From Streptomyces albofaciens JCM 4342 (GTDB lineage Bacteria; Actinomycetota; Actinomycetes; Streptomycetales; Streptomycetaceae): a stretch of DNA of 64,000 nt. Under the pieces are notes generated by a model. That model was not told the origin of the DNA. It did no database searches and worked only from the letters and a program-made list of their open reading frames with translations. Location of the stretch: contig NZ_PDCM01000002.1 of assembly GCF_008634025.1 (NCBI RefSeq), positions 1,364,001 to 1,428,000 of the forward strand. The letters run 5' to 3'. How positions within the stretch are numbered: the first letter of the stretch is position 1; each line of letters begins with the position of its first letter. Both the position numbers and the translations under genes were made by a program. Shown here one piece after another: positions 1 to 64,000 of the stretch.

Positions 1-544
1 CGACAGCGTGTCCGTCAAGGACTGGAAGGACATCTGGGTCAACGAGGGCTTCGCCCGCTACAGCCAGTGGCTGTGGTCGGAGAAGGAGGGCGAGGGCACC
101 GGTCAGGAACTGGCCGACTACGTGTACGCCCAGCACCCGGCCGACGACCCGTTCTGGAAGGTCAAGCCGGGCGACCCGGGCCCGGAGAACCAGTTCCACG
201 GCGCGGTCTACGACCGGGGCGCGCTCGCCCTCCAGGCGCTGCGCAACGAGGTCGGCGACAAGGCGTTCTTCGGGCTCCTGAAGTCCTGGCCGACCGACAA
301 GAAGTACGGCAACGCCTCGGTGCACGACTTCGTGACGTACGCCGAGCGCAAGACCGGCAAGCCGCTGGCGGGGCTGTTCGACACCTGGCTGTTCCAGCCG
401 TCCAAGCCCGCGGCCGCGGCCGCGAAGAAGACCCTCGGCGCCCGGGCGGCCGCCCCGGCCAAGGCGGTGGCCCAGCCGAAGTCCTGGAAGTCGATCCAGG
501 CGACGAACCACGTGCACGACCACGGGCACGGTCACGGGCACTGA
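1..544 (+). CDS. M1-family zinc metallopeptidase, C-terminal part (5' end outside window)
   Basis: This is the C-terminal end of a zinc aminopeptidase; the reading frame is open at the window edge. The stretch WVNEGFARYSQWLW near the start carries the NEGFA glutamate, which in M1 peptidases is the third zinc ligand after an HEXXH motif; HEXXH itself lies upstream of the window. The following about 100 residues, including FHGAVYDRGALALQALR and the fold around LFDTWLFQPSKP, match the end of the M1 catalytic domain. An Ala/Lys-rich linker then leads to a histidine-rich tail ending HVHDHGHGHGH. The tail could bind zinc or another metal, but that is inference. A strong hairpin follows the stop. 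Confidence 0.85.
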   Translation, partial: DSVSVKDWKDIWVNEGFARYSQWLWSEKEGEGTGQELADYVYAQHPADDPFWKVKPGDPGPENQFHGAVYDRGALALQALRNEVGDKAFFGLLKSWPTDKKYGNASVHDFVTYAERKTGKPLAGLFDTWLFQPSKPAAAAAKKTLGARAAAPAKAVAQPKSWKSIQATNHVHDHGHGHGH

Positions 545-567
545 CGCCTGCGGCGGTGACGTGAACC

Positions 568-596
568 GGGGCCCGGCGCGGTGCGCGCCGGGCCCC
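568..596 (+). terminator. Hairpin terminator after M1 peptidase gene
   Basis: A perfect 13-bp inverted repeat (arms 568-580 and 584-596) encloses a 3-nt loop and starts 23 bp after the peptidase stop codon. There is no long T run, as usual in high-G+C actinomycetes. Confidence 0.7.
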
Positions 597-725
597 TTCC
601 GCATGCGCTCGCACGCGTCATGCCGTGTCCATCTCGGCATCACCCGGAGGCCACTCGGAAGTAAGTGGGCTTGATTCACTGTGCGGCGGCCCCTCCGGCC
701 CGCCCCCACCCGACCGGGAGAATCC

Positions 726-1724
726 ATGCCGCACCGCAGCCCCCGCCGCTTCCACGGCGCCGTGTCCGCCACAGCGCTGGCCGCCGCACTGGCCGCGACC
801 ACGCTCGTCGCCACGGCCCCCGCGGCGTCGGCCGCCACGGCCCCGGCCGCCGTTCCCGCGCTGAAAGTGCTCTCGTACAACACCTTCCTCATGAGCAAGA
901 GCCTCTACCCGAACTGGGGGCAGGACCACCGGGCCAAGGCGATCACCGAAGCGGAATTCTTCCGCGGTCAGGATGTCGTCGTGCTCCAGGAGGCCTTCGA
1001 CAATTCCTCGTCGGACGCGCTCACATCAGCGGCCGCGGCGCGGTATCCGTATCAGACGCCGGTCGTCGGCCGCAGCAAGAGCGGCTGGGACGCCACCGGC
1101 GGCGCGTATTCCGCCACCACTCCGGAGGACGGCGGTGTCACCGTCCTCAGCGCGTGGCCGGTGATCCGCAAGGAGCAGTACGTCTTCAAGGACGCGTGCG
1201 GCTCCGACTACTGGTCCAACAAAGGCTTCGCCTATGCGGTGCTGAACGTGCGCGGCGCCAAGGTGCACGTGGTCGGCACGCACACCCAGTCCACCGACCC
1301 GGGCTGCAAGGCGGGGGAAGCGGCGGCGGTCCGCTCGAAGCAGTTCAAGGAGATCGACGCCTTTCTGGACGCCAAGCGCATTCCGGCGGACGAACAGGTG
1401 CTGGTCGCCGGTGACGTGAATGTGGACAGCCGCGGCCCCGAATTCTCCGCGATGCTCGCCGACGCCGGCCTCGTGGCGGCCGACGCGCGCACCGGCCACC
1501 CGTATTCCTTCGACACCCGGGACAACTCCCTGGCGAAATACCGCTACCCGGACGACCCGCGCGAGGACCTCGACCACGTGCTGCACCGCGCCGGACACGC
1601 CCGGCCCGCCACCTGGCGCAACGAGGTCGTCAAGGAGGAGAGCGCGCCGTGGACCGTGTCGAGCTGGGGCAAGGAGTACACGTACACCAACCTCTCCGAC
1701 CACTATCCGCTGGTGGCGGGCTGA
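726..1724 (+). CDS. Secreted sphingomyelinase C-like phosphodiesterase (EEP fold)
   Basis: 332-residue secreted enzyme of the endonuclease/exonuclease/phosphatase fold, most like bacterial neutral sphingomyelinases that hydrolyse sphingomyelin to ceramide and phosphocholine. Residues 1-36 form a signal peptide (RR near the N-terminus, hydrophobic Ala/Leu core, cleavage after ASA). Family motifs are present: SYNTF at the start of the fold, LQEAF with the metal-binding Glu, GDVNVD with Asp/Asn, and a terminal LSDHYPL with the catalytic His. The ATG at 726 was chosen because it follows a GGGAGA ribosome site and opens the signal peptide; upstream in-frame codons lack both. It stands alone between the peptidase terminator and the exporter promoter. 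Other EEP phosphodiesterase or nuclease activities cannot be excluded. Confidence 0.85.
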   Translation: MPHRSPRRFHGAVSATALAAALAATTLVATAPAASAATAPAAVPALKVLSYNTFLMSKSLYPNWGQDHRAKAITEAEFFRGQDVVVLQEAFDNSSSDALTSAAAARYPYQTPVVGRSKSGWDATGGAYSATTPEDGGVTVLSAWPVIRKEQYVFKDACGSDYWSNKGFAYAVLNVRGAKVHVVGTHTQSTDPGCKAGEAAAVRSKQFKEIDAFLDAKRIPADEQVLVAGDVNVDSRGPEFSAMLADAGLVAADARTGHPYSFDTRDNSLAKYRYPDDPREDLDHVLHRAGHARPATWRNEVVKEESAPWTVSSWGKEYTYTNLSDHYPLVAG

Positions 1725-1789
1725 GCGACCGGCGCCCGCGCGGAGGCGGCGCACGGACGGCGGTCGGGTGCACCGCGCGGGATCACGCT

Positions 1790-1818
1790 TGTCTTCCTGG
1801 ACACAACGGGTCCAGGAT
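1790..1818 (+). promoter_or_regulatory. Candidate promoter with inverted-repeat operator before the DHA2 exporter
   Basis: TTGTCT (1790-1795) and CAGGAT (1813-1818) are spaced by 17 bp. An 8-bp perfect inverted repeat TCCTGGAC/GTCCAGGA (1795-1802 and 1810-1817, 7-bp spacer) sits between and over them. The GTG start at 1825 is seven bases after the -10-like hexamer, so the transcript could be leaderless, although AGGA at 1814-1817 could also serve as a ribosome site. Confidence 0.5.
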
Positions 1819-1824
1819 GCTGCC

Positions 1825-3303
1825 GTGACCGAGTTGACCGCTGACCCACGGGCCGCCGCCGCACGGCCCGCCCCGATACCACCGCACCCCGGTGCGCTGC
1901 TCACCGTTCTGCTGTCCGCGTGGTTCATGGCGCAGTTCGACTTCTTCGTCGTCAACGTCGCCGCTCCTTCACTGGAACACGACCTGCACACGGGGCCCGC
2001 CGCCCTGGAACTGATCGTCGGCGGCTATGCCTTCGCCTACGCCAGCGGCATGATCACCGGCGGCCGGCTCGGTGACCTCTTCGGTCACCGGCGCACGTTC
2101 GTCGCGGGGCTGCTCGCCTTCGCCGTCACCTCGCTGCTGTGCGGCATCGCGGTGAGCCCGGCCCAGCTGGTGGGCGCGCGGCTGCTGCAGGGCTTCGCCG
2201 GGGCGGTGATGGTGCCACAGGTGCTCGCGACGATCACCGCGTCGTTCCCGGCGCACGCCCGGGGCCGGGCGATGGCCTGGTACGGCGTGGCCGGCGGCTC
2301 GGCCTCGGTCGCCGGCCAGGTCCTCGGCGGGCTGCTGCTGGACGCCGACGTCCTCGGGCTGGGCTGGCGCGTCCTGTTCCTGGTCAACGTGCCGGTCGGC
2401 GTGGTCGCGGCGGCGCTGGCGGTGCGGTACCTGCCCGCGGTGCGCCCCGCCCGCCGGGCCCGGCTGGACCTGCCCGGCGCGGGCGGCGTGGCCCTGACGC
2501 TGGGCCTGGTGCTCGTCCCCCTCGCCATGGGGCGCACCGCCGGGTGGCCTGCCTGGACATGGCTGTGCCTGGGCGCCGCCGTGCCGGTGGGCGCGGCGAC
2601 CGTGTACTGGCAGCGGGTCCTGGCCGCCCGCGGCGGCGCCCCGGTCCTCGACCTCTCGCTGTTCCGCGAGGGGTCCTATCTGGCCGGCGTGGTGGCCCAG
2701 GCCGCGTTCATGGCGTACTGGGCGAGCCTGATGTTCACCCTGACACTGCTGCTCCAGGGCGGTTACGGGCTCGGGCCCTTCGAGGCGGGGCTCGCCTTCG
2801 CGCCCACCGGCGTCTGCTTCGCGGGCAGTTCGCTGCTCTCCCGCCCGCTGGTGCAGCGTTACGGTCTGCGCGTCCTGCAACTGGGCAGCGTCGTCACGGT
2901 GACCGGCCTGTCGGCGCTCACCCTCGTACTCGCCCTCCGGCCGGACCGCGGGGCGCTGCTCTGGGTGGTCCTGACCATGGCGGTGGCCGGTGTGGGCAAC
3001 GGGCTCACGTTCCCGCAGCTGATCGGCGCCTCCCTGGTACGGGTGCCGGCGCGGCGGGCCGGCACCGGCGCCGGGGTGCTCACCACGGCCCAGCAGTTCG
3101 GCGGCGCCGCCGGTGTGGCGATCCTCGGAACGGCCTTCTTCGCGCTGGCCGGGCCCGCGCCGGACACCGCCGGCCACGCCCGTGCCGCCATGTGGACCAC
3201 GCTGGTCTCGGTCGTCCTGACCTGCGTGGTCACGGTGCTGACCGTGGTCCTGCGGCGCGCGGCCGACCGCGCGGCGCGGGAGGACAAGGCGGCGGACGGC
3301 TGA
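1825..3303 (+). CDS. MFS drug-resistance-type exporter (DHA2, EmrB/QacA-like)
   Basis: 492-residue integral membrane protein of the 14-helix DHA2 branch of the major facilitator superfamily, typically a proton-coupled exporter of drugs or metabolites. The sequence begins with WFMAQFDFFVVNVAAPSL, the usual first-helix D/N motif of the family. It has motif A as GRLGDLFGHRRTF between helices 2 and 3 and an antiporter-type motif C region (GGSASVAGQVLGGLL). The GTG at 1825 fits the homologous N-terminus; the open frame extends far upstream but overlaps the sphingomyelinase gene. No regulator is adjacent, yet an inverted repeat overlaps the promoter, suggesting control by a distant TetR- or MarR-type repressor. 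The substrate is unknown. Confidence 0.85.
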   Translation: MTELTADPRAAAARPAPIPPHPGALLTVLLSAWFMAQFDFFVVNVAAPSLEHDLHTGPAALELIVGGYAFAYASGMITGGRLGDLFGHRRTFVAGLLAFAVTSLLCGIAVSPAQLVGARLLQGFAGAVMVPQVLATITASFPAHARGRAMAWYGVAGGSASVAGQVLGGLLLDADVLGLGWRVLFLVNVPVGVVAAALAVRYLPAVRPARRARLDLPGAGGVALTLGLVLVPLAMGRTAGWPAWTWLCLGAAVPVGAATVYWQRVLAARGGAPVLDLSLFREGSYLAGVVAQAAFMAYWASLMFTLTLLLQGGYGLGPFEAGLAFAPTGVCFAGSSLLSRPLVQRYGLRVLQLGSVVTVTGLSALTLVLALRPDRGALLWVVLTMAVAGVGNGLTFPQLIGASLVRVPARRAGTGAGVLTTAQQFGGAAGVAILGTAFFALAGPAPDTAGHARAAMWTTLVSVVLTCVVTVLTVVLRRAADRAAREDKAADG

Positions 3304-3320
3304 ACCCCGGCCGTACGGCG

Positions 3321-3355
3321 AAGGGCGGCCGCGCGAGGTCCACGCGGCCGCCCTT
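3321..3355. terminator. Bidirectional terminator between convergent genes
   Basis: Perfect 13-bp stem (arms 3321-3333 and 3343-3355, 9-nt loop) beginning AAGGG and ending CCCTTT, between the exporter (+) and the permease (-). The A and T ends allow it to work in both directions. Confidence 0.8.
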
Positions 3356-3376
3356 TCGCGTACGTACGTCCCGCGG

Positions 3377-4870
3377 TCAGCCCTTGTCGAGCGTGCCCCG
3401 GCCCGCCGCGGCCTGCTCGCGCTCGGCCGCGATCCGGCTCACCCGGCCGCGGACCGCGAACCAGCCGACGACCAGCGCCGCGCCGATGACCGGCACCAGC
3501 ATCACGGTCTGGCGTCCCACGCCCTCGCTGTCGAAGGCCATCAGGACGATGACACCGACCAGGAAGACGATGGTCGCGATGTCGGTGACGGGCGTGCCCG
3601 GCAGCTGGAATCGGGGGCGCTGCACCAGGCCCGCGCGGGAGCGGCGGACGAAGACCATGTGACAGATCATGATCGTGCACCAGGTGCTGATGATGCCGAG
3701 TGCCGCGATGTTGAGCACGATCTCGAACGCCTTGCCGGGCAGCCAGTAGTTGAGGCCGACGCCCAGCACGCACACCGCGGAGGTGAGCATGATGCCGCCG
3801 TAGGGCACCTGGTTGCGGTTCATCAGTCCGGCGAACTTCGGCGCCGAGCCGGCCATCGACATCGAGCGCAGGATGCGGCCGGTCGAGTACAGGCCCGAGT
3901 TGAGGCTGGACATGGCGGCGGTAAGCACCACGAGGTTCATCACGTCGCCCGCGGCGGGCACGCCGACGTTGGAGAGCACCGTCACGAAGGGGCTCTCGGA
4001 GCCGGTGTACTTGTTCCACGGCAGCAGCAGCGCGAGCAGGATGACCGAGCCGACGTAGAAGACGCCGACCCGCCACATGATCGAGTTCACGGCCTTGGGG
4101 ACGACCTTCTCCGGCTCGCTGGTCTCACCGGCGGTGACGCCGACCAGTTCGACGGCGGAGTAGGCGAAGACCACGCCCTGCAGCACGATCACCACGGGCA
4201 GCAGACCGGTCGGGAAGAAGCCGCCGTGGTCGGTGATCAGGCTCAGGCCCGGGGTGCTGCCGCCGACCGGGTGCTGGGTGGCCAGCAGGAAGATCCCGAT
4301 GAACATGAAGACGACCAGCGCCGCGACCTTGATGATCGCGAACCAGAACTCCAGCTCGCCGAAGATCTTTACCGAGATGAGGTTGATGCTCAGCACCACC
4401 GCGAGCGCGATCAGCGCCATCACCCACTGCGGGACGGCGGTGAACAGGCTCCAGTAGTGGGTGTAGAGCGCGATGGCGGTGATGTCGGCGATACCGGTCG
4501 TGGACCAGTTGACGACGTACATCCAGCCCGCGACGTAGGCGCCCTTCTCCCCCAGGAACTCGCGGGCGTACGAGACGAACGAGCCCGACGACGGGCGGTG
4601 CAGCACCAGTTCGCCCAGGGCCCGTACGACGAAGAACGCGAAGAGGCCGCAGACGGCGTACGCGACGGCCAGCGCGGGACCGGCGGAGGCGAGCCGGCCG
4701 CCCGCGCCCAGGAACAGGCCGGTGCCGATCGCGCCACCGATCGCGATCATGTTGATGTGCCGGCCCTTGAGGCCTTTGCTGTATCCGGCGTCGCCCGCGT
4801 CCTGCGCGGTCTCGGCCTTCCCCCCGTCCGGTGGCCTGTGGGCGTTCTCCTGGACGGTTTCCGTGCTCAC
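3377..4870 (-). CDS. ansP: APC-family amino acid permease, L-asparagine permease-like
   Basis: 497-residue, 12-helix amino acid permease of the APC superfamily (GabP/LysP/AnsP branch). The first helix contains the signature IAIGGAIGTGLFLGAG, followed by RPSSGSFVSYAREFLGEKGAY and WSTTGIADITAIALYTHYW, which closely resemble actinobacterial AnsP asparagine transporters. It is expected to import asparagine or related amino acids by proton symport at the cytoplasmic membrane. The GTG at 4870 gives an N-terminus of about 35 hydrophilic residues before helix 1; a further upstream GTG (4921) would only add a charged stretch. The 570-bp upstream gap is shared with the divergent MerR gene. The specificity assignment rests on resemblance only; the APC fold itself is certain. 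Confidence 0.8.
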   Translation of the reverse strand: MSTETVQENAHRPPDGGKAETAQDAGDAGYSKGLKGRHINMIAIGGAIGTGLFLGAGGRLASAGPALAVAYAVCGLFAFFVVRALGELVLHRPSSGSFVSYAREFLGEKGAYVAGWMYVVNWSTTGIADITAIALYTHYWSLFTAVPQWVMALIALAVVLSINLISVKIFGELEFWFAIIKVAALVVFMFIGIFLLATQHPVGGSTPGLSLITDHGGFFPTGLLPVVIVLQGVVFAYSAVELVGVTAGETSEPEKVVPKAVNSIMWRVGVFYVGSVILLALLLPWNKYTGSESPFVTVLSNVGVPAAGDVMNLVVLTAAMSSLNSGLYSTGRILRSMSMAGSAPKFAGLMNRNQVPYGGIMLTSAVCVLGVGLNYWLPGKAFEIVLNIAALGIISTWCTIMICHMVFVRRSRAGLVQRPRFQLPGTPVTDIATIVFLVGVIVLMAFDSEGVGRQTVMLVPVIGAALVVGWFAVRGRVSRIAAEREQAAAGRGTLDKG

Positions 4871-5441
4871 AGCTGGTTCATCTCGCTTTCGGGCAGGCGA
4901 TGGAGCCGACGGCGGCCCCACGGGTCACGCGGAGTCCAACCGACGGCACACCTTCCCCCAGAGCCGCCCCCTCGTCTGTGGGCTGGATCACAGCGTGTAT
5001 AAGACATCAATAATTCACCCGCTTATGCCCGAAATGACGTATGGAAGCCCTCTCCACGAGCCCAGCAATTCGCCACGCTCCGGTCATCACCCCTCACCCA
5101 AGGGAGCGGCCCCGGGGGGGCGTGATCCGGTCGGGGGTGGCCGGAAAGTGCCGTTGGGGGTCGTACGGGTCCAGCACACCGTCGCGGGAGTGACCGCTGC
5201 CGCTGCCGCAGACGGACTGGCCGCGCCCGTACCCGCCGCGGCCGGGGGCGTCGGCGACTTCCTCTCACCAGCACCCGGCACCGCTTGCACCGGCCGGTAC
5301 ACCGCGCCCCGTCCCCCCCCGGAGGTTTCACAGGGGTGGTGAGACAGCAATACTGTTGAACACGGACCGCGCCACGGAACGCGGTGGACCGAGGGGGCGC
5401 GGGGACCCGCGCGGACGCAGCGAGGGAAGTGAGGCGCGGCC
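4871..5441. other. Divergent intergenic region between permease and MerR gene
   Basis: No convincing gene; open frames here are antisense or low-complexity. It holds a locally AT-rich stretch (about 4996-5036, with GTATAAGACATCAATAATTC), probably the permease promoter. Just before the MerR gene lies ACAG-n5-CTGT (5344-5356), a weak inverted repeat that might be a MerR autoregulatory site. Confidence 0.4.
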
Positions 5442-6173
5442 ATGGCCACCGGGACCGGGGAAGAACCGACGCTGACCGTCGACGAGTTGGCCGCCCGCGC
5501 CGGGGTGACCGTGCGGACCGTCCGCTTCTACAGCACCCGCGGGCTGCTGCCCCCGCCCGCGATCGGCCCGCGCCGGGTCGGCCGGTACGGTGCCGCCCAC
5601 CTGTCCCGGCTCGCGCTGATCGAGGAACTCCAGCACCACGGCATGACGCTGGCCGCCATCGAGCGCTACCTCGCCCGGCTGCCCGACGACCTGAGCGAAC
5701 ACGACCTGGCCATCCACCGCGCGCTGGTGGCCTCCTGGTCGCCGGACTCCGCCGAGGAGGCCACCCGGGCCCAGCTGGAGCGCCGCGCGGGCCGGGAGCT
5801 GAGCGAGGACGACATCGACCGGCTGGCGGCGATGGACGTCCTGGAGCGGACCGCGGAGCCCGACGCGTTCCGGGTCGACCCGGCCGTCCTGCACCTGGGC
5901 ATCCGGCTGCTGGACGTCCCCGTATCGCTGGAGACGCTGCTCGCCGCCCGCACCGTCGTCCAGGACCACACCCGTTCGGCGGCGCGCGAGCTGACCCGGC
6001 TCTTCCACGACGAGGTGTGGGGCCCCTACCGGGAACGCGAGTCGGACCCGGAGCAGGTGGAGTCGATGAAGTCGCTCTCCGCGCACATGCAGCCGATGGT
6101 GGTGCAGGCGCTGGTGACGGCCTTCCAGCGGTCGATGCGCGAGGAACTGCGGGCGACGTACGCCGAGGAGTGA
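5442..6173 (+). CDS. MerR-family transcriptional regulator
   Basis: 243-residue regulator with an N-terminal MerR winged helix. The recognition region reads LTVDELAARAGVTVRTVRFY (residues 11-30), followed by the wing RRVGRYGAAHLSRL and the helix around QHHGMTLAAIERYL. No cysteine or CXC metal-binding pattern is seen. The C-terminal 150 residues resemble the all-helical sensor region of actinobacterial MerR proteins controlling fatty-acid or stress genes, so a small organic ligand is more likely than a metal. It starts at an ATG preceded by GAAGTGAGG. The AlbA_2 gene follows 87 bp downstream on the same strand. The target genes are not known. Confidence 0.85.
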   Translation: MATGTGEEPTLTVDELAARAGVTVRTVRFYSTRGLLPPPAIGPRRVGRYGAAHLSRLALIEELQHHGMTLAAIERYLARLPDDLSEHDLAIHRALVASWSPDSAEEATRAQLERRAGRELSEDDIDRLAAMDVLERTAEPDAFRVDPAVLHLGIRLLDVPVSLETLLAARTVVQDHTRSAARELTRLFHDEVWGPYRERESDPEQVESMKSLSAHMQPMVVQALVTAFQRSMREELRATYAEE

Positions 6174-6260
6174 GCCCGCGCACGGCGGGCATAGCGTGGG
6201 TACCGGCCCGGCGCGCGGCCGGCCGGGCGGCACAGCCCCACGAGCGAGACGAGGCCGCGG

Positions 6261-7655
6261 GTGGAAGGGCGCACCGTTTCCCGGGCCGAGGCGGCGGACC
6301 TCCTCGGCCGGCAGGAAGACCACTTCTGGGAGTTCAAGAGCGCCCGCAGCGGCGGGGCGGTCGTGCAGGTCATCGCCGCCGCCCTGGCCAACGCCGAGGG
6401 CGGCGAGTTCATGGTGGGCATCGAGGACCCGCGCACCGGTCAGGGGCTGGCGCGGTGGCGCGGCTTCGCCTCGCTGGAGGACGCCAACTTCGTCCAGCAG
6501 GCCATGGTCGACCAGGTGGAGCCGCCGGTGCCGTACGACATCGAGTTCCTGCGGGTCGAGGGGCGGACGGACTTGGGCTGGGCCTGCCTGGTCACGGTCC
6601 ACAAGAGCCCGGACGTGCACCGGACGGCGCGGGGCGAGGTGCCGCAGCGGCGCGGCGCCCAGTCGCGGCGGCTGAGGGGCACGCAGATCACCGACCTGTC
6701 GCTGTCCAAGGGCGCCCGCTCCTACGAGGACCAGCCGCTGCGCGACTACGGCCTGGAGGAGCTGCGCGACGAGGAGGAACTCCACGTCTTCCTCGGCCGC
6801 TACAGCCCCCGCACCTGCGCCGAACGGTTCCTGCGCCGGCAGCGCCTGGTGGGACGCGACGGCAGTCTGGCGACCGTCGCCGGCGCCGTCCTGTTCGCCG
6901 CCGAACCGCCCGCCGTCGTACCGAAGAAGTGCTCGGTCAAGATCGCCCGGTACGAGACCGCCGAGCAGTTGCCGGACCGCCGGCACCTGAAGGCGCCGCC
7001 GACGACGGTCGACGGGCCGGCGCGGCCGCTGATCGAGCGGACGCTGGCGGCGGTGACCCGGATCATCCAGTCGGTGCCGGTGCTCGGCCCGGACGGCTCG
7101 CTGTCGCCGATGGCCTACCCGCCGGAGGCACTGAAGGAGATCATCGTCAACGCGGTGATCCACCGGGACTACAACCTCTCCGACGACATCCTGATCTCGG
7201 TCTTCGACAACCGGGTGGAGGTGCGCAGTCCGGGCCGGCTGCCCGGCCACATGACGCCGGACAACCTGCTCACCGACCGCTTCGCCCGCAACCCCACGAT
7301 CGTGCGGCTGCTGAACAAGTACCCGGACGCCCCCAACAAGGACATCGGGGAGGGACTGGACACGGTGCTGAGCACGATGAAGGCGGCCAGGCTCAAGGAG
7401 CCGCGGTTCTTCGTCGAGGCGAACGCTTTCGTGGTGGTGCTGGAACACACGCCCCTCGCCCGGCCGGAAGAACTGGTGCTCCGGTACCTGCGGTCGAACC
7501 CGGAGATCCCGAACCGGATCGCGCGCCGGATCACCGGCATCGCCTCCGAGAACCGCATGAAGCGGGTCTTCCACCGGCTGCGCGACGCCGGGCAGATCGA
7601 GCCGGTGCCGGGACGGTCGGGGTCGCGGGCCGCGTGGCGGCTCCGGCAGGACTGA
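6261..7655 (+). CDS. AlbA_2/Schlafen-domain protein with C-terminal ATPase-like domain
   Basis: 464 residues with an N-terminal AlbA_2 (Schlafen-like) domain: HFWEFKSA near residue 25 carries the E-x-K pair, followed by VIAAALANAEGGEFMVGIED, the typical AN-GG-G-D core. The middle and C-terminal part contains EIIVNAVIHRDY, ISVFDNRVEVRSPG and GEGLDTVL, typical of the HATPase_c_4 domain that follows AlbA_2 in many putative regulators and helicase-like proteins. A small winged-helix-like end (IPNRIARRITGIASENRMKR) may bind DNA. The GTG start at 6261 follows GAGACGAGG. Proteins of this architecture occur both as regulators and near defence systems; no defence partner is adjacent here, so the role is open. 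Confidence 0.75.
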   Translation: MEGRTVSRAEAADLLGRQEDHFWEFKSARSGGAVVQVIAAALANAEGGEFMVGIEDPRTGQGLARWRGFASLEDANFVQQAMVDQVEPPVPYDIEFLRVEGRTDLGWACLVTVHKSPDVHRTARGEVPQRRGAQSRRLRGTQITDLSLSKGARSYEDQPLRDYGLEELRDEEELHVFLGRYSPRTCAERFLRRQRLVGRDGSLATVAGAVLFAAEPPAVVPKKCSVKIARYETAEQLPDRRHLKAPPTTVDGPARPLIERTLAAVTRIIQSVPVLGPDGSLSPMAYPPEALKEIIVNAVIHRDYNLSDDILISVFDNRVEVRSPGRLPGHMTPDNLLTDRFARNPTIVRLLNKYPDAPNKDIGEGLDTVLSTMKAARLKEPRFFVEANAFVVVLEHTPLARPEELVLRYLRSNPEIPNRIARRITGIASENRMKRVFHRLRDAGQIEPVPGRSGSRAAWRLRQD

Positions 7656-7670
7656 CCGGCGGCGTACGGC

Positions 7671-7700
7671 GGTGGGGGCCGGCCGGGACCGGCCCCCGCC
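7671..7700. terminator. Terminator between convergent AlbA_2 and fadJ genes
   Basis: Inverted repeat with a 9-bp perfect core (7674-7682 and 7689-7697), extended outward by a G-U and two G-C pairs, with a 6-nt loop. It lies between two genes that converge. Confidence 0.7.
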
Positions 7701-7709
7701 TCGGGTGCC

Positions 7710-9884
7710 TCAGGCGTCGCTGAACTTCTCCCCCTTCTCCGCCTTCTCCACCAGCAGTGCGGGCGGCGCGAACCGGTCGCCGTACGCCGCCTGGAGTTCG
7801 CGGGCGCGGGCCACGAAGCCGGGCAGGCCGCCCTCGTAGCCGTTGATGTACTGGAGGACACCGCCGGTCCAGCCGGGGAAGCCGATGCCCAGGATGGATC
7901 CGATGTTGGCGTCCGCGACCGAGGTGAGCACACCTTCCTCGAAGCAGCGGACGGTGTCCAGCGCCTCGGCGAACAGCATCCGTTCCTGCATGTCGCGGAA
8001 CGGGATGGCGGTGCCCTCCCGGGTGAAGTGCTCGCGCAGGCCGGGCCACAGCCCGGCCCGCGCGCCGTCCTCGCCGTACTCGTAGAAACCCCCGCCGCCG
8101 CTGCGGCCCGGCCGCCCGAACTCGTCCACCATGCGGTCGATGACCGTGTCGGCCGGGTGCTCCCGCCAGGTGCCGCCGGCCGCCTCGACCGCCCGCCGGG
8201 TCTCGTCGCGGATCTTGCGCGGCAGGGTGAGGGTCAGCTCGTCCATCAGGGAGAGCACCTTGGCCGGATAGCCGGCCTGGGCCGCCGCCTGCTCGACGGA
8301 GGCCGGCTCGATGCCTTCGCCGACCATCGCCACGCCCTCGTTGATGAAGTGGCCGATGACGCGCGAGGTGAAGAAGCCGCGCGAGTCGTTGACGACGATG
8401 GGGGTCTTGCGGATCTGGCGCACCAGGTCGAAGGCGCGGGCCAGCGCCTCGTCGCCGGTCCGCTCGCCCTTGATGATCTCGACCAGGGGCATTTTGTCGA
8501 CGGGCGAGAAGAAGTGCAGCCCGATGAAGTCGGTGTCCCGCTCGACGCCCTGGGCGAGGGTGGTGATGGGCAGGGTGGAGGTGTTGGAGCACAGCAGCGC
8601 GTCGGGGGCGACGAGGTGCTGGATCTCCTGGAAGACCTTGTGTTTGAGGGCGGTGTCCTCGAAGACGGCCTCGATGACGGCGTCGCAGCCGGCCAGGTCC
8701 TGCGGGTCGGCGGTGGGGGTGATGCGGGCGAGGAGTTCGTCCCGCTTGGCCTCGGTCGTCCGGCCGCGGCTCAGCGCCTTGGCGAGCAGTCCTTCCGAAT
8801 AGGCCTTGCCCTTCTCGGCCGCCTCCAGGGTGACGTCCTTCAGGACGACCTCGATCCCGGCCTTGGCGCAGGCGTACGCGATGCCGGCGCCCATCATGCC
8901 CGCGCCGAGCACCGCGACCTTCCCGACCGTGCGCGGCGCGATGTCCTTGGGGCGGCTGGCGCCGGAGTTGACGGCCTGGAGGTCGAAGAAGAACGCCTGG
9001 ATCATGTTCTTGGAGGTCTGGCCGGTGACCAGCTCCACGAAGTAGCGCGCCTCGATGGCCTGCGCGGTCTCGAAGTCGACCTGGGAGCCCTCGACCGCCG
9101 CCGCGAGGATGTTGCGCGGGGCCGGGTACGGGGCGCCGTTCAGCTGCTTCTTCAGGTTGGCGGGGAAGGCGGGGAGGTTGGCGGCGAACTTCGGGTGCGC
9201 CGGGGTGCCGCCGGGGATCTTGTAGCCCTTGACGTCCCAGGGCTGGTGGGACTCGGGGTGCGCGTCGATGAACGCGCGCGCCTTCCCGATCAGTTCCTCC
9301 GGGGTGGCCGCCACGTCGTGGACCAGGCCGTTGTCCCGGGCCCGTACGGCGTTGTACTGGGTGCCCTGGAGCAGCACCTTCAGCAGCGCGTCGGCGATGC
9401 CGAGCAGCCGGACCGTACGGACCACGCCGCCGGCCGCCGGGAGCAGGCCGAGCGTGACCTCGGGCAGGCCGATCTTGGTGGCGCGGGTGTCCAGGGCGAC
9501 GCGGTGGTGGCAGGCGAGGGCGATCTCGTAACCGCCGCCGAGGGCCGCGCCGTTGATGGCGGCGACGACCGGCTTGCCGAGGGTCTCGATACGGCGCAGG
9601 TCGCGCTTGATGCCCTGGCCGCTGTCGAACGCCCGCTGGGCGTCCTCGGGGGTGACGGCGATCAGGTCGCGCAGGTCGCCGCCGGCGAAGAAGGTCTTCT
9701 TGGCGGAGGTGACGATGACGCCGCGTACGGAGTCCCGCTCGGCCTCCAGGCGGTCGGCGACGGCCGTCAGGGAGGTCTTGAAGGCCTCGTTCATCGTGTT
9801 GGCCGACTGGTCCGGGTCGTCGAGGACGAGGGTGACGACGCCGGTTTCGTCCTGTTCCCAGCGGATGGTGGTGGACTCGGTCAT
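7710..9884 (-). CDS. fadB: Enoyl-CoA hydratase / 3-hydroxyacyl-CoA dehydrogenase fusion (FadB/FadJ type)
   Basis: 724-residue trifunctional-type alpha subunit for beta-oxidation. Residues 1 to about 200 are the crotonase domain, with the oxyanion loop FFAGGDLRD and the catalytic glutamates in [11 protein letters not shown] and [11 protein letters not shown]. From about residue 320 comes the NAD-binding dehydrogenase with [10 protein letters not shown], the catalytic His in [12 protein letters not shown] and the substrate loop [10 protein letters not shown]. It should hydrate trans-2-enoyl-CoA and oxidise the L-3-hydroxyacyl-CoA, passing product to the thiolase encoded just upstream (32-bp gap). 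ATG at 9884 follows GGAG. It is the last gene of the leftward racemase-dehydrogenase-thiolase-fadB operon. Confidence 0.93.
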
Positions 9885-9916
9885 GATGCGTGCTCCGTGG
9901 CTGGTTCGGACGGGGG

Positions 9917-11131
<1,215 letters not shown>

Positions 11132-11220
11132 GGTGAGCAGCCTTTCGAGCTGTGGGTCGGGGCGGCGGGGTGTGGGGTACGGGGCGGGGACACGCGGGCG
11201 GCGGCGGGCCGGGCGGCCGG

Positions 11221-12375
<1,155 letters not shown>

Positions 12376-12421
12376 CGCTGCGGGCCTCCTCGGGAGCGGC
12401 GGTGGGTCGGTGGGGCGGCCA

Positions 12422-13639
12422 TCAGCCGGTCCCGCCCTCGGGCCGGGCGCGGCCGTCCGCGGCACGGGTGCCGTCGGGCCAGGCCGCGCGGTGGCCGGGG
12501 CCGGGGTCCGGATCCCGGCGGTCGGTGAGGGCCGGGACGCCCCAGTCGCGGGCCACCTCGACGGTGTCCGCGCCGGGCCGGGCCGGCGGGCGGCGGATGG
12601 CGCCGGGGGTGGCGGAGAAGCGCGGGGCCGGTGCGGGCTGGGTGATGCCGCCGTGGCCGGTGAAGGTGCCGCGGGCGGCGAGATGCGGGTGGCCGGGCGC
12701 CTCGCGCAGCGACAGGACGGGGGCCACGCAGGCGTCGGACGCCTCGAAGACGGCGGTCCACTCCTGGCGCGTACGGGTCTTGAAGCGGGCGGCGATGGCG
12801 GCGCGCAGCTCCCCCCAGGCGCCGGGGTCGTCGCGCGCGGGCACGTCGTCCGCGATGCCGAGCAGCCGGACGAACTCCGCGTAGAAGCGCGGCTCCAGCG
12901 CGCCGACCGCCATATGGCCGCCGTCGGCGGTTTCGTACGTGCCGTAGAAGGGCGCGCCGCCGTCCAGGAGGTTGGCGCCGCGCCGGTCCTGCCAGCCGCC
13001 GGCGGCCAGCATGCCGTGGATCATCGCGGTGAGGTGGGCCGTGCCGTCGACGATGGCCGCGTCCACGACCTGACCGCGGCCGCCTTCGGTCTGGGCGTGG
13101 CGCAGCGCGGCCAGGATGCCGACGACGAGGTACAGGGAGCCGCCCGCGTAGTCGCCGAGCAGGTTTGCCGGGGCGGCGGGCGGGCCGTCGGGCGGGCCGG
13201 TCATGCCGAGGGCGCCGGTGACGGCGATGTAGCCGATGTCGTGTCCGGCGGTCCCCGCCAGCGGGCCCTGCTGGCCCCAGCCGGTCATCCGGCCGTAGAC
13301 CAGCCGCGGGTTGCGCTCCAGGCAGGTGTCCGGGCCGATGCCGAGCCGTTCGGCGACGCCGGGGCGGTAGCCCTCGATCAGCACGTCGGCGCGCTCGGCG
13401 AGGCCGAGCACCCGGCCGGGTCCTTCGGCGGACTTCAGGTCCACGAGCACGGAGCGTTTGTTGCGGTTGGTGATGTCGTACGCCGGGTCGATGCCGAGTC
13501 CGGGCCCGCCGGGGCGGTCGACGCGCACCACGTCGGCGCCGAGGTCGGCCAGCAGCATCGCGGCGAACGGGCCGGGACCGATGCCGGCCAGCTCCACCAC
13601 GCGCACCCCGCTCAGCGGGCCGTTCCCTGTCCCTGTCAT
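12422..13639 (-). CDS. mcr: Alpha-methylacyl-CoA racemase (CaiB/BaiF family III CoA transferase fold)
   Basis: 405 residues. The CaiB/BaiF fold is clear from GVRVVELAGIGPGPFAAMLL, DLGADVVRVDRP and NRNKRSVLVDLK. The three residues of the racemase active site are all visible: His133 in AGHDIGY, Asp163 in LLGDYAGG and Glu249 in GALEPRFY, matching the His-Asp-Glu set of mycobacterial Mcr. It should interconvert (2R)- and (2S)-methylacyl-CoA so that branched chains from isoprenoids or sterol side chains can enter beta-oxidation. It is the first gene of the leftward operon; ATG at 13639 follows AGGGGG. A KstR-like palindrome lies in its promoter region. The last about 60 residues are polar and rich in Pro/Arg. 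Confidence 0.88.
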   Translation of the reverse strand: MTGTGNGPLSGVRVVELAGIGPGPFAAMLLADLGADVVRVDRPGGPGLGIDPAYDITNRNKRSVLVDLKSAEGPGRVLGLAERADVLIEGYRPGVAERLGIGPDTCLERNPRLVYGRMTGWGQQGPLAGTAGHDIGYIAVTGALGMTGPPDGPPAAPANLLGDYAGGSLYLVVGILAALRHAQTEGGRGQVVDAAIVDGTAHLTAMIHGMLAAGGWQDRRGANLLDGGAPFYGTYETADGGHMAVGALEPRFYAEFVRLLGIADDVPARDDPGAWGELRAAIAARFKTRTRQEWTAVFEASDACVAPVLSLREAPGHPHLAARGTFTGHGGITQPAPAPRFSATPGAIRRPPARPGADTVEVARDWGVPALTDRRDPDPGPGHRAAWPDGTRAADGRARPEGGTG

Positions 13640-13684
13640 CGGGCCCCCTGAGCTCCGCAGGACTGTGCCATTACCGAGACTGTG

Positions 13685-13726
13685 ACACTACTGATGTAAC
13701 ACTCGCGATGTTAAGAACGTGTTCCA
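13685..13726 (-). promoter_or_regulatory. Racemase-operon promoter with KstR-like operator
   Basis: On the minus strand TTAACA (13714-13709) and TAGTGT (13690-13685) are spaced 18 bp, about 45 bp before the racemase start. Overlapping the -35 is AAGAACGTGTTCCA (plus strand, 13713-13726), which matches the mycobacterial KstR operator TNNAACNNGTTNNA at every conserved position but the first T. The promoter spacing is seen directly; assignment to KstR is inference. Confidence 0.45.
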
Positions 13727-13769
13727 CTTTCCACAAGCCCCCGAGGGCGACCGGCGGGCACCGGAAAAG

Positions 13770-13806
13770 CCGTGGCGGCGGTGGTCAACTCCCACCGCCG
13801 CCACGG
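13770..13806 (-). terminator. Leftward-reading hairpin with T run upstream of racemase operon
   Basis: Perfect 15-bp stem (13770-13784 and 13792-13806, 7-nt loop). On the minus strand it is followed by C-TTTT (13769-13765), the order of an intrinsic terminator. No minus-strand gene is upstream, so it may stop antisense transcription from mgtC or act as an attenuator. Confidence 0.55.
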
Positions 13807-14025
13807 GCCTTCGCGCGCCGCTTCACCAGCGGCGCGCTCCCCCGACCGAACCGGCGATGGGGCCGCGCCCGGATATGGACCGCCGCGCCGACGCCGTACG
13901 CGCCATCGGACCCGCCCCCTTCCGCTCCCGCGCCCGACCGGCCGTCTGCCGGTCACCGTGAAAACCACGCTAGCGGGGAGCACTGACAACGGCCCGCGCG
14001 CCGGGCGCGGAGGGACAATGGCCGA

Positions 14026-14763
14026 ATGCCTCACACGCACCTCGCATCACCGCTGTTCGACATCAGCCACGGTCAGGGCCTCCGCCAGTTCGCCGAACTG
14101 GCCCTGGCGCTGCTCCTGTCCTCCCTCATCGGGCTGGAGCGGCAGGTCCAGCAGAAGAGCGCGGGGCTGCGCACCCACACCCTCGTCGGCGTCGGCAGCG
14201 CGCTGTTCATGGAAGTCTCGGTCCACGGCTTCTACGCGCTGCTCGGCACGGACGGCGTCGCGCTCGACCCGTCCCGGGTGGCCGCGCAGATCGTCTCGGG
14301 CATCGGCTTCATCGGCGGTGGCCTGATCTTCGTCAAGAAGGACGCGGTGCGGGGCCTGACGACCGCCGCGACGATCTGGCTGACCTGCGCCATCGGCATG
14401 GCGTGCGGCGGCGGTCTGCCCCTGCTGGCCGTCGGTGCGACGCTGGTCCACTTCCTCGTCGTACGCGGCTTCCCGAAGCTGTTCTCGGGGCGCCGTCGTG
14501 CGCCGTACGTCGAGCGCTTCGAGCTGCGCCTGAGCTACCGTGCCCAGCACGGCCTGCTGGGCCGGATGCTGGAGATGTGCACCAGCAGCGGTTTCCAGGT
14601 GACCGATGTGCAGGTGGAGACGGCGTCGGACGACCGGGTGGCGGCCGAGGTGCTGCTGCGCCTGGAGGGCCGGGGCTCGGCGCACCCGCTCGTGGAGCGG
14701 CTGACGGAACTGGACGGGGTGCGCGGGGTGTCCATGGGACAGGAATCCGACCGCACGGAATGA
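14026..14763 (+). CDS. mgtC: MgtC/SapB-family membrane protein
   Basis: 245 residues. The N-terminal 140 residues form the MgtC membrane domain with LLLSSLIGLERQ, KSAGLRTHTLVGVGSALFM and GIGFIGGGLIFV; the Arg/Thr loop and glycine-rich helix are diagnostic. The C-terminal 90 residues resemble an ACT-like cytosolic domain (FELRLSYRAQHGLLGRMLEM). Members are linked to magnesium-limited growth and modulation of F-type ATPase or membrane potential. GGAGGG lies upstream of the ATG. The stop codon overlaps the start of the phosphatase-like gene (ATGA), so the two are translationally coupled. Confidence 0.85.
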   Translation: MPHTHLASPLFDISHGQGLRQFAELALALLLSSLIGLERQVQQKSAGLRTHTLVGVGSALFMEVSVHGFYALLGTDGVALDPSRVAAQIVSGIGFIGGGLIFVKKDAVRGLTTAATIWLTCAIGMACGGGLPLLAVGATLVHFLVVRGFPKLFSGRRRAPYVERFELRLSYRAQHGLLGRMLEMCTSSGFQVTDVQVETASDDRVAAEVLLRLEGRGSAHPLVERLTELDGVRGVSMGQESDRTE

Positions 14764-15308
14764 CAGGGGTGGGGACAGAGGTGGACACCGGTGAGCACGG
14801 CACGGGACCCGGTGAGCCCGGCACGGTGAAGGCGGCCTGGCCGGAGGACGGTCCGGGAGTGCTGCGGCTGCCCTCCGGGCGCACGGTACGGGGCCGCGGC
14901 CTGCGCCACCCGCTGCCGCCGGGCCCGGAGCCCGAATTCGCCGTGTACCTGCTCGGCGAGCGGCCGCCCGAGGTCCCCTGGGAGCACCGCTGGCTGCGCT
15001 GGCCGGACTTCCGGCTGCCGGCCGACCGGGCGGCGGCCCGTGACGTACTCGCCGAGGCGTGGGAGCGCGCGGGCACCGAGCGCGTCGAGCTGGCCTGCGG
15101 CGGCGGCCGCGGCCGTACCGGTACGGCGCTGGCCTGCCTCGCCGTCCTGGACGGGGTGCCGGCCGGCCGGGCGGTGGACTTCGTACGCCGCGGCTACGAC
15201 CCCCGTGCCGTCGAGACGCCCTGGCAGCGGCGCTACGTACGTCGCTTCGGGGGCCGACCGCCGGGCCCGCCCGCCGCTTCCGGCCCGTCCCCGCCCGGCA
15301 CCAGGTGA
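14760..15308 (+). CDS. Protein-tyrosine-phosphatase-like protein with CX5R loop
   Basis: 182 residues. The sequence ELACGGGRGRTGTALACLA contains a Cys-X5-Arg-Thr-Gly loop followed by a helix, the core of the cysteine-based phosphatase fold. The residue before the Cys is Ala rather than the usual His. An Asp on an upstream loop (WPDFRLP, matching the WPD loop) could be the general acid. It starts within the mgtC stop (ATGA) and is therefore coupled to MgtC synthesis. Its 3' end overlaps the convergent nanT-like gene by 76 bp (15233-15308), which is long for convergent genes. Substrate unknown; the phosphatase call is from motifs only. Confidence 0.7.
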   Translation: MTGVGTEVDTGEHGTGPGEPGTVKAAWPEDGPGVLRLPSGRTVRGRGLRHPLPPGPEPEFAVYLLGERPPEVPWEHRWLRWPDFRLPADRAAARDVLAEAWERAGTERVELACGGGRGRTGTALACLAVLDGVPAGRAVDFVRRGYDPRAVETPWQRRYVRRFGGRPPGPPAASGPSPPGTR

Positions 15309-16723
15309 TCGCCGACCACCTCCCGGTCCACCAGGCGGGCGAGCCGCACCGGTACGTCGCCGCCCACCAGGACGATGACGACCAGCGTCAGCCCGAAGGT
15401 GAGGACGGCCAGCGCCCGGCCCAGTGACATGCCCTCGGCGAGCCGGGCGCCGAGCACCGGGGCGACGGCCCCGCCGAGCGCGCCGACGTTGTAGACGAAG
15501 CCGAGGGAGGCCGCGCGGACCGGGGTCGGGAAGTGCCCGGCGATGTACTTCGGCAGGATGCCCGAGATGCCCTGGCCCAGGGCGAGCAGTCCGAAGAGCA
15601 GGACACCCAGGGCGGCCAGGCTGTCCTGTACGGCGAACACCGGGAAGACGAAGGCCAGGGAGGCCAGCAGCGTCCCGGCGTACGCGCGGCGGGTGCCGAA
15701 CCGGTCGCCCGTGAAGCCGGCCAGCCAGCAGCCCGCCATCGTGCCGAACCCGGCGTAGAACATCACGTCGGCGACCTGCCCGGGCGCGTACCCCAGCTCG
15801 GTCTTGAGGTAGGTGGGCAGCAGCGCCTGGACGGGCCAGCTGTAGAGGAAGGCGCAGAAGACGGTGACCGTCAGGGCCACGTGGAGCAGCCAGCCGCGCC
15901 GGCCGCCGAGTTGGACGGCGAACGCGGTCAGGCAGAGCGCGGCGAGCGCCGCCAGCCAGGGCACCTGCCCGGTACCGGCCGGGGTGAAGACGCAGAAGAG
16001 GGCACCGGACGCGACGGCCGCGAGCACCGCGTTGAGCCATCGCCGGACGTGTCCGGCGAACAGCGGCCGGAACGGGTTGGGGCGGTCCCCGCGGGCCGCC
16101 ACCTCGGCGCTCCAGTCGCCCGCCTCCGGCAGCGATCTGCGGACCCACAGCGCGACCAGCACCGGCAGCACCCCGATCCAGAACATCCAGCGCCAGCCCC
16201 AGTTCGGCACCACCCACCGGTAGAGCTGGGCGGCGAGGACCGTGCCCCCCGCGTACCCGGATATGAGGAAGCCGGAGGCGCGGTTGCGCAGGGCCGGTGG
16301 CCAGCTCTCCAGGACGTACGTGGCGCTGGCGCTGTACTCCCCGGCCATGCCCATGCCGATGATCAGCCGGGCGGTGAACAGGCTGGTGTGGTCCCAGGCG
16401 AAGCCGCAGGCGAAGGTGCCCAGCGAGTACAGGAGGATGCTGGCGATCATCGCGGCCTTGCGCCCGTACCGGTCGCCCAGCGCGCCCAGCAGCGCCCCGC
16501 CGAGCCAGCGGGTGATGAACGCGCCGGAGACGAGGGCGGCGGCATCCGCCGTACTCAGGCCGAACGTTTCGGCGATCTCGGTGAGGACGAGGGTGATCAG
16601 CACGAAGTCGAAGCCGTCCAGGAGGTAGCCCACCCAGGCGGCGAACAGGGACTTCCACTGGCGCGGCGTCACCTGCCGGTACCAGGGCGCCGTCCCGCCC
16701 CGCTTCGGGGAGCGCGCCCTCAC
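15233..16723 (-). CDS. nanT: Sialic acid transporter, NanT-like MFS symporter
   Basis: 496-residue MFS transporter very similar to E. coli NanT over its whole length. Shared stretches include AAWVGYLLDGFDFVLITLVL, RLIIGMGMAGEYSASATYV, SGFLISGY, YSWPVQALLPTYLKTELGY and GFVYNVGALGGAVAPVLGA. It should import N-acetylneuraminate by proton symport. The GTG start overlaps the stop of the upstream nanA-like gene (GTGA), giving tight coupling between transporter and lyase. The C-terminal tail is Gly/Pro-rich and its last 76 bp overlap the convergent phosphatase gene. No nanK, nanE or nagB is adjacent, so the pathway would need genes elsewhere. Confidence 0.87.
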   Translation of the reverse strand: MRARSPKRGGTAPWYRQVTPRQWKSLFAAWVGYLLDGFDFVLITLVLTEIAETFGLSTADAAALVSGAFITRWLGGALLGALGDRYGRKAAMIASILLYSLGTFACGFAWDHTSLFTARLIIGMGMAGEYSASATYVLESWPPALRNRASGFLISGYAGGTVLAAQLYRWVVPNWGWRWMFWIGVLPVLVALWVRRSLPEAGDWSAEVAARGDRPNPFRPLFAGHVRRWLNAVLAAVASGALFCVFTPAGTGQVPWLAALAALCLTAFAVQLGGRRGWLLHVALTVTVFCAFLYSWPVQALLPTYLKTELGYAPGQVADVMFYAGFGTMAGCWLAGFTGDRFGTRRAYAGTLLASLAFVFPVFAVQDSLAALGVLLFGLLALGQGISGILPKYIAGHFPTPVRAASLGFVYNVGALGGAVAPVLGARLAEGMSLGRALAVLTFGLTLVVIVLVGGDVPVRLARLVDREVVGDHLVPGGDGPEAAGGPGGRPPKRRT

Positions 16724-17658
16724 AGCAGCCCGGCTTCCTCCAGACACCCCCGGACGCGGCCGACGGCGGCCTCGTCCAGCGGCACCTGCGGCGGCGCGGT
16801 GGCCGGGCAGGCGATGACGCCCTGGAGGTGCAGGGCCGCCTTGAAGGCGCCCAGCGCGGAGGAGTTGCGGCCCATCACCGCCGGGTCGCCCGCGTCGGTG
16901 AGCGCGAAGAGCGCGGCGAGCCGGTCCTGTTCGGCGGCGGCCTCGCGCCAGCGGCCCGCGGCCGCATGCTCGTAGAGGCGTACGTAGCCGTGCGGATCGA
17001 CGTTGCCGAGGCCGGGCACGACGCCGTGGGCGCCCGCCAGCAGGGCGCCGTCCACGGTGAGCTCCGATCCGGTGAGCACGGCGAAGTCCGGTGCCTGCGC
17101 CCGCGCCCGCACCAGGAGGCGCCGCAGCGCGCCGTCCTCGCCACTGCTGTCCTTCAGGCCCGCCAGTACGCCGTCCCGTGCGAGCGTGACCACCGTGTCG
17201 GCCGGCAGTTTGGTGTGCACGGCCATCGGGATGTCGTACGCGAACAGCGGCAGCCCGGCGCCGTCGCGCACCCGCCGGAAGTGGTCGGCGATCTCCGCGG
17301 GGTGGGTCCGCGTGTAGTAGGGGGCGGTGGCCACGATCGCGTCGGCGCCCGAACTCCGGGCCTGCCGGGCGTGTTCCAGCACGCGCGGCGTGGTCATGTC
17401 GATGGCCCCGGCCAGGACGGGGAGCCGGCCCGCGGCCGCCTCGGCCACCGTCTCGACGACGGTGCGGCGCTGCGCGTCGGTCAGATAGGCGGCCTCCCCG
17501 CTGGAGCCGAGGACGAACAGCCCGCTCACCCCGGCCGCGGTGAGGCGGGTGGTGAGCGCGGTCAGCGAGCGGGTGTCGATCCGGCCGTCGGGGGTCAGCG
17601 GGGTGCACAGCGGCGGGACGACCCCGGTGAGGGGGGTGGGGAGCGCGGGGTCAGCCAT
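16720..17658 (-). CDS. nanA: DapA/NanA-family lyase, probable N-acetylneuraminate lyase
   Basis: 312-residue class I aldolase of the DHDPS/NAL family. Motifs: LGSSGEAAYLT (substrate carboxylate loop), PYYTRTHPAEIADHF, AYDIPMAVH with the catalytic Tyr, and AGLKDSSGEDG with the Schiff-base Lys. The lyase would split sialic acid to N-acetylmannosamine and pyruvate. That function is inferred mainly from the overlapping downstream NanT-like transporter; by sequence alone other 2-keto-acid aldolases remain possible. The ATG at 17658 was chosen because GGAG lies upstream; a GTG at 17673 would overlap that site. First gene of the operon, with a palindrome in its leader. Confidence 0.78.
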   Translation of the reverse strand: MADPALPTPLTGVVPPLCTPLTPDGRIDTRSLTALTTRLTAAGVSGLFVLGSSGEAAYLTDAQRRTVVETVAEAAAGRLPVLAGAIDMTTPRVLEHARQARSSGADAIVATAPYYTRTHPAEIADHFRRVRDGAGLPLFAYDIPMAVHTKLPADTVVTLARDGVLAGLKDSSGEDGALRRLLVRARAQAPDFAVLTGSELTVDGALLAGAHGVVPGLGNVDPHGYVRLYEHAAAGRWREAAAEQDRLAALFALTDAGDPAVMGRNSSALGAFKAALHLQGVIACPATAPPQVPLDEAAVGRVRGCLEEAGLL

Positions 17659-17682
17659 CGGGGGGTTCTCCACATTCCGGAC

Positions 17683-17696
17683 ATCGGACGTCCCAT
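17683..17696 (-). promoter_or_regulatory. Palindromic candidate operator before nanA-nanT
   Basis: ATCGGACGTCCCAT contains the perfect 8-bp palindrome GGACGTCC with matching AT ends, 25 bp before the nanA-like start codon. Position suggests repression of the sialic-acid operon; the binding protein is unknown. Confidence 0.35.
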
Positions 17697-17851
17697 GTTG
17701 GCGGATGTGCGGGTGAATGTGGTCCAGCCGCCCAGGCGTGTCAATACCGCACGGGCCGGACCGTTCGTTGACGGAAGGTCAGCCGCTGCCTAGCGTGGCG
17801 CCGACCGGCCCGCGGTACGCGACGGCCGGGCGAACCGAGGCGGAGGCAGGC

Positions 17852-19078
17852 GTGACAGGACCGCAGGAGACCGCAGCACGGCCGCACGACCTGGTGCTGT
17901 TCGGCGCCACCGGATTCGTCGGGCGGCTCACCGCCGCGTACCTGGCCCGGCACGCGCCCGCCGGCTGCCGCTGGGCACTGGCCGGCCGCGACCGCGCGAA
18001 GCTGGCGCGGCTGCGCGCGGACCTGGCCGCGACCGACCCGGCCTGCGCGGAACTGCCCCTGCTGTGCGCGGACGTGGACGACCCCGGCTCGCTGCGCGCG
18101 CTCGCCGCGGGTACCCGCGTGCTCGCCACGACCGTCGGCCCGTACCTCACGTACGGGGACGCGCTGGTCGCCGCCTGCGCGGAGGCCGGTACGGACTACG
18201 CCGACCTGACCGGCGAGGCCGAGTTCGTCGACCGGACGTATGTGCGTTACGACGCGGCGGCACGCGCGTCCGGCGCCCGCATCGTGCACGCCTGCGGCTT
18301 CGACTGCGTACCGGCGGACCTCGGCGTGCGCTTCACCGTGGGCCGGCTGCCGGCCGGTGTGCCGCTGCGCGTCGACGGGTTCGTCCGGAGCAACGGCACC
18401 GTCTCGGGCGGCACGCTGGCCTCCGCCCTGACGACCGTCGCGCGCCCGCTGGGCCTGCTGCGCGCCGCCCGCGACCGGCAGCGGCTGGAGCCGCGCCCCG
18501 CGGACCGCACGGTGCGGGCCCCGCTCGGCCGCCCGCACCGCAACGGCGCGGTACGGGCCTGGGGCCTGCCGCTGCCGACGCTCGACCCGCAGGTGGTGGC
18601 GCGCTCCGCGGCCGGACTGGAGCAGTACGGACCGGACTTCCGCTACCGCCACTTCGCCGCCGTCAAGTGGCTGCCGGTCGCCGTGGGCGCGGTGGGCGCG
18701 GCCTCCGCGGCCTGCACGCTCGCGCAGGTGCCGCCCGCGCGCCGGTGGCTGTCCGGCCGTCTGGCGCCGGGCACCGGGCCGAGCGCGGAGCGGCGGGCGC
18801 GCAGCACGTTCAGCCTGCGGTTCGTCGGCGAGGGCGGGGGCCGCCGCGTCCTGACGGAGGTCTCGGGCGGCGACCCGGGATACGACGAGACGGCGAAGAT
18901 CCTCGCGGAGTCGGCGCTGAGCCTGGCCTTCGACGACCTGCCCGCCACGTGCGGGCAGGTGACGACGGCGGTCGCGATGGGCGACGCGCTCACCGGGCGG
19001 CTCCGGCGGGCGGGCATCACGTTCCGGGTGGTGGCCGAATCGACGTCGCGGGCGGAGCGTACCGCCCCGGTGGCCTGA
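17852..19078 (+). CDS. Saccharopine dehydrogenase-like oxidoreductase (trans-acting enoyl reductase type)
   Basis: 408 residues. The N-terminal Rossmann motif LVLFGATGFVGRLTAAYLA binds NAD(P)H. It continues with TTVGPYLTYGDALVAACAEA, YADLTGEAEFV and HACGFDCVPADLG, the signature of the actinobacterial saccharopine-dehydrogenase-like family that includes the mycobacterial trans-acting enoyl reductase for phthiocerol lipids. A hydrophobic segment (LPVAVGAVGAASAACTL, about residue 275) suggests membrane association. GTG at 17852 follows CGGAGGC. Standing alone, its substrate is uncertain; lipid or polyketide reduction is more likely than lysine metabolism. Confidence 0.75.
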   Translation: MTGPQETAARPHDLVLFGATGFVGRLTAAYLARHAPAGCRWALAGRDRAKLARLRADLAATDPACAELPLLCADVDDPGSLRALAAGTRVLATTVGPYLTYGDALVAACAEAGTDYADLTGEAEFVDRTYVRYDAAARASGARIVHACGFDCVPADLGVRFTVGRLPAGVPLRVDGFVRSNGTVSGGTLASALTTVARPLGLLRAARDRQRLEPRPADRTVRAPLGRPHRNGAVRAWGLPLPTLDPQVVARSAAGLEQYGPDFRYRHFAAVKWLPVAVGAVGAASAACTLAQVPPARRWLSGRLAPGTGPSAERRARSTFSLRFVGEGGGRRVLTEVSGGDPGYDETAKILAESALSLAFDDLPATCGQVTTAVAMGDALTGRLRRAGITFRVVAESTSRAERTAPVA

Positions 19079-19081
19079 CCG

Positions 19082-19119
19082 GACGGGCCCGGGGGCCGTC
19101 GGTCGCGCCCGGGCCGTCA
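19082..19119. terminator. Probable terminator between convergent genes
   Basis: Imperfect GC inverted repeat (GACGG-GCCCGGG with CCCGGGCCGTC, one bulged G) between the saccharopine-dehydrogenase-like gene and nfi. It slightly overlaps the nfi stop codon. Confidence 0.45.
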
Positions 19120-19845
19120 GCCGGCGCGCGCCTCCGCGAGGGCACGCCGGCACAGCGCGTCGGCGGCCCGGGTCGTCTCGGGAATGCGGTACTTGGGCGC
19201 GAGGTGGAGGGTGTGCGCGCAGGCCCGGTCGAGGTCGATGCGGTGGCCCACGGACACGAAGACCGGCTTGACGCCCTTCTGCGTACGCAGGGCCCGCCCG
19301 ACCACCTCGTCCCCCTCGGCACCGGAGCCGTCCACCAGCGGCGAGGACTCGCCGCGCTCGGCGCCGGGGAGTTCGTAGCGCGAGGTGAACGGGTTCTTGG
19401 CGACGCCGATCGTGGGCAGGCCGGTGAGCACGCCGAGGTGGCTGGCGAGGCCGAAGCGGCGCGGGTGCGCGAGCCCGTAGCCGTCGCAGACCACCAGGTC
19501 CGGCGTGCGGCCGAGGCGGCCGAGCGCCTCCACCACGGTGGGGATCTCCCGGAAGGCGAGCAGACCCGGTACGTACGGGAAGGAGACCCGGCCGACGGCG
19601 GTGGCCTCCTCGACGACCGCGAGGGTGACGGCGTCCAGGGCGACGGCCGCCGCGGCCACCAGGTCGCGTCCGTCGTCGTAGGCGACGTCCACACCGACGA
19701 CCGTCCCGGCGGAGCCCGGCTCGGGCCCGGACTGCTCCCGGCGCACGTGGGCGCGCAGCCGGTCCTGGACCGCGAGCGCCGTGGTCTCGTCGGTGGGCCA
19801 GTGGGCCAGCTCGTCTTCGAGGGAGATCGTGCCGTCGTTCGTCAT
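19117..19845 (-). CDS. nfi: Endonuclease V
   Basis: 242 residues, the normal length for Nfi. It repairs deaminated purines by nicking the second phosphodiester bond 3' to inosine in DNA. Visible motifs are VGVDVAYDD with the first catalytic Asp, FPYVPGLLAFREIP with the YXPGLLAFRE wedge and Glu, and VVCDGYGLAHPRRFGLASHLG with the second Asp; GVAKNPF supplies the conserved Lys. ATG at 19845 lies close to the divergent GNAT promoter region. It appears to be a single-gene unit. Confidence 0.93.
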   Translation of the reverse strand: MTNDGTISLEDELAHWPTDETTALAVQDRLRAHVRREQSGPEPGSAGTVVGVDVAYDDGRDLVAAAAVALDAVTLAVVEEATAVGRVSFPYVPGLLAFREIPTVVEALGRLGRTPDLVVCDGYGLAHPRRFGLASHLGVLTGLPTIGVAKNPFTSRYELPGAERGESSPLVDGSGAEGDEVVGRALRTQKGVKPVFVSVGHRIDLDRACAHTLHLAPKYRIPETTRAADALCRRALAEARAG

Positions 19846-19982
19846 GGTGCGGCTACGGTATCGAACACCTGGTGGGGGGCGTGGGGTGGACGTGGCTGCC
19901 GTGTGTGATGATGCGCGCGGTGCGCGTGCGGCGCACCACGGAGCCGCGCCCGTACCGGCGCGCAGAACAAGGGGGAACAGGG

Positions 19983-20549
19983 ATGTTCGCGATCTCGCTG
20001 GGTGACGACGGTGCCGAGCTGCGGCCCCTGGAGCCGTACCACGCCGAGGAGTACCTGGCGCACATCGACCGCGGCCGGGAGTACATCGGCCGCTTCATCG
20101 GGCTGGCGGACCAGTGCGCCGACCTCGACTCCGCGCGGGCGTTCCTGCGGTCGTACGCGGAGAAGGCGGCGGACGACAGCGGGCGGCTGTACGGGATCTG
20201 GACGGCGGACGGCACACTCGTCGGCGGCGTCCTGTTCCGCACCTTCGACGCCGCGGCCGGGACCTGCGAGGTCGGCTGCTGGCTGGAGGAGGCGGCCGTC
20301 GGGCGCGGGCTGGTGACCCGGGCGGTCCAGGTGATCGTCGACTGGGCGGTCGAGGTACGCGGCATCCACCGCGTGGAGTGGGTCGTGGCCGCCGGCAACA
20401 CCGCGAGCATCAAGGCGGCCCGGCGGCTCGGGATGGTGCGCGACGGCGTGCAGCGGGAGAAGTACGCGCGCGGCGGCGTACGCCACGATGTGGAGATCTG
20501 GTCGGTGCTGGGGCCGGAGTGGCGGGAGAAGCGGGCGGCCGGGCGCTGA
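19983..20549 (+). CDS. GNAT-family N-acetyltransferase, RimJ/RimL type
   Basis: 188 residues. The acetyl-CoA site is seen in VGCWLEEAAVGRGLVTRAVQ, and the RimJ/RimL-type features continue with HRVEWVVAAGNTASIKAARRLG and a final RHDVEIWSVLGPEW. Such enzymes acetylate N-terminal amino groups of ribosomal proteins or small-molecule amines. ATG at 19983 follows AAGGGGGAACAGG. It is divergent from nfi and convergent with the TetR gene; nothing nearby defines the substrate. Confidence 0.87.
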   Translation: MFAISLGDDGAELRPLEPYHAEEYLAHIDRGREYIGRFIGLADQCADLDSARAFLRSYAEKAADDSGRLYGIWTADGTLVGGVLFRTFDAAAGTCEVGCWLEEAAVGRGLVTRAVQVIVDWAVEVRGIHRVEWVVAAGNTASIKAARRLGMVRDGVQREKYARGGVRHDVEIWSVLGPEWREKRAAGR

Positions 20550-20615
20550 GCGGGGGGCGCGGCTGCCGGGCGTACGACGCCGGCCTGCCGCCGCCGACCG
20601 GTGCGGCCGGGCCGG

Positions 20616-21296
20616 TCAGGACGTCGGCGGCGCCGAGCGCGGCAGATCCTCCAGGAGGGTGCCGAGCGCGCCGGTGACCAGCGCGCACACCTCGTCCGGA
20701 TCGGCGTCGGCGAGCGGCTGCTTGCCGACGACCACCCGCATCAGGCCGATGCCGAGCATCCACGAGAGCGCGAGGTCGGCGCGCAGCCCGCGGTCGTCGG
20801 CGGTGCTGAGCGTGGCGAGCACCCGCGCGTAGTCGTCGCCCATCTCCCGTACGGCGGTGGTGATCTCGTCACTGTCGCCGATCGAGCGCAGGAACGTTTC
20901 CAGCGCCCGGTCCCCCGCCTCCTCCCCTCGGTGGCCGAGCATGCCGCGCAGGGCCGCCTCGAACAGCTCGGCGGGCGGGGTGCTGTGCAGCTGTTCCTGG
21001 CCGCCGCGCGCCACCACCTCGCCGAACAGCGCCTTCTTGGAGCCGAAGTAGCGGAAGAGCAGGGCCTGGTTGACCCCGGCCCGCTCCGCGATGTCGCGGA
21101 CGGTCGCCCGCTCGTACCCCCGCTCGGCGAACAGCGCCGCCGCGGCCTCCAGGAGCAGCAGCCGGGTGCCCTGCGCCCCGCGGCGGCGCGCTCCACCACC
21201 CGCCTCCGGCCCGCCCGGGCCGTCCGGCCCCTCCGGTCCGCCCGTTACACATGCCGTACCGGCCCCCGGCCCCGCCCACGCTTCGTTCCCGGTCAT
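20616..21296 (-). CDS. TetR-family repressor of the divergent P450/ferredoxin unit
   Basis: 226 residues. After a Gly/Pro-rich N-terminal extension, the HTH spans about residues 45-90 with AAALFAERGYERATVRDIAE and the recognition helix AGVNQALLFRYFGSKKALF. The C-terminal ligand domain is typical of TetR proteins. ATG at 21296 was chosen over more upstream codons because GGAAGGAG precedes it. It is divergent from the P450 gene, and the shared 184-bp interval holds a perfect 18-bp palindrome over the P450 start point, so it very likely represses the P450-ferredoxin pair until a substrate binds. Confidence 0.88.
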   Translation of the reverse strand: MTGNEAWAGPGAGTACVTGGPEGPDGPGGPEAGGGARRRGAQGTRLLLLEAAAALFAERGYERATVRDIAERAGVNQALLFRYFGSKKALFGEVVARGGQEQLHSTPPAELFEAALRGMLGHRGEEAGDRALETFLRSIGDSDEITTAVREMGDDYARVLATLSTADDRGLRADLALSWMLGIGLMRVVVGKQPLADADPDEVCALVTGALGTLLEDLPRSAPPTS

Positions 21297-21420
21297 CCGC
21301 GTACTCCTTCCGCTCTCCGTGTGCACGCCCTGCCTGTGCGCGCTCTCCCCGCGCGCACCCTCCCCGTACCGCGTCCGGCCGGTCCGACGTGCCGCCGACA
21401 CGTGGATGACGCAAGGCCGT

Positions 21421-21450
21421 TGACCGTACCAAGAGCGGCGCTCTACGTTG
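21421..21450 (+). promoter_or_regulatory. P450 promoter
   Basis: TTGACC (21421-21426) and TACGTT (21445-21450) with an 18-bp spacer lie 31 bp before the GTG start. The predicted transcription start falls within the adjoining palindrome. Confidence 0.6.
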
Positions 21451-21467
21451 TAAGCAACTGCTTACAC
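21450..21467. promoter_or_regulatory. TetR-type operator
   Basis: TGTAAGCAACTGCTTACA is a perfect 8-bp inverted repeat around a 2-bp centre. It begins at the last base of the -10 hexamer and covers the expected transcription start, the arrangement of a repressor site for the divergent TetR gene. Confidence 0.7.
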
Positions 21468-21480
21468 GTGGGAGGCCCCG

Positions 21481-22671
21481 GTGACCACAGCCGACACGAT
21501 GCCCCTTGCCTACCCGTTCAACGACGCCGACGGACTGGCCCTGTCCGAGACCTACGCACAGGTCCGCGACCGGCCCGGACTGCTGCGGGTACAGATGGCG
21601 TACGGCGAACCGGCCTGGCTCGCCACCCGTTACGCCGACGCCCGGCTGGTCCTCGGCGACCGGCGCTTCAGCCGCGCGGAAGGGCTCGAACGCGACGAGC
21701 CGCGGCAGTCGGAGGGCCAGCGGGACAGCGGGATACTCAGCATGGACCCGCCCGACCACACCCGGCTGCGCACCCTGGTCGCCAAGGCGTTCACCGTCCA
21801 CCAGGTGGAGAAACTGCGGCCGTGGGTGCGCGAGTTGACGCACGGCCTGATCGACGAGCTGGAGGCCGCGGGCCCGCCCGTGGACCTCGTGGACCGCTAC
21901 GCCCTGCCCATCCCGGTCGCGGTCATCTGCCGGATGCTCGGCGTACCCGAGGAGGACCGGCCCAAGTTCCGCACGTGGAGCGACGCCGCGCTGTCCACCA
22001 GCTCGCTGACGGCCGAGGAGTTCGAGGCCAACCGCGAGGAACTGCGCGCCTACATGGCGAAGTTGATCGAGGATCACCGGGTGACGCCGCGGGACGACCT
22101 GATGACGCGGCTGATCGAGGCCCGGGACGTCGGCGACCGGCTGTCCGAGCTGGAGCTGATCGACCTGTGCGTCGGCATCCTGGTCGCCGGGCACGAGACG
22201 ACGGCCACCCAGATCCCCAACTTCGTCCTGTCGCTGCTGGACCACCCGGGTGAACTGGAGCGGCTGCGCGCCGAGCCCTCGCTGGTCAAGAGCGCCGTCG
22301 AGGAGCTGCTGCGCTTCGTGCCGCTCGGCAGCGGCGCGGGCTTCCCGCGCTACGCCACCGAGGACATCGAGGTGGGCGGCACACTCGTCCGTGCGGGTGA
22401 ACCGGTGCTGGTCGCGGTCGGCGCGGCCAACCGGGACGCGCTGCGCTTCGACGAGCCGGGCACCCTGAACATCGCCCGCGACGGCAACCAGCACCTCGGC
22501 TTCGGGCACGGCGTGCACCACTGCCTCGGCGCGCCACTGGCCCGGCTGGAGCTCCAGGAGGCGCTGATCGCCCTGATCACCCGCTTCCCGAAGCTGCACG
22601 TGGCCGGGGACGTGGTGTGGAAGGACCAGATGCTGGTCCGCGGCCCGCGCGTGATGCCGGTGGGGTGGTGA
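21481..22671 (+). CDS. Cytochrome P450
   Basis: 396-residue soluble bacterial P450. The oxygen-activating I-helix motif is AGHETTATQ, the K-helix EELLR supplies the ExxR pair, and the haem loop is FGHGVHHCLGAPLAR with the axial Cys. Length and motifs fit CYP105/CYP107-type actinobacterial monooxygenases that hydroxylate small organic molecules. GTG at 21481 is preceded by GGGAGGCC. The stop overlaps the start of a [3Fe-4S] ferredoxin gene, its likely electron donor, and a TetR gene is divergent. The substrate is unknown; inducible xenobiotic or terpenoid oxidation is plausible. Confidence 0.93.
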   Translation: MTTADTMPLAYPFNDADGLALSETYAQVRDRPGLLRVQMAYGEPAWLATRYADARLVLGDRRFSRAEGLERDEPRQSEGQRDSGILSMDPPDHTRLRTLVAKAFTVHQVEKLRPWVRELTHGLIDELEAAGPPVDLVDRYALPIPVAVICRMLGVPEEDRPKFRTWSDAALSTSSLTAEEFEANREELRAYMAKLIEDHRVTPRDDLMTRLIEARDVGDRLSELELIDLCVGILVAGHETTATQIPNFVLSLLDHPGELERLRAEPSLVKSAVEELLRFVPLGSGAGFPRYATEDIEVGGTLVRAGEPVLVAVGAANRDALRFDEPGTLNIARDGNQHLGFGHGVHHCLGAPLARLELQEALIALITRFPKLHVAGDVVWKDQMLVRGPRVMPVGW

Positions 22672-22892
22672 GCCGGATGACGTGGAAGGCGTCGATCGAC
22701 GGGCAGCAGTGCATGGCGTCCGGCATGTGCGCGGGCATCGCCCCGGACCTCTTCGTCCTGGACGGCCCGCACGCCCGGCCGCTCCGGGAGGAGATCCCCG
22801 AGGACGAGGCCGCACTGGACGCGGCGGACTCCTGCCCCGCCATGGCGATCCTGATCCGGGACGGGGAGAAGGTGGTCGGGCCGCGGCCCTGA
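22668..22892 (+). CDS. [3Fe-4S]-type ferredoxin, P450 partner
   Basis: About 74 residues. CMASGMC and the later DSCPAM provide the three cysteines of a single [3Fe-4S] cluster, the type that delivers electrons to actinobacterial P450s. The assigned GTG overlaps the P450 stop (GTGA); an ATG nine bases later (22677) is also possible. Either way translation is coupled to the P450. The C-terminal DGEKVVGPRP is usual for the family. Confidence 0.9.
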   Translation: MSRMTWKASIDGQQCMASGMCAGIAPDLFVLDGPHARPLREEIPEDEAALDAADSCPAMAILIRDGEKVVGPRP

Positions 22893-23278
22893 GGAGGCGC
22901 TGCCCGGCCGGGTCCGGTGGCCGGGCAGCCCTCCTGTGAGGTACGGGTGCTCCGGTCCGCCGTACGGGAAGGCCGGACCCCGTCGCGTACGGCCGCGGCC
23001 GGGCAGGCCGCGGCCGCCACGAACGGCCTACACCGGTCCGACTGCCCCTCACCCGTCTGTCCCTGCCGGGGAAAGACAGGTCCCTGATCCGCCCTCAGCG
23101 CATTGACCTGCCACAACGCTTTCCGGCGGGGACGACACGCCGGGCGGGCGAACTGTACCTGACGGGTCATCACCGGGCGGGGACGGCGCGCCGACGCTTG
23201 TCTCGGATGCGTCAGCGCGGATCCATCCGACCCTGCCGCGGCGCACCCGCGCCGCCTCCGCGCTGCCGGAGGATCACC
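22893..23278. other. Intergenic region after ferredoxin
   Basis: No gene seen. It contains a terminator hairpin (22899-22929), a second self-complementary element in which the 10-bp palindrome GGCCGCGGCC occurs twice (22991-23000 and 23006-23015), and the promoter region of the following secreted-protein gene. Confidence 0.4.
22899..22929 (+). terminator. Terminator after P450-ferredoxin unit
   Basis: Perfect 11-bp stem (22899-22909 and 22919-22929, 9-nt loop) seven bases after the ferredoxin stop. Confidence 0.7.
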
Positions 23279-23800
23279 ATGCGTTCCACTCGCGTCATCG
23301 CCGCATCCGGCCTGACCATCGCCGCACTGGGCCTGTCGACCGGCGCCGCGTTCGCCAAGCCGGTGGCCACCACCTCACCGAAGCTCTCGGGGCCGGGCGG
23401 CGCCGTCACGGTCACCGTCACCTGTGACACGGGCAAGGCCGGCCGTATCGCCGCCTCCTCGCAAGGGTTCCGCAGCGGCACCGTCTGGCTGTACCGCACC
23501 CACAAGCACGGCAAGACCTACCGCGGGACCGCCCGGGTGGCGTCCCAGCTCAGCGGCGGCCCCAACCACCTGGGCCGCTACTCCAACTGGGGCGTGAACG
23601 GCAACTGCCCCGACGGCAAGCAGTGGATGACCAGCTTCCGGACCGACGCCAAGCTGCCCAAGGGCAAGGTGCGCACGGGCGCCGGCGGGGCCGGCGAGGA
23701 CTCCAACACCACGGAGATCGTCGCGGGCGCCGCGGTCCTGGCCACGGCCGCCATCGGCGGCACCTACTTCCTGCGCCGCCGCCAGAACAACCAGTCCTGA
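23279..23800 (+). CDS. Small exported protein with C-terminal membrane anchor (unknown function)
   Basis: 173 residues. A signal peptide (residues 1 to about 26, ending AAFA) is followed by an extracellular part with two cysteines and aromatic-rich segments such as GRYSNWGVNGNCPDGKQW. Near the C-terminus EIVAGAAVLATAAIGGTYF is a membrane helix followed by RRRQ, so the protein should be anchored with most of its mass outside. No LPXTG sortase motif is present. ATG at 23279 follows CGGAGGATC. Flanked by terminators on both sides, it is a single-gene unit. Not recognised as a known family. Confidence 0.75.
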   Translation: MRSTRVIAASGLTIAALGLSTGAAFAKPVATTSPKLSGPGGAVTVTVTCDTGKAGRIAASSQGFRSGTVWLYRTHKHGKTYRGTARVASQLSGGPNHLGRYSNWGVNGNCPDGKQWMTSFRTDAKLPKGKVRTGAGGAGEDSNTTEIVAGAAVLATAAIGGTYFLRRRQNNQS

Positions 23801-23832
23801 CGCCCGAAGCCACACATACGGCGGCATTCCGG

Positions 23833-23883
23833 GCCGCTGTGCCCCGCCGGGTCCCACCTCCCGCCCGGCAGGGGCACAGCGGC
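23833..23883 (+). terminator. Terminator after small exported-protein gene
   Basis: Perfect 13-bp stem (23833-23845 and 23871-23883). The 25-nt loop contains a second 6-bp hairpin (GCCGGG/CCCGGC). Confidence 0.75.
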
Positions 23884-23930
23884 CGCGTCACGGACCGCGG
23901 AGGCCCGGCGGCCTGATGATCAGCACCGCC

Positions 23931-23943
23931 TACGATGGCACTC
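23931..23943 (+). promoter_or_regulatory. Possible leaderless -10 element
   Basis: TACGAT (23931-23936) ends seven bases before the YciI-like ATG, and no Shine-Dalgarno is seen between them. Transcription would begin at or next to the start codon. Confidence 0.4.
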
Positions 23944-24243
23944 ATGTTCGTACTGGAGCTGACCTATACCGCGCCGCTGGAGCGCGTCGACGCCGCCCTG
24001 CCCGACCACGTGGAGTGGCTGAAGAGGAACTACGCGGCCGGGCACTTCCTCGCCGCGGGCCGCAAGGTGCCGCGCGACGGCGGCGTCATCCTCGCGTCCG
24101 TGCCGGACCGGGCGACGGCGGAGCGGATCGTCGCGGAGGACCCCTTCACGGTCGCGGGCGTCTGCGACTACCGGATCACCGAGTTCGTGGCGACCACGAC
24201 CGCACCGGAACTGGAGCGGTTCAGGGAACAGCTGCCGTCCTGA
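23944..24243 (+). CDS. YciI-like dimeric alpha/beta-barrel protein
   Basis: 99 residues matching the YciI family (ferredoxin-like fold) over its full length: MFVLELTYTAPLERVDAAL, HVEWLKRNYAAGHFLAAGR with the family His and Arg, and EDPFTVAGVCDYRITEF. Family members are small enzymes or ligand-binding proteins of mostly unknown role. ATG at 23944 matches homologues; an in-frame ATG three codons earlier is possible. There is no ribosome site and a -10-like TACGAT sits seven bases upstream, so it may be translated from a leaderless mRNA. Its stop lies only five bases from the end of the convergent nucleotidyltransferase gene. Confidence 0.82.
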   Translation: MFVLELTYTAPLERVDAALPDHVEWLKRNYAAGHFLAAGRKVPRDGGVILASVPDRATAERIVAEDPFTVAGVCDYRITEFVATTTAPELERFREQLPS

Positions 24244-24248
24244 CGTTC

Positions 24249-25085
24249 TCAACGGAGCAGCCCCCCGATCTCCTCGTGCAGCCCGGCCGGCACCCGGATG
24301 TCCCACCGCTCCACCGCCTCGGCGGCCAGTTCCCGGCTCCACTGCCAGCTGGCCCGCGCCGCCGCGCGTACGGCCGGGAGCGCGGCGGGAGCCGTGGTCG
24401 CCGTGTAGCGGTCGCGGTCGGCGGCGGGCAGGTCCTGTTCCAGAGCGCGGCTGGGCGTCAGCCAGTGTGTGGTGGACCCGCGCAGCAGGCGGCACAGCTG
24501 GAGCTGCTGCGGGGCGACAACCGTATGCAGTAGGGCATGTGCGCGAGCGGTCTCGCCGCGGCCCAAGACGTGGGCGAGCATCAGCGTCCAGTTGGCGAGT
24601 TCGTCGGTGAGCTGCTGCGCGGTCGGGCCGGGCTCGGGCGGGCACGGGTCGGCCAGGTGACGGGCCGCGGCGGTCAGCCGGCCGCTGCGGTCCAGCAGTA
24701 CGGCGGCGTCGTGATCCGGCAGGTGCACCATGCCGCGCCAGGTGGGCACCTCGTCGATCCCCGCCCCGGCGGCCACGACGTGGAACTCGCCGCGCATCAG
24801 GTCGTCGAAGACCACGGCCAGAATGCCGTACATATTGGTATACGCCAGCTTCAGCGGCGCCAGACGGCCGACGAACTCCGTCCCGTCGAAGGTGTCGGCA
24901 TGCGCGTCACGGACGTACAGATACGCCTCGATGTCGGAGTACGCGTCGGCCTCCCCCAGGGTCCACGACCCGTAGAGCAGCACCCCCTCCAGCCGGGGCT
25001 CGGCCTCGGCCAGCTCGCGCAGGCGGGCGATGCGGCGGTCGAGGGCGGGACAGGACGAGGCGGGGTGGTGGCGCAGGTGTGCCAT
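24249..25085 (-). CDS. Lincosamide nucleotidyltransferase-like protein (Lnu(B)/Lnu(F) type)
   Basis: 278 residues. VLLYGSWTLGEADAYSDIE is the nucleotidyltransferase GS-x-D-x-E active site. The rest tracks Lnu(B)/Lnu(F) in order: VVFDDLMRGEFHV, VLLDRSGRLTAAARH, LANWTLMLAHVLGRGETARA, LLRGSTTHWLTPSRALEQD and SWQWSRELA. Such enzymes inactivate lincomycin or clindamycin by transferring AMP to a hydroxyl group. ATG at 25085 follows CAGGAG. The leader (25086-25210) contains a five-codon ORF and an inverted repeat hiding part of the ribosome site, consistent with antibiotic induction. Similarity is by motif recall; another aminoglycoside-type or unknown substrate remains possible. Confidence 0.75.
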   Translation of the reverse strand: MAHLRHHPASSCPALDRRIARLRELAEAEPRLEGVLLYGSWTLGEADAYSDIEAYLYVRDAHADTFDGTEFVGRLAPLKLAYTNMYGILAVVFDDLMRGEFHVVAAGAGIDEVPTWRGMVHLPDHDAAVLLDRSGRLTAAARHLADPCPPEPGPTAQQLTDELANWTLMLAHVLGRGETARAHALLHTVVAPQQLQLCRLLRGSTTHWLTPSRALEQDLPAADRDRYTATTAPAALPAVRAAARASWQWSRELAAEAVERWDIRVPAGLHEEIGGLLR

Positions 25086-25097
25086 GGATCGAATCTC

Positions 25098-25188
25098 CTG
25101 AGCAGAAGGATGGGCATGCGGACAGACTGGACCCGCCCGGCGGCAGAATGCCGGGCGGCCAGGTCACGGAACGCGTCCGTCTGCTCAG
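25098..25188 (-). promoter_or_regulatory. Attenuator-like leader of the lincosamide nucleotidyltransferase gene
   Basis: In the mRNA sense, CTGAGCAGA (25188-25180) is complementary to TCTGCTCAG (25106-25098), whose last two bases are the first two of the Shine-Dalgarno AGGAG (25099-25095). Pairing continues inward with CGGAC/GTCCG (25179-25175 with 25123-25119). A 9-bp hairpin (25158-25150 with 25141-25133, 8-nt loop) lies inside. The stop codon of a five-codon leader ORF is within the 5' arm, so a stalled ribosome would free the ribosome site. Confidence 0.6.
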
Positions 25189-25202
25189 ATGAAGATGCCC
25201 AT
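25185..25202 (-). CDS. Candidate five-codon leader ORF (MGIFI)
   Basis: ATG GGC ATC TTC ATC TGA encodes Met-Gly-Ile-Phe-Ile. Its stop lies in the 5' arm of the inverted repeat that sequesters the resistance gene's ribosome site. The start of the ErmC leader peptide, where macrolides stall ribosomes, is also MGIF. No clear Shine-Dalgarno precedes it, and an overlapping ATG in another frame (25210) could compete, so this is a candidate only. Confidence 0.4.
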   Translation of the reverse strand: MGIFI

Positions 25203-25275
25203 GGGGCCATGGTGCCAGGGATGATCGCCGGCGGGCCACCCGATTTCCGGTGTACGGGGCGGGACCGTGCCCTGG

Positions 25276-26688
25276 TCACGCCGCGGGGGTCGGCCAGCGC
25301 CCTCCGTTGATCCAGTACCCCTGGATCTCTTCGAGCTGGCGGCCCTTGGTCTCCGGGGCGGTGGCCGCGGCGAAGACGAGGGCGGCGAGGGCGAGGAGGC
25401 CGAGTCCGGCGAAGGTGGTGGCGGCGCCCGCCCAGGCCATCAGGGAGGGGAAGAACTGGGCGATGAGGAGGTTGGCGACCAGGTCGGCCGTGAGCATCGC
25501 CGACGCGCCGGTGGAGCGCAGCCGGGCGGGGAACGCCTCGCCCGCGTACACCCAGATCAGGGAGCCGAAGCCGAAGTTGAAGGCGGCGGTGAACAGCAGG
25601 ATCGCGCCGAAGCCGATCCAGAGGGTGGTGCCCTCCGGGTGACCGAAGCCGAAGACGGCGGTCAGCACGGCGAGCATGGCCGTCATCGTGGCGATGCCGG
25701 AGAGCAGGACGACACGCCGGCCGAGCCGGTCGATGATGAGGATGGCCAGGACGGTCGCGGCCAGGGAGGCCAGCTGCACGAAGGACGGCAGCAGGAAGTT
25801 CTGCCCGTCGCCGGTGAAGCCCATCTCCTCGAAGATCTGCGGGCTGTAGTACGTCACGGCGTTGATGCCGGTGATCTGGCAGAAGAAGCCGAGGCCGATG
25901 ACGAAGAGCGTGGCGCGCGCGTACGGCCTGCGCAGCAGTGAGCGCAGCGAACCGCCGCTCTCCTCGGCCAGCGCGGCACGCACCGCCTCGGTCTCCGCCC
26001 GCGGGTCCACGTCGGGGTCGGTCAGCGCCATGACCTCGACGGCCTTTTCGGTACGCCCCTTCAGGACGTACCAGCGCGGTGTGTCGGGCAGCCGGAACAG
26101 CGGGATCAGCACGAGAGCGGCCGGGATGGCGGACAGGCCGAGCATCAGCCGCCAGTGGCCGCCGCCGGACAGTCCCCAGTTCACGAAGTACGTCAGGGCG
26201 ATGCCCGCGACCGTGGCGACCTGGTAGGCGGCCACCGACGCGCCGCGCGAGCGGGCCGGTGTGGACTCGGCGATGTACAGCGGGGCCGCCACGATCGAGA
26301 TGCCGATGGCGATGCCGAGCAGGAAGCGCACCACGTCCAGGACCACGACGTTCGGCGCGAGGGCGGACAGGGCCACGAAGACGGTGTACGACCCGGCGAC
26401 GATCAGCATGGCGGCCTTGCGGCCCAGCGCGTCCGCCAGTTTGCCGCCGAGCAGCGCGCCCACGATCGATCCGAACACCAGGATGCTGTTGACCAGGCCT
26501 TTTTGGGTGTCGGTGAGATGGAAGTCCTTGCTCAGGAACACCAGGGCGCCGGAGATGCTGCCCGTGTCGTAGCCGTAGATCACGCCGACGACGGCGCCGG
26601 TGAGGGCGAAGAGCCGGCCGGTGCGGCGGGGCGGCGGGCCGGGCGGCGGCGAGGACGGTGACTTCGTGGAGCGCGTTGCGACGGACAT
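25276..26688 (-). CDS. Sugar porter-family MFS transporter
   Basis: 470-residue, 12-helix transporter of the sugar porter family (XylE/GalP/glucose permease type). Diagnostic motifs are GVIYGYDTGSISGAL in helix 1, GRKAAMLIVAGS, APLYIAESTPARSRG (the PESPR-like motif), FFCQITGINAVTYYSPQIFE (QQxxGxNxxxYY type), DRLGRR and a final PETKGRQLEEI. It imports a hexose, pentose or polyol by proton symport. ATG at 26688 follows AAGGA and is the first with a ribosome site. It is divergent from the SIS-aldolase-DeoR genes, so it probably feeds that pathway. Confidence 0.88.
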   Translation of the reverse strand: MSVATRSTKSPSSPPPGPPPRRTGRLFALTGAVVGVIYGYDTGSISGALVFLSKDFHLTDTQKGLVNSILVFGSIVGALLGGKLADALGRKAAMLIVAGSYTVFVALSALAPNVVVLDVVRFLLGIAIGISIVAAPLYIAESTPARSRGASVAAYQVATVAGIALTYFVNWGLSGGGHWRLMLGLSAIPAALVLIPLFRLPDTPRWYVLKGRTEKAVEVMALTDPDVDPRAETEAVRAALAEESGGSLRSLLRRPYARATLFVIGLGFFCQITGINAVTYYSPQIFEEMGFTGDGQNFLLPSFVQLASLAATVLAILIIDRLGRRVVLLSGIATMTAMLAVLTAVFGFGHPEGTTLWIGFGAILLFTAAFNFGFGSLIWVYAGEAFPARLRSTGASAMLTADLVANLLIAQFFPSLMAWAGAATTFAGLGLLALAALVFAAATAPETKGRQLEEIQGYWINGGRWPTPAA

Positions 26689-27069
26689 GGGAAGTCCTTT
26701 GTGACGACTGTCGGCGGAACGGCCTTGCTGCGTGGCGATCACTGCGACAGCCACCGGTGGGCGGCCGGGACCGGACGCACCGCCCGGTACCGGCACCGGC
26801 TGCACTGCCTGGCGGCCGCCGCCTCACTGCGGCTGCATGAGTGATCCTGCGAGTATTCGGCTCCTTTCATGCATGTGTCAACAGTCACCTCGGGCGACCA
26901 GATGTTCGCCACAGGTCCTGGAGACAACGCCAGTTCATGAACGATCCCTTCCCGCGCCAGCGGAAGTCCCACCCTTACGAGGGATGGATTAGGCCGCAGG
27001 GCGTGCGTAGAGTTGTTCGTAATCGAGCATGATGTTGCAAGTTCACGCAGACAGCAGCTGGAGGGTGTC
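26689..27069. other. Divergent control region between sugar transporter and SIS gene
   Basis: No gene seen. Less GC-rich than its surroundings. GCATGA followed by TG and TGC[GA]AGT occurs twice (from 26834 and from 27027), with CATGCATG in between; these could be DeoR operator half-sites but the match is loose. Confidence 0.3.
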
Positions 27070-27981
27070 GTGAGCGGGACCTCGTACATGGAGCAGGAGC
27101 TGCGCAGCCAGCCGGAGACGTGGCGGGAGGCCGCGAAGATCGGTGGCGCCGACGGCCCGCTGCCCGGGGCCGGCCGGCGCGTCGCCGTGGTGGGCTGCGG
27201 CACCTCGTGGTTCATGGCGCAGGCGTACGCGGCCCTGCGCGAGGGCGCCGGACTCGGCGTGACGGACGCGTTCGCCGCTTCCGAGGCGTTCCTCGGCGCC
27301 GACCGCGGATACGACACCGTCCTGGCGATCACGCGATCCGGGACCACCACGGAGGTGCTGCGCGTCCTGGAGGAGGTCAGGGGCCGCATCCCGACCGTGA
27401 CGGTGCTCGGCGACCCCGACACCCCCGCCACCGGACTGTCGGACGCCACCGTCCCGCTGCCCTTCGCCGACGAGCGGTCCGTGGTGCAGACGCGGTTCGC
27501 GACGACCGCGCTCGCGCTGCTGCGGGCCCACCTCGGCGCGGACCTGTCCGGCGCGGTGCGCGACGCGGAGGAGGCGCTGACCGCACCCGTTGAGAAGGAG
27601 TGGCTGGACGCCGAGCAGTTCTCGTTCCTGGGCACGGGCTGGACGTACGGCCTGGCCAACGAGGCGGCGCTGAAGATGCGCGAGGCGTCGCAGAGCTGGA
27701 CGGAGTCCTACCCCGCGATGGAGTACCGCCACGGCCCGATCTCCATAGCGGCCCCGGGCCGCGTCACCTGGGTGTTCGGTGACGTCCCGGAGGGCCTGGA
27801 GGCCGACGTCGCCCGCACCGGCGCCGGATTCGTGCACCACGACCGCGACCCGCTGGCCGACCTGGTCCTGGTCCAGCGCATCGCCCTGGAGCGGGCCCGG
27901 GCCCGCGGCCTGGACCCGGACAACCCGCGGAGCCTGACGCGGTCGGTGATGCTGACGGCCGGGAAGGGGGCGGCCGGCTAG
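27070..27981 (+). CDS. SIS-domain sugar-phosphate isomerase/deaminase-like protein (AgaS/GlmS-C type)
   Basis: 303 residues with two SIS domains. RVAVVGCGTSWFMAQAYAAL and VLAITRSGTTTEVLRVLEE form the first sugar-phosphate site; FLGTGWTYGLANEAALKMREAS and ESYPAMEYRHGP form the second. The E-x-x-HGP motif is typical of AgaS-like ketosamine isomerases/deaminases and the isomerase half of GlmS. GTG at 27070 follows CTGGAGGG; a further upstream start would lack a ribosome site. It is followed by a tagatose-type class II aldolase and a DeoR gene and is divergent from a sugar porter, so it probably handles an amino-sugar phosphate or related ketose. Confidence 0.82.
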   Translation: MSGTSYMEQELRSQPETWREAAKIGGADGPLPGAGRRVAVVGCGTSWFMAQAYAALREGAGLGVTDAFAASEAFLGADRGYDTVLAITRSGTTTEVLRVLEEVRGRIPTVTVLGDPDTPATGLSDATVPLPFADERSVVQTRFATTALALLRAHLGADLSGAVRDAEEALTAPVEKEWLDAEQFSFLGTGWTYGLANEAALKMREASQSWTESYPAMEYRHGPISIAAPGRVTWVFGDVPEGLEADVARTGAGFVHHDRDPLADLVLVQRIALERARARGLDPDNPRSLTRSVMLTAGKGAAG

Positions 27982-28104
27982 GGGCCCGGCGGGCGGATGC
28001 GGGCGGCCGCTCTCCCCCGCCGCTTCCGGCCCGCCGCCACGCCAGTCCGCCTCTCCCCCACCCTCCTTCCCCAACCACCCCGCCCCGCAAGGGAGTCAGG
28101 TTTC

Positions 28105-28989
28105 ATGTCCCTCGTTCCCACCTCTTCCATCGTCACCGTCGCGCGTGAGGCGCGGGCCGGGGCGGCGGCGTTCAACGTCATCCACCTGGAGACCGCCGAG
28201 GCGCTCGTCACGGCCGCCGAGCGCACCGGGCAGCCGGTCATCCTGGGGATCAGCGAGAACTGCATCCGCTACCACGGCAGCCTGCTGCCCATCGTCCGCG
28301 CCACGCTCGCGCTCGCCGAGGCGTCCAGCGCCCGGGTCGCCGTGCACCTGGACCACATCACCGAGGCGGACTTGGTGCGCGAAGGCATCGAGGCCGGGGT
28401 GCGGTCGGTGATGGTGGACGCCTCCGCGCTCCCGTACGAGCGGAACGTCGCCGCCACGGCGGAGCTGACCGCCTGGTGCCACGAGCGCGGCGCCTACGTC
28501 GAGGCCGAGCTGGGCGAGGTCGGCGGCAAGGACGGGGTGCACGCGCCCGGCGCCCGTACGGACCCCGACGAGGCGCTGGCGTTCGTCCGGGCGACCGGCG
28601 TGGACGCGCTGGCGGTCGCCGTCGGCTCGTCGCACGCGATGCACGAGCGCACCGCCGTCCTGGACAAGGAGCTGATCGCCGCCCTGGCCGCGAAGCTGCC
28701 GGTGCCGCTGGTGCTGCACGGCTCCTCGGGCGTGCCGGACGACGAGCTGCGCCGGGCCATCGCGGCCGGCATGACGAAGATCAACATCTCCACCCATCTG
28801 GTCTCCGTCTTCACCCGCAGCATCCGGGACACCCTCGACGCGGACCCGGCCCTCGTCGACTCGCGGAAGTACGTGAAGCCGGCCCGGGAGGCGGTCGCCC
28901 GGGAAGCCGCGCGGCTGCTGGGCGTGCTCGGCGCCCCGGCCGCGGTCCCGGGCCAGTCGACCGCGGCGGAGACGCCGGTGCAGGGGTGA
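28105..28989 (+). CDS. Class II fructose/tagatose-bisphosphate aldolase (GatY/KbaY type)
   Basis: 294-residue zinc aldolase. Zinc and catalytic motifs are VAVHLDHITEADLV (HxDH), the Glu-rich loop VEAELGEVGGKDG, VAVGSSHAMHE, LVLHGSSGVPDDELRRAI (zinc His, then the GSSG phosphate loop) and KINISTHL. It would cleave a ketose bisphosphate to dihydroxyacetone phosphate and glyceraldehyde 3-phosphate; tagatose-1,6-bisphosphate is favoured by the similarity to GatY/KbaY and the AgaS-like neighbour. ATG at 28105 follows AAGGGAG. The preceding 120-bp gap has no separate gene, so it is probably cotranscribed with the SIS gene. Confidence 0.87.
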   Translation: MSLVPTSSIVTVAREARAGAAAFNVIHLETAEALVTAAERTGQPVILGISENCIRYHGSLLPIVRATLALAEASSARVAVHLDHITEADLVREGIEAGVRSVMVDASALPYERNVAATAELTAWCHERGAYVEAELGEVGGKDGVHAPGARTDPDEALAFVRATGVDALAVAVGSSHAMHERTAVLDKELIAALAAKLPVPLVLHGSSGVPDDELRRAIAAGMTKINISTHLVSVFTRSIRDTLDADPALVDSRKYVKPAREAVAREAARLLGVLGAPAAVPGQSTAAETPVQG

Positions 28990-29015
28990 GGGATGCGCAG
29001 GGGTGAGGGATGCGC
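28983..29015 (+). repeat. Direct tandem repeat at aldolase gene end
   Basis: GGGGTGAGGGATGCGCA (28983-28999) is followed at once by a 16-bp identical copy (29000-29015). The first copy contains the aldolase stop codon, so the end of the gene has been duplicated. Confidence 0.85.
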
Positions 29016-29050
29016 GGAGAGGGACGACGAGCGAGGCGAGGGACCGCCAT

Positions 29051-29120
29051 CGCGAAACGGCGCGAACCGTCCCGAACCGATGTGATCCGGCGCGAACCGG
29101 TGGGATGCATGGCGAACCGG
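29051..29120. repeat. Decamer array with CGAACCG-like core at 10-bp period
   Basis: CGAA[AC]CG occurs at 29053, 29063, 29073, 29093 and 29113, with decayed copies at 29083 (TGATCCG) and 29103. The start positions all fall on an exact 10-bp register, about one helical turn, over seven units. Function unknown. Confidence 0.7.
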
Positions 29121-29214
29121 TGCGGAGGAGCGCAACGGCGCGCAGGGGCGCGCGGGCGGTCGTGCGGGAGGGAGCAGGGGACGGCGGGCACGGCACCCCC
29201 CTCCGGCATATGAC

Positions 29215-29229
29215 GCGAAAGCGTTTGCG
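29215..29229. promoter_or_regulatory. LacI-family-like operator
   Basis: GCGAAAGCGTTTGCG has the central CG flanked by AA and TT of LacI/CcpA-type sites (TGNAANCGNTTNCA); only the outermost positions differ. No LacI gene is in the window. Confidence 0.35.
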
Positions 29230-29337
29230 TACTCTCGCCCGACGGGTGGGCGCGGCTCCTGCCCGCCCATCGCCCCCGGCCGGCCGGCGGGCTTCCCGAT
29301 ATCACGCAGGCCGCCGGAAAGGACCTAGGCTCGCGCC

Positions 29338-30141
29338 ATGAACCGCCATGAACGGATGAACGCCCTCCTGGAGCTGCTCGGTGAACGCGGCCGGGTGGAG
29401 GTCGAGGAGGCCGCGGCCCAGCTGGAGGTGTCGGCCGCGACGATGCGCCGCGACATGGACGCGCTGGCCGACCAGCAGCTGCTGACCCGTACCCGGGGCG
29501 GCGCGGTGCTCAGCTCGGTGGCGTACGACCTGCCCATCCGTTACAAGCGGGCGCACCGCGCCGACGAGAAGGAAGCGGTGGCGCAGGCGGCGGCGAAGCT
29601 GGTCGAGCGCGGCGATGTGGTCGGCCTCAGCGGCGGCACCACGACCACGGAGATCGCCCGGGTGCTGGCCACCCGGCCGGACTTCGCCGAGGCCGGACCG
29701 CAGCCGCATCTGACCATCGTCACCAACTCGCTGAACATCGCCAACGAACTCGCCGTCCGCCCGCAGATCAAGATCGTGCTGACCGGCGGTGTGGCGCACT
29801 CCCGCTCGTTCGAACTGGTCGGGCCGTTCAGCGAGCTGGTCCTCCAGCAGATCTCCGTGGACATCGCCTTCATCGGCGCGAACGGGATAGACCCGGTGAT
29901 GGGCGCGACCGTGCACGACGAGGCGGAGGCCCGGATCAACCGCCTGATGGCCGAACGGGCCCGGCGCGCCGTGGTCGTCGCGGACTCCTCGAAGATCGGC
30001 GCACGCTGCTTCGCCCGGGTCGGTGCCGCGGATGTCTTCGACACCCTGATCACGGACAGCGGCGCGAAGGAGTCCGTCCGGCGGGAGTTCGGCGAGCGGG
30101 GCCTGCGCGTGGTGGCCGCCCGTACCGCCGGGGACGGCTGA
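29338..30141 (+). CDS. DeoR/GlpR-family sugar regulator
   Basis: 267 residues. The N-terminal DeoR winged helix reads RMNALLELLGERGRVEVEEA, LEVSAATMRRDMDALADQ and LLTRTRGGAV, the family signature. The C-terminal DeoRC sensor domain contains GLSGGTTTTEIARVL and ADSSKIGARCFARV, which bind a phosphorylated sugar. It is expected to repress the neighbouring transporter, SIS and aldolase genes until the sugar phosphate accumulates. The codons for its last residues and stop are the first unit of a tandem repeat running into the next gap. A LacI-like palindrome sits upstream, suggesting additional control. Confidence 0.88.
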   Translation: MNRHERMNALLELLGERGRVEVEEAAAQLEVSAATMRRDMDALADQQLLTRTRGGAVLSSVAYDLPIRYKRAHRADEKEAVAQAAAKLVERGDVVGLSGGTTTTEIARVLATRPDFAEAGPQPHLTIVTNSLNIANELAVRPQIKIVLTGGVAHSRSFELVGPFSELVLQQISVDIAFIGANGIDPVMGATVHDEAEARINRLMAERARRAVVVADSSKIGARCFARVGAADVFDTLITDSGAKESVRREFGERGLRVVAARTAGDG

Positions 30142-30199
30142 GCCCCCGTACCACCGGGGACGGCTGATTCCCCCGTACCACCGGGGACGGCTGAGCCCC
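30120..30199 (+). repeat. Tandem repeat containing the DeoR stop codon
   Basis: CCGTACC[GA]CCGGGGACGGCTGA occurs at 30120, 30146 and 30173 (period 26-27 bp), with a decayed fourth copy near 30200. The first copy encodes the end of the DeoR protein and its stop codon. Confidence 0.85.
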
Positions 30200-30277
30200 C
30201 GCACCGCCGCCGACCCGGAACCGCCCGTACCGCCGTAAAGGGCTGAGCCCCCCGCCGACCGCTGCCACGATGGCGCG

Positions 30278-31042
30278 ATGGACCCCAAGGACGCCAAGGC
30301 CCCCAGGGCCGCCAAGGACGCCAAGGACGCCAAGAGCGTCATCGACACCCCGCAGGCGGTGCGCCGGCTCGACCTCGGTTACTTCGTTCGTCCCGCGGCG
30401 GAGGCCGGGGGCCCGGAGCCACGGGTGGAGCCGGTACTCGCCTATCTGGTGCGGCACGATGCCGGGCTGCTGCTGTTCGATACGGGCATCGGCGCGGCCG
30501 ATCCGGAAACCGAGGCCCACTACCGGCCGCGGCGCCGGCCCCTGGAAGCGGCGCTGGCCGCGGCCGGGCACCGGCTCGCGGACATCTCCCTGGTGGTCAA
30601 CTGCCATCTGCACTTCGACCACTGCGGCGGCAACCCGCTGCTGGCCGGCACCCCCGTCCTCGTACAGGCGGCGGAGCTGGAACTGGCACGCCGGGGCGGG
30701 TACACGGTGGACGCGCTGATCGACTTCCCGGGTGCCGTCTACGAGGAGTTGCACGGTGCGGCCGAGGTGTGGCCCGGCGTGCACATCGTTCCGACGCCGG
30801 GTCACACTCCGGGGCACCAGTCGCTGGTGGTACGGCAGCCGGACGGCACCGTCGTCCTGGCGGGCCAGGCGCGCGACTTCGCCTCGGAGTTCGCGTCGGA
30901 CCAGCTGGCCCGGCAGGCCGCCCTCGACGGTGCCGGCGCCCCGCTGCCCGGACACCCGCCGTGGCTGGAGCGGCTGAACGAGTTCGATCCGCGGCGGGTG
31001 CTGTTCGCCCACGACTGTTCGGTGTGGGAACCGGCTCGGTAG
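30278..31042 (+). CDS. Metallo-beta-lactamase-fold hydrolase, N-acyl-homoserine-lactonase-like
   Basis: 254 residues with the MBL zinc site HLHFDHCGGN, a later His in PTPGHTPGHQS, an Asp/Gln position in VVLAGQARDFASEF and a final His in FAHDCSVW. Overall order and length resemble AttM/AiiA-type quorum-quenching lactonases, but many other lactone hydrolases share this layout. The first 20 residues are a low-complexity KDAK repeat that looks recently expanded. No ribosome site precedes the ATG; CACGAT ends six bases upstream, so translation may be leaderless. It is separated from the DeoR gene by a tandem repeat and is probably its own unit. Confidence 0.75.
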   Translation: MDPKDAKAPRAAKDAKDAKSVIDTPQAVRRLDLGYFVRPAAEAGGPEPRVEPVLAYLVRHDAGLLLFDTGIGAADPETEAHYRPRRRPLEAALAAAGHRLADISLVVNCHLHFDHCGGNPLLAGTPVLVQAAELELARRGGYTVDALIDFPGAVYEELHGAAEVWPGVHIVPTPGHTPGHQSLVVRQPDGTVVLAGQARDFASEFASDQLARQAALDGAGAPLPGHPPWLERLNEFDPRRVLFAHDCSVWEPAR

Positions 31043-31411
31043 GCGGGGCGGGAACGGAATGCCGCGAAGCCTGTTTTCCGCGGGGACGGAGGGCACGAAA
31101 AGGCTTATGTCCGGCCGTTGTTGGGGAAACTGCTGGTGAGGTCGGCGAAATCCGGGGGATGGGCAGCGCGTCCGGGCCATGGGCCGGTCAATGCCGACGA
31201 GACCGTGTCCGGCGGATTCTCCGTGCGCCGCGTCCGCCACACATCGGTACATCGGTATGTCTCCGCGGACCCGCCCCCGCTTTTCGGCGGTGCGGAGCCG
31301 TCCCGCCTGCCCCTTTCCCGTTGCCGCGGGTGCCGACGCTGCCCCGACGGCAGTCCGGCCCTCCTCACCGGGCTCACCGGGCTCACAGACCTGACACGAA
31401 AAGGAACCCTC
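31043..31411. other. Intergenic region before small basic protein gene
   Basis: No gene supported; the open frame through it has no ribosome site and unusual composition. It contains two adjacent copies of ACATCGGT (31241-31256) and a short duplicated CTCACCGGG near 31370. G+C is somewhat lower than average around 31090-31160. Confidence 0.35.
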
Positions 31412-31726
31412 ATGGCCAAGAAGGAACCGACCGCCGTCCCGATGTCCGCAGCGACCGTCGCCCGCGAAAAACTCCTCAGGGCGATCGCCGGCGAGGCCAC
31501 CGCCCTCGGCAAGGGGAAGCGGAAAGGACGGTCCAGCAAGGCGCTGAAAACCCTCTCCCGCGCGTACGCTCTCGTCGCCGCCGAGGGAGTTCACCACGCC
31601 TCCGGCCTACCCGCCGCTCCCCGCAAGAGCCGCGGCAGGACGTTCCTCCCGTCGATGCGCCCCGTCTTTCTCGTGAAGCGGGCGGGCGGCAAGAAGGGCA
31701 CACGGGACGGTGGGGCTGACGGGTGA
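31412..31726 (+). CDS. Small basic protein of unknown function
   Basis: 104 residues, very rich in Lys/Arg/Ala (GKGKRKGRSSKALKTLSRAYALVAAEG and further basic stretches to the C-terminus), with no signal peptide or membrane helix. The charge suggests nucleic-acid binding, but no domain is recognised. ATG at 31412 follows AAAAGGAA with good spacing, which is the main reason to accept it. A longer open frame upstream was not used. Its stop is 12 bp from the end of the convergent SDR gene. Confidence 0.5.
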   Translation: MAKKEPTAVPMSAATVAREKLLRAIAGEATALGKGKRKGRSSKALKTLSRAYALVAAEGVHHASGLPAAPRKSRGRTFLPSMRPVFLVKRAGGKKGTRDGGADG

Positions 31727-31738
31727 CGCCCCGTCCCC

Positions 31739-32518
31739 TCACCAGGTGCGGTCCCCGCGCAGCACCGCGTCCGCGCCGCCGTCGAGGAAGACGACCTGCC
31801 CGGTGACGTGCGTGTTCTCGGGTGAGGTCAGCCAGGTCAGGAGCGCCGCGGCCTGTTCCGGGCGGGCGTGGCCGTGCAGCGGCATCGGCACGGCGGCGTC
31901 CACCTGCCGGCGGGTGTCCGGGTCGGCGAGCATGGGCGCGGTCATCGGCGTGACGACGGTCCCGGGGGCCACGGCGTTGAGCGGGATGCCGGTGCCCGCC
32001 CACTCGCCGGTCGGCGCGGTACGGCGGATCCAGCGCGCGATGGCGGCCTTGGACGAACCGTAGACGAGATGGCCCTCGCCGCGGTCGACGGCCGCCTGTG
32101 CCGCGGCGACCGCCGCCGGCTCGTCACCGGCCAGCGCGGCGTCGACGATGGCGCTGTCGTACGGGTGCACCGAGGCGACCGAGGAGACCACGGCCGCGCG
32201 CGGGTCGGTGCCGGCGGCGAGCAGCGGGCGCAGCCCTTCCAGGGTGGCCACCGCGCCGAAGTGGTTGACCTTGACGGTCAGCGGGTCGAAGGCCGCGGTA
32301 CCGGCGCAGGCGATCACGGCGTCCAGGCGTCCGCCGGTCAGTTCCCGGGCCCGTACGGCCAGTTCCGTACGGCCTTCGGCGGTGGCGAGGTCCGCGTCGA
32401 TGTCGGCGTCCCCGAGGTCGGCTCCGATCACGGTGTGGCCCTGCGCGCGGAGGCGTGCGGTGGTGGCCTCGCCTATGCCGGAGGCCGATCCGGTCACGAG
32501 ATAGGTACGGGACGGCAT
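31739..32518 (-). CDS. SDR, 3-alpha-hydroxysteroid dehydrogenase/carbonyl reductase-like
   Basis: 259-residue short-chain dehydrogenase. TYLVTGSASGIGEATTARL binds NAD(P); VSSVAS and YGSSK supply the catalytic Ser, Tyr and Lys. The stretch ADLATAEGRTELA and the loop before VYGSSK match the 3-alpha-HSD/carbonyl reductase (HsdA) group known from Comamonas, which acts on the steroid 3-hydroxyl. ATG at 32518 follows CGAGGAG. It is the third gene of the leftward SDR series, after a 173-bp gap with a tandem repeat, so it may be cotranscribed with the steroid C/D-ring genes. Steroid specificity is inferred from similarity and context. Confidence 0.78.
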   Translation of the reverse strand: MPSRTYLVTGSASGIGEATTARLRAQGHTVIGADLGDADIDADLATAEGRTELAVRARELTGGRLDAVIACAGTAAFDPLTVKVNHFGAVATLEGLRPLLAAGTDPRAAVVSSVASVHPYDSAIVDAALAGDEPAAVAAAQAAVDRGEGHLVYGSSKAAIARWIRRTAPTGEWAGTGIPLNAVAPGTVVTPMTAPMLADPDTRRQVDAAVPMPLHGHARPEQAAALLTWLTSPENTHVTGQVVFLDGGADAVLRGDRTW

Positions 32519-32584
32519 GCTGTGCTCCTCGGTCGGTGCTGGCCGCGCCAACATACCCGCGGGCTCCGTACGCCCCGCACGCCG

Positions 32585-32690
32585 CCTCGGCACACCCGCA
32601 CCCCGTCCCCCCTGACCCGCCTCGGCACACCCGCACCCCGTCCTTCCTGACACCACCTCGGCGCGCCCGCACCCCGCCCCCTGACGCCCC
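32585..32690. repeat. Triplicated 35-36-bp tandem repeat
   Basis: Units begin at 32585, 32620 and 32656, each starting CCTCGGC[AG]C[AG]CCCGCACCCCG; the third is more diverged. The array fills most of the gap between two same-strand SDR genes. Confidence 0.85.
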
Positions 32691-32691
32691 C

Positions 32692-33639
32692 TCACCCCGA
32701 GCCGTAAACCCTCTCCGGCACCCCCGCATCAGCCAGCAGCTTCCGCGCCGTCTCCCCCGCCTCGGCCGGAGTCCGGCGCGCCCCCTTGTCGGCGGTGGGG
32801 CCGGGGCGCCAGCCCTCCATGACCGTGATCCGGCCGCCTTCGGCGGCGAAGACGCGGCCGGTGACGCCTTCGGAGGCGGCGGAGCCGAGCCAGACGACGA
32901 GCGGGGAGACGTTCTCGGGGGCCATCGCGTCGAAGGTGCCGTCCGTCGGCGCGGCCATCGTCCCGGCGAAGGTCCGCTCGGTCATCCGCGTACGGGCGGC
33001 CGGGGCGATGGCGTTGACCTGGACCCCGTACCGGGCCAGTTCGGCGGCGGCCACGAGGGTGAGGCCGAGGACGCCGGCCTTGGCGGCGGAGTAGTTCGCC
33101 TGGCCCACGCTGCCCGCGAGGCCCGCTCCGGAGCTGGTGTTGACCACCCGCCCCCGCGGCGGGCGGCCCGCCTTCGCCTCCGCGCGCCAGTGTGCGGCCG
33201 CGTGCCGGAGCGGCAGGAAGTGGCCCTTGAGGTGGACGCGCAGGACGGCGTCCCACTCGTCCTCGGTGAGGTTCACCAGCATCCGGTCGCGGACGAAGCC
33301 CGCGTTGTTGACCAGGGTGTCCAGGCGCCCGTACGTGCCGAGGGCGGTGGCGACGAGGGAGGCGGCGCCCTCGGGCGTGGCGACGTCCCCGCCGTGGGCG
33401 ACCGCCTCGCCGCCCGCGGCACGGATCTCCTCGGCGACCTCCCCGGCGGGTCCGCCCGTCTCCGCCGCCGGGCTGCCGTCCGGCCGTACGCCCAGGTCGT
33501 TGACGACGACCCGCGCGCCCTCGGCCGCGAACGCCAGCGCGTGGGCGCGCCCGAGGCCCCGGCCGGCCCCGGTGACGACGACCACCCGCCCGGCGCACAG
33601 CCCCGCGCCGGCCGCTTCCTTCCGCGCGCTCTCAGTCAT
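32692..33639 (-). CDS. SDR of the steroid C/D-ring cluster (Rv3548c-like)
   Basis: 315-residue SDR. VVVVTGAGRGLGRAHALAFA binds the cofactor, NNAGFVRDRM is the NAG motif, and NTSSGAGLAGSVGQANYSAAKAG carries Ser, Tyr and Lys. The insertion VNDLGVRPDGSPA and the end NVSPLVVWLGS, VEGGKI-type strand and KGAR segment are shared with Rv3548c, an uncharacterised member of the mycobacterial KstR2 regulon. Such enzymes resemble the dehydrogenase unit of peroxisomal MFE-2 and oxidise 3-hydroxyacyl-CoA. The start overlaps the stop of the preceding SDR by 8 bp, so the two are one transcript leading left from the 34.55-kb operator. Confidence 0.87.
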   Translation of the reverse strand: MTESARKEAAGAGLCAGRVVVVTGAGRGLGRAHALAFAAEGARVVVNDLGVRPDGSPAAETGGPAGEVAEEIRAAGGEAVAHGGDVATPEGAASLVATALGTYGRLDTLVNNAGFVRDRMLVNLTEDEWDAVLRVHLKGHFLPLRHAAAHWRAEAKAGRPPRGRVVNTSSGAGLAGSVGQANYSAAKAGVLGLTLVAAAELARYGVQVNAIAPAARTRMTERTFAGTMAAPTDGTFDAMAPENVSPLVVWLGSAASEGVTGRVFAAEGGRITVMEGWRPGPTADKGARRTPAEAGETARKLLADAGVPERVYGSG

Positions 33640-34489
33640 CTGCGTCCTCCTGGTCGGTGGTGGCGGGCCGGTCGGTGGTCACGGGCGTACGGGAGGTGGG
33701 CGGCGGCCCGCCCGGTGCGCCGGCCGCGGCCTCCAGGAACGCCGGACGCTCGCCCCCGCCGTGGACGGCGAGGCTGGCGCCGGTCACGTAGCCGCACCGG
33801 TCGCCCGCCAGGAAGGCGCAGACCTCGCCGACCTCGTCGGGGGTCGCGAGCCGGCCGAGCGGGACGGTGCGGCCGACGGCGGCGACGCCCGCCGCGTCGC
33901 CGTAGTGCAGGTGGGAGCGTTCGGTGTGCACCATGCCGACGACGAGCGTGTTGACGCGGATGTGCGGTGCCCATTCGACGGCCAGGGTGCGGGCGAGGTT
34001 TTCCAGGCCGGCCTTGGCGGCGCCGTAGGCGGCGGTGCCGGGTGAGGGGCGGGTGCCGCTGACGCTGCCGATCATGATGATGGAACCGCCGGTCCGCTGG
34101 TCCGCCATGACGGCGCGGGCGGCGAGGGACGTGGTCAGTGGCGCGATGAGGTTCAGCTCGACGACCCGGGCGGCCTGTTGCGGCGTGGAGTCGGCGAGGA
34201 GCCGGTAGGGGGTGCCGCCCGCGTTGTTGACGAGGATGTCGAGGCTGCCGTACCGGTCCCGTACGCGGGTGAAGCAGGCGGTGACCGCGTCCGGGTCGCG
34301 CACGTCCACCGGTTCGAAGGCGGCGGTGCGCCCGTCCGTCCCGGCGACCGGCCGTTCCGGCGGGCGGCGCGCGGCGGCGACCACCGTGGCGCCCGCCGCC
34401 AGCAGGGCTCTGCCGATGCCGGCGCCGACGCCCCGGGTGCCGCCGGTGACGACCGCGACGCGCCCCGACAGGTCGATGCCGATCGCCAA
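33632..34489 (-). CDS. SDR of the steroid C/D-ring cluster (Rv3549c-like)
   Basis: 285-residue SDR. VAVVTGGTRGVGAGIGRALL binds NAD(P)H, NNAGGTPYRL is the NAG motif and GSVSGTRPSPGTAAYGAAKAG supplies Ser, Tyr and Lys. Shared stretches with Rv3549c include AVEWAPHIRVN, VVGMVHTERS, PLGRLATPDEVGE and a C-terminal VHGGGE. The TTG at 34489 was chosen because GGAGG precedes it by 8 bases and because the more upstream frame would run almost into the KstR2-like operator at 34553. It is the first gene of the leftward unit. Exact reaction unknown; a reductive or oxidative step on ring-opened CoA thioesters is likely. Confidence 0.83.
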   Translation of the reverse strand: MAIGIDLSGRVAVVTGGTRGVGAGIGRALLAAGATVVAAARRPPERPVAGTDGRTAAFEPVDVRDPDAVTACFTRVRDRYGSLDILVNNAGGTPYRLLADSTPQQAARVVELNLIAPLTTSLAARAVMADQRTGGSIIMIGSVSGTRPSPGTAAYGAAKAGLENLARTLAVEWAPHIRVNTLVVGMVHTERSHLHYGDAAGVAAVGRTVPLGRLATPDEVGEVCAFLAGDRCGYVTGASLAVHGGGERPAFLEAAAGAPGGPPPTSRTPVTTDRPATTDQEDADD

Positions 34490-34552
34490 AAGGCCACCTC
34501 CGCCCTCCCGTTGCGGGCGCCGCGCTGCTACCTTCTCAGGCACCCGGCACCT

Positions 34553-34566
34553 AACAAACGTTTGGT
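34553..34566. promoter_or_regulatory. KstR2-like operator in divergent promoter (SDR genes / echA20)
   Basis: AACAAACGTTTGGT holds the perfect palindrome CAAACGTTTG. It follows the mycobacterial KstR2 pattern AnCAAGnnCTTGnT with G to A and C to T changed symmetrically. A second inverted repeat GCTACCTT/AAGGTAGC (34527-34534, 34570-34577) brackets it, so the two divergent promoters are near mirror images. Confidence 0.6.
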
Positions 34567-34587
34567 GGAAAGGTAGCTGATCCGCCC

Positions 34588-35403
34588 ATGGGTGTCTCCA
34601 CCGCCGTCACGCTGTCCCGCCCCGAGGACGGCATCGCGCTCGTCACCGTCGACCGGCCGCCGGTCAACGCCCTGCCCGTACAGGGGTGGTTCGACCTCGC
34701 CGACGCGGTACGGGCGGCCGGCCGCGACCCCGGCACCCGCTGCGTGCTGCTCGCCGCCGCCGGGCGCGGGTTCAACGCGGGGGTGGACATCAAGGAGTTG
34801 CGGCGGACGCCGGGGTACGGCGCGCTGCTCGGCGTCAACCGCGGGTGCCACGCGGCGTTCGGCGCCGTGTACGACTGCGAGGTGCCGGTCGTCGCCGCCG
34901 TGCAGGGCCACTGCCTGGGCGGCGGGGTCGGGCTGGTCGGCAACGCGGACGCGATCGTGGCGAGCGAGGACGCGACGTTCGGCCTGCCGGAGCTGGACCG
35001 CGGCGCGCTCGGCGCGGCCACCCACCTCGCTCGGCTCGTCCCGCCGCACCTGATGCGCACCCTCTACTACACCTCGCGCACCGTGACCGCCGCCGAACTC
35101 CACCGGCACGGCGCAGTGTGGGAGGTGGTGCCGCGCGAAGCGCTGCTGGCGGCGGCGCTCGCGCTGGCCGGGGAGATCGCCGCCAAGGACGGGTACCTGC
35201 TGCGGCTGGCCAAGGCCGCCATCAACGGCATCGACCCCGTCGACGTGCACCGCAGTTACCGCTTCGAGCAGGGCTTCACCTTCGAGGCCAACCTCAGCGG
35301 AGTGGCCGACCGGCACCGGGACGCGTTCGGGAACGGGACGCCGCACCCGGCGGAACACACCGGCGCGCCGGGCGCCACCTCCCCTACAGAGGAGCCGAGT
35401 TGA
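34588..35403 (+). CDS. echA20: EchA20-like (7aS)-7a-methyl-1,5-dioxo-indene-carboxyl-CoA hydrolase, steroid D-ring opening
   Basis: 271-residue crotonase. It follows EchA20 (Rv3550) almost throughout: PPVNALPVQGWFDLADAV, GRGFNAGVDIKELRRT (oxyanion loop), VNRGCHAAFGAVYDCEVPV, GHCLGGGVGLVGNADAIVA, FGLPELDRGALGAATHLARLVP, and YRFEQGFTFEANLSGVAD near the end. EchA20 hydrolyses the D ring of the HIP-derived CoA thioester. The C-terminal extension after this is Pro/Thr-rich. First gene of the rightward ipd operon; TAGCTG about eight bases before the ATG and lack of a close ribosome site leave open a leaderless start. The stop overlaps the ipdA start. Confidence 0.9.
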   Translation: MGVSTAVTLSRPEDGIALVTVDRPPVNALPVQGWFDLADAVRAAGRDPGTRCVLLAAAGRGFNAGVDIKELRRTPGYGALLGVNRGCHAAFGAVYDCEVPVVAAVQGHCLGGGVGLVGNADAIVASEDATFGLPELDRGALGAATHLARLVPPHLMRTLYYTSRTVTAAELHRHGAVWEVVPREALLAAALALAGEIAAKDGYLLRLAKAAINGIDPVDVHRSYRFEQGFTFEANLSGVADRHRDAFGNGTPHPAEHTGAPGATSPTEEPS

Positions 35404-36323
35404 CCGACAAAACCATGACGGCCGACGATGTCGCGGCCCGCCTGGCGAGCGGTATGACGATCGGCATCGGCGGCTGGGGCTCGCGCCGGAAGCCGATGGC
35501 GCTCGTACGGGCCCTGCTGCGGTCCCCGCTGACGGACCTGACCATCGTCTCCTGCGGCGGCCCGGACGTGGGGCTGCTGGCCGCCGCCGGGAAGATCCGC
35601 CGGCTGGTCGTGCCCTTCGTCACCCTGGACTCGATCCCGCTGGAGCCGCACTTCCGCGCGGCACGCGAGCGTGGCGCCTTCGCGCTGACCGAGCTGGACG
35701 AGGCGATGTTCATGTGGGGGCTGACAGCGGCCGGCCAGCGGCTGCCCTTCCTGCCGGTACGGGCCGGGCCGGGGTCCGACGTGCTGCGGGTCAACCCCCA
35801 CATCCGTACGGTGACCTCGCCGTACGCGGACGGTGAGGAGCTGGCCGCCGTCCCCGCGCTGCGGCTGGACGCGGCGCTGGTGCACCTCAACCGGGCGGAC
35901 GCGCGGGGCAACGGGCAGTACCTGGGCCCCGATCCGTACTTCGACGACCTCTTCTGCGAGGCGGCGGACGCGGCATACGTCTCGTGCGAGCGGATCGTGT
36001 CCGGCGCGGAGCTGGGCCGGGCGGGGTGCCCGCGGACGCTGCTGGTCAGCCGGATGTTCGTCAGCGGTGTCGTCGAGGCGCCGCGCGGCGCGCACTTCAC
36101 CTCGTGCGCGCCGGACTACGGGCGGGACGAGGCGTTCCAGCGGGCGTACGTACGGGCGGCGGCGGACCCGGACGCCTGGGCCGCGTTCGCCGGGCGCTTC
36201 CTGTCGGGCGACGAGGACGACTACCACGCCGCGGTCGCCGCCTTCAGCGAGGAGACCGCCGAGGAGACCACGGGGAAGCCCACCGGAGGGACCGTCGAGA
36301 AGACCGCCGGGGAGCGCCCATGA
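35400..36323 (+). CDS. ipdA: IpdA-like COCHEA-CoA hydrolase subunit alpha, steroid C-ring opening
   Basis: 307 residues of the CoA-transferase family I fold. RLASGMTIGIGGWGSRRKPM, LLRSPLTDLTIVS, QRLPFLPVRAGPGSDV, PALRLDAALVHLNRADARGN and DPYFDDLF match mycobacterial IpdA (Rv3551). IpdAB hydrolyses the last carbocycle (ring C) in steroid catabolism and is not a transferase. TTG at 35400 was chosen because GAGGAG lies five bases upstream and it overlaps the echA20 stop; an ATG at 35415 is an alternative. The C-terminal 30 residues (Glu/Thr/Lys-rich) extend beyond the usual end. Its stop overlaps the ipdB ATG, as expected for subunits made together. Confidence 0.92.
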   Translation: MTDKTMTADDVAARLASGMTIGIGGWGSRRKPMALVRALLRSPLTDLTIVSCGGPDVGLLAAAGKIRRLVVPFVTLDSIPLEPHFRAARERGAFALTELDEAMFMWGLTAAGQRLPFLPVRAGPGSDVLRVNPHIRTVTSPYADGEELAAVPALRLDAALVHLNRADARGNGQYLGPDPYFDDLFCEAADAAYVSCERIVSGAELGRAGCPRTLLVSRMFVSGVVEAPRGAHFTSCAPDYGRDEAFQRAYVRAAADPDAWAAFAGRFLSGDEDDYHAAVAAFSEETAEETTGKPTGGTVEKTAGERP

Positions 36324-37135
36324 CAGCCGAGGCCGGGCCCATGACCGTCACCCGCGCCGAGTACTGCGTGGCGGCCTGCGCCGACGTCTGGCGCGGCGCG
36401 GGCGAGGTACTCGCCTCCCCCATGGGCACCGTCCCCGCCCTCGGCGCCCGGCTCGCGAAGCTCACCTTCTCCCCCGGCCTGCTGCTGACGGACGGCGAGG
36501 CGCTGCTCGTCGGCGACGTGCCGGAGCCCGGGGACGGGGCGCCGGTGGCGGAGGGCTGGCTCCCCTACCGCCGTCACCTGGCGCTGGTCGCCACGGGCCG
36601 CCGGCACGTCATGATGGGCGCGAGCCAGATCGACCGGTACGGCAACCAGAACATCTCCTGCATCGGGGACTGGGCGCGCCCGTCGCGGCAGCTGCTCGGG
36701 GTGCGCGGCGCGCCCGTCAACACGCTCAACCACCCGACCAGCTACTGGGTACCCAGGCACTCGCCCCGAACCTTCGTCGAGCGCGTCGACATGGTGTGCG
36801 GCGTGGGGTACGACCGGGCCGCGGCGGCCGGGCCGTCCGCCACCCGCTACCACGATGTCCGGGAGGTCGTGAGCGACCTCGGGGTCTTCGACTTCGCCAC
36901 GCCGGACCGCACGATGCGGATCCGGTCGCTGCACCCCGGCGTGCGGCTGGCGGACGTACGGGAGGCCACCGGGTTCGCGCTGCGCATGCCGGACGGGGCG
37001 ATGCCGGACGCCAGGACGCCGGACGGCGGGGTGCCCGCAACCCGCGCGCCGGACGCCGCCGAGCTGCGGCTGATCCGCGAGGTGCTCGATCCCGGCGGAA
37101 TGCGCGACCGGGAGGTGCCGCCGTGCGGACCCTGA
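36320..37135 (+). CDS. ipdB: IpdB-like COCHEA-CoA hydrolase subunit beta
   Basis: 271 residues, partner of IpdA. TRAEYCVAACADVWRGAGE, ASPMGTVPALGARLAKLTFS, LLLTDGEALL, GRRHVMMGASQIDRYGNQNI, VNTLNHPTSYWVPRHS and VSDLGVFDFATPDRTMR follow Rv3552 closely. Together the subunits hydrolyse COCHEA-CoA to the linear MOODA-CoA. ATG at 36320 overlaps the ipdA stop (ATGA). An internal insert near residue 235 contains a short duplication (MPDGAMPDARTPDGG) absent from the mycobacterial protein. The 3' end overlaps the ipdC start by 13 bp. Confidence 0.92.
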   Translation: MTAEAGPMTVTRAEYCVAACADVWRGAGEVLASPMGTVPALGARLAKLTFSPGLLLTDGEALLVGDVPEPGDGAPVAEGWLPYRRHLALVATGRRHVMMGASQIDRYGNQNISCIGDWARPSRQLLGVRGAPVNTLNHPTSYWVPRHSPRTFVERVDMVCGVGYDRAAAAGPSATRYHDVREVVSDLGVFDFATPDRTMRIRSLHPGVRLADVREATGFALRMPDGAMPDARTPDGGVPATRAPDAAELRLIREVLDPGGMRDREVPPCGP

Positions 37136-38187
37136 CCACCGCGCTCACCGAGCTGACCGGCGTCCGGCACCCGATCGTGCAGCCCGGCATGGGCTGGGTC
37201 GCCGGGCCGCGCCTGGTCTCCGCCACCGCCGAGGCCGGGGCGCTCGGCATCCTGGCCTCGGCCACCATGTCCGCGGAGCGGCTGCGGGCCGCGGTGCGCG
37301 AGGTGGCGGCCCGTACGGACCGGCCGTTCGGCGTCAATCTGCGGGCGGACGCCGGGGACGCCGCGGAGCGGGTGCGGATCATCATCGAGGAGGGCGTACG
37401 GGTGGCCTCGTTCGCCCTGGCGCCCTCGCGGGAGCTGATCGCCCGGCTGAAGGACGCGGGCGTGGTCGTCATCCCCACGGTGGGGGCGCGGCGGCACGCG
37501 GAGAAGGTCGCCGCGTGGGGCGCGGACGCGGTGGTCGTCCAGGGGGCCGAGGGTGGCGGGCACACCGGTGAGGTGGCCACCACCGTGCTGCTGCCGCAGG
37601 TCGTGGACGCGGTGGACATCCCGGTCGTGGCGGCCGGCGGCTTCCACGACGGGCGCGGGCTGGTGGCCGCCCTGGCCTTCGGCGCGGCGGGCGTGGCCAT
37701 GGGCACGCGCTTCCTGCTCACCTCCGACAGCACCGTCCCGGCCGCGGTCAAGGCACGCTATCTGGCCGCCTCGGTCCGGGACGTGACGGTGACGCGGAAG
37801 GTGGACGGGCTGCCGCACCGGATGCTGCGCACGGACCTGGTCACCGCCCTCGAACGGTCCGGGCGTCCGGCGGCCCTGCTGCGCGCCGTGCGGCACGCGG
37901 CGGCGTTCCGGAAACAGGCGGGCACGGGCTGGGCCCGTATGGTGCGCGACGGGCTGGCCATGAAGCGCGGCGCGGAGCTGACCTGGAGCCAGGTGCTGCT
38001 GGCCGCGAACACGCCGATGATGCTGCGGGCGGGGCTGGTGGAGGGCCGTACGGACGCCGGGGTGCTGGCGTCCGGCCAGGTGGCGGGGCTCATCGACGAC
38101 CTGCCGTCCTGTGCGGAACTGGTCGGCCGCGTCATGGCCGAGGCGGCGGCGACGCTGGACCGGCTGGAGGCGGGCCACCCGGCCTGA
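37123..38187 (+). CDS. ipdC: IpdC-like FMN-dependent oxidoreductase (nitronate monooxygenase family)
   Basis: 354 residues with a TIM-barrel FMN fold: HPIVQPGMGWVAGPRLVSAT at the N-terminus, then GALGILASATM, VQGAEGGGHTGEVATTVLLP and IPVVAAGGFHDGRGLVAALA, which form the flavin phosphate site. It matches IpdC (Rv3553) of the mycobacterial HIP pathway, which acts on a HIP-derived CoA thioester before ring opening; the exact redox step is recalled less firmly than its place in the pathway. GTG at 37123 follows GGAGG and lies inside ipdB, so the two are coupled. Last gene of the rightward echA20-ipdABC operon; it is followed by hairpin repeats. Confidence 0.88.
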   Translation: MRTLTTALTELTGVRHPIVQPGMGWVAGPRLVSATAEAGALGILASATMSAERLRAAVREVAARTDRPFGVNLRADAGDAAERVRIIIEEGVRVASFALAPSRELIARLKDAGVVVIPTVGARRHAEKVAAWGADAVVVQGAEGGGHTGEVATTVLLPQVVDAVDIPVVAAGGFHDGRGLVAALAFGAAGVAMGTRFLLTSDSTVPAAVKARYLAASVRDVTVTRKVDGLPHRMLRTDLVTALERSGRPAALLRAVRHAAAFRKQAGTGWARMVRDGLAMKRGAELTWSQVLLAANTPMMLRAGLVEGRTDAGVLASGQVAGLIDDLPSCAELVGRVMAEAAATLDRLEAGHPA

Positions 38188-38200
38188 GCGGGCCGCCGCC

Positions 38201-38300
38201 GGAACCCGTACCGTACGGGCTCCCCGGAACCCGTACCGTACGGGCCCCCTGGGAGCCGCACGGTACGGACCGCCGCCGAGCCCGCACCGCACGGGCCGCC
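38201..38300 (+). repeat. Hairpin-forming tandem repeats after ipdC
   Basis: A 25-bp unit starting GGAACCCGTACCGTACGGG is repeated exactly in its first 20 bases at 38201 and 38226; two decayed copies follow to about 38300. Each unit contains CCCGTA-CCG-TACGGG, a 6-bp hairpin, so the array could act as a terminator as well as being a repeat. Confidence 0.8.
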
Positions 38301-38428
38301 GCCCCGCCACCCGGCTCGAACACACGCCCCGAATATCGAACGGGACTCCGGCGGACTACGGTGGGGACCGACGAGAAAGGGTGCCCGTGGTGCCGCCGCG
38401 GGCGCAGGTTTCCATCGGGGGAGATCAG

Positions 38429-38740
38429 ATGCGCAAGTTCCTCGCCACGGCCGTCGCGGTGACGGCGCTCAGCACGACGCTCGGCCTGGCCACGGCGTCG
38501 CAGGCCGCCGCGGCCCCACGGGCGCCGCAGTGCGCCAAGGTGATGAAGTACTTCACCAAGGACCACCAGCGGTTCGTCCGGCTGAAGAACCTCTGCAAGC
38601 AGCGCCCGGCCTGCTACACGATCGTCGTACCGGCCCGGCCCGCCGTGAACGGCCGTCTCGCCAAGGCCCGGACGAAGGACGTCCGGTACGGCACGGACCG
38701 GGGGCCGCGCGCCCTGTATGTGAAGAACCGAGCCTGCTGA
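38429..38740 (+). CDS. Small secreted four-cysteine protein (unknown function)
   Basis: 103 residues. A signal peptide (MRKFLATAVAVTALSTTLGL onward, cleavage near SQAAAA) is followed by a mature part of about 70 basic residues with four cysteines (QCAK, LCKQ, ACYT and a C-terminal RAC), enough for two disulfides. ATG at 38429 follows GGGGGAG. It is a separate unit between the ipdC repeats and the fadA6 terminator. No family is recognised; it does not look like part of the steroid pathway. Confidence 0.75.
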   Translation: MRKFLATAVAVTALSTTLGLATASQAAAAPRAPQCAKVMKYFTKDHQRFVRLKNLCKQRPACYTIVVPARPAVNGRLAKARTKDVRYGTDRGPRALYVKNRAC

Positions 38741-38753
38741 CGCGGAGACACCG

Positions 38754-38780
38754 CCGGACCGGGGCCCCGCCCCGGTCCGG
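38754..38780. terminator. Bidirectional terminator between secreted-protein gene and fadA6
   Basis: Perfect 11-bp stem (38754-38764 and 38770-38780, 5-nt loop) between convergent genes. Confidence 0.75.
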
Positions 38781-38782
38781 GT

Positions 38783-39940
38783 TCACAGCCGTTCGAGCAC
38801 CGTCACATTGGCCTGTCCGCCGCCCTCGCACATCGTCTGGAGGCCGTAGCGCCCGCCGGTGCGCTCCAGCTCGTGCAGCAGCGTCGCCATGAGCCGGCAC
38901 CCGGTCGCGCCGAGCGGGTGCCCGAGCGCGATGGCGCCGCCGTTGACGTTGACCCGGGCGGGGTCGGCGCCGGTCTCCTTGAGCCAGGCCAGCACGACCG
39001 GCGCGAACGCCTCGTTGATCTCCACGAGGTCGATGGCGTCGAGGCGCAGCCCGGTCTTCTTCAGGGCGTGCGCGGTGGCCGGGATCGGCGCGGTCAGCAT
39101 CCGGATGGGGTCCTCGCCGCGCACGGACAGGTGGTGGACGCGGGCGCGCGGCGTCAGACCGTGGTCCCGTACGGCCCGTTCGCTCGCCAGCAGCAGGGCC
39201 GCCGCGCCGTCCGAGACCTGGGAGGAGACGGCGGCGGTGAGCCGCCCGCCGGGCACCACGGGCGGCAGGGCCGCCATCTTCGCTGCGGACGTGTCGCGCC
39301 GCGGCCCCTCGTCGGCCGCCACCTCTCCGTACGGGACCACCTCGCGGGTGAAACGCCCCTCGTCGAGGGCGCGCACGGCCCGCCGGTGCGAGCGCAGCGC
39401 GTACTCCTCCATGTCCGTGCGGGACAGGCCCCACTGCTCGGCGATCAGCTCGGCGCCGTGGAACTGGTCGACGGGCCGGTCGCCGTAGCGGGCGCGCCAG
39501 CCCGCGCTGCCCGCGTACGGGCCCTCGGTCAGGCCGAGCGGTTCGGCGGCCCGGCGGCTGGCGAACGCGATGGGGACCATCGACATGTTCTGGGTGCCGC
39601 CCGCGACCACCAGGTCCTGGGTGCCGGAGAGCACGCCCTGCGCCGCGAAGTGGACGGCCTGCTGGGAGGAGCCGCACTGCCGGTCCACGGTGACGCCCGG
39701 CACCTCCTCGGGCAGCCCGGCCGCCAGCCAGCTGGTCCGGGCGATGTCACCGGCCTGCGGGCCGACGGCGTCCAGGCAGCCGAAGACCACGTCGTCCACG
39801 GCGGCCGGGTCCACGCCCGTGCGCGCCATCAGCGCTTTGAGCACGTGGGCGCCGAGGTCGGCCGGGTGCGCGGCGGCGAGTGCGCCGCCGCGCTTGCCGA
39901 CGGGGGTGCGCAGCGCGTCGATGATGTAGGCCTCGGCCAT
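38783..39940 (-). CDS. fadA6: FadA6-like thiolase of steroid C/D-ring catabolism
   Basis: 385-residue thiolase. VTVDRQCGSSQQAVHFAAQ has the nucleophilic Cys; [27 protein letters not shown] and MCEGGGQANVT complete the active site. The N-terminus AEAYIIDALRTPVGKRGGAL and the stretch GDIARTSWLAAGLPEEVPG match mycobacterial FadA6 (Rv3556c) more than the general thiolase at 9.9 kb. It should carry out thiolytic cleavage of ring-opened CoA intermediates after IpdAB and the FadE31/32 step. ATG at 39940 follows GAGGAG. It is the last gene of the ipdF-kstR2-fadA6 transcript (63 bp after kstR2). Confidence 0.92.
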   Translation of the reverse strand: MAEAYIIDALRTPVGKRGGALAAAHPADLGAHVLKALMARTGVDPAAVDDVVFGCLDAVGPQAGDIARTSWLAAGLPEEVPGVTVDRQCGSSQQAVHFAAQGVLSGTQDLVVAGGTQNMSMVPIAFASRRAAEPLGLTEGPYAGSAGWRARYGDRPVDQFHGAELIAEQWGLSRTDMEEYALRSHRRAVRALDEGRFTREVVPYGEVAADEGPRRDTSAAKMAALPPVVPGGRLTAAVSSQVSDGAAALLLASERAVRDHGLTPRARVHHLSVRGEDPIRMLTAPIPATAHALKKTGLRLDAIDLVEINEAFAPVVLAWLKETGADPARVNVNGGAIALGHPLGATGCRLMATLLHELERTGGRYGLQTMCEGGGQANVTVLERL

Positions 39941-40003
39941 GCGGGCTCCTCGGTCGTCGGGGCGTGCGGAGCGTGCGCGGTGCCGCCCGGAGGCGCCGTT
40001 CGG

Positions 40004-40630
40004 TCAGTCCCGCACGGCGATGCCGTCCAGCACCATCGACAGGTACTGGCGGGCGATCTCCTCCGGGCCGTGGTGCCCGCCCGGCCGGTACCAGCTCGCG
40101 GCGACCCAGACGGTGTCGCGGACGAACCGGTAGGTCAGGCGGACGTCGAGGTCGGGGCGGAAGACACCGTCGGCGACGCCGCGTTCCAGGGTGCCGAGCC
40201 ACGCCTTCTCGAACTTCTGCCGGGAGTCGGCGAGATAGCCGAAGCGCGGCTTCCCGGCGAGCTGCCGGGACTCCTTCTGGTAGATGGCGACGGCGGCGCG
40301 GTGCCGGTCGATCTCCCGGAACGACTCGGTGACCAGGGCCTCGATGGTCTCCCGGGGGCCGAGTCCGGCCGCGAGCACCGCGTCGTAGCCGGCCCACAGC
40401 TCGTCCAGGAAGCTGCTGAGGATCTCGTCCAGCATCGATTCCTTGGAGTCGAAGTGGTAGTAGAGGCTGCCCGCGAGCAGCCCGGCCTCGTCCGCGATGC
40501 GGCGTACGGTCGTCGCGTCGTAGCCGTGGGCGGCGAACACCTCGGCGGCGGTGGCGAGCAGTTCTCGCCGGCGGGCGGGCGACGGCGGGGTCGCGGCGGC
40601 CGGCTTCTCGTTCTTCTTCGCGGTGGGCAC
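40004..40630 (-). CDS. kstR2: KstR2-like TetR repressor of HIP (steroid C/D-ring) catabolism
   Basis: 208 residues. The HTH contains AAEVFAAHGYDATTVRRIAD and AGLLAGSLYYHFDSKESMLD. The ligand domain shares with mycobacterial KstR2 (Rv3557c) the stretches VAIYQKESRQLAGKPRFGYL, VFRPDLDVRLTYRFVRDTVW and WYRPGG plus QYLSMVLDGI. KstR2 is released from DNA by HIP-CoA. GTG at 40630 follows GGGGAGGG; an ATG eight bases upstream is in another frame. It lies between the ipdF-like and fadA6 genes in one transcript, and two KstR2-like palindromes flank the cluster's divergent promoters, so it very likely regulates both units and itself. Confidence 0.92.
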   Translation of the reverse strand: MPTAKKNEKPAAATPPSPARRRELLATAAEVFAAHGYDATTVRRIADEAGLLAGSLYYHFDSKESMLDEILSSFLDELWAGYDAVLAAGLGPRETIEALVTESFREIDRHRAAVAIYQKESRQLAGKPRFGYLADSRQKFEKAWLGTLERGVADGVFRPDLDVRLTYRFVRDTVWVAASWYRPGGHHGPEEIARQYLSMVLDGIAVRD

Positions 40631-40651
40631 CGGCTCATTGTCCCTCCCCGG

Positions 40652-41488
40652 TCACGCGCGCTGGCTGCTGACCGCGACCGTCTCGCCGGTCATGTACGAG
40701 GCGTAGTCGCTGGCCAGGAAGACGATGACGTTGGCGACCTCCCACGGCTCGGCGGAGCGCCCGAACGCCTCCCGGGCGGTCAGCTCGCTCAGCAGTTCCT
40801 CGTCGGCGACCTTCGCCAGGTGCGGGTGGGTGGCCAGGCTGGGCGAGACGGCGTTGACCCGGACGCCGTGGGCGGCGGCCTCGACGGCGGCGCAGCGGGT
40901 CAGCGCCATCACCCCGGCCTTGGCGGCGGCGTAGTGCGCCTGGCCGCGCTGGGCCCGCCAGCCGACGACGGAGGCGTTGTTGACGATGACGCCGCCCCGG
41001 CCGCCCGCGCGCATCCGCCGCAGCGCGGCCCGGGTGCAGCGGAAGGTCCCGTTGAGGGTGACGTCGAGGACGGCGGTCCACTGCGCGTCGGTCATCTCCA
41101 CCAGGTCGGCGTTGCCGCCGAGTCCGGCGTTGTTGACGACCACGTCCAGCCGTCCGTGCCGTCGCTCGACGCCGTCGAAGAGGGCGGTGACCTGGGCCTC
41201 GTCGGTGACGTCGCAGGGCAGCGCCGCGACCCGCGCGGCGCCGAACTCGGCGGCGAGCGCCGCCTCGGACTCCTTCAGACGCCGGGTGTGCGCGTCGGAG
41301 AGCACCACGTCCGCGCCCTCCTCCAGGAGCCGGCGGGCGGTGGCGCCGCCGATGCCGGTGCCCGCCGCGGCGGTGACGACCGCCGTCCGGCCGGCGAGCA
41401 GGCCGTGTCCGGGGACGTACGGGGGTGCCTGGGAAACCCGGGGAGCCGGGGGTGCCGGGTGCGCCGTCGGAGGCTTCTCGGGCGTCAT
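40652..41488 (-). CDS. ipdF: IpdF-like SDR, 5-hydroxy-HIP-CoA dehydrogenase type
   Basis: 278-residue SDR. GHGLLAGRTAVVTAAAGTGI (cofactor site), DVTDEAQVTALFDG, NNAGLGGNADLVEMTDAQW, NNASVVGWRAQRGQAHYAAA with Tyr/Lys of the active site, and FLASDYASYMTGETVAVS match mycobacterial IpdF (Rv3559c), which interconverts the 5-hydroxy and 5-oxo forms of HIP-CoA. A Pro-rich 25-residue N-terminus is extra. No ribosome site precedes the ATG, but TAGCGT ends six bases upstream on the coding strand, so translation may be leaderless. First gene of the transcript with kstR2 and fadA6, divergent from fadE31 across a KstR2-like operator. Confidence 0.9.
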   Translation of the reverse strand: MTPEKPPTAHPAPPAPRVSQAPPYVPGHGLLAGRTAVVTAAAGTGIGGATARRLLEEGADVVLSDAHTRRLKESEAALAAEFGAARVAALPCDVTDEAQVTALFDGVERRHGRLDVVVNNAGLGGNADLVEMTDAQWTAVLDVTLNGTFRCTRAALRRMRAGGRGGVIVNNASVVGWRAQRGQAHYAAAKAGVMALTRCAAVEAAAHGVRVNAVSPSLATHPHLAKVADEELLSELTAREAFGRSAEPWEVANVIVFLASDYASYMTGETVAVSSQRA

Positions 41489-41504
41489 GGCCGTACGCTA
41501 ACCT

Positions 41505-41518
41505 ACCAAACACTTGTT
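41505..41518. promoter_or_regulatory. KstR2-like operator in divergent promoter (ipdF / fadE31)
   Basis: ACCAAACACTTGTT matches AnCAAGnnCTTGnT at all fixed positions but one (G to A). It is bracketed by CTAAC and GTTAG, and lies over the -35 side of the predicted leftward promoter. Confidence 0.65.
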
Positions 41519-41566
41519 AGGGAACGGTCCCGGAAGAGCCCGCCGCCGCCCCAGGGAGGCCGCTCG

Positions 41567-42736
41567 ATGGATCTCGGACTCACCGCGGCGGACGCGGAGT
41601 TCCGGCGGGAAGCGCGGGACTGGCTGGCCGCCCATGTGCCCGCCGAACCGCTGCCCTCCCTGGAGACGGCGGAGGGGTTCGCCGCCCACCGGGAGTGGGA
41701 GCGCGAGCTGTACACCGGACGCTGGTCGGCCGTGACCTGGCCGGAGGCGTACGGCGGGCGCGGCGCTTCGCTGCTCAGGTGGCTGCTGTTCGAGGAGGAG
41801 TACTACGCGGCGCGCGCTCCCGGCCGGGTCTCCCAGAACGGTGTCAGTCTGCTCGCCCCCACCCTCTTCGAGCACGGTACACAGGAGCAGTTGGCGCGCG
41901 TTCTGCCCGCGATGGCGAGCGGCGCGACCATCTGGGCGCAGGCCTGGTCCGAACCCGGCGCCGGTTCCGACCTCGCCGCACTGCGCTCGTCCGCCGTACG
42001 GACCGACGGCGGCTGGCTGCTGCGCGGGCACAAGACGTGGTCGTCCCGGGCCGCCTTCGCGGACCGCGCCTTCGGGCTGTTCCGCAGCCACCCCGGCGCG
42101 GACCGGCCGCACAACGGCCTGACGTATCTGATGTTCGACCTGGCGGCGCCGGGCGTGACCGTGCGGCCCATCGGGCGCCTGGACGGCAAGCCGGCCTTCG
42201 CCGAGCTGTTCCTGGAGGACGTGTTCGTGCCGGACGCGGACGTGATCGGCGAGCCGGGGCAGGGCTGGCGGGTCGCCATGAGCACGGCAGGCAACGAACG
42301 CGGGCTGACGCTGCGCAGCCCCGGACGCTTCACGGCCGCCGCCGGCCGGCTCGCCGCCCTGTGGCGGGCCACCGCCGACCCGGCGGACACGGCGCTGCGC
42401 GACCGGGTCGCCGACGCGCTCATAGGAGCACGCGCCTACCAGCTCGCCGCCTACGCAGGCGTCGCACGCCTCACCGAGGGCGGCACCCCGGGCGCCGCGG
42501 CGAGCCTCACCAAGGTCTTCTGGTCCGAACTCGACATCGCCCTGCACGAGACCGCGCTCGACCTCCTCGGGCCGCGCGGCGAGCTGGCCGCCACCGCCAC
42601 CGAGGCGCCGGACCACGGCAGTTGGGCCGACGGCTGGATCTTCGCGCTGGCCGGCCCGGTCTACGCCGGCACGAACGAGATCCAGCGCGACATCATCGCC
42701 GAACGGCTGCTGGGCCTGCCGAAGGGACGGCGCTGA
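41567..42736 (+). CDS. fadE31: FadE31-like acyl-CoA dehydrogenase of steroid C/D-ring catabolism
   Basis: 389 residues. DLGLTAADAEFRREARDWLA, ITWPE-like VTWPEAYGGRGASLLRWLLF, APGRVSQNGVSLLAPTLFEH, AQAWSEPGAGSDLAALRS (FAD), GRLDGKPAFAELFLEDVFVP and GPVYAGTNEIQRDIIAERLL follow mycobacterial FadE31 (Rv3562). Glu in NERGLTLRSP is at the alternative catalytic-base position; the MCAD-type position is Ala (YAGTNE). FadE31 works as an alpha2beta2 complex with FadE32 or FadE33, and the next gene supplies such a partner. ATG at 41567 follows GGGAGG. First gene of the rightward unit from the second KstR2-like operator. Confidence 0.9.
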   Translation: MDLGLTAADAEFRREARDWLAAHVPAEPLPSLETAEGFAAHREWERELYTGRWSAVTWPEAYGGRGASLLRWLLFEEEYYAARAPGRVSQNGVSLLAPTLFEHGTQEQLARVLPAMASGATIWAQAWSEPGAGSDLAALRSSAVRTDGGWLLRGHKTWSSRAAFADRAFGLFRSHPGADRPHNGLTYLMFDLAAPGVTVRPIGRLDGKPAFAELFLEDVFVPDADVIGEPGQGWRVAMSTAGNERGLTLRSPGRFTAAAGRLAALWRATADPADTALRDRVADALIGARAYQLAAYAGVARLTEGGTPGAAASLTKVFWSELDIALHETALDLLGPRGELAATATEAPDHGSWADGWIFALAGPVYAGTNEIQRDIIAERLLGLPKGRR

Positions 42737-42764
42737 GCGGACCGCGCCGGTGAGAGGAGTGGGG

Positions 42765-43823
42765 ATGCGGTTCCTGCTGGACGCGGAGCAGGCGGAGTTC
42801 GGCCGGACGCTCGGCCGCCTGCTGGCCGCGGCGGACGTCCCGGCCGCCGTACGGGCCTGGGGCACCGGCGACAGCGCCCCCGGGCACGCGGTGTGGCGGC
42901 GGCTCGCCGGGACCGGGGTGTTCGGGCTCGCCGTACCGGAGAAGCACGGCGGCGCGGGGTTCCTGCCGGTCGAACTGACTCTCTCCTTCGTGGAGCTGGG
43001 GCGGTACGCCGTACCCGGCCCGGCCGTGGAGACCGCCGCGGCGGCGGTGCTGCTGGAGCGGCTCGGCGACGCGGACGGCGGCCTGGCCGGCACATGGCTG
43101 CCCGCGATCGCGGCCGGGGACGCGATGGTGTCGTACGCGGACCTGGCCCACGGGCCGTACGCGCTGGACGCGGCGACCGCCGATGTGACGTTCCTCGTCG
43201 ACGGCGACACCCTGCGGGCGTGCGACGGATGCGGGCCGGTCCAGCCCTCGGTCGACCCGGCGCGGCGGCTGACCCGGTGCGCCGGAGGGGCCGTCCTGGC
43301 GAGCGGACCGGCCGTGTGGGCCGCCGCCGCGCAGGCCGCGGACACCGCGCGGCTGCTCACCGCGGCCCAGGCGCTCGGCGTCGGCCGGCGACTGCTGGAC
43401 GACACCGTGGCGTACGTGAAGCAGCGCACCCAGTTCGGCGTCGCCGTCGGATCGTTCCAGGCGGTGAAGCACCGGCTGGCGGACGTGCTGCTGGCGCTGG
43501 AGTTCGCCGAGCCGCTGGTGTACGGGGCGGCGGTGGAATGGGCGGGAGCATTACAGGCGGACACGGCGAACCACGGCTACGGGGCCACTGGAGCAGGCAT
43601 CGGCGTCGCGATGGCGAAGGTGGCCGCGGGCGAGGCGGCGTACACCGCGGCGCGGGCCGCGCTTCAGCTGCACGGGGCGCTCGGCTACACCGATGAGCTG
43701 GGCCTTTCCCTGTGGATCCGCAGAGCGCGGGCGCTGCGGGGCGCCTGGGGCACACCCGCGGAGTGCCGGGCCCGCGTGCTCGCCGGTCCCGCACCGGCCG
43801 GACCGCAAATATTTCACGAGTAA
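42765..43823 (+). CDS. FadE32/FadE33-like acyl-CoA dehydrogenase subunit
   Basis: 352 residues of the acyl-CoA dehydrogenase fold but divergent. FLLDAEQAEFGRTLGRLLAA, FGLAVPEKHGGAGFLPVEL, YVKQRTQFGVAVGSFQAVKH and ALQLHGALGYTDELGLSLWI keep the overall order. The FAD/substrate motif SEPGAGSD is absent and no catalytic Glu is seen at either usual position. That is expected for the non-catalytic beta subunit of mycobacterial-type alpha2beta2 dehydrogenases, pairing with the FadE31-like protein encoded 28 bp upstream. ATG at 42765 follows GAGAGGAG. Whether it corresponds to FadE32 or FadE33 was not decided. Confidence 0.82.
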   Translation: MRFLLDAEQAEFGRTLGRLLAAADVPAAVRAWGTGDSAPGHAVWRRLAGTGVFGLAVPEKHGGAGFLPVELTLSFVELGRYAVPGPAVETAAAAVLLERLGDADGGLAGTWLPAIAAGDAMVSYADLAHGPYALDAATADVTFLVDGDTLRACDGCGPVQPSVDPARRLTRCAGGAVLASGPAVWAAAAQAADTARLLTAAQALGVGRRLLDDTVAYVKQRTQFGVAVGSFQAVKHRLADVLLALEFAEPLVYGAAVEWAGALQADTANHGYGATGAGIGVAMAKVAAGEAAYTAARAALQLHGALGYTDELGLSLWIRRARALRGAWGTPAECRARVLAGPAPAGPQIFHE

Positions 43824-43844
43824 AACACCTGCTAAGCTTTTGGT

Positions 43845-45632
43845 ATGGGGAAGCATGCCAGGCCCACGGGAAAGCGCGCGGCGGCCACGTCCGGGAGCGG
43901 CGGAGCCGTCCGCGCCCGACCGCTGCCCATCAGGAGCACGGTGCTGCTGCGCCGCCCCGTGGACATCTGGCACAAGCCCGCGCTGAGTGCCGTCGTCGCG
44001 CTCGGCCTCCCCGAGTTCGCGCTGCTCGCGCTGGGGCGCCTGGATCTGGTGCTCTACACCTCGGCCGGCGCGATGTGCGCCCTGTACGCGCACGGCCTGC
44101 CGTACGCCGCGCGGGCCCGCACCCTGGTGTGGGTGGTGCTCGGCATGGTCGCGAGCCTCGGCGTCGCCCTGACGGCGGCCTCCCTGACCGCCTCGGTACC
44201 GCTGCTCGTCCTGCTCGCCTCGCTGGTCGCCGCCGTGCACAAGACGGTCTGCGACGCGACGCGCGTCGGCCCGCCCGGAAACCTCATCTTCACCTTCATC
44301 TCGGCGTCCGCCTTCTTCGTGCCGCAGCGGATCGGGCAGGTGCCCTTCCACCTGGCGCTGGCGCTCGGCGCGGGCGGGCTCGCCTGGCTGGTGTGCATGG
44401 CACCCGCGCTGGTCCGGCCGCGCGGCCCGGAGCGGATCGCGACGGCGCGGGCGCTGGAGGCCGCCGCCGGGCTGCTGCGCTCCGGCCCCGCCCCGGCGGA
44501 CGCCCCCGGCGGCCCCGACCGCGCCCGGCACGCCACCGCGGCCGCCGTGAACGCAGCCTGGCAGACGCTGTTCCAGGTGCCGGGCCGCACACCGGCCGCG
44601 GCCGCCGCCCGCGCGGGGCTGGAGCGGCTGCTCGTACGGGCCGAGTCGGCCCTCGCGGCCCCGGCGGCCGATCCGGCGGAGGCCGAGCGGTACGCGGCGT
44701 GGGCCCGTGGCCTGCGCCGGGGCGGTTCGCTGCCGGAGATCACGCTCACCGGCGCGCAGGCCGGCGAGCTGGCGGGCATCACCGCGGAGCACGAACAGAC
44801 AGCAGGCGCGTCCCGCCACCGCGCTCCCGGCGGCCCGCGCGGCTTCGCCGCCGTGCTGCGCCGCCTCGCGCCCGGCTCACCGCTGCTGCCCGTCGGCGCG
44901 CGGGTCGCCGCGGGCTGCGCGCTGGCCGGCTGGGCCTCGATGGCGGTCGGCGTCGGCCATCCGTACTGGGCCGTGGTCACCGCGGCCTCCATCTTCCAGG
45001 CCAACACCACCCTCTCGTGGCAGCGGGCCTTCCAGCGCACCCTCGGCAACCTGCTCGGCCTGCTGCTCTTCACCGCGCTGCTGCCGGTGATCCACACCGG
45101 CCATCTCGCGATGATCCTGCTGGCGCTCACCTTCCAGTTCTGCGCCGAGGCGAGCATCACCCGCAACTACTGGCTGGGCTCGGTCTGGGTCACCCCGATG
45201 GCGCTGCTGCTGACCGAGTTCGCGCGCCCGCTGCCCGCCCGGACGCTGGTCACCGACCGCTGGATCGACACCGTGGTGGGCGCCGCCGTGGGCCTGGCCT
45301 GCTGCGTCCTGGTCACCAACCGCCGCGCGGCGGACCGCGTCGAGGCCGCGCTCGACCGGGTGGCCGCGGCCGAGGCGGCGGCCACCCGGCTGCTGGACGG
45401 CGACGGCGGGCCGGCCGCGGAGGGCGTACCGGACGACGCGCGCGAGACCGGCCGGGCGCGGGACCGGCTCGCCGCGAGCCTGATGGAGCTGCGGGAGGCG
45501 GTGGAGGTGTCGGCCGGCGAGTGGTGGCAGCGCGCCGTCCCCGAGGAGCGCGTCGCCCTGGCCGAGCAGCGGGGACACCGCACGCTGGCCCGGCTCGTAC
45601 ACCGGCTGTCCGCCCCGGCCCTGGCCGCGTAA
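43845..45632 (+). CDS. FUSC/aromatic-acid-exporter-family membrane protein
   Basis: 595 residues. Two blocks of about five to six membrane helices (from about residue 48, ALSAVVALGLPEFALLALG, and again from about 350, RVAAGCALAGWASMAVGVG) are separated by a cytosolic helical region; GHPYWAVVTAASIFQANTTLSWQRAFQRT is the conserved FUSC stretch. Members include fusaric-acid and aromatic carboxylic acid exporters. There is no Shine-Dalgarno, and TAAGCT ends six bases before the ATG, so the mRNA may be leaderless. It starts 21 bp after the FadE32-like gene and might export steroid-pathway acids, but that is only suggested by position. A MarR gene follows. Confidence 0.78.
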   Translation: MGKHARPTGKRAAATSGSGGAVRARPLPIRSTVLLRRPVDIWHKPALSAVVALGLPEFALLALGRLDLVLYTSAGAMCALYAHGLPYAARARTLVWVVLGMVASLGVALTAASLTASVPLLVLLASLVAAVHKTVCDATRVGPPGNLIFTFISASAFFVPQRIGQVPFHLALALGAGGLAWLVCMAPALVRPRGPERIATARALEAAAGLLRSGPAPADAPGGPDRARHATAAAVNAAWQTLFQVPGRTPAAAAARAGLERLLVRAESALAAPAADPAEAERYAAWARGLRRGGSLPEITLTGAQAGELAGITAEHEQTAGASRHRAPGGPRGFAAVLRRLAPGSPLLPVGARVAAGCALAGWASMAVGVGHPYWAVVTAASIFQANTTLSWQRAFQRTLGNLLGLLLFTALLPVIHTGHLAMILLALTFQFCAEASITRNYWLGSVWVTPMALLLTEFARPLPARTLVTDRWIDTVVGAAVGLACCVLVTNRRAADRVEAALDRVAAAEAAATRLLDGDGGPAAEGVPDDARETGRARDRLAASLMELREAVEVSAGEWWQRAVPEERVALAEQRGHRTLARLVHRLSAPALAA

Positions 45633-45844
45633 CGCGTGCCCGCCGGACCTGGCGCGCCCCCGGCGGCCGCGTCCCGGGCCGCACCGGCGCCGCCCGTACC
45701 GCCCCGGCCCGCTCCCGCGCCCGGCGCCGGGCACAATGGCCGGGCGCGGTGCGGCGCGGGGCCCGGACGGCAGCCCGTGGCCCGCCGGGCGCGACACAGG
45801 ATGCCGACGGGGGCCGGGAGAGCCCGGGAAGAAGGGGTGCGCGC

Positions 45845-46351
45845 GTGACCGAGGACATCGTCGCGGGGGTGCTGCGCCAGTGGCAGCAGGTCCATCCGGG
45901 ACTGGACACCGGCCCGATGGCGGTGATCGGGCGGCTCAACCGCTGTTCCGCGCTGTTGCAGCAGGCGGCCGACGCGCCACTGCGGCGGGAGGGCCTGACC
46001 CGCCCGGAGTTCGACATCCTCGGGACGCTGCGGCGGATGGACCGCGAGCTGACACCGGGCAGGATCGCGCGCGAGACCTTCGCGTCCGGGGCGGCGGTCA
46101 CCAAGCGGGTACGGCAGCTGGAGTCGCGCGGACTGCTCGCGCGGCGCCCCGACGAGCGGGACCGGCGGGTCTCGCACCTCTCGCTCACCGACGCGGGCCG
46201 CGCGGTCATCGACCGGCTGCTGCCCGAGCAACTGCGCTACGAGGCCGGCCTGCTGGAGGGCATCGACGCCCGGCGGCAGGCCGAACTGTCGCAGGGCCTG
46301 AGCGAGTTGCTGGTGCTCCTGGAGGGGCGGCTCGGCAGCCTGCTGGACTGA
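45845..46351 (+). CDS. MarR-family transcriptional regulator
   Basis: 168 residues with the MarR winged helix: GLTRPEFDILGTLRRMDREL, LTPGRIARETFASGAAVTKR (recognition helix), then the wing RRPDERDRRVSHLSLTDAGR. GTG at 45845 is preceded by GAAGGGG. It follows the FUSC exporter gene by 212 bp on the same strand; MarR regulators often control adjacent efflux genes in response to phenolic or aromatic acids. The 212-bp gap contains several GC palindromes, including GCCCGGCGCCGGGC, that could be its site. Confidence 0.88.
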   Translation: MTEDIVAGVLRQWQQVHPGLDTGPMAVIGRLNRCSALLQQAADAPLRREGLTRPEFDILGTLRRMDRELTPGRIARETFASGAAVTKRVRQLESRGLLARRPDERDRRVSHLSLTDAGRAVIDRLLPEQLRYEAGLLEGIDARRQAELSQGLSELLVLLEGRLGSLLD

Positions 46352-46383
46352 CGGGCGGCGGGGGCGGGCCCGAGACTTGTTCT

Positions 46384-46803
46384 TCATCTCTCGTCCGTCA
46401 CTGGCGGCAGTGGGGGCAAAGTCCAGCTGGCGTCGAGCCTGCTGATGACCTTTCGAAGTTCTCGGGCCCCGCGGTGGGGCAGGGCTCGCAGCGTGATGTC
46501 GAGGAGTTCTCGGGCTTCGAGCGGGTTCCCACAGCAGTACCAGTGAAGGTCGCACCACGTGTCGTCGTGCCAGAGCTGGTCGAAGTCGTGCCACAGCTCT
46601 CGCTTCGGGCGGTGGACGTAGTCCTTCCACAGGCGTACAGCCTTGCCGATGTCACCCGGTTCCAGATAGTTCCGGGTGCGCTCAAGGCGGCCTATCTCAG
46701 CCAGTGCTCGCGAGGAGAGGCCGGCTACGGCCGTGGTGGTGTCCTGTGACCGGCGCCGGCCCGGGAGGTCGGCCCGGATGCGTCCTGGCCGTTTACGCGG
46801 CAT
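46384..46803 (-). CDS. Hypothetical protein, lower-G+C island edge
   Basis: 139 residues with a non-repetitive, hydrophilic and aromatic composition (KRELWHDFDQLWHDDTWC, DLHWYCCGNPLEARELLDIT). This and its lower G+C make it more believable than the usual antisense frames. ATG at 46803 follows GAAAGG. No domain is recognised. It is convergent with the MarR gene and marks the left edge of the atypical region that continues into the diterpenoid operon. Confidence 0.55.
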   Translation of the reverse strand: MPRKRPGRIRADLPGRRRSQDTTTAVAGLSSRALAEIGRLERTRNYLEPGDIGKAVRLWKDYVHRPKRELWHDFDQLWHDDTWCDLHWYCCGNPLEARELLDITLRALPHRGARELRKVISRLDASWTLPPLPPVTDER

Positions 46804-47147
46804 GGACCTTTCGGTTGATCGTCATGCCGTCCAGGGTGCCACCGCCTCGAACGGGTTCCGCACTTGGGGCAGGATTGCCGTGCTCCGCGGTGGCCGGGGT
46901 GGTTTTCGCGCGATCGTGTGCCGCGTGATGCGTGATTTCTTGTCCGGTCCCCGGCGGGAGGAATACGCGCTGGTGTCCCGGTTCCGGGGCGCCTGCCTTC
47001 TTCACGTGCCTGACCAGGCGGTGCGATGAGCTGTTCGTGCTCACCGACGGCGAGCGGCTGCGCAGACTGCCGGCCGGACTGCCGCTGCCCCGGTCCGACG
47101 GCGGACGCCGGGTGCTGGCGGTGGACGCGCCGCCGTACAGGTGAGGC
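46804..47147. other. Atypical low-G+C stretch, possible gene remnants
   Basis: No intact gene. A plus-strand frame ending at 47144 finishes with CDELFVLTDGERLRRLPAGL and a further short tail, which reads like the C-terminal end of a real protein that has lost its front; the frame before it does not look coding. The region probably represents decayed DNA at an island boundary. Confidence 0.35.
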
Positions 47148-48422
47148 TCACGGGCGGAGGCGGGTCGCGGTCAGGCGGAGCGACCGATGCGGCCCCATGG
47201 CTGCGCCTCGCGTCTGCGGGGTGGCGCGGAGCGGGTCAGGGCAGGACAACCCGACGCTCCGGAGCACTGCGGCGAGGATCATCCGCATTTCCATCAGCGC
47301 CAGGTCCGCGCCCGGACAGCGGCGGGTGCCGCCGCCGAACGGCAGATAGACACTGCCGGGCCGGCGGCGGCCGAGGAACCTTTCCGGGACGAATTCCCGC
47401 GGCCGCCGATAGGTATCCGGATGACGGTGGGCGATATAGATGCAGGGCGTCAGCCGGGTGCCCGGTGGCCATGTGGCGCCGTCCAGCACCTGCGTCTGTG
47501 TGAGGACGCGGTTCTCCCCGATGAGTGTCGGCGGCGTGAGACGCAGGGTTTCCAGGCAGGCCGCGTGGAGCAGCGGTGTGCGCTTGGCGTCGGAGCCGTC
47601 GGCATCCGTGGCCGCCAGTTCATCGAGGAGATCGCGCCGGAGCCGGTCGTGTACTGCCAGCCGGAACAGGGCCCAGGCGACCGCGGAGGCCGTGGTCTCA
47701 TGTCCGGGGAAGAGCAGGGAGACGAGTTGGTCGCGCAGCTCGGTGTCGTCCAGGGCGCCCAGGACCGGCTGTGCTTCGATGAGGGTCCGGGCGAGAGGCG
47801 GAGTTCCGGATTCTGCTGTGGCGGCACGGCCTGCGGCAACGAGTGCGGGGTCGAGAGCCGCGCGTTGCCGGAGGAAGTCGCGCCATGGGCCTCCTATTGG
47901 CGGCGGAAGGCGGAGATAGCGATAGGCAAACGTCCTGAAGGGGGCGCCCAGGGCTCCGTGAATCCATGCCGCGAAATCCGCCAGCAGGCTGTCGTCCGCC
48001 TTTCCCAGAACGATGTCACCGATGATGCGCAGGGTCAGCTGCCGGCTCCATGCCGATGGGTCGAAGCTGTGCCCGGGGACGAGGGCTGCTACGGCACGTT
48101 CGATAGGGGCGGACAGGACGGGCCGGCGAGCGACGAGTTTCCGGCCGCGCAATTGTTCCCCGATGACCGTGCGATAGGCGTGGTGGCGTGCTCCGGTGGT
48201 GAGCAAAAGGGAAGCGGTGCCGACGATGGGGTCGATGGTACTGCTGCCGGCAATGGCCATGTCACGGTCGGCACCGAAGAGCCCGGCAAGGTGCTCCGGG
48301 TGCCATACCAGCAGGTGAGGAGCCGCCCCTGACCGCAGCGCGAGAGGGCCGGGCCCCCGGGTGGTGTGGTCGTCGAGGAAGGGGATCGTCCGTGTGATGA
48401 ACCGGTACCGGTTGGCGTTCAT
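47148..48422 (-). CDS. Cytochrome P450 of the diterpenoid operon
   Basis: 424 residues. I-helix FPGHETTASAVAWALF, K-helix ETLRLTPPT (ExxR), PERFLGRRRPGSVYLPFGGG and the haem loop GGGTRRCPGADLALMEMR with the axial Cys. This order and the GGGxRRCPG loop resemble P450s that oxidise terpenes more than the CYP105-like enzyme at 21.5 kb. The gene starts 24 bp after the class I terpene synthase and ends the operon, so it probably hydroxylates the cyclised diterpene. Its G+C is lower than the chromosomal average here. No ferredoxin is adjacent, so it must borrow electron carriers. Confidence 0.88.
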   Translation of the reverse strand: MNANRYRFITRTIPFLDDHTTRGPGPLALRSGAAPHLLVWHPEHLAGLFGADRDMAIAGSSTIDPIVGTASLLLTTGARHHAYRTVIGEQLRGRKLVARRPVLSAPIERAVAALVPGHSFDPSAWSRQLTLRIIGDIVLGKADDSLLADFAAWIHGALGAPFRTFAYRYLRLPPPIGGPWRDFLRQRAALDPALVAAGRAATAESGTPPLARTLIEAQPVLGALDDTELRDQLVSLLFPGHETTASAVAWALFRLAVHDRLRRDLLDELAATDADGSDAKRTPLLHAACLETLRLTPPTLIGENRVLTQTQVLDGATWPPGTRLTPCIYIAHRHPDTYRRPREFVPERFLGRRRPGSVYLPFGGGTRRCPGADLALMEMRMILAAVLRSVGLSCPDPLRATPQTRGAAMGPHRSLRLTATRLRP

Positions 48423-48446
48423 GCGCTCCTCCTGCCGTGTCTGTTT

Positions 48447-49475
48447 TCAGTCCTCGCCCGGGAAACCGCCGAGGAACGCGAGGTCTTCACGCGTGAGTTC
48501 CGCTTCGCGCCGGTCGAGGTACCACTGCGAGGCGAACACGGCCGCCCGGATTGCCCACCCGTACGGGTTCGCGATCGCCGGAGAGACGGTTCTCGCCTCG
48601 TCGAACAGGCGGCCCATTTCCCGGCGGAGGAGTTGTCGCAGCGCACGCCGAGCGAGTGAGGACGGGCAGGAGTACTTCTCCGCCATGAGCGGTACCGCGT
48701 TGACTTCATGCCCGCTGTGATCGCGCTCTTCGGAGCTGAGATCGTTCGCGATCCGTACGCAGTAACCGGCGCGTATCAGCAGGGAGACCAGCGCGGACGT
48801 GTCGGCATCGCTGATACCGGGCGGCGCGTGGGCCATGGCCGCCACCCAATGGATGGCGGGGAAACCGACGGTGTGACAGCCGGCATTCATGTACTGGTCG
48901 AAGCTGGGTTTCCGTTCCGCACCACGCTGCCAGGACGCCTCCCGCAGCATTCCGTCGCAGAGCTTCTCCCACAGTTCCAGCCATACTGCGTGGTACGGAA
49001 ATGAGCCGGGCCCGCCCGAGATGCGGCGCGCGCTGTCGGCCAGTGCCGTAAACGCTTGCCGGGTGAAGGGGTCGGAAGTGTGCAGCGCGGGGACGGCGAG
49101 GTGGGGATCCCGGAGAAACAGCAACCATTCTTCGGTGAGCGACCGGAGTGCGTCCAAGCTGTTGCGTTCGGTTGCCTCTTCGTCCATGACATCGTCGTAC
49201 GCGGCGTACGCGGCCGAATGCCGGGCGAATTCAAGGGCCGTCGCGTACGGGGCGCCGTCGTAGGAGACGGCGGCGGACAGCGGCATCCAGCGCATGATGC
49301 TGCCGCCCCGCCCGTGGGCGACCGCGGGGAAGTCTCTCGCCCATACGGTCAGGTCTCGGTGGACGGCCTGTGCGGTGCGCAGCACCGGCTGCGGTTGCCG
49401 CGCCGGTCGTGCCGACAACCGCGCCAGCCGCGCGACCTCCGGGAAGGGCACTGACGCGTCGGGATTGATCAGCAT
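48447..49475 (-). CDS. Class I terpene synthase (diterpene synthase)
   Basis: 342 residues. The class I aspartate motif is D94-D95-V-M-D98-E99 within YAAYDDVMDEE; the second metal site is N244-D245-L-S-S248-E-E-R-D252 followed by HSGHEVNAVPLM, a variant with Asp in place of the final Glu of the NSE motif. It would ionise the bicyclic diphosphate made by the class II cyclase encoded just upstream (5-bp gap) and form a hydrocarbon or alcohol. ATG at 49475 follows GAGCGC-type sequence and fits the fold; the longer frame upstream overlaps the cyclase gene. Substrate is inferred from context. Confidence 0.83.
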   Translation of the reverse strand: MLINPDASVPFPEVARLARLSARPARQPQPVLRTAQAVHRDLTVWARDFPAVAHGRGGSIMRWMPLSAAVSYDGAPYATALEFARHSAAYAAYDDVMDEEATERNSLDALRSLTEEWLLFLRDPHLAVPALHTSDPFTRQAFTALADSARRISGGPGSFPYHAVWLELWEKLCDGMLREASWQRGAERKPSFDQYMNAGCHTVGFPAIHWVAAMAHAPPGISDADTSALVSLLIRAGYCVRIANDLSSEERDHSGHEVNAVPLMAEKYSCPSSLARRALRQLLRREMGRLFDEARTVSPAIANPYGWAIRAAVFASQWYLDRREAELTREDLAFLGGFPGED

Positions 49476-49480
49476 CCGTG

Positions 49481-51058
49481 TCAGCGCTCCCCGGTGTGCG
49501 CGAAGCGGCGCAGCGTGTGCCGGGCAGCGAGCAGAGCGGCCTCGACGACGACCGTCGGGGCGTACAGGTCCTTGTCGTGCCACAGCGGCGGGTGCTCGCC
49601 GTGGTGGGCGGGCTGAGCGAGGTACGTCTGTGCCCGGCGGACCGCTTCCCGATGGCCGGGGCCCTCCGCGTCCGGAAGCCCGGTGAGCACCAGCACCGCA
49701 TAGGCGGTTTCCTCCTGGGTGCCGCCCCAGATTCCCCAGGAGCCGTCGCCGTGCTGGGTGTCCAGCAGCCACCGCATCGCCTTCGCCGCCGTCTTGCCGG
49801 TCCCGGGACCGCCGAAACGGTGCAGGGCGGTCGTGGCGCAGAAGGTGGCGTAGTAGGGGGAGGCATGCCAGCGGTCTTCCCAGCTACCGCAGGCTCGCTG
49901 CTGATCGCCCAGCCAGCTGGAGACTTTGCGGATCGCCGCCGCATGGCGCCGGGTCTCCGCGGGACGCGCGCGGACGTACAGGCCAAGGGCTTCGAGCACA
50001 TGGGCATTGGTGGTGACGGACCGGCCCTGCTCGCCCGGCCAGGTACAGAAATGGGTGCTCAGCTCGTAAGGCAGCAGGGGAGCGGGGGCGCGGGGCTCTC
50101 CGAGCAGAGTGAGGGTGGCGAGGACCATGCTGGTGGTGTCGGCGTCGGCGGGGAGCCCGGGTGAGGTCGCGGCGCCCTCGCGCCCCAGCGCACTGCGCAG
50201 GCTGCGGCGCACGTCTTCGGTGACGGACACCGCGACGCCTGCCTGTAACAGCCAGTTGAGTGCCCAGGCGCGTTCGAGAACGGTGACGGGAAAGGCACAG
50301 GGCAGCGCGGCGCCGTTCTCCTGGACGATCCGGTCCAGGTAGTGGCGGGCGGCGGCCCCGCCGGAGCCGGAGCCGCCGGCGGCCAGCCAGGCTGCCGTGG
50401 CCGCGGGGGACGCCCCGATGCTGCCCTCCGCCGACGGCTGGACCCGGTCCGGTCGTAGCGCTTCACCCAGGGTCTCGGCGGCATGGAGCAGCTTGCCTTC
50501 CAACTGTGCACCGTTGGCCAGTTGGGCGGTCAGGGTGGCCAGCCTGTTCCCGCCGCGGTGGATCAGGTCGTGCAGATGGGCGGGAAGGCGGCGGAGTTCC
50601 GGCCCGACCGCGTCCTGATCGTCCAGCTGCCGCTCGATGCGCGGGACGAGTGCGCCGACGATGAGGTCGGCAGCCGGCAGATCGGGCAGTTCGCCGACGG
50701 TGAGACGGGCGAGCCGGCGGAGTGCCGCGCGCGCCGCCGCCATGATCCGGGTATCACCGGGGCGGTGTTGCCGGACGGTGAGCAGCGCTTCGGTCGCGCT
50801 GAGCGTCGGCACGAGTGCGTACCCGGCGTGGCGCGGACCCCAGTGCCCCTCTGGCTGCTGGGTCTCCAGCAGATAGGTGATCCGCTCGGCATGCCCCTCC
50901 AGCTCCGGCATCAGGGAGACGACGCGTGCGGTCTCGTAGACGGAGGCGGTGACCTGTCCGCTGCCGGTCAGCTGCGCCGGTATCTGCTGTGCACGGTTCG
51001 GAGCGGGCCCGGGGACGTCCGGCGCGTCTGTCCTGTCTGTCTTTCCAGGAGTGTTCAT
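49481..51058 (-). CDS. Class II diterpene cyclase with DXDTT motif
   Basis: 525 residues of the beta-gamma double alpha-barrel fold. QW-type repeats are visible in LLETQQPEGHWG, GSWEDRWHASPYYATFCATT and TQHGDGSWGIWG. The general-acid motif is D305-A-D307-T-T309, a DXDTT rather than the usual DXDD; the same variant is known in the mycobacterial tuberculosinyl diphosphate synthase Rv3377c. It should protonate geranylgeranyl diphosphate to give a bicyclic labdane- or halimane-type diphosphate. ATG at 51058 overlaps the GGPP synthase stop (ATGA), and the class I synthase follows by 5 bp, so the three are one translational unit. Confidence 0.87.
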   Translation of the reverse strand: MNTPGKTDRTDAPDVPGPAPNRAQQIPAQLTGSGQVTASVYETARVVSLMPELEGHAERITYLLETQQPEGHWGPRHAGYALVPTLSATEALLTVRQHRPGDTRIMAAARAALRRLARLTVGELPDLPAADLIVGALVPRIERQLDDQDAVGPELRRLPAHLHDLIHRGGNRLATLTAQLANGAQLEGKLLHAAETLGEALRPDRVQPSAEGSIGASPAATAAWLAAGGSGSGGAAARHYLDRIVQENGAALPCAFPVTVLERAWALNWLLQAGVAVSVTEDVRRSLRSALGREGAATSPGLPADADTTSMVLATLTLLGEPRAPAPLLPYELSTHFCTWPGEQGRSVTTNAHVLEALGLYVRARPAETRRHAAAIRKVSSWLGDQQRACGSWEDRWHASPYYATFCATTALHRFGGPGTGKTAAKAMRWLLDTQHGDGSWGIWGGTQEETAYAVLVLTGLPDAEGPGHREAVRRAQTYLAQPAHHGEHPPLWHDKDLYAPTVVVEAALLAARHTLRRFAHTGER

Positions 51059-52143
51059 GCAGTCCTCGTGGTGACAGTGCGGGCGAGTTCGCGTAGGGCT
51101 TGGTGTGCCGTGGGGGAAAGGGCGGCGCGGTCCAGAGCACGGCCGGCCTGCGCACAGCGTTCACCGATCATCCGCTCGATCTCGTCCGGTGCGCCGGAGC
51201 AGGCGATCAGATGCCGGATGCGGCCGGCGTCCTCGGCTGTCAGGCACGGGTTGCCGATCAAGGAGCGCAGGGTGTGCCGATGGGCGGGCGCGGCACGGCG
51301 CAGGGCGAGGGCGAGAAGGGCGGTGTGCTTGCCCTCGCGCAGGTCGTCCACCGACGGTTTGCCGGTGACGGCGGGATCGCCGAAGACGCCGAGAAGGTCG
51401 TCGCGCAGCTGGAACGCCTCGCCGAGCGGGAGCGCGAACTCGCTGAGCCTGTCGCGCAGCACGGTACCGGCGCCGGCCAGCGAGGCACCGATGTGCAGGG
51501 GCCGCTCGACGGTGTACTTCGCGGTCTTGTAGCGGACGATGGCCAGTGCCAGGGCCATGTCGTCGGTGGGGCGACCGGTTGCGGTCAGGTCGAGGTACTG
51601 GCCGTACATCACCTCGGTGCGCATGGCGTCGATCAGCGGCAGGGCGGCGGTGAGCTGTCCGGCGGTCAGCCCGGCGGTGTGCAGCAGCTCATCGGACCAG
51701 GCCAGGGCGACGTCGCCGATCAGGATGCCGGCGCCCGTGCCGGTCCGGTCGGCGGCCTGCGGGGTGCGGCCCGGGGCGTGCCGGCGGGCCAGGGCACGGT
51801 GGACGGTGGGCCGGCCGCGGCGGGTGGCTGAGCTGTCCATGATGTCGTCGTGGATCAGGGCGAAGGCATGGAACATCTCCAGAGCGGCGGCGGTCCGGAG
51901 CACGGCCGAGGGGGTGGGGCGGCGGCCGGCCGCTGCGTGCCAGCCGGTGACGCACAGCAGCGGGCGCAGCCGCTTGCCGCCCGCGCGCAGGAAGTCGTGG
52001 AGCAGCTGGGTGACTTCGCCGGGCAAATGATGTGCGGCGGCGGTACGGGCCTTGGCCGTGAGGAACTCGTCCAGGACCGCCCCGACCTGTGAGCGGACGA
52101 CGGCCAGGTCGAGCCGCTGGGCGACCGTCGAGGCGGCGTTCAC
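51055..52143 (-). CDS. Geranylgeranyl diphosphate synthase (polyprenyl synthetase)
   Basis: 362 residues. First aspartate-rich motif D99-D100-I-M-D103 in FALIHDDIMDSSATRRG; second in AFQLRDDLLGVFGDPAVTGK. GGKRLRPLLC and the Lys of RYKTAKYTVERPL bind diphosphates. Residues Met/Phe just before the first motif fit a C20 product. It supplies GGPP to the class II cyclase whose start it overlaps. GTG at 52143 was chosen because GAGGGGG lies upstream and its GTGA overlaps the stop of a 19-residue leader ORF. First enzyme gene of the leftward diterpenoid operon. Confidence 0.9.
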   Translation of the reverse strand: MNAASTVAQRLDLAVVRSQVGAVLDEFLTAKARTAAAHHLPGEVTQLLHDFLRAGGKRLRPLLCVTGWHAAAGRRPTPSAVLRTAAALEMFHAFALIHDDIMDSSATRRGRPTVHRALARRHAPGRTPQAADRTGTGAGILIGDVALAWSDELLHTAGLTAGQLTAALPLIDAMRTEVMYGQYLDLTATGRPTDDMALALAIVRYKTAKYTVERPLHIGASLAGAGTVLRDRLSEFALPLGEAFQLRDDLLGVFGDPAVTGKPSVDDLREGKHTALLALALRRAAPAHRHTLRSLIGNPCLTAEDAGRIRHLIACSGAPDEIERMIGERCAQAGRALDRAALSPTAHQALRELARTVTTRTA

Positions 52144-52199
52144 CGAACCCCCTCGGCCGGCTCCGGACGACAAGGCGCCGGGGTACGGGTGAATGCCAT
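52140..52199 (-). CDS. Candidate 19-residue leader ORF coupled to GGPP synthase
   Basis: ATG at 52199 is preceded by a perfect AGGAGG with good spacing and opens 19 codons (MAFTRTPAPCRPEPAEGVR) ending in a TGA that overlaps the GGPP synthase GTG. Such coupling would let the strong leader ribosome site drive synthase translation. No peptide family is recognised. Confidence 0.5.
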   Translation of the reverse strand: MAFTRTPAPCRPEPAEGVR

Positions 52200-53175
52200 C
52201 GGACCTCCTCTGCGGGCAGCCGGATTCCGCCGCGTCGCCGTCCGGGCGGGCTCCGGCAGGTGCGGTGACCGGGCAGCACCAGTGCATCGCTTCTCACCCG
52301 GTTGCGACAAGGGCGATCGGCAGTATGCGCGGTGCCTGTGCTGCGAGGTGGTGACGTGGCGGACGACGGGCCGGACCGCCAGCGGCTGACATCCGACCGC
52401 GCTTCCGGCACGGGCGAGTGCAGCTTCAACGAGCCGGTGCTCGGCACGGCGTAACCGGGCGGCTTCCAGCAGGTGTCCGACTCGCTGTACACCGCCTCAA
52501 GCGCCGGGGTCTTCTGCCCTCCGAGCGCCTGGTCGACGGCGGCTACACCTCCGTAGCCCTCCGGGACCAGGTCGCCCGCGGTCACGACGTCACCCTGGTC
52601 GGCCCGGTCCGGCGCAAACGCATCCGTCGGTCCCGCAAGGGCAACGCGTTCGACCGAGACGCCCTCGCCATCGGCTGGGAGCCCCAGCGTCACCTGCCCG
52701 CAGGGGAAGCTGAGCACGGAGTGGCCGACTCCGCCGTCCACCACGCCCCACGTCCGGGTCCGGTTCGCCAAGGGCGTTTGCAAGATCGCCGCCATACGCC
52801 GTACGGGCGACGCCGCGTTCCCGGTGGCCGGGTGCGGGGAGGTATACGGGGTGGCGGGCGGTCCGCCGGGGTGGCGCGGGGCCGTTCGCCCGGCGCCTGC
52901 CGGGCGAGGCGCTCGGGCTGCGGGATGATGCGTCGCGCGCACGGCTCCGCAGGTGACCGCGGCCCGGCGCACACCGGGGCGGCGCCGGTCGCGTACGGGT
53001 CGAGGGAGGAACGCCGCAGTGTCCGAGCGCACGCCGTGCCCCGCGGGAGAGCGTCAGCCGCGGCATCCGGGCCCGGCCAGGGGCCCGCCGGGGCGCGGCC
53101 CGCAGCGTCCGCCCACCGCCCGCCCCGTCGCCCACCGGCCCCCCTCGTCCGGCGACCCGCTCTCCGAGGCAGCGT
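52200..53175. other. Operon upstream region, transposase remnant and gene-free sequence
   Basis: The left part (to about 52410) should hold the diterpenoid operon promoter. An IS1182-like transposase remnant occupies about 52490-52790. From there to the methyltransferase start the DNA is very GC-rich with no supported gene. The junction of normal and lower G+C lies near the remnant. Confidence 0.5.
52490..52790 (+). pseudogene. IS1182-family DDE transposase remnant, frameshifted and truncated
   Basis: RGLLPSERLVDGGYTSVALR followed by VTLVGPVRRKRIR and FDRDALAIGWEPQ resembles the catalytic region of IS1182-like transposases (LVDGGYTS with the catalytic Asp). A one-base loss near 52688 shifts the frame; the next frame continues VTCPQGKLSTEWPTPPS and VRVRFAKGVCK, the CPQGK-S-W segment that normally follows. 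Both ends are missing. It is dead, but shows that a mobile element once landed beside the diterpenoid operon. Confidence 0.65.
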
Positions 53176-53928
53176 ATGACTTCCCAATTCGACGGTCTGG
53201 CCGCTCTGCACGAGCGCAGCATCGACGAACTGCCCGTCAGACGGCACATCGAGATGCCCTCCGTCCTCGCCGCGGCGGGCGGCGTCGAAGGGCTCCGGGT
53301 CCTGGACCTCGGCTGCGGTTCCGGGCTCTACGCCCGCTTCTTCGCCCGCAACGGCGCGGCCGGCGTGCTCGGCGTCGACCGCTCCCCCGGGCTGGTCGCG
53401 CACGCCCGGCACCGCGAGGAGGTGGAGCCCCTCGGCGTGCGCTACCTGGTGCACGACGCAGCGACGACGGACGCGCTGGCCGGGGCGTTCGACCTGACCG
53501 TGGCCGTCTACGCGCTGTCGTACGCGGCCACTCCGGCCGCGCTCACCCGGCTGTGCGCGGCCGCCCGCGCCACCCTGGCCCCGGGCGGCCGTTTCGTGGC
53601 CGCCACGCTCAACCCGGACTTCGCGACGGTCCCCCACTACTACCGGCCCTACGGCTTCGACCTCACCGTGGCGGACCCGCACCTGCGCGACGGCGACCCC
53701 GTCGGCCTGCACGCCCGTGCCGACGGGGAGAGCTTCCAGGTGACCGCCTACTACTGGTCCCGCGAGGCGCACGGACGGGCGCTGGCGGAGGCCGGCTTCA
53801 CCGACATCGCCTGGCAGTCGCCGCGCACCGCCGCCGACGGCAGCGCGTCCCTGTTCGCGCGCTATCTGGCGGCGCCGCACGTCCTGGCCGTGTCCGCGCG
53901 GGCGGCCGGGGGCGCCTCCCGGCGGTAG
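53176..53928 (+). CDS. Class I SAM-dependent methyltransferase
   Basis: 250 residues. Motif I is VLDLGCGSGLYARFFA, followed by GVDRSPGLVAHARH (motif II) and HDAATTDALAGAFDLTVAVY, typical of UbiE/Coq5-like small-molecule methyltransferases. The end YYWSREAHGRALAEAGFTDI is the usual post-motif region. ATG at 53176 follows CGAGG. It lies just right of the transposase remnant; its G+C is normal for the chromosome, so it is probably not part of the diterpenoid island. Substrate unknown. It ends 6 bp from the convergent BNR-repeat gene. Confidence 0.85.
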   Translation: MTSQFDGLAALHERSIDELPVRRHIEMPSVLAAAGGVEGLRVLDLGCGSGLYARFFARNGAAGVLGVDRSPGLVAHARHREEVEPLGVRYLVHDAATTDALAGAFDLTVAVYALSYAATPAALTRLCAAARATLAPGGRFVAATLNPDFATVPHYYRPYGFDLTVADPHLRDGDPVGLHARADGESFQVTAYYWSREAHGRALAEAGFTDIAWQSPRTAADGSASLFARYLAAPHVLAVSARAAGGASRR

Positions 53929-53934
53929 CCGGGG

Positions 53935-55104
53935 TCACGGCTCCAGCCGCGCGATGCGCCCGTCCTCCCCCGCCGCCCAGCAGCCGGCGTCCGGCGCGCA
54001 GTCGACGGTGTCGTACGAGCCGTCGTCGAAGGCGTACCACCTGCGGCCGCCGTCGAACGTGACGTCGCTGCCCGTCGGACCGACCGCGAGGGCGGCCCGT
54101 GTGGAGCGGGGGAACCAGGTCACGCCGGACCGGTAGCGCTTCGGGGGCCGGACGGACGCCTGCCAGGACGCGCCGCCGTCCGCGCTCACCGCGGCGGCCA
54201 TGGGCGAGGGCTTGCCGGTGCGGTGGTCGCCGCCGACCGCGAGGCCGTGCGTACGGTCGCGGAAGGCCAGCCCGAAGACCCCGCGCGCCGGGTCGCCGGC
54301 CGGGACCGGCGTCTGCGACACGGTCCAGCTGCGCCCGCGGTCGGGCGAGTACAGCACCCGGCTGCGGGCCGCGCCGCCGGTGGCGAACCACGCGTCGTGG
54401 TCCCCGGAGCTGACCAGGCACTGGCCACTGGCCGCGAACGACGCCTCGCCCGGCTGGGCCGGGGGCATGCCGCGGGTGGGCAGCACCCGCCAGTTCCGGC
54501 CGCCGTCGACGGTGGACAGGATGCGGTAGGCCCCGTCGACCGGGTCGGCGAGCGCGATGCCGTGGCTGCTGTCGAAGAACGTCATGCAGTCGTAGAAGGC
54601 GCGCGGATCGGTGTTGCGGAAGCTCTCGGTCCAGGTGGCGCCGCCGTCGTCGGTGCGGAAGACCCGGGAGGCCTCGCCCTCGCCGGCCGCCAGGACCACG
54701 GCGCGCCGCGCGTCGAACGCCTCGATGTCGCGGAAGTCCAGCTTCCCCGCGCCCGGCGGGGACACGTCACGCCAGTGGTCGCCGCCGTCGCGGGTGCGCA
54801 GCACGGTGCCGCCGGTGCCGGCGACCCAGGCGGTGTGGCGGCTGACGGCGGCCAGGCCCCGGAAGCGGGCGTCGCTGTCGCTGTCCTTCAGGTCCCAGCC
54901 GCCGCGCAGCGCCGCGACCGCGGCCGGTCGCGCGGCGGTCTGCGCGGCGGCCGCCGCGCGTGCCGCGGTGCGCTGCGGCTGTGCCGCCACGGGAGCGGTG
55001 CTCGCGGCACCGAGCGCCACGGCACAGGCCACCGCCCACAGCGTGCGCTTACGTCTCGTCCGTCCCGGCTGTCCTGGCAGTCCCGGCTTCCCCTTGGCCC
55101 TCAT
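53935..55104 (-). CDS. Secreted YCF48/BNR-repeat beta-propeller protein
   Basis: 389 residues. Basic N-terminus and a signal peptide (TLWAVACAVALGAASTAPVAA) lead into repeated propeller blades with the pattern T-x-DGG-x-x-W: RTRDGGDHWRDVS, RTDDGGATWTES, STVDGGRNWRVL, SPDRGRSWTVS, SADGGASWQAS and TFDGGRRWYAF. Six Asp-box/BNR units suit a six- or seven-bladed propeller. Such proteins include YCF48-like factors and oxidoreductase-annotated exported proteins; no sialidase catalytic residues are evident. ATG at 55104 lacks a clear ribosome site. It is a single-gene unit. Confidence 0.8.
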   Translation of the reverse strand: MRAKGKPGLPGQPGRTRRKRTLWAVACAVALGAASTAPVAAQPQRTAARAAAAAQTAARPAAVAALRGGWDLKDSDSDARFRGLAAVSRHTAWVAGTGGTVLRTRDGGDHWRDVSPPGAGKLDFRDIEAFDARRAVVLAAGEGEASRVFRTDDGGATWTESFRNTDPRAFYDCMTFFDSSHGIALADPVDGAYRILSTVDGGRNWRVLPTRGMPPAQPGEASFAASGQCLVSSGDHDAWFATGGAARSRVLYSPDRGRSWTVSQTPVPAGDPARGVFGLAFRDRTHGLAVGGDHRTGKPSPMAAAVSADGGASWQASVRPPKRYRSGVTWFPRSTRAALAVGPTGSDVTFDGGRRWYAFDDGSYDTVDCAPDAGCWAAGEDGRIARLEP

Positions 55105-55276
55105 GAGGCTGGAAGCTAGCCCAGCCCGGACGCCCCGTCCAGAGACACCAGGCAACGGCTGCCCGAACTCTCGCCTCGCGCGCTCCGCCCGGCCCTCCTA
55201 CTGTGCTGCACAGGGGGTGCGGAACGCTCGCGGGCGACGTACAGGAGGCCCTGATGGACCGGCAGGAAGTGCACCG

Positions 55277-55591
55277 ATGAACGCGCCGGCCCCGGTGACG
55301 GTGACCGACGACCGCGCCGCCCACCGCTTCGAGGCCCGGCTCGGCGGCGAAGTGGCGGGGGTGGCCGCCTATCTGCGCGCCGAGGGGCTGCTCGCCCTCG
55401 TCCACACCGAGGTGGATCCGGTGTACGAGGGCAACGGCGTCGGTTCGGCGCTGACCCGGCACGCGCTGGACACCGCGCGGGCGGACGGACTGCGGGTGCT
55501 GGCCGTGTGCCCGTTCGTCGCGGGCTGGATGGAGCGGCATCCCGAGTACCGGGACCTGGTGTACGAGAACCGCAGCAAGGTCACGGACTGA
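55277..55591 (+). CDS. YjdJ-like minimal GNAT acetyltransferase
   Basis: 104 residues, the compact GNAT type. VTVTDDRAAHRFEARLGGEV, HTEVDPVYEGNGVGSALTRHALD (acetyl-CoA binding) and CPFVAGWMERHPEYRDLVY with the conserved Cys and Tyr are diagnostic. Members may be N-acetyltransferases of unknown targets. ATG at 55277 follows CAGGAAG. Convergent with the sigma-factor gene, with a GC hairpin between them. Confidence 0.87.
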   Translation: MNAPAPVTVTDDRAAHRFEARLGGEVAGVAAYLRAEGLLALVHTEVDPVYEGNGVGSALTRHALDTARADGLRVLAVCPFVAGWMERHPEYRDLVYENRSKVTD

Positions 55592-55628
55592 GCCCAACGG
55601 CCCGGCGGCCGGACGGCCGCGGCCGGGA

Positions 55629-57143
55629 TCAGGCGGCCCGGCAGACCCGGAACGGGATCCGGCCCCACCAGACCCAGTGGCAATGACCGGACGGGGACGG
55701 ATCTGGTGTGGGTGTGGGTGTGGGAGTGGGAGTCGGGATACGGGTCGGGGTGGGTGTCGGCCGGTCCGTGGGGCGGGTGGTGGGTCCACCGGTCGGTCCG
55801 GTGGTCGGCTCCGCCGTGGGCCCTGTCGGCCCGGCGGTCGGCGCGGACGGCGTCGGCCGTGGGCCCGGTCCGGCGCCCGTGCCCGATCCGGTCGGTCCCG
55901 GAACCGGCCCCGACCGCCCGGTGGCGGTCGGTACGGGTTCCCCCGGGGCGGCCGGTGGCGCCTCCGCTGCGCGCGCCGTACCGCGTCCGGCCGGTACGGC
56001 GTCGGCGTCCGTGGACGGCGCGTGGCCCGGAACCGCGGGTACGGACGTCGCCGACCGGTCCGGCGTCGCCCCGGGCGCGGCCCGGCCGGGTCCGGCGCCC
56101 GGCCGCGCCGTGCCGACTCCGCCGGGCCGCGGCGTCGCCGCTGCCGCCCGCTCGGCCGGTGCTCCCGCGTCGCCGCCGGCCAGCACGCCGCCCGCGGCCA
56201 CCGCCACTCCGGCGACCACCGCCACGCCGACCCCCGCCACGGCGGCGCCGACCGGCCCGGCCTGGCCGATCTGGCCGCGCAGCAGGTGCCGTAGGGAAGT
56301 ACGCACGGAGGCGAGCGCGCCGCTGCCCGCCGCGTGTCCGCCACCGGCCGCGGCGGCCCCTGCCCCGGCCCCCGCCAGCGGCAGCAGGAACTTCGCCGAA
56401 CCGCCCGCCAGCAGCACCAGCAGCGCCGGGCCGGTGAGCGCGGGCAGCCGGTCGTTGGCCCGGGTCAGCAGCGCCAGCCGGGACCGGCAGTCGGCGCAGT
56501 CGGCGAGGTGGCCGGCCACCGCGTCGGTCTGCTTGGCGGTGGCCTCGCCCCGTACGTACGCGGGCAGCCGCTCCCAGTACCGTTCACAGGCCGGGTCGTG
56601 CGGTGTGCCGGGCACCGTGCCCAGGAACGCCTGCCGCAGCCCCTCCCGGGCCCGGTGCAGCAGTACGGCCGTCGCGCCCTTGCCCGCGCCGATCGCCGCG
56701 CCGACCGCCTCCAGCGGCTGGTCCTCGGCCTCCGCCAGCCACAGCGCCGTCGCCCAGCGCCGGGGCAGCCGCTCCATGACGCGGGCGAGGAGGTCGACGT
56801 AGGCGACGTGCTGTGCCGGGTCGGCGGACTCGGCCGCCGGTCCGGCCGCGGGCCACGTCTGCCCGCCGTCCCCGGGGTCCCGCGGTATCTCACGGGCGGC
56901 CGCCGCGCCGACCGTGGTGGCGAGGTGCCGGATGGTGGTGCGCAGGTAGGCGGGCACGTTGTCGATGGGGTGTCCGGCGCGGATCCGGCGCCAGACCCGG
57001 AAGTGCGCCTCGGCGACCAGGTCCTCCGCGAGCCAGGCGCTCGTGGTCAGCGACCGTGCGTACCCGACCAGGCGCGGGTGCTCGCGCTCGTAGATCCGGG
57101 CGTAGTCGTCCGACGCCTCGGACACCGCGGATGTCTCGGACAT
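55629..57143 (-). CDS. ECF sigma factor fused to anti-sigma zinc finger, membrane and Pro/Thr-rich region
   Basis: 504 residues. Sigma region 2 (about 14-80: EREHPRLVGYARSLTTSAWL, AEDLVAEAHFRVWRR) and region 4 (about 120-170: RLPRRWATALWLAEAEDQPL) are followed by a ZAS-type zinc finger HLADCADCRSRL (about 208). Hydrophobic segments near 235-275 and 295-325 may span the membrane. The C-terminal 170 residues are Pro/Thr/Gly-rich with a tandem PTPTP run and end in GHCHWVWWGRIPFRVCRAA. Having sigma and anti-sigma parts in one chain suggests a self-inhibited, membrane-held sigma released on a signal. ATG at 57143 follows AGGGG. Confidence 0.85.
   Translation of the reverse strand: MSETSAVSEASDDYARIYEREHPRLVGYARSLTTSAWLAEDLVAEAHFRVWRRIRAGHPIDNVPAYLRTTIRHLATTVGAAAAREIPRDPGDGGQTWPAAGPAAESADPAQHVAYVDLLARVMERLPRRWATALWLAEAEDQPLEAVGAAIGAGKGATAVLLHRAREGLRQAFLGTVPGTPHDPACERYWERLPAYVRGEATAKQTDAVAGHLADCADCRSRLALLTRANDRLPALTGPALLVLLAGGSAKFLLPLAGAGAGAAAAGGGHAAGSGALASVRTSLRHLLRGQIGQAGPVGAAVAGVGVAVVAGVAVAAGGVLAGGDAGAPAERAAAATPRPGGVGTARPGAGPGRAAPGATPDRSATSVPAVPGHAPSTDADAVPAGRGTARAAEAPPAAPGEPVPTATGRSGPVPGPTGSGTGAGPGPRPTPSAPTAGPTGPTAEPTTGPTGGPTTRPTDRPTPTPTRIPTPTPTPTPTPDPSPSGHCHWVWWGRIPFRVCRAA
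55700..55760. repeat. GT-rich tandem repeat coding for PT repeats
   Basis: Short repeats of GTGTGGGTGTGGGAGTGGG type on the plus strand encode the PTPTPTP run of the sigma fusion. Slipped-strand changes here would alter the tail length without shifting frame when in multiples of three. Confidence 0.6.
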
Positions 57144-57374
57144 GTACCAACAACCCCTGACGTGTCACCACCGGACCGGGCCGCGAACTCGGACGGGGAC
57201 GCTCCGGTTCCGGCAGCCTCGCACGGGATCCGCCGGTGTGCGGACCGAATATCCGCTCGTCCGGCCGTTCGTGACGGACCTCACGCGGCCGTCCGGTCAC
57301 CTCGCGTCATCTCCGGCGCGTCCTACCGGTCACAGAGGCAAGGACCTGTCCGCACCAGCATCGAGGAGCCGGCG

Positions 57375-57788
57375 ATGCCCCATGTCATCGACCAAGCCGT
57401 GCACGCCCGTCTGATCGCGACCGCGCCCCGGTCGCGCCGGGTTCCCGCCCGGCTGCGCTACGACAGCGGCGACCCGTTCGCCGTGCGCGTCGTCTTCCCT
57501 CCGGCGGCGTCGCTGGACGGGACCGAGGTGGCGTGGACGTTCGCCCGCGACCTGCTGGCGGCGGGCCTGCGGGAGCCGTCCGGCCGGGGCGATGTGCGCA
57601 TCTGGCCGTGCGGCCCGGAGTACACGATGCTGGAGTTCCACACCGCCGGCGGTCTGGCCATGGTCCAGTTCCAGGCCCGCGACCTGCGCGGGTTCCTGAT
57701 GCGGTCGTACGGTGTCGTGCCCCTCGGCGGCGAGGGCCGGTACCTGGACGTCGAAGCCGACCTCGCCGCCCTGCTCCGCGAGGCGTAG
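57375..57788 (+). CDS. SsgA-like protein (SALP), sporulation/cell-division regulator
   Basis: 137 residues. LRYDSGDPFAVRVVFPPAAS, VAWTFARDLLAAGLREPSG, GDVRIWPCG and YLDVEADLAALLREA are the signature of the SsgA/SsgB family, found only in sporulating actinomycetes, where members control FtsZ placement and septal peptidoglycan in sporulation. ATG at 57375 follows TCGAGGAG. It does not match SsgA or SsgB clearly enough to choose a letter. Its 230-bp upstream gap separates it from the divergent sigma fusion, so a regulatory link is possible. Confidence 0.88.
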   Translation: MPHVIDQAVHARLIATAPRSRRVPARLRYDSGDPFAVRVVFPPAASLDGTEVAWTFARDLLAAGLREPSGRGDVRIWPCGPEYTMLEFHTAGGLAMVQFQARDLRGFLMRSYGVVPLGGEGRYLDVEADLAALLREA

Positions 57789-57856
57789 CCCGCGCCGGGC
57801 GCGGCGGTCCTGCCTCCCCCCTCTCGGCCGCGCCCGGGGCAGGCTCTTCGGCGGGC

Positions 57857-57887
57857 TTGACTTCGAGTGCTCTCCAACAGGAAGAGT
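57857..57887 (+). promoter_or_regulatory. MerR-type promoter of aldo/keto reductase
   Basis: TTGACT (57857-57862) and AAGAGT (57882-57887) are 19 bp apart, the long spacer activated by MerR proteins. The spacer holds TTCGAG-TGCT-CTCCAA, an inverted repeat with one mismatch. No MerR gene is adjacent. Confidence 0.5.
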
Positions 57888-57930
57888 GAGTCCCGTTCCC
57901 GACCAGGCACTCTTCTCCAGGAGCAGCACC

Positions 57931-58899
57931 ATGCGCACCACCACGCTCGGCAGCACCGGCCCCGAGGTAGGCGTCATCGGCCTCGGCTGCATGGGCATGA
58001 CCCACGCCTACGACCCGGACGGCCGGGACGACGCCACCTCGGTCGAGGTGATCCGGCAGGCGATCGACCTCGGGGTGACGCTGATCGACACGGCCGACGT
58101 CTACGGCCCGTACACCAACGAGGAGTTGGTGGGCCGGGCGCTGGCGGGCGGGCACCGGGAGCGGGTGGTGCTCGCGACGAAGGTGGGGCTGGAGACCGGG
58201 GAGATCACGCCGGACAACACCAGCGGGCTGGTGCGCAACGGCCGCCCCGAGCACATCCGCCGCTCCATCGACGCCAGCCTGCGCCGTCTGGGCACCGACC
58301 ACGTGGACCTCTACCAGCTGCACCGGGTGGACCCGGACGTGCCGGTCGAGGAGAGCTGGGGCGCGCTGGCCGAGGCCGTGCGGGCGGGCAAGGCCCGGCA
58401 CATCGGCCTGTCGGAGCCGACCGTCGAGGAGATACGGCGGGCCCAGGCGGTGCACCCGGTCGCCTCCGTGCAGTCCGAACTGTCGCTGTGGACCCGGGAC
58501 GTGCTCGGTGAGGTCCTGCCGTACTGCGAGGAGCAGGGCATCGCCTTCCTGCCGTTCTCGCCGCTCGGCCGCGGCTTCCTGACCGGCAGCATCACCTCGT
58601 TCGACGAGCTGGCGGAGGACGACTTCCGGCGCCGGCTGCCGCGCTTCCAGCAGGACGCGCTGAAAGCCAACCTGGAGCTGGTGGCCAAGGTCCGCGCCAT
58701 CGCCGGGCAGTACGGCGCCTCCCCCGCGCAGGTGGCCCTCGCCTGGGTGCTCGCCCAGGGCCGGTTCGTCGTGCCGATCCCCGGCACCAAGACGCCCAAG
58801 TATCTGGTGGACAACGCGGGCGCGGCGGACGTGACCCTGCCGCCCGAGGCGCTGGCCGAACTCGACGCGCTCCCGGCTGCCGCGGGCACCCGGTACTGA
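57931..58899 (+). CDS. Aldo/keto reductase
   Basis: 322 residues of the AKR TIM-barrel family. The catalytic tetrad is visible: Asp in LIDTADVYGPYTNEE (with Tyr), Lys in VLATKVG and His in LYQLHRVDP. The C-terminal PIPGTKTPKYLVDN binds NADPH. It resembles actinobacterial AKR13-type reductases of aldehydes and ketones. ATG at 57931 follows CCAGGAG. Its promoter has the spacing of MerR/SoxR-type activation, suggesting induction by an electrophile or redox-active compound. Confidence 0.9.
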   Translation: MRTTTLGSTGPEVGVIGLGCMGMTHAYDPDGRDDATSVEVIRQAIDLGVTLIDTADVYGPYTNEELVGRALAGGHRERVVLATKVGLETGEITPDNTSGLVRNGRPEHIRRSIDASLRRLGTDHVDLYQLHRVDPDVPVEESWGALAEAVRAGKARHIGLSEPTVEEIRRAQAVHPVASVQSELSLWTRDVLGEVLPYCEEQGIAFLPFSPLGRGFLTGSITSFDELAEDDFRRRLPRFQQDALKANLELVAKVRAIAGQYGASPAQVALAWVLAQGRFVVPIPGTKTPKYLVDNAGAADVTLPPEALAELDALPAAAGTRY

Positions 58900-58928
58900 G
58901 GTCCGGTGTCACCCGCCGGGGGCCTGTG

Positions 58929-61900
58929 TCACTCCCGCGCCGCGGTCAGCTCCAGCGCCGCGTCGCGCACGTCGGGCACCGGGTGGCGGCGCAGGGCCCG
59001 CAGGCGTTCGCGCCAGGGCGCCGACCACTCGGTGCGGGTGCCGCCGAAGGCGGTGAGGGCCACGGCGAACAGGCCCGCCGCGGGTCCGCCGTCCTCGGTC
59101 AGGGCGCGGGCGGCGGCCTCGGCCGCCGTGGTGCGGTCCGGTCCGTGGGCGCCGTTCAGGCGGTGGCGGAGCGTGTCGGCGGTGTGCCGGGCGAGTGCGG
59201 GCCGGTCCGTGTGGAGCCGGGCGAGGCGGGTGAGCTGGACGGTCATCTCCTCGGCGTCGGCGCCCAGGTCCAGCGCGCAGGACAGGACGCGGACGGCGTA
59301 CGGGACGAAGTCCGGGTAATCGGCGAGGAGTTGGCCGACCACGAGGGCGCTGGTCCGCAGCGCGGGCTCCCGCAGGCGGCACGCGTCCAGCCGGGCGGTG
59401 AGGTGGCCGAGCCGCTGCCGCGCGGGGCGGTCGCGGCGGGTCTCCGCGTCGGGCGTTCCGGGCCGGGCGTCGGCGGCGGCCAGCAGCCGGGCGGCGCGCG
59501 CCAGCGGGTCTTCCGCCTCGGCGGCCCCGTGCGGTACGGGGCCGCCGGGGCCGTGGCCCGGCAGCGGGCCTTCCGCGGCGAGCACGAGGAGCGCGTCGGC
59601 GGCTTCCTGCCAGGTGGCCCGGTTGTCCAGATCGGTGAGGACCAGCACCAGCAGGCCCGCCGCGTCCGGCGCCCAGCGCGACCAGGCGCCCAGCGCCCGG
59701 TAGGCCTCGCCCGCCAGTTCGGCGTCGTCCGTCTCGCACACGGCGCGGACCAGCCCGGCGTAGCGCGCGCGGTGCTGCTCCGGCAGGTCCAAGGGGCGTA
59801 CGCGCAGGACCGCCTGGCGGTCCCCGCGCGGGCCGCGCGCCGCTTCCGACAGCAGGCCCCAGGCCCTCTCGTCGGCGAGCAGTCCCGTCGCGGCCGTCGC
59901 GCAGGCGGCGCGCACGTCGCGGTGCTGTTCCGGCTGATGGTAGGCGCGTACCAGCAGTTCGGCGGCGTCCGGCACCGGCAGCCGGGCCGCGGCCAGCCGG
60001 GCGGCCTCCTTCCTGCTCGTCACCTTCGGCTGGGCCCCGGCGGCGCCCCGGCCGGGCGCGGCCCCGCCGGGGACGAGCACGGCGCGGAGCGCCGCCGCCA
60101 GGCGGGAAGGGGCCGCGTACCGCGCCGCGACGCCCGCCGCGTACACCGCGACCCGGGCCCGGTCGCCGCCCGCGTGCGCGAGGAGTTCCGGCAGGGCCTC
60201 GTCCGGCCGGCCGGTCCGCGCCAGGGCGGCGAGGGCCGCTTCCGCCAGCGGTACGTCCGGGTGCGTGACGCAGCGGCGTACGAGGGCGGCGCCCCGGCCG
60301 GGGAGGCGGGCGGCGTCGGTGATCGCGGCGGCCCGCTCGTCCGGACGCAGCCGCGGGTCGTCGGCGGCCCGCTCCAACAGCCGTGCGGCGGCGTCCTGCT
60401 GACGGGCCGTCCAGCGGTGGGCGCGGCCGGTCACCGGCGGTGTCCAGTGGGTGCCGGGGGTCAGGAAACGGCCGTACGGCGGGGCACCGAGGACCAGGTG
60501 CAGCAGGTCCGTGCGGTGGCGTGTGATGAGGTCGAGCACGGGCGGCAGCACGGCGGCCGAGGCGTCCAGGTCCAGGATCTCGGCGAGCCGTGCGTCGCGC
60601 GTGCCCGGCGGTTCCAGCCATGGGCCGACGGCCGCACGGACCGCCCGGTCGTCACCCGTGCGGACGGCGCGGCGCAGCAGTTCCTGGAGGCCGGGCACGC
60701 CGTGCGCGCGGCGGCCGAGCGAGGACGCGAGCGCGACCACGGGATCGTGGTCGGCGCGTTCGGCCCGCGCCTCCAGCCAGGGGCGGAGCGCCGCGAAGAC
60801 CTGGTGTTCCTGGCCGGGGCGCAGGTCGCGGTCGAGGCGGCCGAGGCCGGTGTCGGCGCGCCCGGCGAGGCGGGCGAGGGTGCGCAGCGCCCAGCCGGTC
60901 AGCTCCCGCTGCCCGGTCGCCGCGTGCTCGCGCAGCAGTGAAACGGCGAGGCGGACCAGCGCGTCGCGGGAGGCCGGCGAGGTGTCGCGGGCCTCGCCGG
61001 TGTCCGTGGCGAGGCGTTCGAGGGCGTCGGCGGCGGCGTCGGTGAACAGCGCCGGGCGGACACCGGCGAGTGCGTCGAGCGCGGCCCGGCGCACCGGGTC
61101 CTGCTCGTTGCGCAGCCGCGTGAGCCCGTCGGCGAGCAGGGCGGTGACCGCGTCCGGGTCGCCGGACCGGGCCGCGTTGTGGATCAGCAGCGGGTAGGCG
61201 GCGGCCCGGTCCTCGGCGGCGGGGCGGCGGGTCGCGGCGAGCAGGTCCGCGCGGGCTTCCGCGACGGGCAGGTACGCGACGGCCTCCAGGACGGCGGACC
61301 GGTGGGCGCCGTCCTCACGCAGCAGCGCCACCGCCCGGCGGGCTTCCGCTTCGCGGCGCGCCCGGGGCAGTGCGTCGAGGACGGGCGCGCACGGCGGGAC
61401 CCGCCCGGTGCCCAGACCGGCCGTCACCGAGTCGTGGAACGCGGCGCGCCGGGCGGGCGGCAGCGCCCGCAGCAGCCCGGCCAGCGCCGCCTCGTCGTTG
61501 CGCAACGCCCGCCCCATCCCGATGAGTTCGGGCGGGTCGGCCCGTACGAGACGGCGCAGCGTGGAGGGCCCGAACCGTACCGTCCGCGCGGCGTCGCGCC
61601 CGGGTTCGAGGAGCAGGCGGAGCGTACGTCCGGGGTCGGCGGCGACCAGTGCGTCCAGCCGCAGCAGCAGCGGACCGGCGAGCGGGCCGCGGCACATCCG
61701 CTCCAGGAGGCCGAGCACGCGGAGCGGTTCGCGGTCGGCGGCCACCGCGACACAGGCCCCGTACCGCTGCCACCAGACCGCGCGCGACGCCTGCGACATC
61801 GGCGTCAACTGCCGCTCCGCCTCGGCCAGTACGGCCGCCGGGTGCCGCTTGGCCAGGGCGCGGGAGGACGCCGCGGCGGCGTGGAACAGCTCGGGCAGCA

Positions 61901-62411
61901 GCCGCGCGACCGCCTCGGGGCCGCAGCCGGGGAGCAGCCCGGCGGCCTCGGCGTCGCCCCACCGTTCGCGCAGCGCTGCGATCAGCCGCTCGGCGAGGGC
62001 GGGGCGACCCCCGGCGACGACCGCCCGGGTCAGCCCCCGCCGCACGTCGGCGGGGGCGTCCGCGTACGCCGCCTCGACGGCCGCGTCCGGCAGCGCTCCG
62101 GTGCGCACGGCCCGCAGCGCGTGCGCGCGGACCAAGGGGTCGGGGTCGGTGAGGCGGGCGGCGAGATATCCGAAGCCGCCGGTCACCCGGGCGGCGAAGG
62201 CCGCCAGCCGGCGTTCGTACGGGCCGCGCGTGTCCCACTCGGCGAGGAGCCCGGCGAGCGTGCCGCGCCCGGCCGCTTCCCGGGCGCGGGCCGCCAGTTC
62301 GGCCATGCGCCGGGGGTACGGGAGCGGTTCGAGGGCGGCGAGCAGGGTGTCGGCGCAGGCGGCGGCCGGACGCGCGGCGGCAGCCGCCCGGTCGCGCGGG
62401 TCCGGGGCCAT
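58929..62411 (-). CDS. Large HEAT-like helical-repeat protein (unknown function)
   Basis: 1160 residues, almost entirely predicted alpha-helical, rich in Ala/Leu/Arg. Many segments have the two-helix HEAT/ARM pattern (for example TDPDPLVRAHALRAVRTGAL, ADVRRGLTRAVVAGGRPALA and HPDVPLAEAALAALARTGRP). No catalytic motif, signal peptide or membrane helix is seen, so it is likely a cytosolic scaffold or DNA/protein-binding superhelix. ATG at 62411 follows GGGAGGAGG; the open frame continues upstream into the TetR gene but has no ribosome site. It is preceded by the TetR gene (77-bp gap with a palindrome) in the same direction. Confidence 0.75.
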   Translation of the reverse strand: MAPDPRDRAAAAARPAAACADTLLAALEPLPYPRRMAELAARAREAAGRGTLAGLLAEWDTRGPYERRLAAFAARVTGGFGYLAARLTDPDPLVRAHALRAVRTGALPDAAVEAAYADAPADVRRGLTRAVVAGGRPALAERLIAALRERWGDAEAAGLLPGCGPEAVARLLPELFHAAAASSRALAKRHPAAVLAEAERQLTPMSQASRAVWWQRYGACVAVAADREPLRVLGLLERMCRGPLAGPLLLRLDALVAADPGRTLRLLLEPGRDAARTVRFGPSTLRRLVRADPPELIGMGRALRNDEAALAGLLRALPPARRAAFHDSVTAGLGTGRVPPCAPVLDALPRARREAEARRAVALLREDGAHRSAVLEAVAYLPVAEARADLLAATRRPAAEDRAAAYPLLIHNAARSGDPDAVTALLADGLTRLRNEQDPVRRAALDALAGVRPALFTDAAADALERLATDTGEARDTSPASRDALVRLAVSLLREHAATGQRELTGWALRTLARLAGRADTGLGRLDRDLRPGQEHQVFAALRPWLEARAERADHDPVVALASSLGRRAHGVPGLQELLRRAVRTGDDRAVRAAVGPWLEPPGTRDARLAEILDLDASAAVLPPVLDLITRHRTDLLHLVLGAPPYGRFLTPGTHWTPPVTGRAHRWTARQQDAAARLLERAADDPRLRPDERAAAITDAARLPGRGAALVRRCVTHPDVPLAEAALAALARTGRPDEALPELLAHAGGDRARVAVYAAGVAARYAAPSRLAAALRAVLVPGGAAPGRGAAGAQPKVTSRKEAARLAAARLPVPDAAELLVRAYHQPEQHRDVRAACATAATGLLADERAWGLLSEAARGPRGDRQAVLRVRPLDLPEQHRARYAGLVRAVCETDDAELAGEAYRALGAWSRWAPDAAGLLVLVLTDLDNRATWQEAADALLVLAAEGPLPGHGPGGPVPHGAAEAEDPLARAARLLAAADARPGTPDAETRRDRPARQRLGHLTARLDACRLREPALRTSALVVGQLLADYPDFVPYAVRVLSCALDLGADAEEMTVQLTRLARLHTDRPALARHTADTLRHRLNGAHGPDRTTAAEAAARALTEDGGPAAGLFAVALTAFGGTRTEWSAPWRERLRALRRHPVPDVRDAALELTAARE

Positions 62412-62442
62412 GGGCAGCCTCCTCCCTGGCCGTTCCACCCGT

Positions 62443-62458
62443 GGGAACCGGTTTTCCC
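62443..62458. promoter_or_regulatory. Palindrome between TetR gene and HEAT gene
   Basis: GGGAACCGGTTTTCCC contains the perfect AACCGGTT inside GGGAA/TTCCC. It lies 32 bp before the HEAT-like start, so it could be an operator for the large gene. Confidence 0.35.
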
Positions 62459-62488
62459 GCGGGTGCCCGACCGGCCGCGCGCCGTGTC

Positions 62489-63100
62489 TCAGCGTGCGGC
62501 CGCTCCGTCGAACAGTCCGGACAGGTGCATGTCCAGGAGCTGGACGGCCTTCTCGGGAGTGTGCACGTCCAGCAGGATGTACGTCGAGAGCCCGTCGGCC
62601 AGGCAGATCAGCACCATCGCCTCGTCGTCGGCGTCCCGCTCCGCCCGCACCTCGCCCTGCTCCATCGCCTTCCGCAGCTGGTCGGCGAAGAGTTCGCGCA
62701 GCTTGGGGATGCCGTCCTGGGCGCCGGTGCGCAGCGACGGGTCGCGCACGGCCCGGTGGAAGTGGGCCACGCCGACCAGGAAGCCGGTCCGGCTCTGCTC
62801 GTCCAGGGGCAGCATCCCCATCAGGCAGGCGCGCAGGATGTCGTACGGCGTCGGCTCCCGGCCCAGGGACTCGATGCGCTCGCGGATGCGCTGCTGGGCG
62901 AGGGACTCGATGTAGCGCAGCGCGAAGAGCAGCATCTCGTCCTTGGTGCGGAAGTAGTGCTGGAGCCGCCCCAGGGACATGCCGGCCTCGGCGGCCACGT
63001 CCCGCAGGCTCGCGCCCTCCAGTCCCCGGGCGCTCGCGATCCGCCACAGCGCTTTGGAGATCTCCTGGCGCCGCGCCTCGTGGTCCACCTTCTTGGGCAC
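62489..63100 (-). CDS. TetR-family regulator
   Basis: 203 residues. HTH: EISKALWRIASARGLEGASL, then RDVAAEAGMSLGRLQHYF with the recognition helix and KDEMLLFALRYIE. The C-terminal domain resembles TetR_C_6-type regulators of actinobacteria. GTG at 63100 follows GCGAGGG and gives PKKVDHEARRQEI, the natural start of the HTH; upstream codons are in the divergent promoter. It is divergent from the PH-domain genes across a TATA-containing palindrome and precedes the HEAT gene on its own strand, so it could control either. Confidence 0.87.
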   Translation of the reverse strand: MPKKVDHEARRQEISKALWRIASARGLEGASLRDVAAEAGMSLGRLQHYFRTKDEMLLFALRYIESLAQQRIRERIESLGREPTPYDILRACLMGMLPLDEQSRTGFLVGVAHFHRAVRDPSLRTGAQDGIPKLRELFADQLRKAMEQGEVRAERDADDEAMVLICLADGLSTYILLDVHTPEKAVQLLDMHLSGLFDGAAAR

Positions 63101-63136
63101 CTGGCCCTCGCTTTCTTTTTTACAAGTCGCTCGTAC

Positions 63137-63146
63137 CGTTATAACG
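63137..63146. promoter_or_regulatory. Palindrome in TetR/PH-domain divergent promoter
   Basis: CGTTATAACG is a perfect 10-bp palindrome containing TATAAC, a good -10 sequence for the rightward gene. A second inverted pair CAAGTC/GACTTG (63123-63128, 63167-63172) surrounds it. Confidence 0.4.
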
Positions 63147-63192
63147 TACCTCCAGTCAATACACCTGACTTGCCAAGATCGGGGGAGCCTCC

Positions 63193-63711
63193 ATGTCCGC
63201 ACCCGCAACGCCCCTGCTGCGGCCGCCCAGCAACCGGGTCGATCCGCGCGCCCGCCGCTGGTGGGCCGTCCAGGCGCTGCTGACGGTCAGCGGTCCGCTG
63301 CTGCTCACCGCGCTCGCCCTGGCCGTCTGCTCGGCGCTGTTCTTCCCGGGCGCCCTGCCCTGGCTCGGGCCGCTCCTGCTCGTCGCCCTGGTCCTGCCCG
63401 CGCTCGGCTACCAGCTGGTCATGCCCCGCTGGCGCTACGCGGTGCACGCCTGGGAGCTGGGCGGCCGCGCGGTGTACGCGGCGAACGGCTGGTTCTGGCA
63501 GAAGCGGCGGATCGCGCCGCTGTCGCGGGTGCAGACCGTGGACACCGTGCGCGGCCCGCTCCAGCAGCGCTTCGGGCTGGCGACGGTCACCGTCACCACC
63601 GCCTCCACCGCCGGCGACGTGAAGATAGCCGGGCTGTCCGACGCGGACGCCGAGGAACTGTCGCGCCGCATCGGCGAGGCCGCGCAGGCCGTGCCGGGTG
63701 ATGCCGCGTGA
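63193..63711 (+). CDS. Bacterial PH-domain membrane protein (YdbS-like)
   Basis: 172 residues. Two membrane helices (about 27-46 and 56-76) are followed by a bPH2 domain: WELGGRAVYAANGWFWQKRR, IAPLSRVQTVDTVRGPLQQR, FGLATVTVTTAST and GDVKIAGLSDADAEELSRRI. It is typical of YdbS, which occurs with a YdbT-like partner. ATG at 63193 follows GGGGGAG. Its stop overlaps the start of the next PH-domain gene (GTGA), as in ydbS-ydbT pairs of other bacteria. Role unknown; linked to membrane or cell-wall stress in Gram-positives. Confidence 0.85.
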   Translation: MSAPATPLLRPPSNRVDPRARRWWAVQALLTVSGPLLLTALALAVCSALFFPGALPWLGPLLLVALVLPALGYQLVMPRWRYAVHAWELGGRAVYAANGWFWQKRRIAPLSRVQTVDTVRGPLQQRFGLATVTVTTASTAGDVKIAGLSDADAEELSRRIGEAAQAVPGDAA

Positions 63712-64000
63712 CCACCCTCGCACCGCACGCGCCCGGCGCACCGGGCCGGTGGCACCGGCTGGACCGCCGCACCCTCCTGGTGCACTGCGGCTGGATGGCC
63801 GCGCCGCTCGGCTCCTGGGCGCTGACCGCGCTGGCCACCGGCGGCCGGATCACACCCGGCGCCTGGATCACCCTGACCGCCGTCGCGGGCAGCTTCGCGG
63901 TCCTCACCGTGATCGGCCTGATCCGCTGGGCCCGTACGGACTACCGCGTCACCGACGACTCCTTCGAGGTCCGCAGCGGGGTGCTGACCCGGCGGCTGCG
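63708..64000 (+). CDS. PH-domain membrane protein (YdbT-like), cut by window end
   Basis: The first 97 codons are present. GTG at 63708 overlaps the stop of the YdbS-like gene. Two membrane helices (WMAAPLGSWALTALATGG and ITLTAVAGSFAVLTVIGLI) precede RWARTDYRVTDDSFEVRSGV, the opening strand of a bPH2 domain. In ydbT homologues two to three such domains follow. The rest lies outside the window. Confidence 0.82.
   Translation, partial: MTTLAPHAPGAPGRWHRLDRRTLLVHCGWMAAPLGSWALTALATGGRITPGAWITLTAVAGSFAVLTVIGLIRWARTDYRVTDDSFEVRSGVLTRRL

Follow-up and report, generated by a model that had tools for sequence, protein, structure and literature searches.

A putative translational attenuator built on a leaderless mini-uORF before a lincosamide nucleotidyltransferase homologue of Streptomyces

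In the ermC leader, a hairpin hides the Shine-Dalgarno (SD) sequence, which a drug-stalled ribosome releases; stalling on ErmCL, a leader of 19 residues, is macrolide- and peptide-specific and takes place at an internal codon. Ribosome-mediated attenuation by tiny upstream ORFs (uORFs) is known for ABC-F genes of Firmicutes and Streptomyces (PMC10201436, PMC8546547, PMC12421871). In the Streptomyces ARE5 ABC-F attenuators are5sc (uORF MLV) and tiaA (uORF MVGDDDISG), stalling by lincosamides, streptogramin A and pleuromutilins at the uORF start has been reported as shown, lmrC is described as induced by the same drug classes, and the 5′ UTRs of tiaA (194 bp) and are5sc (232 bp) are described with terminator and antiterminator conformations (PMC12421871, PMC8546547). 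In cplR of C. difficile (uORF MRI), stalling on a tiny uORF likewise frees the SD of the resistance gene, with reporters said to support translational attenuation (PMC10201436). Leader ORFs without any 5′ UTR are described in S. lividans (LeuL, TrpL, IlvL, MetL and ThrL; PMC8079986), and leaderless upstream small ORFs are known in mycobacteria (PMC4633059).

The DNA analysed here, a 64,000-nucleotide stretch of the Streptomyces albofaciens JCM 4342 genome (the window), carries a small leader before a homologue of the lnu resistance genes (Table 1). We consider it likely that this leader attenuates translation by means of a leaderless mini-uORF, in which lincosamide arrest at the start codon would free the SD. 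Like those of are5sc and tiaA its uORF is short, but unlike those of are5sc, tiaA and lmrC it is predicted to be leaderless, holds the anti-SD itself and precedes the gene of a presumed drug-modifying enzyme. The cplR leader differs in its length of 212 nt, its intrinsic terminator with the SD in the terminator stem, its ABC-F gene and its Firmicute host (PMC10201436). The S. lividans leaders share the absent 5′ UTR but are described as sensing amino acids through 12-29 residues that include the regulatory amino acid, with termination proposed for several (PMC8079986). In contrast to ErmCL, the lnu uORFs mostly have 4-5 codons, their peptide is not conserved and the anti-SD would lie under a ribosome at the start codon. 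No Streptomyces lnu leader or leaderless resistance uORF was found among the titles and abstract openings listed in searches of open-licence PMC text.

Anatomy of the leader and the resistance gene

Table 1. Features of the lnu leader in the window and of two related uORFs in the same genome
Feature	Position	Strand	Basis
WblC/WhiB7 box GAAATC, exact GAAAWY match	25242..25247	(-)	consensus (PMC7157823)
-35 element TGGCCC, fits TKGMNN; 3 bp after box, 18-bp spacer	25233..25238	(-)	consensus match
Weak -10 element CACCAT, 6 nt before uORF ATG	25209..25214	(-)	TANNNT in 50/63 relatives
Leader uORF ATGGGCATCTTCATCTGA (MGIFI*)	25185..25202	(-)	read directly; start A = 25202
5′ arm (anti-SD arm) CTGAGCAGA, overlaps last uORF codon and stop	25180..25188	(-)	read directly and fold
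Nested intermediate stem region, from arms to central hairpin	25107..25180 (approximate limits)	(-)	fold, alignments
Central GC hairpin CCGCCCGGC-N8-GCCGGGCGG, 9 bp	25133..25158	(-)	25158-25150 pair with 25141-25133
3′ arm TCTGCTCAG, runs into SD	25098..25106	(-)	read directly and fold
SD AGGAGA of resistance gene	25094..25099	(-)	read directly
Lnu(F)/LinB-like lincosamide nucleotidyltransferase homologue, 278 aa	24249..25085	(-)	PF21418, LnuF model, LinB structures
Predicted leaderless 7-codon uORF MSTPRIS with WblC-type promoter, before ABC-F gene	L155 about 3047-3130 / G000:C2:4284546-4284673	minus (L155)	pattern match
Predicted leaderless uORF MAILLAH before second ABC-F family	L202 / G000:C1 about 2758373-2758540		sequence read

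The product of the resistance gene matches PF21418 (E 2.7e-18, 66.3 bits against a cut-off of 27) and has both a LinB-like C-terminal domain and full-length similarity to LinB, the solved LinB structures 3jyy/3jz0 matching residues 17-269 with an E value of 1.7e-33. The NCBIfam LnuF model gives 144.9 bits, under its curated cut-off of 450. By these matches the gene is a homologue of the Lnu(F)/LinB enzymes and not Lnu(F) itself, and its product is expected to inactivate lincosamides. A search of plasmids gave no match to it, and one of phages gave a single distant annotated Lnu, from a Streptococcus phage. Convergent with lnu, and ending 5 nt from it, is a small gene (23935-24243, plus strand) with weak YciI-like matches under the NCBIfam cut-offs; by eye, a similar sequence lies 3′ of lnu in locus L006 as well. 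Farther away (21481-22892, plus strand), the translations suggest by eye a cytochrome P450-like ORF followed by a small ferredoxin-like one.

Direct reading of the leader bears out the anatomy given in the earlier note, namely a leader ORF MGIFI whose stop lies in the 5′ arm of a 9-bp repeat and a 3′ arm that reaches the first SD bases: CTGAGCAGA is the perfect 9-bp complement of TCTGCTCAG, and the SD begins with the final two bases of the latter. The nested hairpins with their inner 9-bp helix also held up on folding of the leader RNA (25210-25070), which is predicted at -67.2 kcal/mol, whereas 200 dinucleotide shuffles average -53.0 ± 3.7 and none of them is as good (z -3.83). The sequence of the intermediate stem region varies between clades with pair-preserving changes. 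In the window and without a ribosome, the SD is predicted to be unpaired with a value of 0.14, its core partners being uORF nucleotides 15, 14 and 12. The lineage of the window is unusual in that the last uORF codon is AUC rather than UCC, the helix being prolonged beyond the stop instead.

Conservation of the uORF and its promoter

Homologous loci were drawn from a genus sample (199 genomes, 21 with an lnu match), a family sample (297 genomes, 43 with a match) and a phylum sample (396 genomes, 13 with a match, the new loci being distant and left out), together with a scan of named-species genomes that gave 54 loci in Streptomyces, Streptoalloteichus, Marinactinospora, Nocardiopsis, Actinoalloteichus, Wenjunlia and one MAG filed as Phycisphaerae. 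The closest named relative among the matches listed is S. rimosus (94%). After exclusion of L018, L052, L062 and L075 (fragments, truncated upstream sequence or MAG record), L019-L021 (weak partial hits), L084-L100 (distant homologues, 36-41%) and 13 duplicates, 63 distinct leaders were left for counting.

Conservation of the leader ORF in relatives, a check raised by the earlier note, is pronounced. A strict signature, defined as TANNNT followed after 6-8 nt by the ATG or GTG of a 4-12-codon ORF upstream of lnu, occurs in 50 of the 63 leaders as against a mean of 0.34 and a maximum of 1 in 50 rounds of dinucleotide shuffling; a looser scan of other genes in the same loci matched 2 of 120, both with a 5-nt gap. 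The window and the S. rimosus-like L002, L006, L015 and L027 have the ORF with a weaker -10, which brings the total to 55 of 63, and in the remaining 8 homologues the scan found no leader. Because of this conservation the element is more than a chance arrangement: a short ORF before the resistance gene is conserved beyond chance. Besides Streptomyces, loci of Streptoalloteichus, Actinoalloteichus, Nocardiopsis and Wenjunlia have kept it. Of the 62 rows of a protein tree, from which L067 is absent owing to a frame slip, 54 have the leader, and five changes on the tree are required to account for this distribution.

The uORFs have 4 (23 leaders), 5 (23), 6 (4), 7 (2) or 12 (3) codons, hence 4-5 codons in 46 of 55. 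They start with ATG in 51 and GTG in 4, and stop with UGA in 48. With the start read as Met, the 55 leaders encode 22 different peptides, among them MGVS, MGVFS, MGNFS, MCNFS, MANFS, MGMT and MSTS; MGIFI occurs in just three (L001, L002 and L023). What stays constant across leaders is the start position, a small second residue (Gly 39, Cys 11, Ala 2, Ser 2 and a single Met, hence small in 54 of 55) and a last codon UCC, present in 45 of 55.

These data bear on an Erm-type explanation, according to which the nascent MGIFI peptide causes stalling in the presence of a macrolide or lincosamide, as in ErmCL, and the stalled ribosome opens the outer helix. ErmCL also starts with MGIF, and the nested hairpins resemble erm leaders in outline. 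However, a conserved stalling peptide, as expected of an ErmCL-like attenuator, is not found among the 55 leaders, 46 of which have only 4-5 codons, and the Streptomyces uORFs tested in one report were not stalled by erythromycin (PMC12421871). We regard peptide-dependent stalling of this kind as improbable. Given this lack of peptide conservation, the likeness to the ErmC leader is most likely a coincidence; of the erm-type attenuation put forward in the earlier note, the translational-attenuator anatomy with a minimal leader ORF before an lnu homologue stands, whereas the ErmC analogy drawn from MGIF does not. Three Nocardiopsis loci (L060, L061 and L066) have 12-codon uORFs (MCAIAVTDLRLS, MCAIAVTERRPS) in which, by eye, a GC-rich segment could pair alternatively with two downstream segments. 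They are possibly a different, peptide-dependent multi-segment attenuator, and this MCAIAVTERRPS-like form, at 3 loci, could still use peptide stalling.

The earlier note had overlooked the position of the uORF start at the expected transcription start and the WblC-type promoter of the window, as well as two points taken up below: the SD partner falls within the uORF, where a ribosome stalled on the start codon would be expected to cover it, and ABC-F genes are preceded by the same design. The WblC consensus is given as GAAAWY-N3-TKGMNN-N16-19-TANNNT, and in WblC-activated promoters of Streptomyces most transcription starts are reported 7 or 8 bp after the -10 element (PMC7157823). The window reads GAAATC-GGG-TGGCCC-N18-CACCAT-N6-ATG, which fits the consensus at 6/6 bases in the box, 4/4 in the -35 and 2/3 fixed bases in the -10, and the A of its uORF start codon is the seventh base after the -10. 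In the 50 strict leaders the gap between -10 and uORF is 7 nt in 38, 6 in 10 and 8 in 2, so that this A is the seventh or eighth base in 48 and the ninth in 2. Such spacing places the transcription start at the uORF AUG, and the uORF is therefore probably leaderless, as judged from promoter spacing. In L024 (TACGAT-N6-ATG) and in L051 and L055 (TAGCAT-N7-ATG), the main lnu ATG occupies the same spot and the attenuator is absent; judged by eye, these appear to be natural leaderless versions of the lnu gene, which suggests that the spot is a working leaderless start.

A WblC box of at least 5/6 is found in 12 of the 55 leaders, compared with a mean of 0.57 and a maximum of 4 in 100 shuffles; WblC control, if real, is therefore confined to a subset, to which the window promoter would belong by its sequence. 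It might be argued that WblC alone regulates lnu and that the leader is a fixed hairpin lowering translation, its uORF being no sensor. The near-perfect WblC-type promoter of the window is in keeping with this, as are the GAAA boxes seen by eye upstream of lnu in L031, L070 and L072, relatives that have no leader. However, there would then be no need for a fixed distance from -10 to ORF or for an SD helix that takes in the final codon and stop of the uORF, and 43 of the 55 uORF leaders lack a good WblC box. This explanation is unlikely, if slightly less so than the Erm-type one.

Predicted pairing of the SD with the uORF and the proposed mechanism

Predicted SD:uORF pairing exceeds 0.5 in 43 of the 55 leaders (median over all 55, 0.96), against a mean of 1.4 and a maximum of 3 in ten rounds in which the part upstream of the SD was shuffled. 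A second rule, pairing of at least three of the four SD-core bases to the uORF, is also passed by 43 of 55, with L004 in and L023 out; L008, L016, L023, L039, L044, L047, L048, L058, L060, L061, L066 and L078 fail it. The SD core pairs with uORF nucleotides 12-15 in 19 leaders, including that of the window, 9-12 in 17, 9-11 in one and 8-11 in one, and in the others with 15-18 (two), 16-19 (one) or 18-21 (two). The anti-SD is thus within the uORF in 43/43, at or before nucleotide 16 in 38/43 and beyond it in 5/43. The 12 leaders with pairing of 0.5 or less comprise the MGMS/MGMT/MGTT clade, the three Nocardiopsis loci and others, and would accordingly work differently or not at all. Over all 55 leaders, the models predict that the SD of lnu is sequestered in the uninduced fold (median unpaired value, 0.03).

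A ribosome with AUG in its P site covers about 16 nt, which is about the anti-SD stretch. Masking uORF nucleotides 1-16 raises the mean predicted SD accessibility from 0.10 to 0.32, whereas an equal mask placed just downstream leaves it at 0.10. In the window the same mask brings accessibility from 0.14 to 0.51; it exceeds 0.5 in only 7 of the 55 leaders, the window included. Opening of the SD on stalling is thus predicted to be partial.

RNAalifold run on a plain MAFFT alignment finds the central hairpin only, because the SD rows are offset by a base; the structure was hence named on an unfitted alignment of 46 leaders (A1) and refitted to give alignment A3, which favours the structure. In A1, 43 cells show kept double changes against 26.9 in shuffles; in A3 there are 47 against 24.5, with 0/500 shuffles as high in either case. 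In A3, 82.6% of cells are paired, compared with at most 44.0% in slid registers. Counted by pair, A1 shows no excess, either in pairs with a double change (13 against 10.5 shuffled, 60/500 as high) or in further pair types (31 against 31.8, 370/500 as high). The inner stems account for 34 of the 47 double-change cells of A3, and the SD:uORF helix, with its nearly invariant SD and stop codon, for 7. Within the lnu leader family, no helix is better conserved than the central GC hairpin. An extra helix between uORF nucleotides 1-8 and the pre-SD region, at -8.1 kcal/mol against -7.1 and -5.8 kcal/mol for shuffles, is only somewhat better and was dropped.

A covariance model (R1) built from the 46 leaders finds the lnu leader alone as significant in the window's own genome (E 1.1e-12; next match 0.28). 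In 150 genus genomes, 11 strong matches among those listed (E at most 1.2e-9) all lie directly before lnu. The other six genomes with full-length lnu (G153, G162, G173, G177, G190 and G196) have no R1 match among those listed, presumably because they fall outside the smaller draw of 150; their leaders (L005, L006, L007, L009, L010 and L012), read separately, score at least 59 bits with R1. Ten weak matches in the 150 genomes have E values of 0.0045-0.0394. Nine of these ten and L102 of the window's own genome were inspected and taken as chance, since there is no TANNNT with a short uORF nearby.

The conserved central hairpin is also the point from which an explanation by transcriptional attenuation would start, the GC-rich hairpin acting as a conditional terminator and stalling on the uORF forming an antiterminator. 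Streptomyces terminators can do without U tracts. Against this explanation, no run of three or more T follows the hairpin within 20 nt in 46/46 A1 leaders, and the SD itself is the 3′ partner in 43/55, which points to translation. Transcriptional attenuation is described for lmrC of Streptomyces and has been put forward for are5sc and tiaA (PMC12421871, PMC8546547), and we take it to be the least unlikely of the alternatives, though still unlikely. Control of the SD by a ligand-binding riboswitch or an RNA thermometer would suit an RNA as stable and conserved as this one, but an Rfam search of the leader RNA gave no match at E up to 1 and conservation in A1 falls mainly on the end of the uORF, the hairpins and the SD; we consider it very improbable.

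The preferred reading, attenuation by a leaderless mini-uORF, builds on what was computed here: the uORF, the -10 spacing, the predicted SD:uORF pairing, the position of the anti-SD, conservation and loss events. The promoter, of WblC type in the window, would start transcription at the A of the uORF AUG. With no drug present, ribosomes would load at the 5′ end, complete the 4-5 codons and depart, and the 3′ half of the uORF with its stop would pair with the SD of lnu, keeping it off. If formation of the first peptide bonds were blocked, by a lincosamide or by another drug with this action, a 70S ribosome would be held on the uORF start codon; with its footprint of about 16 nt this ribosome would cover the anti-SD site and so free the SD, and the inactivating enzyme would be made. 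In a subset, WblC may provide further control at the level of transcription. Termination at codon 4-5 would also place a ribosome over the anti-SD, and fast release must therefore be assumed. The drug-stalling step is supported by analogy: lincomycin and clindamycin, but not erythromycin, are reported to arrest Streptomyces ribosomes on the start codons of uORFs (PMC12421871). Start-codon arrest of the lincosamide type fits the leader geometry better than erm-type peptide stalling, and induction of the lnu leader by macrolides is not predicted.

The same layout before ABC-F genes

A search of the window's own genome for a WblC box with a leaderless ATG gave 8 sites (control, 0), one of which is the uORF MSTPRIS, 83 nt before a 533-residue ABC-F gene. 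The best NCBIfam model for this protein is a ribosomal-protection-like ABC-F, at 353.8 bits, below the cut-off of 380. In 61 genus genomes, 16 loci encode ABC-F proteins 71-100% identical to it, and a predicted leaderless MSTPR[IV]S uORF is present in 16/16. Matches of 60-64% occur in 60 of the 61 genomes; 14 loci of this second ABC-F family were read and 14/14 have a predicted leaderless uORF, mostly MAILLAH-like, as does the copy in the window's own genome. The -10 and leaderless-uORF layout thus precedes the two ABC-F families at 30/30 loci read, with unrelated peptides. No paper with the peptides MSTPRIS, MSTPRVS or MAILLAH was found in open-licence PMC text.

Predicted SD:uORF pairing exceeds 0.5 in 14/16 MSTPR and 12/14 MAILLAH-like leaders (a thirteenth is shown as 0.50), against shuffled means of 0.00-0.25, and the SD partners are mostly uORF nucleotides 10-14. 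Masking nucleotides 1-16 raises SD accessibility from 0.22 to 0.33 in the MSTPR leaders (13/16 rise) and from 0.18 to 0.23 in the MAILLAH-like ones (10/14 rise), a weak predicted opening. In 15 of the 16 MSTPR leaders (L171 being excluded from the pair count), the register of uORF nucleotides 7-16 with the SD holds 130/150 pairs and 7 kept double changes, compared with 81 pairs and one kept double change in the next best of nine registers. Nucleotide 11 is a C-A mismatch in 15/15, and nucleotides 15 (G-C in 4, A-U in 9) and 16 (A-U in 10, G-C in 3) alternate in step with the Ile/Val codon. On the evidence of this register and its alternating pairs, the layout recurs in a leader whose sequence is unrelated.

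The layout is rare in this genome. The pattern TANNNT-N6-7-ATG-N5-9-CTCC has 18 sites (controls, 3 and 6), made up of one mini-uORF (MAILLAH), one 28-codon ORF and 16 ORFs of at least 121 residues; the class is judged rare because these sites hold a single mini-uORF. GAAA with a leaderless ATG has 24 sites, of which 19 open ORFs of at least 129 residues and 5 open short ORFs of 1, 6, 6, 7 and 16 codons, one being the ABC-F leader and another lying before a threonyl-tRNA-synthetase-like ORF. Two sites are recorded as side observations. At L149 (G000:C1:4464741-4464789), a WblC-type promoter precedes a putative leaderless 16-codon ORF, MKRAGMTTTPEAVPAR, before a threonyl-tRNA-synthetase-like ORF, which resembles the thrL attenuator type (PMC8079986). 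At L200 (G000:C2:4440888-4440934), a minimal start-stop uORF 'ATG TGA' lies just after the -10 element, with a GAAA box, 73 nt before a 222-residue ORF.

Whether the three families, Lnu (MGVS-type), ABC-F A (MSTPR[IV]S) and ABC-F B (MAILLAH-like), exemplify a general switch seems to us an evenly balanced question. In that case leaderless anti-SD mini-uORFs would be a general drug-sensing switch of Streptomyces, used by at least three resistance or ribosome-protection-like families with unrelated peptides: the transcript would start at the uORF AUG, the codons at about nucleotides 9-16 would be the anti-SD, and one ribosome arrested at the start codon, with no peptide specificity, would be both sensor and switch.

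If the proposed mechanism is true, the lnu leader would be an unusually compact drug sensor, with no 5′ UTR before the sensing ORF and no stalling peptide, in which the ORF acts as its own anti-SD. The prediction is that drugs arresting the first peptide bonds induce and macrolides do not. Such leaders would be a way to keep the lincosamide inactivators of soil bacteria silent, and would suggest a role as resistance switches for some of the tiny leaderless ORFs of actinomycete transcriptomes.
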